Shown in pieces: positions 1-34,310 of a DNA stretch of 34,310 nt. This DNA is from a virus, in IMG/VR virus record IMGVR_UViG_3300027759_000248, positions 1-34,310 of that record; one strand, written 5' to 3'. Numbering within the stretch: the stretch's first letter is position 1; each line of letters begins with the position of its first letter. The notes beneath the pieces were generated by a model. That model worked only from the letters and a program-made list of their open reading frames with translations, was not told the DNA's origin and did not search any database. A program made the translations under genes and the position numbers.

Positions 1-699
1 GTAATCTCTTTTTTTGATTGAATCTAATAAATGTAATTTCTTATTTCTAAGAAGAAATTGCCAAATTTTATTATATTTTGTTTTTATTTCAGAATATCTA
101 CAACATTCATTCAAAATATAATTTATATCTTTTTGAGAATATGTTTCATATAACAAATCAGTATCATCTATAATAATTTCATCTATCTGTTGATTTGTAA
201 TATTTAAATTTGTAATTTTATTTATTTTTTTTAAATAAAGTTTAAATTGTTTTTTAATTTCAATTATAGATTTATCAATTGTAATTAGTTCATTTAGATG
301 ATTTTCTTTTATTAAAATAAAAAGTATATCTTTATTTTTACATAATTTAATTTTTTTAAAATCTTTTTCTTCTGTTTTATTATGCCAATAATAACCATTA
401 TATTCTAATGCTATTTTGTATTTTTCAGAATAAAGATCTAATTCTATTTTATTTTCTAAAATTTTTCTAGTATTATATAAACAACTATCATTTAATATCG
501 ATTCTAATATTTTTTTACAAATTAATTGTTGTGTAGAACTTCTTCGTAATCCGAATAGATTTCTAAATTCTCCAATTTCTTCTTTGTGTTTGTAGTAAAA
601 ATGATGAAATCCTTTATTTTTTTGTAAAAAATGAGAAATTGATTTATATTTGTATATGTTATCTTTTATGTAATTTATTTTTTCCTCTTTTGATACCAT
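1..699 (-). CDS. Homing endonuclease, Vsr/PD-(D/E)XK-like (3' end outside window)
   Basis: The reading frame opens at an ATG (697-699, minus) and stays open for 233 codons to the window edge, so the C-terminus is missing. Around residues 80-105 it has a nuclease-like core: an E-L-D-L stretch, then I-A-L-E-Y-N-G-Y-Y-W-H. This resembles the Vsr-like/EDxHD branch of PD-(D/E)XK endonucleases, and a similar core (I-E-F-N-G-N-V-Y-H) occurs in the endonuclease at 10314. Such free-standing phage enzymes cut a recipient allele lacking the gene and spread by repair. The protein is Lys/Ile/Asn-rich. A late-type box ends 5 bases before the ATG, so expression is probably late and leaderless. The family assignment rests on the motif alone; the target is unknown. 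Confidence 0.7.
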   Translation of the reverse strand, partial: MVSKEEKINYIKDNIYKYKSISHFLQKNKGFHHFYYKHKEEIGEFRNLFGLRRSSTQQLICKKILESILNDSCLYNTRKILENKIELDLYSEKYKIALEYNGYYWHNKTEEKDFKKIKLCKNKDILFILIKENHLNELITIDKSIIEIKKQFKLYLKKINKITNLNITNQQIDEIIIDDTDLLYETYSQKDINYILNECCRYSEIKTKYNKIWQFLLRNKKLHLLDSIKKRDY

Positions 700-704
700 G
701 TTAT

Positions 705-712
705 TATTTATT
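705..712 (-). promoter_or_regulatory. Late-type promoter box for endonuclease gene
   Basis: On the minus strand this reads AATAAATA, one base from the T4 late consensus TATAAATA, with 5 bases between it and the ATG at 699. Transcription would start at or next to the start codon. Confidence 0.55.
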
Positions 713-757
713 ATAATGGTATTATTTTCTAAGTAATTTTTTATTTTATATTATAAA

Positions 758-1000
758 TTATTGTTTTTTCTTGGATTTTATAGTGATAGTTTCTGGTTTT
801 TTTCTTCTCTGAATCTTTTTGCCTAAAGGTTTTCCTACTACAGTAGAACCAGTATTATAACTATCTACATTTCCAAAAGACCCACCAGTGCTTCCAATTT
901 CCGTTGCTGGACTTCCAAATGCACTGCCAGATCCTCCCGCAACCATCGCACCACCAGCAGATTCCAACAACTTATTTACCAATTCATCAAAATTATTCAT
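758..1000 (-). CDS. Small Gly/Ser-rich hypothetical protein
   Basis: An 80-residue protein of unknown function. Residues 1-15 are acidic and probably helical, residues 16-60 are Gly/Ser/Thr-rich and look disordered, and the C-terminal 20 residues are strongly basic (K-K-I-Q-R-R-K-K and K-S-K-K-K-Q). A late-type box lies 5 bases upstream of the ATG, so it may be a late product. It is transcribed divergently from uvsY, with only 33 bp between the two start codons. The basic tail could bind nucleic acid, but this is a guess. Confidence 0.6.
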   Translation of the reverse strand: MNNFDELVNKLLESAGGAMVAGGSGSAFGSPATEIGSTGGSFGNVDSYNTGSTVVGKPLGKKIQRRKKPETITIKSKKKQ

Positions 1001-1027
1001 TGAAATATTTAACTTCTATTATATAAT
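1000..1027 (+). promoter_or_regulatory. Sigma70-like promoter of the uvsY-uvsW unit
   Basis: TTGAAA (1000-1005), a 16-bp spacer and a perfect TATAAT (1022-1027) lie exactly 6 bases before the uvsY ATG. The -35 element overlaps the start codon of the divergent gene. The predicted transcription start is at or one base from the ATG. Confidence 0.65.
1006..1013 (-). promoter_or_regulatory. Late-type promoter box
   Basis: On the minus strand this reads GTTAAATA, ending 5 bases before the ATG at 1000. It matches the last six positions of the late box except for one T/A change. Confidence 0.45.
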
Positions 1028-1033
1028 TATGAT

Positions 1034-1429
1034 ATGGAGATATTAAAGAAATACATTTCTGAAATTAACAAAGAGTTAGATATAAATGAAATGAATTTAA
1101 AAGAATCATCCATGCGTGCTCCCGCTAGAAAGCATTTTTGGGCTTCCAGACTCATAAATCATAAAATTGAATTAAATACGTTAAAGAAATCTAAAGATTC
1201 TATAACAAAAACTTTAATTGAAAAATCTGTAGCAGCATCTCCAATAGCTTTGTCTAAATCTAGTTTAGAAAAAGGCATAGAGAACACAGATGAAATTAAA
1301 AAATTCAACGATCAGATAAAGGAAAATGAAGCAATAATAGAATACTTAGAAAAAGTAGAGAAGATATATTCTAGTTTGACTTACGATATAAAAAATATGG
1401 TACAGATGACTTCTATGGAACAAATGTAA
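1034..1429 (+). CDS. uvsY: UvsY-like recombination mediator
   Basis: A 131-residue, mostly helical, highly charged protein. UvsY of T4 is 137 residues and helps UvsX recombinase displace gp32 from single-stranded DNA. The N-terminal pattern I-N-K-E-L-D-I-N...N-L-K-E-S-S-M-R-A-P-A followed by a W/H-rich helix resembles the marine T4-like UvsY proteins I know, and the C-terminal half is predicted coiled helix. It lies directly before uvsW (2 bases apart), and uvsX and gene 32 are also in the window, which supports the assignment. The start ATG is 6 bases after TATAAT. No catalytic residues are expected, so identification rests on size, pattern and context. Confidence 0.75.
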   Translation: MEILKKYISEINKELDINEMNLKESSMRAPARKHFWASRLINHKIELNTLKKSKDSITKTLIEKSVAASPIALSKSSLEKGIENTDEIKKFNDQIKENEAIIEYLEKVEKIYSSLTYDIKNMVQMTSMEQM

Positions 1430-1431
1430 AA

Positions 1432-2868
1432 ATGATATTAATAGATTTTGATGCTAAAAAGGGAAAGGCTATTCTTTCTGGAGACTTCTTCCAAGAGATT
1501 AGAGAGTACTTTTCTGCTGAAAATGAAGCAGCAAAATTTAGCAGATCGTTTTTTGTAACAAAAAGAATATACTGTATTGCTCATAATGGTTATTTTGATA
1601 TAGGTTTGACCCAAGAAATTATAAATTTTCTTGACTTTAAAGGTTACACATATAAAATTCAGTACTCTGAATCAGCTTTAAAAGAACTTAATCCTAAATT
1701 AGAAAAAAGTTTAATTAAAAGACTTAATTTAGAATTAAGAGATTATCAAGAAGATGCAGTTAATAAATGTCTCAAGTCTGGTAGGGGTGTAATTTTATTA
1801 GGCACTGGAGCTGGTAAGACGCTTACCATAGCAACATTAATAGATAACTTTTATCTGTATTCAAAGAATCTACCAACTTTTAAAGTGTTGGTGATCGTAC
1901 CAGATTTAGGTTTAGTAAATCAAACTTACAATGATTTTATAGAGTATAATGTAAGTTTTACTGTTACAAGATGGACTGGAAAATTACAGCCAGATCTTGA
2001 TGCTAATGTTATTATAGCTAATATTGATATTATAAGAAATAAATTTGATGAGAATCTATGGATTAAATCTGTTGATTTATTAATTGTAGACGAAGCTCAT
2101 AAATTTAACAAAGGTAATAAATGCTCTAAAGTTCTAGAGAAGATAAAAACTCCCAATAAATTTGGTTTTACGGGAACGCTTCCAGCCGATAATATTGATA
2201 AGTGGAATGTGATAGGAAAAATAGGACCAGTGCTCATAGAGAAATCATCCTATGAACTAAGAGAAGGAAAATTTCTCACAAACGTAAGTATTAAAATCTT
2301 CGGTTTGGAATATAAGACAAAACCAATTAAGGTGAAGAATACTGGAGATACTACTGAAAATTATAGAAACGAATTACAATTTTTATCATTTAATCCATTT
2401 AGAAATAAAGTAATAGAAAAAAGCTGCTCAAATTTTAATAACAATATATTAATATTGATTAATAACATTGATCACGGACAGCACCTATTTGATTTACTAT
2501 CAAAAACCCTTTCTAATAAACAAGTTTTCTTTATAAGAGGAGAAGTTGAAGTAGAAGAGAGAGATCGAGTTAAAAAAATAATGGAAGATAACAATAATGT
2601 GATTTGTATTGCTATAAGTGCCATATTTTCCACGGGAGTAAACATTAAGAATTTACATATGATTATTTTTGCTGCGGGCGGCAAAAGCTTTATCAGAACT
2701 GTTCAATCTATAGGTAGAGGTTTACGTTTAAGTGATAATAAAGAAAAATTAGTTATTATAGATGTAGCAGATAAATTGGATTACGGTAAAGAACATTCAT
2801 TAAAAAGAAAAGAAATTTATAATAATGAAAAGATAGAATTTAATGAATATTTAATTACAGAAAAGTAA
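1432..2868 (+). CDS. uvsW: UvsW-like superfamily 2 DNA helicase
   Basis: A 478-residue SF2 helicase, close to the size of T4 UvsW (about 500). In T4 it unwinds branched DNA and R-loops and controls the switch from origin-dependent to recombination-dependent replication. Visible motifs: Q-like L-R-D-Y-Q near residue 102, Walker A G-T-G-A-G-K-T at 124-130, DEAH at 220-223, T-G-T-L-P (motif III region) near 248, and Q-S-I-G-R-G-L-R (motif VI) near 425. The first ~95 residues fit the small N-terminal DNA-binding domain of UvsW. It begins 2 bases after the uvsY stop without a clear Shine-Dalgarno, so it is probably translated by coupling. Confidence 0.92.
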   Translation: MILIDFDAKKGKAILSGDFFQEIREYFSAENEAAKFSRSFFVTKRIYCIAHNGYFDIGLTQEIINFLDFKGYTYKIQYSESALKELNPKLEKSLIKRLNLELRDYQEDAVNKCLKSGRGVILLGTGAGKTLTIATLIDNFYLYSKNLPTFKVLVIVPDLGLVNQTYNDFIEYNVSFTVTRWTGKLQPDLDANVIIANIDIIRNKFDENLWIKSVDLLIVDEAHKFNKGNKCSKVLEKIKTPNKFGFTGTLPADNIDKWNVIGKIGPVLIEKSSYELREGKFLTNVSIKIFGLEYKTKPIKVKNTGDTTENYRNELQFLSFNPFRNKVIEKSCSNFNNNILILINNIDHGQHLFDLLSKTLSNKQVFFIRGEVEVEERDRVKKIMEDNNNVICIAISAIFSTGVNIKNLHMIIFAAGGKSFIRTVQSIGRGLRLSDNKEKLVIIDVADKLDYGKEHSLKRKEIYNNEKIEFNEYLITEK

Positions 2869-2899
2869 TTGCTTTATATACTTTGTGTAATATTATATA
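2869..2899 (+). promoter_or_regulatory. Possible promoter of gene 55
   Basis: TATATA (2894-2899) ends 6 bases before the gene 55 ATG, the same spacing as elsewhere. The upstream TTGCTT (2869-2874) is 19 bp away, longer than normal, so the -35 is doubtful. Confidence 0.4.
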
Positions 2900-2905
2900 A
2901 AGTAC

Positions 2906-3355
2906 ATGGAAGAAGAAATAAAAAAACCAAGTAAAGAACAATTTTATGTAGATCCTCAGTTATTTAAAAAAGAAATCGGAATTTATTATGATACTGCTTT
3001 TTGTACTAATTATCTCGGAGAGTGTCTAAATAAAATTGCAGAAGGATTAGGGTATAGTCCTAAATTCATAAATTATTCGTATAAGGAAGATATGATAGGA
3101 GATGCTTTGATAAAAATGTTCAGTGCCTTAAAAAGAAAAAAGTTTGATGTTACAACAGATACATCTCCATTCGGTTATTTTACAACGATAGCATTCCATG
3201 CCTTTATTAACAGAATTAAAAAAGAAAAGAAACATCACGATACATTAACAGAGTATCGTGAAAGAAAGTACGAAGAGATTTTATCTTCCTCCGAAGGACA
3301 TATTTACGTAAAACCTATCTTGGATTCTACTGAAGATTTAACACTTTTTGATTGA
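2906..3355 (+). CDS. 55: Late sigma factor gp55-like
   Basis: A 149-residue small sigma-like protein (T4 gp55 is 185). T4 gp55 replaces sigma70 on host RNA polymerase and recognises only the -10 region TATAAATA; the sliding clamp activates it. The diagnostic region is residues ~55-110: Y-K-E-D-M-I-G-D-A-L-I-K-M, then S-P-F-G-Y-F-T-T-I-A-F-H-A-F-I-N-R-I-K-K-E-K-K-H, matching the sigma region-2-like segment of gp55. The C-terminus ends E-D-L-T-L-F-D, an acidic/hydrophobic tail of the type used to bind the gp45 clamp; that role is inferred. Many late-type boxes in this window agree with its presence. Confidence 0.88.
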   Translation: MEEEIKKPSKEQFYVDPQLFKKEIGIYYDTAFCTNYLGECLNKIAEGLGYSPKFINYSYKEDMIGDALIKMFSALKRKKFDVTTDTSPFGYFTTIAFHAFINRIKKEKKHHDTLTEYRERKYEEILSSSEGHIYVKPILDSTEDLTLFD

Positions 3356-3379
3356 TATTTCAGTTTTTTGATGTACTCT
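3352..3379 (+). promoter_or_regulatory. Sigma70-like promoter of the gene 47-46 unit
   Basis: TTGATA (3352-3357), overlapping the gene 55 stop codon, a 16-bp spacer and TACTCT (3374-3379) lie 7 bases before the gene 47 ATG. Confidence 0.5.
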
Positions 3380-3386
3380 AGTCGGG

Positions 3387-4431
3387 ATGTTTAAAAAGTC
3401 ACGGGTTGCGATATTTTCTGATATCCATATTGGAGTACATCAGAATTCTAAATTTTGGCATGATGTCTCTTTGGAGTGGGCTAAATGGTTTGTAGCAGAT
3501 ATCAAAAAACAAGGAATTGAAGATGTGATATTTTGGGGATTACTTCCACACAAGAGATGAAGTATCAGTAGATTCCTTACATTTTGGAACTAAGTTATTA
3601 GAACTATTTGAAGATTTGAATGTAATTATGATTGTCGGAAATCATGATTGCTTTCTGAAAGATTCTTCGGAAGTAAATTCTATTTCTCCTTATAAAAACT
3701 GGAGGAATATAACTGTTGTAGATAAACCTTTTCAGGTTCTCTATAAAAATAAAAAGATCAATTTCATCCCTTGGGGAACGCATTTGAATGAAATTCCCGT
3801 TGCTGATTTTACTTTTGGTCATTTTGAAATCAGTTTGTTTAGAATGAATACCTTTGCGTTGTGTGATGATGGTTTTTTAGCTGAAGAAATGTTGCAGAAG
3901 TCTCCAGTAGTGATTTCTGGTCACTTCCATCTCAAAGACGAAAAGAACTATGATAATGGAAAGATAGTTTATGTTGGTAATCCCTTTCAAATGGATTTTA
4001 ATGATGCTGGTTCCACTAAAGGTTATTACACAATGGAACTAGAAACTGGAGAAATGATTTTTACTGAAAATACAATATCTCCAAAACATCATAATATATC
4101 TCTATCATATCTTATATCCGAAAAAACTATTACGGATAAAGTAAGAAATTTATTTGAGAATAATCTTATTAAGCTAAAAATAGATAGAAGAGTATCTCCA
4201 GATGATTTAGAGTTTTTGATTAACAAATTCAAATCTCTAAGACCAACACAATTTAATGTGGATTACGAGTCGGATAAATCTGATTACGATTTATCCGAAG
4301 AGAAGAAGGATTTTTCTGGGGTTGATGTACCTCAAGCCATCATGGATTTTATAGAATTGATGGATGCAAATAATAAAAAAGATTTAACAAAATATACCAT
4401 CGAACTTTATCAAAATTGTTTAAACAAATGA
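3387..4431 (+). CDS. 47: gp47 (SbcD/Mre11-like nuclease), frameshifted
   Basis: Subunit of the gp46/47 end-resection nuclease that makes single strands for UvsX. The gene starts at 3387 (M-F-K-K-S-R-V-A-I-F-S-D-I-H) with the metal-binding D-x-H motif, but this frame stops at 3558-3560 after 57 codons. The rest of the protein (G-D-Y-F-H-T-R, then G-N-H-D near 3640 and G-H-F-H near 3920) is in another frame, entered at GAT 3538-3540. Joining the frames inside T-T-T-T-G-G-G-G (3531-3538) would give about 349 residues (T4 gp47: 339). The shift equals one extra base or two missing bases. Neither part alone has all metal ligands. It could be a sequencing or assembly error, a true mutation, or less likely recoding. 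Gene 46 overlaps its stop (ATGA). Confidence 0.85.
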
Positions 4432-6236
4432 AAAGAGTAAATTTTAAAAAAATATCTATTAAAAACTTTCTATCCTTTGGAGATGAACCAGTCGAATTGG
4501 TCTTTCGCAAGGGGTTGAATATTATTACTGGAGTTAATAGAGATAAATCTGATAGACAAAATGGATTAGGAAAGTCTGCCATGATGGAGGCGTTATACTT
4601 TTCTATATTCGGAACTACTCTTAGGGAATTGAAGAAAGATTTGATTCCGAATTCCTACACAAAAGGTGATTGTGTAGTTGTTTTGGATTTTGATGTTATA
4701 CATGAAAACAAAAAGGAAGAATATATAATTGTAAGAACTATTAATCCATCAAAACTGTTCCTTTATAAGAATGGAGACGACATAACCAGAGACAGCATTA
4801 AAAATACTGAGGAGCTTATACACAATCTTATTAATGCGTCTCCGAGTATTTTTGAGAATTGTGTTATTATGACTTTAAATAACACAATTCCTTTCATGGC
4901 TAAAAATAAAATAGATAAAAGAAAATTTATTGAAGGTATTTTTAATCTTGATATCTTCAGCAAGATGTTAGCAGAAGTCAGGGAAAATTATAATAAAAGG
5001 AAGAAAGATTACGAAATTGAGATTTCTAGGATGGAAGATTTTGATCGAAATCTATCTTCTTTAAATACTCAAAAAGAAACGGTGTTGAGGAACAGGACTA
5101 ATAAAGTTTCTGTGTATTCTAAGAGAAAAATAGATAATCTAGAAGAAAAAACGAAACTAGAAGAAGATTATAATAAGCAAGAATCCATTAATTTAGATGA
5201 AATAAAAGCATCCATGAAAAAGGTAAAGGATGCGAAAGTCTTGCTGGAAGGACAGATCGAAAATTGGAATGAAGAAAGATCTAAAATCAGAGCTAATGTA
5301 AATCATAATCAATCTATCCTACCAAAGATAGGGGTTTCTGGATCATCATGCCCAGTGTGTCTTCGCTCTGTAGAGAATCACGATAAAGAATATATAGCAA
5401 ACGAAAAAAGTAAATTAGTTGATCTTATTAATAGCGGAAATTCTTCTATAAAAGAACTTGATTCAAAAATCGAAGCACTAAAGATTAATAAAACAAAATT
5501 AGAAAATGCTTATGAAAAGTATACTAAAAAGTTGAATCAAATTGCTCTTAATGAACAAAAGAAAAAATCTACAAAGGATAGAATTAAACAATTAGATTCT
5601 TGGTTACTTCAATTAGAAGGAGATATTAAAGAACTACAATCAACTTCTACAGAATTTGATCCGTTGATTTGTGAGAGTATAGATACATTAGAAGAAATTA
5701 AAGCATCAGTTAATTCTATTAGATACGAATTAAATTTGATGGATACTGTTAAATTTATTGTATCTGAAGACGGTGTAAAATCATATGTAGTTAAGAAGAT
5801 ACTATTACTTTTTAATGATAGAATTCGTTACTATCTAACTAAGTTAGATGCTAATTGCATTTGTAATTTTAACGAATATTTTGAAGAAGAGATAGTAAAT
5901 GAAAAAAATAAAGTATGTTCTTATTTTAACTTTTCTGGAGCAGAAAGAAAGAATATAGATTTTGCATGTCTATTTACTTTTATGGACATGAGAAGACTAC
6001 AGGGAGATGTAACTTATAATGTCAGTATCTATGATGAACTATTTGACAGTTGTTTAGATGAAAAGGGGATTACTTTAGTTACAGATCTTCTTAAGGAAAG
6101 AGTGGAAAAGTATGATGAATGTGTGATGGTTATTTCACACAGGAAAGAAAGCATTAAAGCAGCAACTGGGGATGTTATTTTCTTGGAGAAGAAAGAAGGC
6201 ATCACTACAAAATTAGATTACAATCCTTTTAATTAA
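4428..6236 (+). CDS. 46: gp46 (SbcC/Rad50-like ATPase)
   Basis: A 602-residue SMC-family ATPase (T4 gp46: 560), partner of gp47 in DNA end resection. Walker A is N-G-L-G-K-S (residues 45-50); long coiled coils occupy about 165-300 and 320-410; the zinc hook C-P-V-C is at 308-311; the ABC signature F-S-G-A-E-R-K begins at 502; and Walker B is V-S-I-Y-D-E-L-F near 535. The C-terminal V-I-S-H-R (D/H-loop) is near 575. I choose ATG 4428, which overlaps the gene 47 stop as ATGA, over the TTG four codons upstream. The frame is intact, so gene 46 shows no matching decay despite the shift in gene 47. Confidence 0.93.
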   Translation: MKRVNFKKISIKNFLSFGDEPVELVFRKGLNIITGVNRDKSDRQNGLGKSAMMEALYFSIFGTTLRELKKDLIPNSYTKGDCVVVLDFDVIHENKKEEYIIVRTINPSKLFLYKNGDDITRDSIKNTEELIHNLINASPSIFENCVIMTLNNTIPFMAKNKIDKRKFIEGIFNLDIFSKMLAEVRENYNKRKKDYEIEISRMEDFDRNLSSLNTQKETVLRNRTNKVSVYSKRKIDNLEEKTKLEEDYNKQESINLDEIKASMKKVKDAKVLLEGQIENWNEERSKIRANVNHNQSILPKIGVSGSSCPVCLRSVENHDKEYIANEKSKLVDLINSGNSSIKELDSKIEALKINKTKLENAYEKYTKKLNQIALNEQKKKSTKDRIKQLDSWLLQLEGDIKELQSTSTEFDPLICESIDTLEEIKASVNSIRYELNLMDTVKFIVSEDGVKSYVVKKILLLFNDRIRYYLTKLDANCICNFNEYFEEEIVNEKNKVCSYFNFSGAERKNIDFACLFTFMDMRRLQGDVTYNVSIYDELFDSCLDEKGITLVTDLLKERVEKYDECVMVISHRKESIKAATGDVIFLEKKEGITTKLDYNPFN

Positions 6237-6238
6237 GT

Positions 6239-6889
6239 ATGAATTGTACATTTTGTAATAAACCTCTAACAGAAAAACAAATAGTTTCTTCTAAAAGAGG
6301 GGTTAGAAGAGGTTTAAATAAAACAGGTAATTGTTTTTGTAGTCAAGGATGCGGTTCTACATTTAGAATTAAGCGTCAAGCATATGACAGAAAAGAAGAT
6401 TATTTGAAAAATCCTAGAAAATGTAATTTTTGTTATACTGATATTTCTTATGAAAAATTTGTAGAAAAGAAAACAGAAAAACATAATAGAAATAAACCCT
6501 TAGAAGATATTAAAATGTTTTGTAATCAGTCATGTACTGCAAAATTTAATAATAAAGGAAAGAATCGTCATGCAACTATTATTTCTAATGAAATAAATTC
6601 TTTATACGAGTTAAGAAATAGAATGTTTTTTAAGGACTTATTAATAAGCATGAGTTTGAATAGCTGTAGTTTGTGTGGATGGGATAAAGCAAGCATAGAA
6701 ATACATCATATAAAAGGAAGAAAAATAAAAGATCCACACAATCATTCTAATCTAACTATTGTATGTCCTAATTGTCATTCTGAAATTGAAGCTAAATTAA
6801 TTCCAGAAGAAAACTTGATAAGAATGAGTGATTCTGTCCCCCAGAATTGGGGGGATTATATACCAGAAAAATATAAAAAAAGAGGATAG
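6239..6889 (+). CDS. HNH homing endonuclease with zinc ribbons
   Basis: A 216-residue protein. The C-terminal half holds an HNH nuclease: C-S-L-C-G near residue 143, I-E-I-H-H-I-K-G-R near 155, then N-L-T-I-V-C-P-N-C-H near 177, giving the His-Asn-His site with two zinc-binding CxxC pairs. The N-terminal half has further Cys pairs (C-T-F-C, C-S-Q-G-C, C-N-F-C), probably zinc ribbons for DNA binding. It starts 2 bases after the gene 46 stop with no promoter or Shine-Dalgarno seen. The position between two phage core genes is typical for a free-standing homing endonuclease; its target is not known. Confidence 0.88.
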   Translation: MNCTFCNKPLTEKQIVSSKRGVRRGLNKTGNCFCSQGCGSTFRIKRQAYDRKEDYLKNPRKCNFCYTDISYEKFVEKKTEKHNRNKPLEDIKMFCNQSCTAKFNNKGKNRHATIISNEINSLYELRNRMFFKDLLISMSLNSCSLCGWDKASIEIHHIKGRKIKDPHNHSNLTIVCPNCHSEIEAKLIPEENLIRMSDSVPQNWGDYIPEKYKKRG

Positions 6890-6904
6890 TATTAATATTG
6901 ACTT

Positions 6905-6944
6905 TGTAGCTATCATTTATAAATGATAATAAATGATAGCTACA
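6905..6944. repeat. 16-bp perfect inverted repeat over a start codon
   Basis: Arms 6905-6920 and 6929-6944 are perfect reverse complements with an 8-base centre. The glycosyltransferase ATG (6933-6935) is in the right arm and the late-type box (6918-6925) spans left arm and centre. It could be an operator or a hairpin masking the start codon. Confidence 0.75.
6918..6925 (+). promoter_or_regulatory. Late-type promoter box of glycosyltransferase gene
   Basis: TATAAATG, seven of eight bases of the T4 late box, ends 7 bases before the ATG at 6933. TTGACT lies at 6899-6904, but no good sigma70 -10 element is at the right spacing. Confidence 0.45.
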
Positions 6945-8144
6945 TTTACTCCTCCAAAACCATTTGCCCGTTTTGTTCCTACAGTTCCAGTTAATCCACA
7001 GCAATCTGCTCCTCAAAAAGCACCCGAAGCGCCTTCAGAAGTAAATCTTCCTAGAGTAATTCAATTCGGAGCAGATCTTAGTGGATGTGGTTTATATCGT
7101 TTGGGATGGGTTAGTCATCTTCTAAATTACCAAGGACATATGATGGTCACCGATACCACAGTCATGGTTTTGGACCCGAGATGGTATGTTAATGTAAAGG
7201 CTATCAGACTACAGCGTCAGGCAACTTCTGCTCAATTAGAATTCGTAAAATTCCTTAAGGATGTGCAGAAGCAAATTGGATTTAAGATTATTTATGAAGT
7301 AGATGATGTAGTCTTCAGAGAAGATATTCCAGATTACAATAAATTTAAGACAGCATTTACTTCGGATGAAATTAGAAATAATGTAACTTCAATCATTAAT
7401 ATGTGTGATGAAGTTAGTGTTACGTGTAATTTCATGAGAGAATTATATCAAACTAGAACTGGTAAGAAGGAGATAAGTGTTATTCCGAATTTCCCAGCTA
7501 AATTCTGGATTGGTAATTATTTTGATCCAAATAGGATAAATGCTTTATATGACAAAAATAAAAAGAAGCCTCGTCTCCTTTACGCTGGGAGTGGCGCACA
7601 TTTTGATGTTGAAAACAGAGTGGGCCAAAAAGATGATTTTGAGCATGTCATCAAAGCGATAATTGATTCTAGACACAAATATCAATGGGTATTTATTGGT
7701 GCATTCCCATTAGCACTTCGTCCATATATTGAACGAGGAGAGATTGAATTTCATCAATGGCAGAGATTGTATGATTACCCAGCAAAGATTCATGAACTAG
7801 GTGTTCAGATGATGGTTGCTCCTTTACAAGATAATGCTTTTAATAAAGCAAAGAGTGATCTCAAATATATTGAAGCATGTGCATATGGATTGCCAGTAGC
7901 ATGTCAAGATTTGTGTACTTACGAAGATGCTGAAATTAAATTTAAGACTGGTGAAGAAATGTTATTTAAGATCGAAGAAGAGCTTCGTAGAACTGGACAT
8001 TATAAGAATTCTTCATATAAGAGAAGGAAAGTAGCAGAAGATAGGTTTATGGAATTGGATAAAAATCTTGGTTGTTATCAAGAATTGTTTACTACTCCGT
8101 ATGGAGATCCTAGAAGAGTAAACATGAAGAGGTACAATCCTTGA
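6933..8144 (+). CDS. GT-B fold glycosyltransferase
   Basis: A 403-residue protein. After a Pro/Ala-rich N-terminus (residues 5-40) it shows two Rossmann-like halves: P-R-V-I-Q-F-G-A-D...S-G-C-G-L-Y-R-L near 43-60, and R-L-L-Y-A-G-S-G near 215. The nucleotide-sugar-binding segment is S-D-L-K-Y-I-E-A-C-A-Y-G-L-P-V-A near 308-323, typical of GT4-like enzymes. Similar proteins occur in marine T4-like phages. It may glycosylate phage DNA, a virion protein or a host surface molecule; the sequence does not tell which. G+C-richer third codon positions than many neighbours suggest good expression. Its TGA stop overlaps the -35 element of the polymerase gene. Confidence 0.8.
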   Translation: MIATFTPPKPFARFVPTVPVNPQQSAPQKAPEAPSEVNLPRVIQFGADLSGCGLYRLGWVSHLLNYQGHMMVTDTTVMVLDPRWYVNVKAIRLQRQATSAQLEFVKFLKDVQKQIGFKIIYEVDDVVFREDIPDYNKFKTAFTSDEIRNNVTSIINMCDEVSVTCNFMRELYQTRTGKKEISVIPNFPAKFWIGNYFDPNRINALYDKNKKKPRLLYAGSGAHFDVENRVGQKDDFEHVIKAIIDSRHKYQWVFIGAFPLALRPYIERGEIEFHQWQRLYDYPAKIHELGVQMMVAPLQDNAFNKAKSDLKYIEACAYGLPVACQDLCTYEDAEIKFKTGEEMLFKIEEELRRTGHYKNSSYKRRKVAEDRFMELDKNLGCYQELFTTPYGDPRRVNMKRYNP

Positions 8145-8169
8145 CGTTTATAGAGGCGTATGCTACCAT
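8141..8169 (+). promoter_or_regulatory. Sigma70-like extended -10 promoter of DNA polymerase
   Basis: TTGACG (8141-8146), a 17-bp spacer and TACCAT (8164-8169), preceded by TATGC (extended -10), end 6 bases before the polymerase ATG. The uvsX promoter shares the TATGCTAnnAT pattern. Confidence 0.65.
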
Positions 8170-8175
8170 TAAAAG

Positions 8176-10272
8176 ATGGTAGGCTATAGAAACGCTGTTT
8201 ATAATTATAAGACAGAGACCGTAGAATTATATACTTGGTCAGAAGATGGGGGTCGCATCGTTACTTCTTTACGGTGCCATCCCTATTTTTATTATGAAGA
8301 TAATAACGGTCATGAGACCAGTATTTTTAATACTAAATTAAAAATTAAAGAATTTAAAAATCACTTTGACAAATATAAATTTATCAAAGAAAGAGGGCTT
8401 ACTAGAATATTTGATAACCATAGTCCAGTTCAACAAGTATTAATTGATACTTATTGGAATCATAATGATACAGAAGACTTTGTTAAATTTCCATTAAAGA
8501 TATATTTCGTGGACATTGAAGCGGTTGGAAGTAATGGATTTTCTTCTCCGCATGATCCGCAAGAGGAGATTTGTGTCATAACATTATACGATTCTTTAAG
8601 GAAAAAATATATCGTTTGGGGATTACAACAATATTCTACAAATGATCCAGATGTAAATTATAAATTTTGTACATCAGAACAAGAACTTTTGTTAAGTTTT
8701 ATTGATTATTTTCAATTAGATCCTCCTGATATTTTATCTGGATGGAATTCAGACCGTTATGATATTCCTTATATCATAAATCGCATTGTAAAAGTTCTAG
8801 GAGAAGAAGATGCAGACAGATTGTCACCTCATCAGAGACGATATACTAAAATGTTTGCTGGTAAGTTTGGTAAAAAGGAAATAGTTCATAGGGTTGATGG
8901 TATTTCTTGTGTAGATTATCTTGATATTTATAAAAAGTTCTGCCCTTCTAATAGAGAAAGCTATAAATTAGATTATATAGCGCAGGTAGAATTGGATGAA
9001 ACCAAAGTTGATTATGGAAATCAAAGTCTGTATGAATTCATGATAAACGATTGGCAGACATTTGTCGATTATAACATTCAAGACGTTAAGATTCTTGTTA
9101 AACTAGAAGAGGGATTGAAGTATATAGAGCTATTAAGGATGTTATCTTATGTTGGCTGTACTACCATTGAATCTGGATTGGGAACAGTTAGTGTCGTGAC
9201 TGGGGCTGCTGCAATTGAAGCTAGAAAAAGGAAACAAAGACTGCTTACTACTGTTGTAAATGAAGATGAGTTAAAAGATTTCGAAGGTGGTCATGTATCT
9301 GTTCCATTAGTTGGGCATCACACTTCGATTGTTAGCTTCGATGCCAATTCATTGTATCCAAATACGATGATTACTTTAAATACTTCTCCAGAAACTAAAG
9401 TAGGAAGGATTGAAGAAATAGATAAGAACAGGGTTTCTATTAGGAATGTAGATGGGATTGTAGTTGATATGACTACAAAAGAATTCCATAATTTCTTAAT
9501 CAAAGAAAAGATTTCTGTTTCTAGATCCAAGGTCTTATTCAGCCAGAAAAAGAAAGGAATTCTTCCCGAATTAATGGATTCTTTTTATAAAAAACGTGTT
9601 AAAATTAGAAAAGAATTAAAGAAATTAAAAGCAGACGAAAATAATTCAGAAGATAAAAAGATCAAAAACAAAATTGATCAATTGGATACGAAACAACAAG
9701 CGATCAAAATCTTTTTGAACTCTACATATGGCGCGACTGCAAATAAATTTTGTCCCATTGGAGATATGGATATTGCAGAATCTATTACTTTAACAGGACA
9801 AGCAGTAGCAAAAGAAGCTAGAGAAATTTTTAAAAGATTTGTTACTCAAGAAATTGGGATAACCGATCCAGTAGAATTAAATAAAGGTCTTATTGCTGGA
9901 GATACAGATAGCGTAGTTTTTGATACAATAGTAGATACAAATATAGGAAAAATTAAAATTGGGGAATTGTATGAAAAGTATAACAATATACAAAAATTAA
10001 ATTCTAAATTTGGACATGAAATAATAGATGTTACGGAGGAAAATTTATACAGTTCTACATTTTGTTCTAAAACTGACAAAATCATATACGGAAAAATAAA
10101 AAATCTAATTAGACATAAGGTAACAAAGAAAAAATATCTTATTGAAGTGGGAGGAAAATCCGTAATCATGACAGAAGATCATGGATGTATGGTTATGAGA
10201 GACGGAAAATTAATTAGAGTATCACCAAAAGAAATTAAAGAAACCGATAAAATGATTATTAAAAATTCTTAG
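8176..10272 (+). CDS. 43: DNA polymerase gp43, N-terminal part fused to split intein N-half
   Basis: A 698-residue protein: 578 residues of family B polymerase followed by about 120 residues of intein. The 3'-5' exonuclease motifs are visible: D113-I-E (ExoI), Y-D196-I-P-Y-I (ExoII) and Y-N-I-Q-D303 (ExoIII). Palm motif A is D389-A-N-S-L-Y-P and motif B is K511...N515-S-T-Y518-G. Motif C is cut after G-D576-T-D578. The rest of the polymerase is encoded at 11431-12249, and the joined extein would be 850 residues (T4 gp43: 898). It must join with the C-part by protein trans-splicing, because the catalytic D-T-D and the thumb are on separate proteins. It is driven by its own sigma70-like promoter. 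Confidence 0.93.
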   Translation: MVGYRNAVYNYKTETVELYTWSEDGGRIVTSLRCHPYFYYEDNNGHETSIFNTKLKIKEFKNHFDKYKFIKERGLTRIFDNHSPVQQVLIDTYWNHNDTEDFVKFPLKIYFVDIEAVGSNGFSSPHDPQEEICVITLYDSLRKKYIVWGLQQYSTNDPDVNYKFCTSEQELLLSFIDYFQLDPPDILSGWNSDRYDIPYIINRIVKVLGEEDADRLSPHQRRYTKMFAGKFGKKEIVHRVDGISCVDYLDIYKKFCPSNRESYKLDYIAQVELDETKVDYGNQSLYEFMINDWQTFVDYNIQDVKILVKLEEGLKYIELLRMLSYVGCTTIESGLGTVSVVTGAAAIEARKRKQRLLTTVVNEDELKDFEGGHVSVPLVGHHTSIVSFDANSLYPNTMITLNTSPETKVGRIEEIDKNRVSIRNVDGIVVDMTTKEFHNFLIKEKISVSRSKVLFSQKKKGILPELMDSFYKKRVKIRKELKKLKADENNSEDKKIKNKIDQLDTKQQAIKIFLNSTYGATANKFCPIGDMDIAESITLTGQAVAKEAREIFKRFVTQEIGITDPVELNKGLIAGDTDSVVFDTIVDTNIGKIKIGELYEKYNNIQKLNSKFGHEIIDVTEENLYSSTFCSKTDKIIYGKIKNLIRHKVTKKKYLIEVGGKSVIMTEDHGCMVMRDGKLIRVSPKEIKETDKMIIKNS
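9910..10269 (+). other. Split intein, N-terminal half
   Basis: About 120 residues begin at the Ser of the D-T-D-S motif. S-V-V-F-D-T-I-V then G-K-I-K-I-G-E-L-Y fits intein block A, with Ser as the nucleophile instead of Cys; V-I-M-T-E-D-H-G near residue 92 fits block B. The frame ends at TAG without a linker or endonuclease domain. The insertion point in motif C is shared with known archaeal polymerase inteins. Confidence 0.85.
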
Positions 10273-10300
10273 CAGACACAAGATTCTGTGTCTGCTAAGA
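10267..10300. repeat. 14-bp perfect hairpin between intein-N stop and endonuclease promoter
   Basis: Arms 10267-10280 and 10287-10300 are perfect reverse complements with a 6-base loop. The TAG stop of the polymerase N-part is inside the left arm, and the right arm overlaps the first two bases of the late-type box. No U-run follows, so it is not a classical intrinsic terminator. Confidence 0.8.
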
Positions 10301-10306
10301 TAAATA
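10299..10306 (+). promoter_or_regulatory. Late-type promoter box for embedded endonuclease
   Basis: GATAAATA ends 7 bases before the ATG at 10314. The endonuclease would therefore be expressed late, independently of the polymerase. Confidence 0.5.
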
Positions 10307-10313
10307 ATCATGT

Positions 10314-11318
10314 ATGGAAAATAATAAATTAGAAGAATATGTTACATGTGAAATATGTAACATTAATAAAAAACGAATAACGACTTCACATTTAAAAACT
10401 CATAATACGACTTTTTTAGAATATAAAACTTTATATCCTAATAGTAAAACTATTACAGATGAAGTAAGAAAAACGACAGCAGTTACATTAGAAAATTTGG
10501 TTAAAAAATATGGACCAGAAGAAGGAATGATTCGGTGGGAATCTTATAAAAATAAACAAGCTTATTCTAATTCATTTGAATATAAGAATAAAACTCATGG
10601 ATGGTCTGAAAAAGAATATAAAAATTTTAATAAAAGTAGAGCTGTTACTAAGATTAATTTAGTAAAAAAACATGGGAAGGAAATCGGAACCCAAATTTGG
10701 GAAAATTATGTTAATCGACAAAAACACGCTGGATGTTCTTTGGATTATTTTAAAGAAAAATATGGAGAAATTGAAGGTAATATAAAATATAAAGAATTAA
10801 ATGAAAAGAAACGATTAACTTTGGGCAATTTTCAAATTAAATATGGTATAGAAGAAGGAGAAAAAAAATATAAAGAATATTTATATAAAGTAGCCAAAAG
10901 AGAAAGTTTTTCTGAAATGTCTCAAATTTTATTCCTTCAAATAGAAGATATGCATAGCAGCAAAATATATTACGGGATTAAAAAAACTGGAGAATTTTGT
11001 ATATATGATAAAACAAATAAAAAAGCTAGATTTTTTGATTATGTAGATACAGAAAGAAAAAAATGTATAGAATTTAATGGAAATGTATATCATGCAAATC
11101 CAAAAATGTATACCGAAAATGATAGACCAAATTTTTTCAGAAAAGATTTAACTTCTAAAGATATTTGGGAAGAAGATAATAAAAAAAATGAGTTGATAGT
11201 TTCAAGAGGTTATGATTTACTAATAGTGTGGGAAAAGAATTTTACAGAAAATCCTCAAAAGGTTATAAATGAATGTTTGTTGTTTTTATATGGAAAACCA
11301 GAATTACCAAATAGTTAA
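10314..11318 (+). CDS. Vsr-like homing endonuclease inserted in the polymerase gene
   Basis: A 334-residue free-standing protein between the two intein halves. Residues 12-30 form a C2H2-type zinc site (C12-x2-C15-x10-H26-x3-H30). Residues ~55-200 contain repeats of the form K-Y-G-x-E-E-G...W-x-x-Y, probably DNA-binding. Residues ~235-310 hold the nuclease-like core: F-F-D-Y-V, then K-C-I-E-F-N-G-N-V-Y-H, then E-E-D-N-K-K and G-Y-D-L-L-I-V-W-E. This matches the Vsr-related endonuclease family reported in fractured genes with split inteins. It probably cuts intein-free polymerase alleles and so spreads the whole insert. Its 3' end overlaps the intein C-half by 29 bases. Confidence 0.85.
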   Translation: MENNKLEEYVTCEICNINKKRITTSHLKTHNTTFLEYKTLYPNSKTITDEVRKTTAVTLENLVKKYGPEEGMIRWESYKNKQAYSNSFEYKNKTHGWSEKEYKNFNKSRAVTKINLVKKHGKEIGTQIWENYVNRQKHAGCSLDYFKEKYGEIEGNIKYKELNEKKRLTLGNFQIKYGIEEGEKKYKEYLYKVAKRESFSEMSQILFLQIEDMHSSKIYYGIKKTGEFCIYDKTNKKARFFDYVDTERKKCIEFNGNVYHANPKMYTENDRPNFFRKDLTSKDIWEEDNKKNELIVSRGYDLLIVWEKNFTENPQKVINECLLFLYGKPELPNS

Positions 11319-11430
11319 AATAGATTCAGTAAAAGAAATAGGATTTTTTGAAGACGAATATGTTTATGATATAGAAATGGATTCAAATACAGAACATACC
11401 TTTTTTGCGAATGATATATTAGTCCATAAT
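11290..11430 (+). other. Split intein, C-terminal half
   Basis: Forty-seven residues with block F (V-Y-D-I-E then H-T-F-F-A-N-D-I-L) and terminal His-Asn (block G), followed by Ser as the +1 extein nucleophile. These are the residues needed for trans-splicing. Confidence 0.88.
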
Positions 11431-12249
11431 AGTGTCTATCTATCTTTATTTCAGTTAGTTAAAGATTTTTCAATCAACGGGAAAATTACTAAAGAAGCAT
11501 ATAAAGTAGCGGAAAAATTAGAGAAATATTTAAACGAGAATATAAAGTTGTGGTCTCGTCAGACTTTAAATACCATAGATAGTAGATTTGAATTTAAGAG
11601 AGAATCCATGTGCGATTATGGAGTTTTTCTAGAAAAGAAACGCTATGTATTACATGTTTTGGATAAGGAAGGCGTTGTATGTGATGATTGGAAATACACT
11701 GGAGTAGAAGTAGTCACAACCAAAATGCCGAAAGCAGTAAAGCCTTATATTAAAAAAATTATTCAAAACTTGATTACAACAAAATCCGAAACAATTACGA
11801 ATAAGATTTTCAAGGAATCGTATGACGTATTTTTAAATATGGGTATAGATGAAATATCTCAAGTTTCAGGAATTAGAAATCTTGAAAAATATGAACAACT
11901 ATCAAACGGGTTTTCTACATACAAAGGAACCCCGTTTCACGTTAAAGCTGCATACTTCTATAATTTATTGATAGAAGAGTTTGGTATATCTAATAAGTAT
12001 GAAAAAATTATTAGTGGAGATAAGATAAAATTATTTTATGTAGAACAACCAAATAAGTATGGAATATCTGCTATAGCGTATAAGAATAGGTATCCCGAAG
12101 AATTTAAGAATATTTTTAATCCAGATATGGAAGAGATGTTTGAAAAGGATATGTATAAATGTATCGGACGTTTTTATAAAGTAATGAATTGGGTTCCGAG
12201 GAAACCAACCGATCAATTAATTTTTACTTTAGATGATATTTTATCTTGA
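11290..12249 (+). CDS. 43: Split intein C-half fused to C-terminal part of DNA polymerase gp43
   Basis: A 319-residue protein if started at ATG 11290; an in-frame ATG at 11269 is possible, but 47 residues before the splice site fits known intein C-halves better. The first 47 residues are intein, ending F-F-A-N-D-I-L-V-H-N. Splicing before Ser (11431) restores D-T-D-S-V-Y of motif C. The remaining 272 residues are polymerase palm and thumb, with F-L-E-K-K-R-Y near extein start, and end D-Q-L-I-F-T-L-D-D-I-L-S, a tail resembling clamp-binding ends. No Shine-Dalgarno or clear promoter is seen; it overlaps the end of the endonuclease gene and may depend on it for translation. Confidence 0.9.
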   Translation: MENQNYQIVKIDSVKEIGFFEDEYVYDIEMDSNTEHTFFANDILVHNSVYLSLFQLVKDFSINGKITKEAYKVAEKLEKYLNENIKLWSRQTLNTIDSRFEFKRESMCDYGVFLEKKRYVLHVLDKEGVVCDDWKYTGVEVVTTKMPKAVKPYIKKIIQNLITTKSETITNKIFKESYDVFLNMGIDEISQVSGIRNLEKYEQLSNGFSTYKGTPFHVKAAYFYNLLIEEFGISNKYEKIISGDKIKLFYVEQPNKYGISAIAYKNRYPEEFKNIFNPDMEEMFEKDMYKCIGRFYKVMNWVPRKPTDQLIFTLDDILS

Positions 12250-12273
12250 ATTAGAATTAAGCTATGTTAATAT
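12246..12273 (+). promoter_or_regulatory. Sigma70-like promoter with palindromic -10 region
   Basis: TTGAAT (12246-12251), a 16-bp spacer and TAATAT (12268-12273), preceded by TATGT. It lies 11 bases before the ATG at 12285, giving a leader of only about 4-5 bases. A 14-bp perfect palindrome (12266-12279) covers the -10 element. Confidence 0.45.
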
Positions 12274-12284
12274 ATTAACGATAT

Positions 12285-12629
12285 ATGAAAAATATTACAT
12301 TTATTGATTCCATTGGAAGAACAATCCTTTCAGAAGAAATTAGTAGGAATGATACTACTGTAGTCGTTAAAAACCCTGCTATGATTAACGTAGCACAGGC
12401 GCAGAACGGTCAACTACAGGTTCAGTTGATTCCTTTATTCTTTTCTGAATTCATTGATGAATCCCAACGTACTGGAGGTAGTACTTGGACATTTAATACA
12501 AACACAATTACTTTAGGAGACGTAGAAATTGATGGTCGTCTTCTTGAGCAATATGTGCGAGTATTTAGCACTGCTGCCGTTCAGGCTCCAACCGAAGATC
12601 CAGCAGTAGTAAAGTTGTTTGATGAGTAA
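12285..12629 (+). CDS. Small beta-rich conserved phage protein, unknown function
   Basis: A 114-residue protein beginning I-T-F-I-D-S-I-G-R-T-I-L, followed by alternating short beta-like segments (T-T-V-V-V-K-N-P-A, L-Q-V-Q-L-I-P-L-F-F) and an acidic C-terminus. I recall similar proteins near uvsX or polymerase genes in marine T4-like phages; a small-barrel (Sm-like) fold is possible but not shown. It has its own promoter and a strong terminator right after it, so it is an isolated transcription unit. Its codons use C and G at third positions more than most neighbours, which suggests an abundant product. Confidence 0.75.
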   Translation: MKNITFIDSIGRTILSEEISRNDTTVVVKNPAMINVAQAQNGQLQVQLIPLFFSEFIDESQRTGGSTWTFNTNTITLGDVEIDGRLLEQYVRVFSTAAVQAPTEDPAVVKLFDE

Positions 12630-12652
12630 TATTGGTGATTGAAAGACATATG

Positions 12653-12686
12653 AAAACCCTCCTCGATTTCTCGAGGAGGGTTTTTT
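12653..12686 (+). terminator. Intrinsic terminator
   Basis: The stem C-C-C-T-C-C-T-C-G-A (12657-12666) pairs with 12671-12680 around a 4-base loop, with six T after it and A-rich sequence before it. It closes the 12285 gene and isolates it from uvsX. Confidence 0.93.
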
Positions 12687-12687
12687 A

Positions 12688-12715
12688 TTGATTTATTTTT
12701 TGATTATGCTAGGAT
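12688..12715 (+). promoter_or_regulatory. Sigma70-like extended -10 promoter of uvsX
   Basis: TTGATT (12688-12693), a 16-bp spacer and TAGGAT (12710-12715), preceded by TATGC, end 6 bases before the uvsX ATG. The layout is almost identical to the polymerase promoter. Confidence 0.65.
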
Positions 12716-12721
12716 ACGTTC

Positions 12722-13843
12722 ATGGACAAAGATCTAATTAAAGCCCTCGAAGTTTTGGATGAAAATAATCCTTATGCGACTTTCTTAAATAATTCAAGTT
12801 TAAGTAGGGTTGATAAGTGGTTTAGCACGGGTAGCTACATGCTAGATGCATTGATTAGCGGAAAATTTGTAGGTGGTGGAATTCCCAGCGGAAGAATGAC
12901 AATGCTTTATGGAGAAAGCATGACATATAAGTCATCTATTGTGCAAAAGGTTTTAGCTAATGCACAAAAAGCGGGACTTACTCCCGTGATTTTCGATACG
13001 GAAAATGCCATTGATAATGATGGTGCGAAGAGATTGGGCTTAGACACAACTAAGGTAAAATATATACCAACATTTAATATTGAAAAATGTCGCAATGATA
13101 TTTTTAAATTTTTGAATGTAGTTAAGGAAAAGGGGTTGGAAGGAAAGTTTATTATTGCTATTGATTCTTTAGGAAATCTACAAAGTGCGATGGAGACCAC
13201 TCGTATGGAAAAGGATTCTACGAGCATGGATATGGGTACTAGGGCTAGAGCGATTGGATCTTTGTTGACTACTTGTACACAATTGGCTGGTTTAACTAAA
13301 ACACCTATTATTGTAACAAATCATTTGTATGATAACCCAGGAGACTTACATCCTACTTTGGTTAAGAATATGCCAGGGGGTAAGAAGTGTGTGTATCTAC
13401 CTTCTGTATCAGTACAATTGATGCGTAAGCCAGTTAAAGCAGATGCGATCAAATCTAGTTCGGAAGAACTGGCTGCTGGACAGAGAAACTATGTTGGGAT
13501 TATTATTCGAGCTTTGACAGCTAAGAATCGTTTTATTAAACAATACTTGGAAGGAGAAATGTTTATTTCCTTCTCTAATGGTGCTGATAAATATCATGGT
13601 CTTCTAGATTTAGCAGTAGAACTAGGCGTGATTCAACAAGCTGGTGCTACATATTCTATTGATGGTGAAAAGCTGGGATACGCCAAAACTTTTGCAGATA
13701 ATGCAGATTTCTGGGAAAATCGTATTATTCCTCTGATGCAGAAAAAAGTTGATGTTAATTGGGCTTATTCTTCTGAACAAGAAACAGAAATTAAACAGAT
13801 GGAAGCAGAAGTAAGTGAAGAAGGAGGTGAAACTAATGAATAA
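12722..13843 (+). CDS. uvsX: UvsX, RecA-like recombinase
   Basis: A 373-residue RecA-family recombinase (T4 UvsX: 391) that forms filaments on single-stranded DNA and performs strand exchange for recombination-dependent replication, loaded by UvsY over gp32. Walker A is G-E-S-M-T-Y-K-S (residues 64-71), the catalytic Glu region is F-D-T-E-N-A near 91-96, and Walker B is F-I-I-A-I-D-S (143-149). Loop L2 region I-I-V-T-N-H-L-Y near 200 is followed by a Gly-rich M-P-G-G-K-K. The C-terminus is acidic (E-V-S-E-E-G-G-E-T-N-E). It overlaps the next gene by 8 bases. Confidence 0.95.
   Translation: MDKDLIKALEVLDENNPYATFLNNSSLSRVDKWFSTGSYMLDALISGKFVGGGIPSGRMTMLYGESMTYKSSIVQKVLANAQKAGLTPVIFDTENAIDNDGAKRLGLDTTKVKYIPTFNIEKCRNDIFKFLNVVKEKGLEGKFIIAIDSLGNLQSAMETTRMEKDSTSMDMGTRARAIGSLLTTCTQLAGLTKTPIIVTNHLYDNPGDLHPTLVKNMPGGKKCVYLPSVSVQLMRKPVKADAIKSSSEELAAGQRNYVGIIIRALTAKNRFIKQYLEGEMFISFSNGADKYHGLLDLAVELGVIQQAGATYSIDGEKLGYAKTFADNADFWENRIIPLMQKKVDVNWAYSSEQETEIKQMEAEVSEEGGETNE
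13821..13830 (+). promoter_or_regulatory. Strong Shine-Dalgarno sequence inside uvsX
   Basis: AAGGAGGTGA lies 5 bases before ATG 13836. It fixes that start rather than the upstream ATG at 13815. It is the only near-perfect ribosome-binding site I noticed in the window and also encodes the UvsX residues E-G-G. Confidence 0.7.
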
Positions 13844-14060
13844 TCTAAATCAAATTTCTAATGCAATTTTTACAGAGTTGGCTACATCAAAAAAGCCAGT
13901 AACAGTACATTCTGAAGGAAATATTTTAGTAGTTAAAGTAGGCGATGCTGATACAAGAATTATGAATTGGCAGTCTCTGTCTGTAAATTCTATTCTTGAA
14001 ATAGCAAAAAGTCTAACCTTACAAGAAAATTATAAAGGAAACGTACTCCTACACGGATAG
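13836..14060 (+). CDS. Small protein coupled to uvsX, unknown function
   Basis: A 74-residue protein starting M-N-N-L-N-Q-I-S-N-A, with a central beta-like stretch (V-T-V-H-S-E-G-N-I-L-V-V-K-V) and a C-terminal helix. I do not recognise the family. It overlaps the uvsX stop by 8 bases and has a strong Shine-Dalgarno, so it is made together with UvsX, probably at a controlled ratio. A bidirectional terminator follows at once. Confidence 0.75.
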   Translation: MNNLNQISNAIFTELATSKKPVTVHSEGNILVVKVGDADTRIMNWQSLSVNSILEIAKSLTLQENYKGNVLLHG

Positions 14061-14061
14061 C

Positions 14062-14092
14062 AAAAAAGGCCCCCGAAAGGGGGCCTTTTTTT
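14062..14092. terminator. Bidirectional intrinsic terminator
   Basis: The G-G-C-C-C-C-C stem (14068-14074) pairs with 14079-14085 around a GAAA tetraloop, with six A before it and seven T after. It serves the uvsX unit on the plus strand and the 14837 gene on the minus strand; the minus gene's stop codon overlaps the T-run. Confidence 0.95.
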
Positions 14093-14837
14093 ACCTTCTT
14101 CCGTATCTTTCTTCGATACGAGATAGGTGTTGTCTTTGTTTTATATAATCTTCTTTGAGTAATTGATTTACGGCTTTTGTGGAAAGCCTAACAGATTCTC
14201 TATGAGTTCCAGAAGTTTTTGGATTTAAAGGTTTTGGATTTGCTGTTTTATCAAACGATTTCTTTGCTATTTCTGGATTAAAAACTGCGTCGTCTTTATG
14301 ACATTTACAAGTTTTTACTTCTTCCGCATCTTCTGCTTTCTCTTCTTTGTCTTCAGAATCTTCTGAACTATCATATTCTTCCGAATCTTCTGAACCGTAT
14401 TCTTCTGAACCGTATTCTTCTGAATCTTCTGAAGGTAATCCTCCTATTGGTAAGGAAGATGTTTCAGTAGATGCGGGAGCAGAAAAATCTAAAGATACGG
14501 GTTCTACAGATGGAGTTTCTACTTCTGAAATATTATTTGTATTCTGATATTCAGCAGCAAAAGAAGGTCTTAAAGAAGGTGTAAATTTCCCTCTTGTTAC
14601 AAAATCAGAGTTTGCAATATTGATAATATCATCATTTGTTACTTTAGTATAATCAAATTTATCTCCCTTTTCAATTCTAATGATATTAGCAATTTTATCT
14701 ATAACATGGTTTGGAGAATATCCTAAAGATAAACGATCAAACATTTTACCAATCTTATCTTTAAGTTTATCATTATGAAGACGACCTTCATTAATAATTT
14801 CGTGATTAGCCCAACCTGGTCTCTTTAGTATACTCAT
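14091..14837 (-). CDS. Probable late protein with acidic Ser/Glu-rich repeat
   Basis: A 248-residue protein. Residues 1-90 look folded and helical (K-R-P-G-W-A-N-H-E near the start), 95-130 are Ser/Thr/Pro-rich, 131-170 are a low-complexity acidic tract built on E-E-Y-G-S and E-D-S units, and then comes a C-K-C-H cluster near 177 and a basic C-terminus (I-E-E-R-Y-G-R-R). Acidic/basic alternation of this kind occurs in phage assembly or scaffold proteins, but there is no direct match. A late-type box with 6-base spacing supports late expression. The DNA of the acidic tract (14349-14440) is itself repetitive. Confidence 0.75.
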   Translation of the reverse strand: MSILKRPGWANHEIINEGRLHNDKLKDKIGKMFDRLSLGYSPNHVIDKIANIIRIEKGDKFDYTKVTNDDIINIANSDFVTRGKFTPSLRPSFAAEYQNTNNISEVETPSVEPVSLDFSAPASTETSSLPIGGLPSEDSEEYGSEEYGSEDSEEYDSSEDSEDKEEKAEDAEEVKTCKCHKDDAVFNPEIAKKSFDKTANPKPLNPKTSGTHRESVRLSTKAVNQLLKEDYIKQRQHLSRIEERYGRR

Positions 14838-14843
14838 GTTAAT

Positions 14844-14851
14844 TATTTATT
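14844..14851 (-). promoter_or_regulatory. Late-type promoter box
   Basis: On the minus strand this reads AATAAATA, 6 bases before the ATG at 14837. It overlaps the first two bases of the divergent -35 element. Confidence 0.55.
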
Positions 14852-14877
14852 GATTTCTTTTAAATTTTTGTTATAAT
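14850..14877 (+). promoter_or_regulatory. Sigma70-like promoter of glycosyltransferase gene
   Basis: TTGATT (14850-14855), a 16-bp spacer and a perfect TATAAT (14872-14877). It is 7 bases before ATG 14885 but only 1 base before the upstream ATG 14879, so 14885 is the likelier start. Confidence 0.6.
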
Positions 14878-14884
14878 AATGAAC

Positions 14885-15571
14885 ATGACTCCAAAAGTTA
14901 TTATTGTTTCATGTACTAGAAAGCTTCAAGAAGAAGCTCATACACTACCATTATTTCGTTCTTGGAAAGATGGTTTAAATACTCCTAATTATAAATTAGA
15001 TATCGTCTGGGAGAATACAGAGGGAATGCCTACAGTTTATAATAAAAAGTTCCAAGAATATAAAGACTCTGGAGCAGAATTCATCGTTTGTGTACACGAT
15101 GATGTTTATATTGATGATTTAAAGCTATACGAAAAGCTACAGATGACTTATAAGTTAGGTTACAATATTGTTGGCCTTGCTGGTGGATTGAATCCACGTC
15201 TTACAAATCCAGCATTATGGCATGTAATGACTGATATAAACCAACAGAGAGGTGAAGTAGCACATCCAGCGGGAAATTCTAACCAGACTATGACTACGGC
15301 ATTCGGGCCTACACCATCTAGAGTTGCTATTATAGATGGGTTGTTTATGGCATTACATCTCGATTCTGTTAAGAAAACGGATTGGAAATTTAATGAAAAT
15401 TATAAATTTCATCATTATGATTTGGCTAGTTCAATTGATGCAAATAGAGCTAAACTTAAGATAGGTGTGTATCCAATCCACGTAATTCATAGTTCCCCTG
15501 GGCTTTTATCCATCCACGATAAAGCATGGGCTAAAAGCAACAAATCGTTTTTAAAGGAATACAAAGAGTAG
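14885..15571 (+). CDS. GT-A-like glycosyltransferase
   Basis: A 228-residue protein (230 if started at ATG 14879, which lies too close to the -10 element to be transcribed). It begins P-K-V-I-I-V-S-C-T-R. V-H-D-D-V-Y-I-D near residue 75 is the likely D-x-D-type nucleotide-sugar/metal site. I-I-D-G-L-F-M-A near 155 and F-H-H-Y-D-L near 178, then V-I-H-S-S-P-G near 205, fit a small GT2-like family found in phages and bacterial polysaccharide clusters. The acceptor is unknown; DNA base or surface glycan modification is possible. With the gene at 6933 the window holds two unrelated glycosyltransferase folds. Confidence 0.78.
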   Translation: MTPKVIIVSCTRKLQEEAHTLPLFRSWKDGLNTPNYKLDIVWENTEGMPTVYNKKFQEYKDSGAEFIVCVHDDVYIDDLKLYEKLQMTYKLGYNIVGLAGGLNPRLTNPALWHVMTDINQQRGEVAHPAGNSNQTMTTAFGPTPSRVAIIDGLFMALHLDSVKKTDWKFNENYKFHHYDLASSIDANRAKLKIGVYPIHVIHSSPGLLSIHDKAWAKSNKSFLKEYKE

Positions 15572-15577
15572 ATTTTT

Positions 15578-15595
15578 ATTTATATGCATATAAAT
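15578..15595. repeat. 18-bp perfect palindrome upstream of 15606 gene
   Basis: ATTTATATG followed by its exact reverse complement, 10 bases before the ATG at 15606. It may be an operator or part of the promoter region (TATAAA at 15589-15594). AT-rich palindromes can arise by chance. Confidence 0.5.
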
Positions 15596-15605
15596 CTATA
15601 TTAAC

Positions 15606-15986
15606 ATGGATTTTAATGCAGAAAGAAACGAAACAAATCATAATTTTTTATGTTTTTGCAGCTTGATTTGCATAATTAATGCAAAAAAATTTAATCTTCC
15701 GAATATTTTCTTGTTAGTTCTTAAAAACGAAGCCTATAAGTCTCTTTTGAAGTACATGCTAACAATAGATAATGATTTTGATCTATTTAAATTTTTCATA
15801 GACTATGATTCTACGATTTCAAAAAGCAAATATATATCAAAATATCTAAATTCTACACAAGGAACAAAAATTAAAAAAGATGTTTACGGATTTCGAAAAG
15901 AACCTCTACAACGACTATCTAAGAGAGTCAAGAGAATCAAAAAATCTTCCTTACAAAAGAAGAAAGCACTTCCAGAAAATAAGTGA
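15606..15986 (+). CDS. Hypothetical protein overlapping the next gene
   Basis: A 126-residue protein of unknown function. The N-terminal third is rich in Cys and hydrophobic residues (F-L-C-F-C-S-L-I-C-I-I), the middle has a charged helical stretch (F-D-L-F-K-F-F-I-D-Y-D), and the end is very basic. The last 107 bases overlap the gene at 15880 in the +1 frame. In the overlap the downstream frame looks more protein-like, so the basic tail here may be a by-product or the coding region may have shifted. Moderate confidence that the first ~90 codons are real. Confidence 0.5.
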   Translation: MDFNAERNETNHNFLCFCSLICIINAKKFNLPNIFLLVLKNEAYKSLLKYMLTIDNDFDLFKFFIDYDSTISKSKYISKYLNSTQGTKIKKDVYGFRKEPLQRLSKRVKRIKKSSLQKKKALPENK

Positions 15987-16221
15987 TACGGTTGCTCTTT
16001 CCATTAAAAAGTTAGCTTTATTCTTTATAAACAATAAAGATGTTTCGCCTTCGGATTTTTTCAAGGCTCCTTACTCTGTGTATGCTGCTGGAGAAAATTT
16101 CGATCTAAAATTCTACACTAGTCAAAAAGCTATAAAGGTGTACAAAATTTTCATAGAATCGAGAAAGGCCCTTGACAGAGCCCAATCTTCTGCTAAGATT
16201 CCTAGCGTTACTGAAAGGTAA
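15880..16221 (+). CDS. Conserved T4-like phage hypothetical protein
   Basis: A 113-residue protein starting M-F-T-D-F-E-K-N-L-Y-N-D-Y-L-R. It contains L-F-F-I-N-N-K-D-V-S-P-S-D-F-F-K-A-P-Y near residue 48 and F-D-L-K-F-Y-T-S-Q-K-A-I-K-V-Y near 75. I recall this pattern from small proteins of marine T4-like phages, where the function is unknown. It lies just before gene 32 and overlaps the preceding frame by 107 bases, unusually long for this compact genome. No Shine-Dalgarno is seen. Confidence 0.75.
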   Translation: MFTDFEKNLYNDYLRESRESKNLPYKRRKHFQKISDTVALSIKKLALFFINNKDVSPSDFFKAPYSVYAAGENFDLKFYTSQKAIKVYKIFIESRKALDRAQSSAKIPSVTER

Positions 16222-16253
16222 CCCAAACTAAATCCAAATTAAAAATAATTATG

Positions 16254-16259
16254 TATAAT
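16254..16259 (+). promoter_or_regulatory. -10 element of gene 32
   Basis: A perfect TATAAT preceded by TATG ends 6 bases before ATG 16266. It overlaps the upstream in-frame ATG at 16251, so that ATG would not be transcribed. No good -35 is seen. Confidence 0.55.
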
Positions 16260-16265
16260 TCATCA

Positions 16266-17108
16266 ATGTTCGCGTCAATTAAAGAAGCTCTGGCAAAGTC
16301 AGAAAAGAGTTCATCGGGTAGTCCTCTATATAAGGAAATTCTTCGTTTCAAGGCTGGGAATACATACGTTCTTCGTTTGCTTCCAAACATCAAAGATCCA
16401 GCAAACACCTTTTACCACTACTACCAGCACGGTTGGGAAAGCTTTTGCTCTGGAGAGTATGTTTCTACACTAAGTCTCCAGACTATTGGCAAGCCAGATC
16501 CAATTAGTATTGCTACTTGGAGGATCAAGAAGAGTGGTTCTGAAGAAGATAAGAAGAAGGTTGAAGCAGTCAAGTGGTCTGAGCAGTGGTTCGTTAATGT
16601 TTATGTTGTTGATGATCCAGTCAATCCAGAAAACAACGGTTCTACTAAGATCTTCCGCTTTGGTCGGAAGCTTCATAAGATGATTGATTCTGCAATCAAT
16701 GGGGATGATTCTGATGAGTTCGGAGCACGGGTGTTTGATCTTGGTGCAACTGGAGTCAATCTAAAGTTGAGGGTTGAGAAGCAAGGAGATTATATTACTT
16801 ACGATAGCAGCAGGTTTACTTCTCCTAATGATTTGAATCTTTCTACCTCTAGGGTAGAGGAGATTTATAATTCTATTCATGATTTAACTTCTGTGAATCA
16901 ACTTAAGAGTGAAGAAGAAATTATCGATCTGTGGAATAAGCACTTTGTTTGTAACAATCTGTCTGGTTTGTCTGAAGCTTCTACACAAGCTTCAGTAAAA
17001 CAAGAGAGTGTTTATACTGCTCCAGCATCTACTAATAATTCCGTTCAACAAGTAGATGAAATTTCTGATGAAGAAGTTCAAAACATTTTGAAAGGTTTCG
17101 ATAATTAA
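16266..17108 (+). CDS. 32: gp32-like single-stranded DNA-binding protein
   Basis: A 280-residue protein (T4 gp32: 301) that coats single-stranded DNA in replication and recombination. After the N-terminal segment come F-K-A-G-N-T-Y-V-L-R-L-L-P near residue 30 and, near 115-140, W-F-V-N-V-Y-V-V-D-D-P...N-G-S-T-K-I-F-R-F-G-R-K, which align with the T4 core. The T4 zinc site (His plus three Cys, including CxxC) is not conserved: only a His/Cys pair near 50-58 remains, with G-K-P-D-P-I in place of the Cys pair. The C-terminus is short and acidic (D-E-I-S-D-E-E-V...F-D-N), the usual protein-interaction tail. Start 16266 is chosen from the TATAAT position. Codon use suggests high expression. Confidence 0.92.
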   Translation: MFASIKEALAKSEKSSSGSPLYKEILRFKAGNTYVLRLLPNIKDPANTFYHYYQHGWESFCSGEYVSTLSLQTIGKPDPISIATWRIKKSGSEEDKKKVEAVKWSEQWFVNVYVVDDPVNPENNGSTKIFRFGRKLHKMIDSAINGDDSDEFGARVFDLGATGVNLKLRVEKQGDYITYDSSRFTSPNDLNLSTSRVEEIYNSIHDLTSVNQLKSEEEIIDLWNKHFVCNNLSGLSEASTQASVKQESVYTAPASTNNSVQQVDEISDEEVQNILKGFDN

Positions 17109-17125
17109 CCTTATTTAAATTCGAC

Positions 17126-17162
17126 AAAAAAAGCCTCAAGTATAGAAAACTTGAGGCTTTTT
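17126..17162 (+). terminator. Intrinsic terminator after gene 32
   Basis: The stem G-C-C-T-C-A-A-G-T pairs with A-C-T-T-G-A-G-G-C around a 7-base loop, flanked by an A-run (17126-17132) and a T-run (17158-17162). It could act in both directions. Confidence 0.92.
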
Positions 17163-17175
17163 CATATATATTAAT

Positions 17176-17649
17176 ATGATAGATCCTTTGAATGGTACAT
17201 ACGAACAAAACATAGATCCTATTGAACTTCAGCAGACTCTCGCTGGATTTTTAGGACAGACATACCAAGAAATATCTAGGTATGATAGTCATTTAGTAAG
17301 TGCAAACCCTTTTCTAGCTCCTAAAAAGGAGGAGTTTCATAGAACAGCAGAAAGGGTGTTTCAAGAAGTTAAACAAGCTTCTGGCCTTAATCCACAAGCA
17401 AGGCCCCTACAACATACAGTGATTGGAAATCCGATAGTATCACAAACAATAGTACAAGCAGTATCACAAACAATAGTAGAACCAGAAAAAGATCCTAATC
17501 AATTAGAATTTTGTTTTGATAATAGTGTCACAGCTATTAGTATTGATAAAAGATTGGACGACTTGGAGAAACGCCTAAAAAGGCTTGACTCTTCCATACA
17601 GAAGGTGCTATCGTTGTTAGAACATGACGACATTAAAGATTCGAAATAA
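17176..17649 (+). CDS. Hypothetical protein upstream of sliding clamp
   Basis: A 157-residue protein, function unknown. The N-terminal ~75 residues look helical (I-E-L-Q-Q-T-L-A-G-F-L-G-Q), a middle linker holds a duplicated S-Q-T-I-V segment encoded by a 19-bp direct repeat (17436-17454 and 17460-17478), and residues 125-150 form a likely coiled coil (L-D-D-L-E-K-R-L-K-R-L). TATATA lies 5 bases before the ATG. It overlaps the clamp gene by 26 bases, so the two are probably co-expressed. Confidence 0.7.
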   Translation: MIDPLNGTYEQNIDPIELQQTLAGFLGQTYQEISRYDSHLVSANPFLAPKKEEFHRTAERVFQEVKQASGLNPQARPLQHTVIGNPIVSQTIVQAVSQTIVEPEKDPNQLEFCFDNSVTAISIDKRLDDLEKRLKRLDSSIQKVLSLLEHDDIKDSK

Positions 17650-18358
17650 GAAGAATTTTATTCAGAATTTTCTAACCCCAATTTCTAAGGTAAATGAATT
17701 ATGTTCTCTTACCCTAGATAAGGAGAGTATTTATAATTTAAATAGAACAGCAGAAGGAAACTTTATACTTTTTGCATACACCGATTCTGTTTCTTATGAT
17801 GGAGAAAAGAGGAGTTTAAGTTTTGCTGATATTAAAAAGTTTATTAAAGCATTTGAATGTATTCCGCAAGAAGAGAATGTAGAATTAAAGATTAATCATA
17901 ATAATATCGAATTTACTTCTCACGTAAATCGTTTTAAATTTCATTTGATCGATGATAATATCGTTAGAGGACCTAATTATACTATAGAAAAGATTAATTC
18001 TTTAGAATTTGATACACAATTTAAGTTTTCTTATAATTCTTATTTAGAATTACTTAAAAGTAGTACTTTTCTTTCTACAGAAAAAGTTTATATAAGTACG
18101 AAAGAAAATCATGTCTTTGCAGAATTAACAGATAAAACGAAAAATAATGTTGATAGTTTTGGTTTAGTTATTTCTGATAGTTTTGTTGGAGATGAGCTTG
18201 ATACTCCGTTATGTTTTGATCTAAATTTGTTTAGAAGTATTTCATTCTCAAAAAACGGCGAAGCCTTAATAAAAATTAATTCTAAAGGAATTATTGAATT
18301 TGGCATAGAACAAGATAACTATAAATTGAAATACATTACTACTGCACATATTTCTTGA
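17624..18358 (+). CDS. 45: Sliding clamp gp45-like
   Basis: A 244-residue protein (T4 gp45: 228), the trimeric ring that tethers DNA polymerase and activates gp55-dependent late transcription. It begins with a helix (F-I-Q-N-F-L-T-P-I-S-K-V) and continues as repeated beta-alpha-beta units such as L-S-F-A-D-I-K-K-F-I-K-A-F, typical of the clamp fold. There is no catalytic motif, so the call rests on size, secondary-structure pattern and likeness to marine gp45 proteins. Clamp loader genes 44 and 62 do not follow as they do in T4. The start lies within the previous gene with no Shine-Dalgarno, suggesting coupling. Confidence 0.82.
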   Translation: MTTLKIRNKKNFIQNFLTPISKVNELCSLTLDKESIYNLNRTAEGNFILFAYTDSVSYDGEKRSLSFADIKKFIKAFECIPQEENVELKINHNNIEFTSHVNRFKFHLIDDNIVRGPNYTIEKINSLEFDTQFKFSYNSYLELLKSSTFLSTEKVYISTKENHVFAELTDKTKNNVDSFGLVISDSFVGDELDTPLCFDLNLFRSISFSKNGEALIKINSKGIIEFGIEQDNYKLKYITTAHIS

Positions 18359-18359
18359 T

Positions 18360-18707
18360 ATGGTTTTAAACAAAAGACAACAGAATAAAATAAGAACTCC
18401 AGGGTATTTTATCAAGCGTTTGCGAGATAATAAATTCGGAGTTCTTCGTGTATTCCAAAATTATGGACTACACGATTCTAGGAGATGGACCATTTTAGTA
18501 GATCCTAGTGGTGCTTCTATTTTTGTCACTTGTTATAGCAATAAAAATTTTAATAATGAAATAATGTTTGAATTTAATGATGGCGGTAATTTGTTTCCAA
18601 AACATTTTTCTATAAGTACCGAATCTATAGAAGTTATAGTTCAATTATTAGTTGATAAGCAAATACAAACTATTAATGAAAATAGTGAATTTTATAAAGG
18701 AAGATAA
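18360..18707 (+). CDS. Conserved phage hypothetical protein
   Basis: A 115-residue protein starting 1 base after the clamp stop. It has a basic N-terminus, G-Y-F-I-K-R-L-R-D near residue 15, R-R-W-T-I-L-V-D-P-S-G-A-S-I-F-V-T-C-Y near 42-60 and then G-E/N-E-I-M-F-E-F. I recall similar proteins in marine T4-like phages, without function. It sits where T4 has gene 44 but has no ATPase motif, so it is not the clamp loader. Confidence 0.7.
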   Translation: MVLNKRQQNKIRTPGYFIKRLRDNKFGVLRVFQNYGLHDSRRWTILVDPSGASIFVTCYSNKNFNNEIMFEFNDGGNLFPKHFSISTESIEVIVQLLVDKQIQTINENSEFYKGR

Positions 18708-18708
18708 T

Positions 18709-19038
18709 ATGGATTGTAGCGACGAATCACCAAAACCGAGAAAGAAGAAAGTTACGAAAAGTTTAAGCAACGAAGATTATACTTCTGCTCAAATTAAAAA
18801 ATTGTTGAAAGAAGCGTTAATGGATAATTTGTCTGAAATAAGAAAACAATCTAATATGGAGATTGATGCAATGGTTTCAACTATGGAAGAGTTCTTAAGA
18901 TCTTTTATATTAATTGGATATAATATAAAAAATGAACCAGTTACGATTACTCATGCAAAGTCGCAATTGGATGCTGATGCTTTATACACTGCATTAGCTA
19001 GGCTGTTTACAACAATAAATAACCCTAACGGATTTTAA
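18709..19038 (+). CDS. Hypothetical helical protein
   Basis: A 109-residue protein starting M-D-C-S-D-E-S-P-K-P-R-K-K-K. I choose ATG 18709, one base after the previous stop and 8 bases after AAGGA, over an upstream in-frame ATG (18652) inside the previous gene. Residues 20-70 are strongly helical (I-K-K-L-L-K-E-A-L-M-D-N-L), and the end holds A-L-Y-T-A-L-A-R-L-F. Function unknown; a small transcription or replication accessory role is possible from its place after the clamp, but this is a guess. Confidence 0.65.
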   Translation: MDCSDESPKPRKKKVTKSLSNEDYTSAQIKKLLKEALMDNLSEIRKQSNMEIDAMVSTMEEFLRSFILIGYNIKNEPVTITHAKSQLDADALYTALARLFTTINNPNGF

Positions 19039-19283
19039 TGAAACCTAAGAAGGGTTATATTTATGCTGTTGGTACGGGCACATATGTAGGTGAGATGTTT
19101 GTGTTTATTGAGGAATTTGATGATAATTATAATTTTATATCAATACCAAAAAATCAAAATAGAACAGTCCCGAAAGATAAATTTGATATAGGAATTAAGC
19201 ATAAAATCTTGGAAGAAGTAGAAGCAATAGATAGTGATGTTTTAACTCTTTTAGAAAAACAATTTGATTTTAATAAAAAATAG
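19038..19283 (+). CDS. Small hypothetical protein
   Basis: An 81-residue protein, start overlapping the previous stop (TAATG). K-G-Y-I-Y-A-V-G-T-G-T-Y-V-G-E-M-F-V-F-I near the start looks like a beta-rich SH3-like barrel; the C-terminal half is helical and acidic. The stop codon lies directly before the late-type box of the next gene. Function unknown. Confidence 0.65.
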   Translation: MKPKKGYIYAVGTGTYVGEMFVFIEEFDDNYNFISIPKNQNRTVPKDKFDIGIKHKILEEVEAIDSDVLTLLEKQFDFNKK

Positions 19284-19290
19284 ATAAATA
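19283..19290 (+). promoter_or_regulatory. Late-type promoter box
   Basis: GATAAATA ends 6 bases before the ATG at 19297 and overlaps the last base of the upstream gene's stop codon. Confidence 0.5.
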
Positions 19291-19296
19291 AATTAT

Positions 19297-19500
19297 ATGG
19301 ATATCGTTCGACCAATTAAAATTACATCACCTATCAGTGGACAGTCTTCTACACCCATGATTAAAGAGCGTCAGTATGGGGATAAAATTTATGTAGAAGC
19401 TCACTGGAATGATCCGTCTTCTGGAGCTTTTATTCGTAGAGGTATTGTAAAGATTTTAGATGCTGTGACCAAGGAAGACATCACTCATCTCTGTAAATAA
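19297..19500 (+). CDS. Small probable late protein
   Basis: A 67-residue protein starting M-D-I-V-R-P-I-K-I-T-S-P, with Q-Y-G-D-K-I-Y-V-E-A-H-W near residue 28, probably all-beta. It stands between the clamp operon and primase with its own late-type box, so it may be a minor structural or assembly protein. The family is not recognised. Confidence 0.65.
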   Translation: MDIVRPIKITSPISGQSSTPMIKERQYGDKIYVEAHWNDPSSGAFIRRGIVKILDAVTKEDITHLCK

Positions 19501-19503
19501 GTC

Positions 19504-19531
19504 TTGATTTTTCTTTGTAGTTTGCTAGTTT
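19504..19531 (+). promoter_or_regulatory. Sigma70-like promoter of primase gene
   Basis: TTGATT (19504-19509), a 16-bp spacer and TAGTTT (19526-19531), preceded by TTTGC, end 6 bases before the GTG start at 19538. Confidence 0.55.
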
Positions 19532-19537
19532 AGTGGA

Positions 19538-20521
19538 GTGAAATCCCTTCCAGAAGACTATGTGGTAAATAAATTTTACCAGTTTGTTGGAGGCCCATTT
19601 AAGAATAAGTATAATAATACTTATCAGGGGTCTTGCCCAATGTGCAGAGAAGGAAATAGTTGGCTTAGGAAGAAGAGATTCTATTTTATACCAGAAAAAA
19701 GTTTAGTATTTTGTCATAATTGTGGATATAGCAAATCCACAATGAAGTGGGTATCTGAGATCTGTAGTATATCTATCCAAGAAATTTTGGAAGAAGTTTC
19801 TGGATATTCTACAGATTTTTCTTTTGTAGAGGAAGATAATAAGCCAAAATATATAGCAGATACTCTACCTAAAGATTGTATAAATCTTACGGATCAGAAC
19901 CAATTAAAGTATTATAGTAATAATACAATAGTACAAAAGGCTTTATCTTTCTTAAACAGAAGAAGGTTATTATCTGCTATTAATAGGCCAAATAGTTTTT
20001 ATATATCTTTGAACGATAAGGTTCATAAAAATAGAATAGTTATACCATTTTATGATGAAAATGGTAAGATAGTTCATTATCAATCCAGAACTATTTTAGA
20101 GGTTGATGAGCTTACTAAGCCTCGATATTTGTCAAAAGTAAATAGTGATAAAACTATTTTTAATATTGATAAAATAGATCATAACTATGATACTATTTTC
20201 ATCTTCGAAGGACCTTTTAATTCTTGTTTCGTAAAAAATGGAGTAGCTATCGGAGGTATTCAAGAGAATTCATACCAACTTTTTACTGTTAGGCAACAGG
20301 AACAAATTAATAAGTTCCCTTTTCATAAAAGAATCTGGGTATTAGATTCACAATGGAAAGATAAAGCAGCTTTAAACAAAAGTAAAAAGCTGCTTAAAAT
20401 AAAAGAGAAAGTCTTTCTTTGGCCTACTGAAATGTTTAAGTTTAAAGATTTCAATGATATTATGATCGCTGTAAAAGACGACCATATATCACCAGATTTT
20501 ATTAAAAAGTATACGAAATAG
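19538..20521 (+). CDS. 61: DNA primase, gp61-like
   Basis: A 327-residue DnaG-type primase (T4 gp61: 342) that makes RNA primers for the lagging strand with helicase gp41 (not in this window). An N-terminal zinc ribbon has C33-P-M-C36 and C59-H-N-C62. The Toprim domain shows I-F-I-F-E-G-P-F-N near residue 220 (catalytic Glu) and W-V-L-D-S-Q-W-K-D near 265, where the usual D-x-D is D-S-Q. Start is GTG 19538, set by the -10 element 6 bases upstream. It converges with the endonuclease at 20524, with only 2 bases between the stops and no clear terminator. Confidence 0.88.
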   Translation: MKSLPEDYVVNKFYQFVGGPFKNKYNNTYQGSCPMCREGNSWLRKKRFYFIPEKSLVFCHNCGYSKSTMKWVSEICSISIQEILEEVSGYSTDFSFVEEDNKPKYIADTLPKDCINLTDQNQLKYYSNNTIVQKALSFLNRRRLLSAINRPNSFYISLNDKVHKNRIVIPFYDENGKIVHYQSRTILEVDELTKPRYLSKVNSDKTIFNIDKIDHNYDTIFIFEGPFNSCFVKNGVAIGGIQENSYQLFTVRQQEQINKFPFHKRIWVLDSQWKDKAALNKSKKLLKIKEKVFLWPTEMFKFKDFNDIMIAVKDDHISPDFIKKYTK

Positions 20522-20523
20522 TA

Positions 20524-21381
20524 TTATACGTTATACAAATGTGTTTTTCCATCGTTTGAAAAAATTATAATAAGATGATTATATCCAGATTCGAGAGAAG
20601 ATTTTTGTTTAGCCAAATTCATTTTAATATTATCTTTAAATGTATATTCGCATTTAATTTCTACTAAAAGATTTATTTTTGGGATATAAATGTCAGGAAA
20701 ATATATTCTGTCTACATCATAATGATATTTTATTCTGGGTAGATCTTGGCATCTACCAGCTTTGATGTCATGTATTGTAATGTTTGTATATTTTTCTAAT
20801 AAATATCTAATTCCTTGTTCTTCAAACCCTTGCAATCTATCAAATATAACTTCATTTATAATGCAAGTTTTATATTTATATCTATTTAAATTAGATCTTT
20901 CAAATACCTCTGGATGTTGCATAGCATTTGAGACTCCGAATTTTTTGATATTACCATCAACAACTCTTTGTTTTGTATAGGAATGATTTTGTGCCTCAGT
21001 ATTAGATCTAATTTTTATGTTATTCTTTCTAAGAATATTCAAAATAGTTCTATGGCTTACATTATATTTTGATCCCATTTCTACACAACTTCCGCCGTTT
21101 TTATACTGTTCTATAATAGAATTTATTATAGATTGATCTTTTATTTTTGCCTTATTTCTCCCATATCCTTCATTATAGATATTAGTATTTCTAGCTTCTT
21201 TTGGATTCCTTATAGGAATTTCATTTTTAAGTAAAAAATTTTTTATAGCATTTTGAGATACCGAAAATTCAATTGCTAATGTTTTAATTCCATGTCCATT
21301 ATTATATTTTGATATAATAATATGTTCTTTATTTTTTAGATTTAGATGTTTTGAATTATAAATTATAGTTATATTGTCCAT
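20524..21381 (-). CDS. Homing endonuclease with repeated HTH and PD-(D/E)XK-like core
   Basis: A 285-residue protein. The first ~135 residues contain two helix-turn-helix-like units: one at G-H-G-I-K-T-L-A-I-E-F-S-V-S near 30, and C-V-E-M-G-S-K-Y-N-V-S-H-R-T-I near 100. The middle (K-K-F-G-V-S-N-A-M-Q-H-P near 145) is a module common in phage homing endonucleases. The C-terminal P-D-I-Y-I-P-K-I-N-L-L-V-E-I-K-C near 230-248 is the D...E-x-K nuclease core. It is inserted convergently behind the primase gene and carries a perfect late-type box. The target site is probably nearby. Confidence 0.82.
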   Translation of the reverse strand: MDNITIIYNSKHLNLKNKEHIIISKYNNGHGIKTLAIEFSVSQNAIKNFLLKNEIPIRNPKEARNTNIYNEGYGRNKAKIKDQSIINSIIEQYKNGGSCVEMGSKYNVSHRTILNILRKNNIKIRSNTEAQNHSYTKQRVVDGNIKKFGVSNAMQHPEVFERSNLNRYKYKTCIINEVIFDRLQGFEEQGIRYLLEKYTNITIHDIKAGRCQDLPRIKYHYDVDRIYFPDIYIPKINLLVEIKCEYTFKDNIKMNLAKQKSSLESGYNHLIIIFSNDGKTHLYNV

Positions 21382-21387
21382 ATAATT

Positions 21388-21395
21388 TATTTATA
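21388..21395 (-). promoter_or_regulatory. Consensus late promoter of endonuclease gene
   Basis: On the minus strand this reads TATAAATA, identical to the T4 late consensus, 6 bases before the ATG at 21381. Confidence 0.65.
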
Positions 21396-21424
21396 CTTCG
21401 ATCTCTAAAAAAGAAGATGCAAAG

Positions 21425-21432
21425 TATAAATA
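21425..21432 (+). promoter_or_regulatory. Orphan consensus late promoter box
   Basis: A perfect TATAAATA on the plus strand with no plus-strand gene after it. If active it would make RNA antisense to the gene at 21457-21876. Confidence 0.4.
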
Positions 21433-21456
21433 AATTAGGAAAGACGCGAAATATAA

Positions 21457-21876
21457 CTACACACCCCTATATTTGCTGTCAAAGCTGCTTGCTAAATATC
21501 CTTTTAACATTTCGTTTAAGGATGTAATTTCCATAGAAACACGAGCAATCTTCTTGGTTTCTGCTACACGAATCTTATCGAATAATGTATCGGGAACACA
21601 ATTTTTTAATTGTGATTGAACTGAATTGTTTCCAGTTCCATTTAAAAAATCTGCTATTCTTTCTAGTTCTCCGATCCATTGCTGGAGGGAGCCTACCATT
21701 TGATTTTGTATCTTCGTAGTAGCCATCATATGATCGGCTGCGGCATTAGCGTCTGTATTAAAATCATTTGGATCAGTTCCTTGGTCCAAGGTTTGTTCCA
21801 TTGCAGCAGCATCTGAAACTTCTACTGGTGCCTCGCGTAAAACATGAACGAATGCTTTCTTAAATAGATTACTCAT
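21457..21876 (-). CDS. Probable late protein, unknown function
   Basis: A 139-residue protein. The N-terminus M-S-N-L-F-K-K-A-F-V-H-V-L-R-E-A-P is followed by an acidic Ala/Asp-rich segment (residues 20-50) and then long helices (I-G-E-L-E-R-I-A-D-F-L-N; V-S-M-E-I-T-S-L-N-E-M-L). The basic-start and acidic-middle pattern resembles small assembly or core proteins of T4-like phages, but no match is certain. It has a late-type box with 5-base spacing, back-to-back with that of the 21911 gene. Confidence 0.7.
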   Translation of the reverse strand: MSNLFKKAFVHVLREAPVEVSDAAAMEQTLDQGTDPNDFNTDANAAADHMMATTKIQNQMVGSLQQWIGELERIADFLNGTGNNSVQSQLKNCVPDTLFDKIRVAETKKIARVSMEITSLNEMLKGYLASSFDSKYRGV

Positions 21877-21881
21877 GTGAT

Positions 21882-21889
21882 TATTTATC
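21882..21889 (-). promoter_or_regulatory. Late-type promoter box
   Basis: On the minus strand this reads GATAAATA, 5 bases before the ATG at 21876. Confidence 0.5.
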
Positions 21890-21896
21890 TAATTAG

Positions 21897-21904
21897 AGTA
21901 AATA
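21897..21904 (+). promoter_or_regulatory. Late-type promoter box
   Basis: AGTAAATA, 6 bases before the GTG at 21911. Together with the minus box at 21882-21889 it forms a 34-bp divergent promoter region. Confidence 0.45.
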
Positions 21905-21910
21905 ATTGTA

Positions 21911-22276
21911 GTGAAAAGAAAAAATTTAAGAGAACAAAATACGATGTTGGACGCTCAGAGAAATGTTTCTGGGGTCGGGGGAGGAGCAAAAGACGATCCA
22001 TTTGTTCAAATGGCTATACCACTTAAACAATCTTTTGGAGATCAGAACACAAATTTTAATCTTCCACACGAAATAGCCAGATATAAGCAGCAATTATTTG
22101 ATATTTTTGAAAAATTAGTAATTCTTAGAGGAGGATTCGAGTCTTGCAAAGAAAATCCATCAGTTAAAGAATCCCAGAAGGTAGCATTAGATAAAACAGT
22201 TAATGTACTTGATAATATAAATAGTAAATTATTACAGGTTCCTGATTTTTTAAGTTTATTTTCAGTTGATAAGTAA
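21911..22276 (+). CDS. Probable late protein, unknown function
   Basis: A 121-residue protein starting at GTG (K-R-K-N-L-R-E-Q-N-T-M). It has a short Gly-rich stretch (S-G-V-G-G-G-A-K-D-D), then helices (E-I-A-R-Y-K-Q-Q-L-F-D-I-F-E-K-L; V-L-D-N-I-N-S-K-L). The GTG start is supported by the late-type box 6 bases upstream. Divergent pairing with the 21876 gene suggests both are made late. The family is not recognised. Confidence 0.68.
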   Translation: MKRKNLREQNTMLDAQRNVSGVGGGAKDDPFVQMAIPLKQSFGDQNTNFNLPHEIARYKQQLFDIFEKLVILRGGFESCKENPSVKESQKVALDKTVNVLDNINSKLLQVPDFLSLFSVDK

Positions 22277-22284
22277 ATCTTGTT

Positions 22285-22306
22285 ATGATACACTATGATG
22301 TATCAT
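22285..22306. repeat. 8-bp inverted repeat around a -10-like element
   Basis: Arms 22285-22292 and 22299-22306 pair perfectly around a 6-base centre. TATGAT (22294-22299) lies mainly in the centre and ends 5 bases before the ATG at 22305. A repressor-type operator is possible. Confidence 0.5.
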
Positions 22307-22724
22307 GAAAGTTTTATTAAGATCAATTCTGCAACTAGTATTATTAAGTACTCTATTTTCTCTAATATTTTGTACTGATTATATTTCTTTTGCGAAATAT
22401 TTTTTCATTTTTTCTGTTGTTCAATTCATTGCTTATAATATATATAAAGCCATATTGTTTCTTTTAGCTGAACGAATTAAAAACGAAAGAATAAAAGAAT
22501 ATTCTAAACAAGGAATGGAGATAGCTTGTCCTTGTTATATGGAAAAAAAGATGCTTCTACCTTTAGAATTGAACGGTCTAAATACATTCAATTGTATAGA
22601 ATGTAAAAAGGATTTCAGTGTAGATATTAGTGCCAGAGCGTTTTTACAAACAGAAACAATTGATTTAGAAAAGGCTGATGCCGCTTTCGTAGAAGCTTAT
22701 AATAAGATACAAGATTTAAAATAG
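22305..22724 (+). CDS. Small membrane protein with zinc-ribbon-like tail
   Basis: A 139-residue protein. Two hydrophobic segments, residues ~5-24 (I-L-Q-L-V-L-L-S-T-L-F-S-L-I-F) and ~30-55 (F-F-I-F-S-V-V-Q-F-I-A-Y-N-I), should cross the inner membrane as a hairpin. The soluble part has C-P-C near 76 and C-I-E-C near 99, a possible zinc ribbon, then a helix. Function unknown; an effect on the host envelope is possible. It begins a three-gene plus-strand run with 22726 and 23121. Confidence 0.7.
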   Translation: MKVLLRSILQLVLLSTLFSLIFCTDYISFAKYFFIFSVVQFIAYNIYKAILFLLAERIKNERIKEYSKQGMEIACPCYMEKKMLLPLELNGLNTFNCIECKKDFSVDISARAFLQTETIDLEKADAAFVEAYNKIQDLK

Positions 22725-22725
22725 T

Positions 22726-23124
22726 ATGGATGACTTTCTTTCGGAAGAATTAAAAAATGCTAGACTAGTTTCATCTAGCTTAACAGATCCTCTTAAAAAT
22801 GAAATGGATTTAGAATCATTAAAAAATGATTTAAAAGTTTTTGTTATAACAAAAGATAAAACTTTGTTAAAGCCTTATGATATAGCATCTTTATCTAGAT
22901 ATAACAGTACTTCTGGTAATGAGGTATTAAGATCTTTCTTATCAATTGTAAGAGATTTTTATACAAATAAATTTAGAGAAGATAATAGTAAAAATATCTT
23001 AATAAGAAAAAATATTGATATAATTTTTCTAGCATTAGATAATCTATTAATCAATAATATTAATATTTCTTCTAATGAAATGAGTGCATTGATGGTTAGC
23101 TTTATAAGCAAAAATTTCTTATGA
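22726..23124 (+). CDS. Hypothetical helical protein
   Basis: A 132-residue, almost all-helical protein, one base after the previous stop and overlapping the next start by 4 bases. L-S-E-E-L-K-N-A-R-L-V-S-S-S-L-T at the start and N-I-D-I-I-F-L-A-L-D-N-L-L near residue 98 are clear amphipathic segments. No motif is recognised. Its operon position suggests it works with the membrane protein upstream or the small protein downstream. Confidence 0.65.
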   Translation: MDDFLSEELKNARLVSSSLTDPLKNEMDLESLKNDLKVFVITKDKTLLKPYDIASLSRYNSTSGNEVLRSFLSIVRDFYTNKFREDNSKNILIRKNIDIIFLALDNLLINNINISSNEMSALMVSFISKNFL

Positions 23125-23363
23125 TAAAAAGCGTATCAGTTACAACTAAATCGAACCAAGAACATATAATGTCAGTAGATACATACTCTAGATGGCTATG
23201 CTTGGTGGAAGCATTACAACACGTTAATATTCAAGCAAAAAAATCTAAAGTTGATTTAGAAAAGACTGATTCGTGGATAAAGCCTTTAGCTTTTCAGAAA
23301 TATATTAAGCAAAGATTCCATAGTATGAATCATGATTTTAAGGTGGAAGAATATTTAAATTGA
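23121..23363 (+). CDS. Small hypothetical protein
   Basis: An 80-residue protein, overlapping the previous gene (ATGATAA type junction). Y-S-R-W-L-C-L-V-E-A-L-Q-H-V-N near residue 22 and F-K-V-E-E-Y-L-N at the end. The family is unknown. Its last 9 bases overlap the end of the convergent NHL-repeat gene. Confidence 0.6.
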   Translation: MIKSVSVTTKSNQEHIMSVDTYSRWLCLVEALQHVNIQAKKSKVDLEKTDSWIKPLAFQKYIKQRFHSMNHDFKVEEYLN

Positions 23364-26213
23364 GTATTTTACAAATCTATAATCAGAAGTAGTAATTATA
23401 AGTTCGTTTTGTGTATTAAGAGCTATTGCTAATGGAGCTGATAAATAAGCAACTTTTCCTTTTCCTTCTGTAGTTGTGTAATTAATACTACCAGCTAAAG
23501 TAGCTACAGCATTTGTACTTAAGTCTATAACTTTAATTTTTCCGTATGTTTTATCTATAAAGTATAGTTTATCAGATGGGTGATAAACTAATCCAGTGAT
23601 ATTACCAAGCTTTGATGGTATTCCATCAACATCCCCTTGATTTATCATATCGCCCGCTAATCTAGTAACAACTCCAGCGGGAGTAATTTTTCTTATAGAG
23701 TATTCATCTCCTACATATAGATTATCATTATAATCTATACATATACAAGAAGGGTCTGAAAATTTAGCGCCAATACCAGTACCATCTATAGGTGGATTAT
23801 CAGGAGATATATAACCGCCTTCGATGCCAGCAAAAACACTAACCACTCCAGTAGATGGAACTACTTTATATATAACAGCAAATATATTAGTTTTTACTCC
23901 AGAATATGTACGATTTGATCTAGTCACAAATAAATTTCTTGATGAATCAATTGTTATTGCAATTGGATAAGAAATAGATGCAACAGTAGATGTTACTCCT
24001 TGTGGAGTTATCTTTCTTATTTTATTATTACCATAATCACATACATAAGTATTTCCAGTAGAATCTATACAAAGCCCTCTTGGAGTATTATATACAGAAG
24101 TATTAAGCAATCCGTCAGTTGTATTATATATCTGGTAAGGTAATCTTCCTAGATCACTATAAAGTTTAGTTACCGTTTTAGTATTTAAAGTTACTTTTCT
24201 GATTTCATTAGTACCTAATATATAAATTTCATTAGCATTAGGATCGTATGCTAATTCCGAAGGATTTTGCCAATCAGGACTACCAGCATAAATACTACCA
24301 GTTTTATTTGGCAGTATTTTAACTATACATTTACTATTATAATCACATACGTATATATTATCAGAAGGATCTATACACATACCTCTTCCATTAGCAAGCC
24401 CTACAGGGCCATAAATAATGCTATCAACACCAGAAGAAGTAAGTTTTAAAACTGTACTACCATCAGACATATAAATGTTATTTACAGAATCTATACACAT
24501 ACCTTGTACACCCTGCATCATTAGACTTGTAATTTGTGTTCTAGTTTTAAATGTAGTAGACACTCCAGCAGAAGATATTTTATATATTTCAAATACTATA
24601 GTCCCTCCAAGGTAATTATATACAAATAAATTATTAGAACTATCTATAACCATTCTATGTCCTACCACATTAGAAAATGTGGTTATATTTCCTAAAGTAT
24701 CTACTTTAAATATACCTGATGAAATAGTTAAAATAAATAAATTTCCAGAGGTATCTTTAACTATACATGTGGGAGCAGGAATAGTTTTATATATTGTATT
24801 AATAGTATTGTTTGTAAATGAAATGCTTTTTATTCCTATAGGAGTAAGACCTGCGGATGTACCTCTACTAGATACTAATAAAGAATTATTATTCCAAAAT
24901 ATTGTATTATAAGAATTAGATTCTATAAATCCTCTTTTTCCAATAATACCATCATTTAATCCAGATAATCCAACAAATCCACCTATAGGAATAACTTTAG
25001 AATTATCAGATGAAATTTTTCTTATCGTATGCGTACTTTCGTCTGAAAAAAATAAATCATTATTAGAATTAAAACATAATCCTTTTACTAATCCAGTTGA
25101 TAATCCAGTTGCATATTTTTTAGTATTTGACGGTGAATTTACAGGATTAAAAAATATTTTTTCGCTATTAAATATATTATTAGTAATATAATCATTAAAA
25201 TTAAATTTTACTAAACATTTTTGGTAAGTAGATACTCCTATATCTTCGGTAAAATATGCGTTACCGTCTTTTAAAATATTAAAAGATTGAACAAATCCAC
25301 GAGATTTTAAAGGCGTACTATCAGAATATATGGGATTTATATTACTACTAGAATTAGTTTTATTGTATGATCTATTAAATAGAGTATTAGATCTAGCGGG
25401 AGTTTTTGTGTCTATTGTTAGAAAATTTTCATATGATGCATTACGATTTATAACATATAAATAATCATTAGAATCTATAGTATATCCTATTATAGACTCT
25501 GCCCTTAATTGAAGATGTCTTGTTAAAATTTTATTTGGAGTTATTTTTTTTATATATCCGTTTCCACTATCATATACATATAAATTATCAGATGAATCTA
25601 TTTGAATTTTGGTTGGGTTAGTAAATCTAGTATAGTCACTTCCACTATATATAGGAGATGTAATAGGATTATAATCGTTGAAACCTACATTACCACCTAT
25701 AAAAATTTCTGGTAATTTACTTTTATCTCCATATACTTTATACACACAGTGTGTGTCTGTTTGTCCAAGATTTCCAAGACTATTTTCATAAAAAGTTACG
25801 AAAAAATTTCCCGTAGAATCTATCACAAAATCACTAACAACTATTGTTCTACTACTCGCTATTGTTCCTATAGTACTTAATATTCCGTTTGATATTTTTT
25901 TTATACTATAACTGGATACATTGTTCCCCAAAAAAAATAAATCGTCATTTTTTATTATTATTTTTACAACAGAACCAACATTAAAATATGGTATAATTTC
26001 TTTTGTATCTGAAAATATTTTATAAATTTTTCCATCATCTGGCGAGAAGTATATATTATTATTAGAATCTATATCATAATTTGATGAAATCAATAATCCT
26101 CCCGTTCTTAAAGGAAGATCAGAATATCCAAGATATCCTCCCAAAATAGAAACGAATCCTTGTAAGGAACTCTTAAGGGATCTAATAGCATTTAAAGCAA
26201 TTCCTAATGGCAT
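23355..26213 (-). CDS. NHL-repeat beta-propeller fibre or adhesin-like protein
   Basis: A 952-residue protein made almost entirely of NHL-type blades: I-D-S-x-x-N-L-Y-V-x-D...I-R-K-I followed by a Gly-rich turn. I count about seventeen blade-like units, enough for two or three propellers. The N-terminus (L-G-I-A-L-N-A-I-R-S-L-K-S-S-L-Q) is helical and may attach to a partner. NHL propellers bind proteins, RNA or glycans. In this cluster a receptor-binding or fibre-associated role is likely but not proven. It follows the 26217 fibre gene after 3 bases, so the two are probably made together. The frame is open throughout. Confidence 0.8.
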   Translation of the reverse strand: MPLGIALNAIRSLKSSLQGFVSILGGYLGYSDLPLRTGGLLISSNYDIDSNNNIYFSPDDGKIYKIFSDTKEIIPYFNVGSVVKIIIKNDDLFFLGNNVSSYSIKKISNGILSTIGTIASSRTIVVSDFVIDSTGNFFVTFYENSLGNLGQTDTHCVYKVYGDKSKLPEIFIGGNVGFNDYNPITSPIYSGSDYTRFTNPTKIQIDSSDNLYVYDSGNGYIKKITPNKILTRHLQLRAESIIGYTIDSNDYLYVINRNASYENFLTIDTKTPARSNTLFNRSYNKTNSSSNINPIYSDSTPLKSRGFVQSFNILKDGNAYFTEDIGVSTYQKCLVKFNFNDYITNNIFNSEKIFFNPVNSPSNTKKYATGLSTGLVKGLCFNSNNDLFFSDESTHTIRKISSDNSKVIPIGGFVGLSGLNDGIIGKRGFIESNSYNTIFWNNNSLLVSSRGTSAGLTPIGIKSISFTNNTINTIYKTIPAPTCIVKDTSGNLFILTISSGIFKVDTLGNITTFSNVVGHRMVIDSSNNLFVYNYLGGTIVFEIYKISSAGVSTTFKTRTQITSLMMQGVQGMCIDSVNNIYMSDGSTVLKLTSSGVDSIIYGPVGLANGRGMCIDPSDNIYVCDYNSKCIVKILPNKTGSIYAGSPDWQNPSELAYDPNANEIYILGTNEIRKVTLNTKTVTKLYSDLGRLPYQIYNTTDGLLNTSVYNTPRGLCIDSTGNTYVCDYGNNKIRKITPQGVTSTVASISYPIAITIDSSRNLFVTRSNRTYSGVKTNIFAVIYKVVPSTGVVSVFAGIEGGYISPDNPPIDGTGIGAKFSDPSCICIDYNDNLYVGDEYSIRKITPAGVVTRLAGDMINQGDVDGIPSKLGNITGLVYHPSDKLYFIDKTYGKIKVIDLSTNAVATLAGSINYTTTEGKGKVAYLSAPLAIALNTQNELIITTSDYRFVKYSI

Positions 26214-26216
26214 AAA

Positions 26217-27785
26217 TTAAAAGTTTTGACCTCCAACAAAACCAAACCAATTTGCTCCTATTTTAGTAAGAGCAAAAATATCAATTTTATTTACTGTCTG
26301 GGTTAATTGTGGTGCTATTCCACCAGCCCATTTTATTACAGTTCCATCAATAGTCCATGCAGTTACATTATAAGGAGCTGCACTATTTTGTGTAATCACT
26401 AAAGTAATACTGAAAGAATCTGAAGGAGAATTACTTGTAGTAAATCTTGCAATAGTAGTAGGTACAGTTATTGTAAATGTATTTCCAGTATTAAGATCAA
26501 AATTAAATATTGATGGAGATCCAGAAGATGAAGAAGATCCTATCTTTTCAGAAAAACTTTTTAAAACTAAAGGTCCAGTTAAGGCTCCTCCAGACAAAGG
26601 AATATATGTAGATGGAGAAGCTCCTTTAGAATCTACATACTTTTTATTAACTGCGTCACCATCAGAAGAAGAAGGTGAAACGTCGGGAACATTAGTTATC
26701 TTGTTGTTGTTTACGTTAATAACTCCAGACATCGTTCCACCAGCTAATAACAGGACTCCAGTAGGAGTTGCTGACGACTTAGAATCTACATACTTTTTAT
26801 TAACTGCATCACCATCAGAAGATGAGGGAGAAACGTCGGGAACATTAGTTATCTTGTTGTTGTTTACGTTAATAACTCCAGACATCGTTCCACCAGCTAA
26901 AGGTAGACTATTAGCTGGTGGAGCTATTCTAGAATCTACATATTTTTTATTAACTACATCAGTATCAGTGGTAGATGGGGATACATCTGGTACATTATAA
27001 ATTCTATTTCCGTTTAGATTAATGTAACCAACATTCATCAATCCTCCAGATAAGGGAAAGAACTTCGCGGCGGGATTGATTGCTCTTACATATTTGTAAT
27101 TTACTGCATCTCCATCAGCGGAGGAACCATCAATATCTTTTACATTTGTTATTTTATTATTATTGAGGTTAATGCTTCCGAGCATTGTTCCACCATTTAT
27201 TGGAAGATAATTTGAAAATGATGCAGCTTTATTATCAATATATCTTTTTGTTGCTGCTTCCATCGGATCTACTGGATCATTTGCTAGTTTTAGAAATCCA
27301 CTAGTCATTACATCACCAGTTTTTAATATAAAAACATCTGGATTTACTGATGGTATTGTAGAAACTTTATCATCTACATATTTTTTATGTGCTGCATCGT
27401 AATTATTTGTAGGATCTGCTAATGTCGTAATTTTATTATTATGTACATTTATTTCTCCTCCAAAATCAGATGTACCTAAAGCAGAAAGTCCAGAATTAAG
27501 AACTAAAATTCCCGTAACTTTTTCGTTTATATTAAAAGTTAAACCTCTTTTATCTAATTTTGTACTTATAGTAGCAGCAACATTGTTTATATTATTTTGT
27601 AATAAATTTAATTTTGTTTGTAAATTATTAACAACATCTGTACTTACTCTGTTACTTAGAGTACTAAAAGATACTTTTTTGGTATAATATCTACCAGTAT
27701 TACTATCAGCTACGTCAAATGCAGTAAAATCGCTAGATTTTACTGTTATTGATTCATCAAGTTTATTAATAAACAAATCTGCCAT
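26217..27785 (-). CDS. Tail-fibre protein with NKKYVDS repeats
   Basis: A 522-residue protein. The N-terminus (residues 1-75: D-L-F-I-N-K-L-D-E-S-I-T-V) fits a virion-attachment segment. Six repeats of ~41-51 residues follow, each with L-x-x-G-G-T-M-S-G...N-N-N-K-I-T-N-V...D-A-V-N-K-K-Y-V-D-S, common in trimeric phage tail fibres. Residues ~420-522 (F-T-I-T-V-P-T-T-I-A to W-F-G-F-V-G-G-Q-N-F) form a separate C-terminal tip domain. A late-type box lies 5 bases upstream. Two repeats are near-identical at DNA level. Confidence 0.87.
   Translation of the reverse strand: MADLFINKLDESITVKSSDFTAFDVADSNTGRYYTKKVSFSTLSNRVSTDVVNNLQTKLNLLQNNINNVAATISTKLDKRGLTFNINEKVTGILVLNSGLSALGTSDFGGEINVHNNKITTLADPTNNYDAAHKKYVDDKVSTIPSVNPDVFILKTGDVMTSGFLKLANDPVDPMEAATKRYIDNKAASFSNYLPINGGTMLGSINLNNNKITNVKDIDGSSADGDAVNYKYVRAINPAAKFFPLSGGLMNVGYINLNGNRIYNVPDVSPSTTDTDVVNKKYVDSRIAPPANSLPLAGGTMSGVINVNNNKITNVPDVSPSSSDGDAVNKKYVDSKSSATPTGVLLLAGGTMSGVINVNNNKITNVPDVSPSSSDGDAVNKKYVDSKGASPSTYIPLSGGALTGPLVLKSFSEKIGSSSSSGSPSIFNFDLNTGNTFTITVPTTIARFTTSNSPSDSFSITLVITQNSAAPYNVTAWTIDGTVIKWAGGIAPQLTQTVNKIDIFALTKIGANWFGFVGGQNF
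26626..26900. repeat. Near-identical 122-bp direct repeats in fibre gene
   Basis: Copies at 26626-26747 and 26779-26900 differ at only a few positions; the period is 153 bp (51 codons). They suggest recent duplication and a substrate for repeat-number change. Confidence 0.8.
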
Positions 27786-27789
27786 ATAC

Positions 27790-28485
27790 TTATTTATGTA
27801 ATAGATACCCAGAAGATAAAGGAGAAGGGTTTCCTATTACAATTTTTCCGCTTGCTGGGGATTGTAATAAGTAATAACTTTCTATAGAGAAAGGTTTTGG
27901 TCTATAAATTGTAGTAGGAGTATTTTGATTTCCCTGTATGTGTATGTCTTTTATCTTAAATTGTATTTTTTTGTCCCCAGAATTGATAGGGGATGCATAA
28001 GAAAATCCAATTCTAAATAAATCATTGTCTGAAATATCTAAATTAACTTCTATCGAAGCTACTGTGTAATATGTATTAGTTTCTTCGTTTTTAAGATCAA
28101 TATTAAGTATTTGTCCCAGATTTGTTAAATTAAATCTTATAGTTTTAAAAATCTCTTCAGGTTTTATTAAAGGAAAAAGAGAATCAAATAGTTGAAGTGA
28201 AGATAATGTTAAGAAATTTGTTCCTTTTTTAATTTGAATTGTATTATCTCCATAAAATAATATGCCTAGTTGACCTCCATACACACCTTTATCGGTTTGA
28301 AATCTATCATAACCCAACCCAGAGTATCTACCACCACCAGATAATACAGAATTATTAAATAAAAATGTAGAAAATCCGCCCGAAGAAAAATTCGCACCCG
28401 TTATACTATATTGAAATGACCATGTAATATCATAGTTTGGGTTAAATTTATCATTTATACAAAAATTACAAGAGGAATCTTCCAT
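27790..28485 (-). CDS. Jelly-roll/lectin-like virion protein
   Basis: A 231-residue protein. W-S-F-Q-Y-S-I-T-G-A-N-F-S-S-G-G-F near residue 22, T-F-L-F near 40, G-L-G-Y-D-R-F near 56 and G-G-Q-L-G-I-L-F-Y-G-D near 70 follow the strand order of the concanavalin/legume-lectin fold seen in some phage fibre-associated proteins. This suggests glycan binding, but no direct family match is proven. The N-terminus (M-E-D-S-S-C-N-F-C) has two Cys. A late-type box lies 6 bases upstream, back-to-back with that of the 28518 fibre gene. Confidence 0.72.
   Translation of the reverse strand: MEDSSCNFCINDKFNPNYDITWSFQYSITGANFSSGGFSTFLFNNSVLSGGGRYSGLGYDRFQTDKGVYGGQLGILFYGDNTIQIKKGTNFLTLSSLQLFDSLFPLIKPEEIFKTIRFNLTNLGQILNIDLKNEETNTYYTVASIEVNLDISDNDLFRIGFSYASPINSGDKKIQFKIKDIHIQGNQNTPTTIYRPKPFSIESYYLLQSPASGKIVIGNPSPLSSGYLLHK
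27791..27798 (-). promoter_or_regulatory. Late-type promoter box inside the end of upstream gene
   Basis: On the minus strand this reads CATAAATA, 5 bases before the ATG at 27785. The last codons and the stop of the 28485 gene form this box. Confidence 0.5.
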
Positions 28486-28491
28486 CGTAAT

Positions 28492-28499
28492 TATTTAAG
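28492..28499 (-). promoter_or_regulatory. Late-type promoter box
   Basis: On the minus strand this reads CTTAAATA, 6 bases before the ATG at 28485. Confidence 0.45.
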
Positions 28500-28503
28500 G
28501 TAG

Positions 28504-28511
28504 AATAAATA
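28504..28511 (+). promoter_or_regulatory. Late-type promoter box
   Basis: AATAAATA, 6 bases before the ATG at 28518. It is divergent with the box at 28492-28499 in a 32-bp region. Confidence 0.55.
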
Positions 28512-28517
28512 ATTTAC

Positions 28518-31019
28518 ATGGCAGGAAATGCACGATTCCACGATAAGTTACATAGAAAAAATCATCACACGCTTCCGAGTGCTGATTATCCAGATAGCGC
28601 AATTGATCCTATTGCCTCACACGAAGAACCATTTCAGGGAGATTTTGTAATAAATGGTAGTTTAAGTACGAACGGAACTATACAATTTTATTCTGCTGAT
28701 TTAGCAGGAAATATGTATTGCGAAGATTTCTACGCAAGAGGGACAACATATACAAATTTCATTTCTGGAGATTCTACAGAAACAATTATTAGTGATGGTG
28801 CCCTAACTGGATACGGAGAACGTACCATGACTATGGATTTTAGAAATGGAATTTATGCTAAAACTCCAATATTTACAATATCTAACGATTTATCAGTTGG
28901 TGGTAACCTTTATGGTAAGGAAGTTACATATGAAAGTTTAAATGTATCTGGAAGTTCTATAATAGCAGGAAATGCTACAATAGGAGGAGATGTATTAATA
29001 AGTGGTAATGCAAGTATTAATGATATTAGCTTCACAAGCGGAATTATTTCTTCAATTAATAATAATATTTCTTTATATTCAAAATCTATAAACACTGGAA
29101 CTATTTTAATATCTAGTGCAGACGGAATCACGCAACCATTACAAGTAATTAATGATTATACAGGAGAATCCAATATTATTGCAACATTTTTTGGAGTAAA
29201 TCCAGTACCAGTATACATGATATTAACTGATTCTGTATATAGTTATGTAGACTTTTATGCAGAAGAAGATATTCGAGCATCAAAAGATGTATATATAACG
29301 GGAAATTTATATTCACCAACTATTTCAGCTATTTTAAGTGGATTAGATTCTTTGTATAATACAGTAAGTAGTAATTCTGCAATTTGGACTTGTATAAGTG
29401 ATGCTGTTGTCAGAACCCAAACTTGGGATTCAACATATAATACAGTTAGTACATACAGTGCTAACTGGGATACTGCTTATGCTACAATATCAAGTAGTCC
29501 TAATTGGGATTCAGTTTTTAATACAGTATATTTGCTAAGTTCTAATTGGGATTCCGTTTACAACCAATCTGGAACTAACAATGAAACTTACAACACAGTT
29601 AATATCAACAGTGCTAATTGGGATGCAACTTACAGCACAGTAAGCTCCAACAGTGCAAATTGGGATTTGGTTTATAATACTATACCAATAAATGAATCGA
29701 CGTACAACACAGTTAATATCAACAGTGCTAATTGGGATGCAACTTACAGCACAGTAAGCTCCAACAGTGCAAATTGGGATGCAACTTACACTACAGTAAG
29801 TTCCAACAGTGCAAATTGGGATTTGACATATACTACAGTTAATATCAACAATGCTAATTGGGATGCAACTTACACTACAGTAAGTTCCAACAGTGCAAAT
29901 TGGGATTTGACATATACTACAGTTAATATCAACAGTGCTAATTGGGATGCAACTTACACTACAGTAAGCTCCAACAGTGCAAATTGGGGTTTGACATATA
30001 CTACAGTAAGCTCCAACAGTGCAAATTGGGATGCAACTTACAATTCTTTATATACTGTTGATGAAAACAACACAACACCAATTTCATCTTGGATTAGTAC
30101 ATATAATACGGTAAAAACTTATTCGGCTGATTGGAAAGATACATTTGATTTAGTAACATCTTCAAGTCCATCTTGGTGGGGTGTTTATGATTTTGTAAAT
30201 GCATCTTCAGGAACCTGGAATTCTACTTATACTACGGTAAGCACAAAAAGTGCCAACTGGGATTCTACTTATACTACGGTAAGCACAAAAAGTGCCAACT
30301 GGGATTCTACTTATACTAATGTAAGTACTAACAGTGCCAACTGGAATTCTACTTATACTACGGTAAGCACAAAAAGTGCCAACTGGGATTCTAGTTATAC
30401 TTCCATGAGTACTAACAGTGCCAACTGGAATTCTACTTATACTACGGTAAGCACAAAAAGTGCCAACTGGGATTCTACTTATACTACGGTAAGCACAAAA
30501 AGTGCCAACTGGGATTCTACTTATACTTCCATGAGTACTAACAGTGCCAACTGGGATTCTACTTATACTAATGTAAGTACTAACAGTGCCAACTGGGATT
30601 CTAGTTACAATACAGTAAGATCAACCAGTTCGTCATGGATAAGTGGATCACGAACACAAGATTATTCTGTTAATATATTATCAGCAAATACAATAAAAGT
30701 GTATCAAACTATACAAGTTTCGGTTTCTTCATTAACTAGAGTTACATCTACGGCATTAACTACAAATAGTCCAGCTTATTGGTTTATAAATCCTAACGGG
30801 ACAGCTTCTGTAGATATTAATTTACCAGTAACAAATGGAAATAATATTGGTATGACATTTTATTTTAAAAATACTTATGGTGGAGGAGGAAATTCTGCTT
30901 TACATATAAATGATAGTACGGGGACATTAGTTCTAGCCTTACAAAAGGTTGGACAAACTCCAAATTACGCACAATTTATATGGGATGGTTCTATTTGGCA
31001 AACTGTGTACAGCGCATAA
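28518..31019 (+). CDS. Long tail-fibre-like protein with 14-residue repeats
   Basis: An 833-residue protein. Residues 1-60 (A-G-N-A-R-F-H-D-K-L-H-R-K-N-H-H then P-I-A-S-H-E-E-P-F-Q-G-D-F) look like a virion-attachment head. Residues ~60-265 form beta-rich shaft segments (I-A-G-N-A-T-I-G-G-D-V-L-I-S-G-N). Residues ~270-710 are about thirty 14-residue repeats around S-A-N-W-D-S-T-Y-T-T-V-S. Trp at 0, Tyr at +4 and Val at +7 suggest a long helical, probably trimeric, coiled shaft. The last ~90 residues (A-Y-W-F-I-N-P-N-G to W-Q-T-V-Y-S-A) are a separate tip domain. Late-type promoter with 6-base spacing. Confidence 0.85.
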   Translation: MAGNARFHDKLHRKNHHTLPSADYPDSAIDPIASHEEPFQGDFVINGSLSTNGTIQFYSADLAGNMYCEDFYARGTTYTNFISGDSTETIISDGALTGYGERTMTMDFRNGIYAKTPIFTISNDLSVGGNLYGKEVTYESLNVSGSSIIAGNATIGGDVLISGNASINDISFTSGIISSINNNISLYSKSINTGTILISSADGITQPLQVINDYTGESNIIATFFGVNPVPVYMILTDSVYSYVDFYAEEDIRASKDVYITGNLYSPTISAILSGLDSLYNTVSSNSAIWTCISDAVVRTQTWDSTYNTVSTYSANWDTAYATISSSPNWDSVFNTVYLLSSNWDSVYNQSGTNNETYNTVNINSANWDATYSTVSSNSANWDLVYNTIPINESTYNTVNINSANWDATYSTVSSNSANWDATYTTVSSNSANWDLTYTTVNINNANWDATYTTVSSNSANWDLTYTTVNINSANWDATYTTVSSNSANWGLTYTTVSSNSANWDATYNSLYTVDENNTTPISSWISTYNTVKTYSADWKDTFDLVTSSSPSWWGVYDFVNASSGTWNSTYTTVSTKSANWDSTYTTVSTKSANWDSTYTNVSTNSANWNSTYTTVSTKSANWDSSYTSMSTNSANWNSTYTTVSTKSANWDSTYTTVSTKSANWDSTYTSMSTNSANWDSTYTNVSTNSANWDSSYNTVRSTSSSWISGSRTQDYSVNILSANTIKVYQTIQVSVSSLTRVTSTALTTNSPAYWFINPNGTASVDINLPVTNGNNIGMTFYFKNTYGGGGNSALHINDSTGTLVLALQKVGQTPNYAQFIWDGSIWQTVYSA
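29584..30612 (+). repeat. 42-bp tandem repeats in fibre gene
   Basis: Two blocks, about 29584-30041 and 30218-30612, made of 42-bp units (14 codons) in at least two DNA subtypes, separated by a diverged stretch. Units within a block are near-identical, so homogenisation or recent expansion is likely. Confidence 0.9.
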
Positions 31020-31022
31020 TAT

Positions 31023-32432
31023 ATGTTCATTAAAAATGGAAGTTTTAAAAAATACACTCACATAATTTCTTATGTGCCGCCTTCTATTATACAAGAACCA
31101 TCTAGTGGAATATCAAAGCCAAACGAAAGATTTGAGTTTAAAATTAAAGTTAGGGGTAGTAGACCTATAGAATATAAATGGTATAAGAATGATTTCCCAA
31201 TACCAAATTCTAATACAAATACTTTAATATTATCAAGTGTAAAAGCCTCAGATGAGGCAAGATATTATTGTAGAGTCAAAAATAATAGACTTAGTTTAGA
31301 AACTAATGTTGCGGAACTAAGTGTTTTAACACCTCCAACTATAGTTTCTCAACCTAGTCAAGTTAATACAGAGTTAAGAACTAATGTATCATTCAATGTA
31401 TCTATCACGGGATCTCCAGTAATACATTATCAATGGTACAAAGACGGATATGCATATTATGGAGATTCTAATTCTTTATATATAAATGATGTATCTAAAG
31501 AAGATGTTGGTAATTATTATGTAGTTGCATATAATGATATAGGAACAGTAACTAGTAACTTTGCATTACTTTCTGTATTTGATTCATTAGAGATTTATAA
31601 TAATCCCGAGTATACAGTAGGTAATGAAAATTTTAATGCTAATTTTTATTTAAATTATACTGGTGCTGTTCCAGTAACAGCTCAATGGTTGAAAGATGAT
31701 GTTCGTTATGGATCACAAATAATAAATTCATCAAGAAGAGTAGATTTAAATATATTAAATGTTTCTCTTTCTGATGCAGGATATTATAGTTGTATATTGT
31801 CAAATATAGCTACAAGTGTTACAAGTACAAAAGCATTATTATACGTAAATTCTTCAGCAGTAATAACTACACAACCTTTATCTTCAGTAATATTAGCAAA
31901 TCAACCATATTCATTTACGGTAGACGTAACTGGAAGTGGACCTATATCATATAAATGGTATAGAAATTCTGTAGAATTGCCACTTTCAAATACTAAAACA
32001 TATTTCATAGAAAATGTTAAACAAATTAACGAAGGAATTTATTATTGTATAGCTTCAAATTTAGTTAATAGTGTTACCACAAATTTTGTACAATTATCAG
32101 TAATACCAAACATATCCTTTGTTGTTAATTTATATTCTAAAACTGTTGATATAGGAGATTCTTTAACTATTAACGTAGAAGTTGTAGGAAGTCTTCCAAT
32201 ATATTATACATGGAAAAAAGAAGATATTATTCTACCTTGGAGTCAAACTAATAATTATTATTATATAGATACAATAGATATTGAAGATGAAGGACGATAT
32301 TCCGTTGTAGCTTCAAATGAAACTGGAAGTATTACTAGCTTTAATGGGTATGTTACTATTATATCTGACGTGTTATTTATGAATGATACAGATTATCTAG
32401 TGTTAGATGATAATCAATATATGGTTTTATAA
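31023..32432 (+). CDS. Five tandem Ig-like domains, virion or adhesin protein
   Basis: A 469-residue protein of five Ig-like domains of ~88 residues (about 15-100, 104-190, 193-280, 282-368, 370-460). Each has a W-Y-K or W-x-K core strand (Y-K-W-Y-K-N, Y-Q-W-Y-K-D, A-Q-W-L-K-D, Y-K-W-Y-R-N, Y-T-W-K-K-E) and a D-E/A-G-x-Y-Y/S strand. The usual strand-B Cys is missing, so the classical disulfide cannot form, as expected for folding in the cytoplasm. Ig-like domains on phage virions are thought to give weak binding to glycans or surfaces. It follows the fibre gene after 3 bases. Confidence 0.87.
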   Translation: MFIKNGSFKKYTHIISYVPPSIIQEPSSGISKPNERFEFKIKVRGSRPIEYKWYKNDFPIPNSNTNTLILSSVKASDEARYYCRVKNNRLSLETNVAELSVLTPPTIVSQPSQVNTELRTNVSFNVSITGSPVIHYQWYKDGYAYYGDSNSLYINDVSKEDVGNYYVVAYNDIGTVTSNFALLSVFDSLEIYNNPEYTVGNENFNANFYLNYTGAVPVTAQWLKDDVRYGSQIINSSRRVDLNILNVSLSDAGYYSCILSNIATSVTSTKALLYVNSSAVITTQPLSSVILANQPYSFTVDVTGSGPISYKWYRNSVELPLSNTKTYFIENVKQINEGIYYCIASNLVNSVTTNFVQLSVIPNISFVVNLYSKTVDIGDSLTINVEVVGSLPIYYTWKKEDIILPWSQTNNYYYIDTIDIEDEGRYSVVASNETGSITSFNGYVTIISDVLFMNDTDYLVLDDNQYMVL

Positions 32433-32440
32433 GAAAATCG

Positions 32441-32448
32441 TATAAATA
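32441..32448 (+). promoter_or_regulatory. Consensus late promoter box
   Basis: TATAAATA, identical to the T4 late consensus, 5 bases before the ATG at 32454. Confidence 0.65.
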
Positions 32449-32453
32449 AAATT

Positions 32454-34310
32454 ATGGCAAAGAAGAGAATTTTAGATTTAGCTCAAAAGAATTTTTTAGC
32501 TAACGAAGATGTTGTATTATTAGGACAAAACAATACAACAGTAGCAGTTCCTTTAAAATCTATATCAGAATTTGTTAGATCTTATATAAGTGGTGGGATG
32601 GCTATATCTGGAGCTACCATTAGAAAAAGTAGTAACATAATAACAGTATCGGATACAACTGGATTAGTGATGGGGATGAAGGTGAGTGGTCCAGGGATTC
32701 CTTCGGGGGCGCTTATATCAGAAGTAATAGATATCAATACTTTTAAAATAAGTGTTGCAGCAACAGAAAATGTAATAGATGCTAATATAATTACTACATT
32801 AGATACAAAACTATCCTCTTATGGAAAAGGTTTTAGCGGTGCTAGTGATGGTACTGTCGGCGTAAAAGGAGTTGTTTATTTAGATGGTAAACCTTTTGGT
32901 GGAATAGGTGACGGAGTAGTCGGAGATAAAGGAGTTGTTTATTTAGACGGAAAAGTTTTTAGTGGAATTTCTGATGGTACTGTTGGTGTAAAGGGTTATG
33001 TGTATAAAAATGGAATTCCATATAATGGGGTTGGTGATGGAACAATAGGAGAATATGAAGTAATTTATAAAGATGGTATACCTTATACTGGGTACGGGGA
33101 TGGGACTTATGGTGTAGTTGGTAAATTGTATTTAAATGGGAAGTTTTTTAATGGCGTAGGAACTTCAAATATAGGTAAACAAGGAGTTTTATATAAAGAT
33201 GGTACACCTTTTAATGGAACTGGTGATGGAACAACTGGTATCTTGGGAGCCATTTATACAAATGGAGTAACTAATGTTATAACAAATAATGGTGTATTAT
33301 TTACTGGAGTTGGGAATGGAACTTTGGGAAATGCTAATATTTTATACAAAAATGGGAATCCTTTTAATGGAATAGGAAATGGTATAGTAGGAGATAATGG
33401 AAAGATATATCATAACGGAGTACTTTTTACTGGAATTGGTGACGGAACCGCTGGAGTGGTGGGAAAAGCGTATTTGAATGGGGTACTTTTTACTGGAATT
33501 GGTAATGCTGCTTTAGGTGTTATTGGGAAAGTTTATAAAGATGGAGTATTGTTTACGGGAACGGGAAATGGTATTATAGGAACTAATAATGCGATATATG
33601 TAGATGGTTCGACGTTTACTGGAACTGGTAATGGAACTATAGGAGAACTTGACAAAATATATTATAACGGATTATTATTCAACGGTACTGGAATAGCTCT
33701 CACAAATCCTATTGTTGATCCTCTATTAATTATTGATCCTAAACCAAAACTTCCTGTAGAGGTAGGAAAGGAGGGATATGTTTATAAAGATGGTTCGTTA
33801 TTAACAGGAAGTACAGATGCAAAATTTCAATGGCCGAGAGGAATCACTGTAGATATGTCTGGTAATTTATTTATTGCTGACACTGATAACAACGCAATTC
33901 GCAAAATAACATCAGACGGTATAGTTTCTAATTTCGTTGGGGTTCCTGGTTTAACAAATTTTGGAACAACTGATGGACTTAGTGGAATTGCCAGTTTTTA
34001 TCATCCTTGTGATATAATAGATGATAATTCTAATAATTTATTTGTTTGTGATTCATTCAATTCTACAATTCGTAAAATAGTAAAATCTACTGGGACTACA
34101 ACTACTTTTGCGGGTTCTGCTGGACAAAGTGGTTCTACTGATGGAACTGGTTCTGCTGCTAGATTTAGTTATCCACAAGGAATGACCATAGATTCTTCTG
34201 GTAATTTATATGTATGTGATACATATAATCAGACCATTCGTAAAATAACATCAGCGGGAGTAGTAACTACTATTGCTGGCACTGCTGGTCAAACTGGTTC
34301 TACTGATGGA
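32454..34310 (+). CDS. Repeat-built fibre protein with 21-residue repeats and NHL domain (3' end outside window)
   Basis: The frame is open for 619 codons to the window edge, starting A-K-K-R-I-L-D-L-A-Q-K-N-F-L. Residues 1-130 look like a fibre attachment and linker region. Residues 132-413 hold 13 repeats, mostly 21 residues, of the form D-G-T-V-G-x-K-G-x-V-Y-x-D-G-x-x-F-x-G-x-G. After a linker (I-V-D-P-L-L-I-I-D-P-K-P-K-L-P-V) and one partial unit, NHL blades begin near residue 455 (G-I-T-V-D-M-S-G-N-L-F-I-A-D). These blades resemble those of the 952-residue protein at 23355. The repeat faintly resembles MORN-type units, but I would not assign it. Confidence 0.85.
   Translation, partial: MAKKRILDLAQKNFLANEDVVLLGQNNTTVAVPLKSISEFVRSYISGGMAISGATIRKSSNIITVSDTTGLVMGMKVSGPGIPSGALISEVIDINTFKISVAATENVIDANIITTLDTKLSSYGKGFSGASDGTVGVKGVVYLDGKPFGGIGDGVVGDKGVVYLDGKVFSGISDGTVGVKGYVYKNGIPYNGVGDGTIGEYEVIYKDGIPYTGYGDGTYGVVGKLYLNGKFFNGVGTSNIGKQGVLYKDGTPFNGTGDGTTGILGAIYTNGVTNVITNNGVLFTGVGNGTLGNANILYKNGNPFNGIGNGIVGDNGKIYHNGVLFTGIGDGTAGVVGKAYLNGVLFTGIGNAALGVIGKVYKDGVLFTGTGNGIIGTNNAIYVDGSTFTGTGNGTIGELDKIYYNGLLFNGTGIALTNPIVDPLLIIDPKPKLPVEVGKEGYVYKDGSLLTGSTDAKFQWPRGITVDMSGNLFIADTDNNAIRKITSDGIVSNFVGVPGLTNFGTTDGLSGIASFYHPCDIIDDNSNNLFVCDSFNSTIRKIVKSTGTTTTFAGSAGQSGSTDGTGSAARFSYPQGMTIDSSGNLYVCDTYNQTIRKITSAGVVTTIAGTAGQTGSTDG
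32847..33692 (+). repeat. 63-bp degenerate tandem repeats (13 units)
   Basis: Twelve units of 21 codons plus one of 30 codons. DNA copies are diverged but the Gly, Tyr and Phe positions are kept, so selection acts on the protein structure. Confidence 0.85.

What the first reader, a model, noticed from the sequence alone, without database searches (positions are those of the whole stretch)
8176..12249. DNA polymerase fractured by a split intein with a homing endonuclease gene between the halves
Polymerase motif C is cut between D-T-D and S. The upstream frame ends with a 120-residue intein N-half (Ser nucleophile, T-E-D-H block B), the downstream frame starts with a 47-residue C-half ending V-H-N before Ser, and a separate Vsr-like endonuclease lies between. 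This is the 'fractured gene' arrangement described for phage split inteins. Having the replicative polymerase depend on trans-splicing, with a Ser1 intein, is worth testing, also as a fast trans-splicing tool.
Basis: partly seen in the sequence, partly recalled or inferred. Interest (0 to 1): 0.8.

Follow-up and report, generated by a model that had tools for sequence, protein, structure and literature searches.

The report
Phage DNA polymerase split by intein
A virus of bacteria makes its main DNA-copying enzyme as two pieces that should glue themselves together, with a gene-jumping enzyme gene lodged between them; this arrangement is already known from Aeromonas and Campylobacter phages, but the relatives gathered here show the gene being invaded, split and stitched back together again.

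Summary
A T4-like family B polymerase is cut in motif C (GDTD|S). The upstream ORF ends in a 120-residue Ser1 N-intein. A free-standing endonuclease gene (10314-11318) follows. The downstream ORF starts with a 54-residue C-intein (47 from an internal ATG) ending HN before Ser+1. It is a new, divergent member of a known kind. Both halves match PDB 9HTH, the split Aes123 PolB1 intein of Aeromonas phages. The same gene order is annotated in Aes123 and Tenacibaculum phage PTm1. New here is the comparative picture. The window's nearest polymerase relatives (70-76% identical) have a precise empty site. Across 87 non-redundant intein loci the same intein occurs as split+endonuclease (47), split with a decaying endonuclease (7), split with no endonuclease of this family detected (17) and contiguous mini-intein (16), often between close relatives. 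Catalytic residues are invariant. One lineage indicates that a split intein re-fused into a contiguous one after losing the endonuclease. Splicing and cleavage by the window's own proteins are inferred, not shown.

The parts
8176..9909 (+). N-extein: family B DNA polymerase exonuclease domain and palm/fingers up to motif C GDTD (578 aa)
   Evidence: PHROG 262 1.2e-137, Pfam DNA_pol_B and DNA_pol_B_exo1; contiguous homologues L012, L013, L016, L110, L111 continue straight into the C-extein
9898..9912 (+). Splice junction GGA GAT ACA GAT | AGC (G-D-T-D | Ser1 of the intein) inside motif C
   Evidence: sequence; the same DTD|S site in most intein loci
9910..10269 (+). N-intein, 120 aa, Ser1, block X His69, block B T88-x-D90-H91; stop codon 10270-10272
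   Evidence: 9HTH hit 2.9e-16; catalytic residues invariant in 87 of 87 loci
10267..10300 (.). Perfect 14-bp inverted repeat spanning the N-half stop, at the 5' end of the endonuclease cassette; no T tail on the + strand
   Evidence: fold -22.8 kcal/mol, z -6.0 to -8.7; similar hairpins at the same place in L015 and L018; role unknown
10314..11318 (+). Free-standing Vsr/EDxHD-like homing endonuclease gene, 334 aa: N-terminal CxxC...H..H zinc-finger-like motif, helical repeats, C-terminal nuclease domain with D242, E253, H260, W306; N257 where most relatives have D
   Evidence: PHROG 22677 1.5e-63; annotated 'putative VSR endonuclease' in Aes phages; alignments; model pLDDT 90.5 with Vsr and I-Bth0305I among the best nuclease fold matches, E 0.4-0.7
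11258..11262 (+). Probable Shine-Dalgarno AAAGG of the C-half, inside the 3' end of the endonuclease ORF
   Evidence: sequence; inference
11269..11430 (+). C-intein, 54 aa (47 from ATG 11290), ending ILVHN
   Evidence: 9HTH hit 3.6e-6, PolB16 intein 8CPN 1.5e-5; alignment with 12 relatives
11431..12246 (+). C-extein: Ser+1 and the rest of the polymerase (272 aa); stop to 12249
   Evidence: PHROG 1918 2.4e-43 and 262 1.5e-42; 72-75% identity to the C part of the contiguous homologues

Best explanation
The locus is a T4-like replicative polymerase gene fractured by a naturally split class-1 intein (Ser1 / Ser+1) of the Aes123 PolB1 type at motif C, with a free-standing Vsr-like homing endonuclease gene between the halves. 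The two precursor proteins are translated separately. IntN and IntC associate, the intein excises itself through Ser1 (ester formation), Ser+1 (transesterification) and Asn cyclisation, and ligates ...GDTD-SVYLS... into one polymerase. The endonuclease is expected to cut the empty motif-C allele of co-infecting phages so that repair copies the element. The splicing block keeps the polymerase working and so protects the insertion. Shown here: anatomy, homology, invariant catalytic residues, exact empty sites in close relatives, and the scattered, exchangeable distribution. Inferred: splicing activity and cleavage by the window's own proteins.
For: Both halves hit the Aes123 PolB1 split intein 9HTH. 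A contiguous relative (L028, intein 61.5% identical to the window's) is modelled at pLDDT 94.7 with 9HTH as best PDB fold match, E 3e-15, TM 0.87. Block X His, TxxH and C-terminal HN are invariant in 87 of 87 loci and +1 is Ser 81 / Thr 6. Intein dN/dS is 0.02-0.48 in the pairs where it could be computed. The same gene order is present in isolates: Aes123, PTm1, phiKp_21, VPALA, CP21. Purified Aes123, CP21 and LCGC14 inteins splice in trans in published work (PMC11923092, PMC12707363). Precise empty sites occur in L012, L013, L016, L110, L111, the nearest polymerases. Mobility: exteins 91% but inteins 56.5% identical between L015/L027 and L033; exteins 90% and inteins 99.4% between L015 and L027. 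Window extein, intein and endonuclease have different nearest relatives.
Against: No splicing or cleavage was measured. The endonuclease has Asn257 where 40 of 47 relatives have Asp (5 have Asn), so its activity is uncertain. No co-conversion tract is visible around the site, so the homing event is not dated or traced to a donor. The fold match of the endonuclease to known structures is weak (best nuclease E 0.4).
Confidence: 0.93

Rival explanations
1. The two halves work as a non-covalent two-subunit polymerase and the intein tails are spliceless relics.
For: Phages do use split polymerase subunits: gp43A/gp43B in Aes123 is a further split with no intein at that cut.
Against: All splicing residues are invariant in 87 loci and the intein is under purifying selection. 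The cut lies in the catalytic motif C hairpin, where two bulky tails would sit in the active site. Purified homologues splice (PMC12707363).
Confidence: 0.04
2. The insertion is an RNA-level element (group I or II intron) and the ORF ends are fortuitous.
For: Phage homing endonucleases are often intron-borne.
Against: No Rfam match anywhere in the window. The inserted ends encode complete intein blocks that match solved inteins, and contiguous in-frame versions exist.
Confidence: 0.01
3. Assembly or sequencing artefact.
For: The window is an uncultured 34-kb record.
Against: The same order occurs in dozens of independent contigs and several isolate genomes.
Confidence: 0.01
4. Trans-splicing works, but this particular endonuclease is dead (N257) and the element is in the decay phase.
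For: Asn257 replaces a usually conserved Asp in EFxGDxxHxNP. Decayed or deleted endonucleases are common among relatives.
Against: The ORF is full length. The other motif residues (D242, E253, H260, P263, W306) are intact and 4 other intact-looking members also carry Asn. The window-L015 endonuclease comparison gives dN/dS 0.41, not 1.
Confidence: 0.3

Closest known systems
Aes123 PolB1 split intein (Aeromonas phages Aes123, Aes508, AS-gz and others; PDB 9HTH; engineered as CL and CLm)
   Same: Family B polymerase, DTD|S site, Ser1/Ser+1, IntN 120 aa, block X His, Vsr-type endonuclease gene between the halves, C-half start overlapping the endonuclease end
   Different: 32% identical in IntN and 29% in the endonuclease. 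Aes123 gp43 is additionally split upstream into gp43A and gp43B, whereas here the N part is one piece. The window intein contains four non-catalytic cysteines.
[quoted passage not shown]
   Same: Natural split PolB inteins with Ser1/Ser+1 and the conserved extra histidine; activity shown in vitro
   Different: Different phages; the window locus and its relatives were not in that study
Fractured genes with split inteins (Dassa et al. 2009, cited in PMC10448857; text not held)
   Same: Host gene broken by split intein halves with a free-standing endonuclease gene between them
   Different: Definition taken from own knowledge and the title; the paper could not be read. Here the same intein is also found contiguous, and split with the endonuclease decayed or undetected
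EDxHD / Vsr-like homing endonucleases (I-Bth0305I, PDB 3R3P)
   Same: C-terminal domain of matching predicted fold (3R3P TMt 0.58, Vsr 1CW0 prob 0.92); invariant D, E, H
   Different: No detectable sequence match to 3R3P; N-terminal helical repeats and, in some members, a Ros/MucR-type zinc finger
Archaeal PolB motif-C inteins
   Same: Region of the same polymerase family; contiguous inteins in archaeal PolB MAG contigs found by the IntC profile
   Different: Intein and endonuclease region in one ORF rather than split; their exact insertion site was not compared here

Membership tests
Ser1 split PolB inteins (Aes123 PolB1 type) | Inserted in PolB motif C at DTD|S | tested here: met
Ser1 split PolB inteins (Aes123 PolB1 type) | Ser1, block B TxxH, C-terminal His-Asn, Ser/Thr+1 | tested here: met
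Ser1 split PolB inteins (Aes123 PolB1 type) | Extra (block X / NX) histidine specific to cysteine-independent inteins (PMC10189870, PMC13014065) | tested here: met
   His69 aligns with Aes123 H68 region MKHTVKK / IRHKVTKK; 87 of 87 loci
Ser1 split PolB inteins (Aes123 PolB1 type) | Split at the usual endonuclease position (IntN ~120, IntC ~40-50) | tested here: met
   120 and 54 (or 47) aa
Ser1 split PolB inteins (Aes123 PolB1 type) | No cysteine anywhere ('cysteine-less' in the strict sense) | tested here: not met
   Cys in IntN (52, 93) and IntC (4, 5); CP21, LCGC14 and GOM-OPS-1 also carry one each (PMC12707363), so this is not required for the kind
Ser1 split PolB inteins (Aes123 PolB1 type) | Protein trans-splicing activity | not testable with these tools
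   needs expression
Fractured gene arrangement | Free-standing endonuclease ORF between two ORFs that each carry an intein half and an extein | tested here: met
Fractured gene arrangement | Uninterrupted alleles exist in relatives | tested here: met
   L012, L013, L016, L110, L111
EDxHD / Vsr-like homing endonucleases | Conserved acidic and His active-site residues | tested here: met
   D242 47/47, E253 47/47, H260 46/47; residue 257 is Asn in the window
EDxHD / Vsr-like homing endonucleases | Vsr-like nuclease fold | tested here: inconclusive
   Vsr 1CW0 and I-Bth0305I 3R3P among the top matches but E 0.4-0.7
EDxHD / Vsr-like homing endonucleases | Site-specific DNA cleavage of the empty allele | not testable with these tools
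   needs biochemistry
Group I/II intron | Catalytic intron RNA | tested here: not met
   no Rfam match at gathering threshold

The most novel reading that the evidence does not exclude
In phage PolB the split and contiguous states of one and the same intein interconvert repeatedly. A free-standing endonuclease cassette splits a mini-intein on arrival, and its deletion leaves either a splice-competent split pair or, by in-frame fusion, a contiguous mini-intein again. So 'naturally split' is a phase of the homing cycle rather than a one-way fate. Best single case: L022 is contiguous and nested among the split+endonuclease L017, L018 and L020, and keeps an in-frame ATGAAT at the position of the relatives' C-half start codon.
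Probability: 0.6. Interest if true: 0.6.

Novelty: new member of a known kind. Interest (0 to 1): 0.42.

Why it matters
The window adds a divergent split intein to a small set that is valued for thiol-free protein ligation. More importantly, its relatives form a natural series (empty, split with endonuclease, split with endonuclease decaying, contiguous) at one site of an essential phage gene. That series makes two questions directly testable: where natural split inteins come from, and whether they can revert. Current texts state that natural split inteins derive from contiguous ones (PMC12707363, PMC7765530); here the state changes often, and in at least one lineage most likely in the opposite direction.

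Tried and rejected
Scan of viral contigs with the endonuclease alone found no relatives. PDB sequence searches with the endonuclease, single or as profile, gave nothing convincing. A co-conversion tract around the insertion was looked for by sliding identity against empty-site and occupied relatives and not seen. An intron reading was rejected (no Rfam hit). A T4-type late promoter next to the hairpin (GATAAATA at 10299-10306) was considered; it is a 7-of-8 match in an AT-rich window and exact TATAAATA occurs elsewhere, so it is not claimed. The hairpin was checked as a repeat element: no second copy in the window. Dassa 2009 and the I-Bth0305I paper were not held. The window intein could not be modelled as one chain (two genes), so the contiguous relative L028 was modelled instead.

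Full report
OBSERVATION. ORFs at 8176-10272, 10314-11318 and 11269-12249 are real and in the order described. The first encodes the exonuclease domain and the palm/fingers of a family B polymerase up to ...LIAGDTD, then 120 residues beginning SVVFDTIVD. The third begins with 54 residues ending ...FFANDILVHN, then SVYLS... and the rest of the polymerase. PHROG 262 (phage DNA polymerase) matches on both sides of the cut (1e-137, 1e-42), and the middle ORF matches PHROG 22677 at 1.5e-63. ATG 11269 has a better upstream AAAGG and gives 54 residues, with the C-half start buried 50 nt inside the endonuclease ORF. The window is a 34,310-bp virus record. Its neighbours (SbcC/SbcD-like gp46/47, UvsX, helicase, tail genes) are those of a T4-like phage.

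WHAT IT IS. IntN and IntC each hit the crystal structure of the fused Aes123 PolB1 split intein, 9HTH (2.9e-16 and 3.6e-6). They carry Ser1, the extra histidine of cysteine-independent inteins (IRHKVTKK aligned to MKHTVKK), block B TEDH, and HN before Ser+1. Across 87 non-redundant loci the extra His, TxxH and HN are invariant and +1 is Ser (81) or Thr (6). dN/dS of the intein is 0.02-0.48 in the pairs where dS could be computed. A contiguous relative, L028 (intein 61.5% identical to the window's), is predicted with pLDDT 94.7, and its best fold match in the whole PDB is 9HTH (E 3e-15, TM 0.87). Published work shows trans-splicing by purified Aes123, CP21 and LCGC14 members and an engineered version with a 16-s half-life (PMC11923092, PMC12707363, PMC13014065). 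The window's pair is therefore very likely functional, but that is inference.

THE ENDONUCLEASE. Relatives are annotated 'VSR endonuclease' in Aes and PTm phages. In 47 copies D242, E253 and P263 are invariant and I252, G256, H260 and W306 nearly so. The AlphaFold model (pLDDT 90.5, pTM 0.50) is an N-terminal zinc-finger-like part, helical repeats and a C-terminal nuclease domain. Foldseek ranks Vsr (1CW0, 1VSR) and I-Bth0305I (3R3P) among the best matches, but with E 0.4-0.7, so the family assignment is probable rather than proven. The window has Asn257 where 40 of 47 have Asp and 5 have Asn, which leaves its activity open.

RELATIVES AND THE EMPTY SITE. brought in phage records and IMG/VR contigs. 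The window's nearest polymerases (L012, L013, L016, L110, L111; 70-76% identical to L012, L013 and L016) are uninterrupted, and the two halves join exactly at GAY|(TCN/AGY). In an extein tree of 133 rows the window sits inside this empty group with support 97-100, and 'empty' needs 12 changes on the tree (at least 11 forced by starred branches). Occupancy is thus gained and lost repeatedly.

MOBILITY. L015 and L027 versus L033: exteins 91%, inteins 56.5% identical, meaning a different intein allele in nearly the same polymerase. L015-L027: exteins 90%, inteins 99.4%. L093-L094: 94% and 100%. Window-L028: 38.8% and 61.5%. The window's endonuclease groups with L062 and L095 (98), its intein with L015/L027/L033 (85, open), its exteins with empty polymerases. 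The three modules appear to have partly separate histories.

THE HOMING CYCLE IN SNAPSHOTS. After removing duplicates, 47 loci are split with the endonuclease, 7 split with an endonuclease fragment, 17 split with none of this family detected, and 16 contiguous in one ORF. Some of the 17 have another kind of gene between the halves (for example L053) or no recognisable ORF. Close pairs show the steps. L069 and L070 (split+endonuclease) and L073 (contiguous) have 84-91% identical flanks and differ by a clean ~1.17-kb block, with identical sequence on both sides of the break. L086 versus L090: the endonuclease is deleted but its last ~23 nt remain, giving a split pair without it. L061 to L068 lost ~800 nt of the endonuclease 5' part. 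L015 to L027 is a deletion from inside the 5' hairpin into the endonuclease. In the intein tree the 16 contiguous copies need 16 changes, at least 7 forced by starred branches. For direction, L022 (contiguous) is nested with L020, L018 and L017 (all split, with endonucleases that are sister to one another) in the extein tree (99-100) and shares a clade with them in the intein tree (94). Its linker carries ATGAAT at the position of the C-half start codons of L018 and L020. This is best read as a split intein that re-fused after endonuclease loss. L028 has a similar in-frame ATG (MSN) near the same place, which alone could be chance. Tree counts do not by themselves give direction.

HOW IT WORKS. 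Shown: anatomy, homology, conserved chemistry, empty sites, exchange. Inferred: two precursors associate, splice and yield one polymerase; the endonuclease spreads the element into empty motif-C alleles; because motif C DNA encodes an essential, nearly invariant peptide, precise removal is hard and a target is nearly always present.

COMPARISON WITH KNOWN SYSTEMS AND NOVELTY. It meets the tested features of the Aes123-type split PolB inteins and of the fractured-gene arrangement, so the window itself is a new member of a known kind. The novel part is the mixed contiguous/split series; no paper found in the held library describes it, though Dassa 2009 could not be read.

LIMITS. The trees are quick/fasttree builds with some long branches. 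'Not detected' for the endonuclease means not detected by this profile.

Noticed in passing
window 10267-10300: Perfect 14-bp hairpin at the 5' edge of the endonuclease cassette, spanning the N-half stop codon; related hairpins (CAGA[CT]AC...GT[GA]TCTG) in L015 and weaker ones in L017 and L018; only half remains in the L027 deletion. Role unknown.
   Followed up: partly
window 6239-6889: Free-standing HNH endonuclease (Pfam HNH 3e-6) between the SbcC-like gene and a glycosyltransferase gene.
   Followed up: no
L004, L037, L098, L100, L103, L104, L107: Second insertion point two residues earlier in motif C (GD|TDS with Thr+1) used by related split inteins, including Klebsiella phage phiKp_21.
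   Followed up: partly
L006, L007 (Prevotella phages Lak-A1 and Lak-B5): Lak megaphage PolB is split by the same kind of intein with an endonuclease gene between the halves; the genomes carry no annotation in the record.
   Followed up: partly
L053 4898-5959; L010, L054, L103, L104, L108: Other material lies between the intein halves: in L053 a 353-aa ORF with repeated HGDRYNY...HG.F.Q.P motifs, unlike the usual endonuclease; in others no recognisable long ORF.
   Followed up: no
L191 2787-5292: Endonuclease gene placed upstream of, not inside, a contiguous intein.
   Followed up: no
window 12653-12684, 14062-14091, 17128-17162: Strong inverted repeats between genes that look like terminators.
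   Followed up: no
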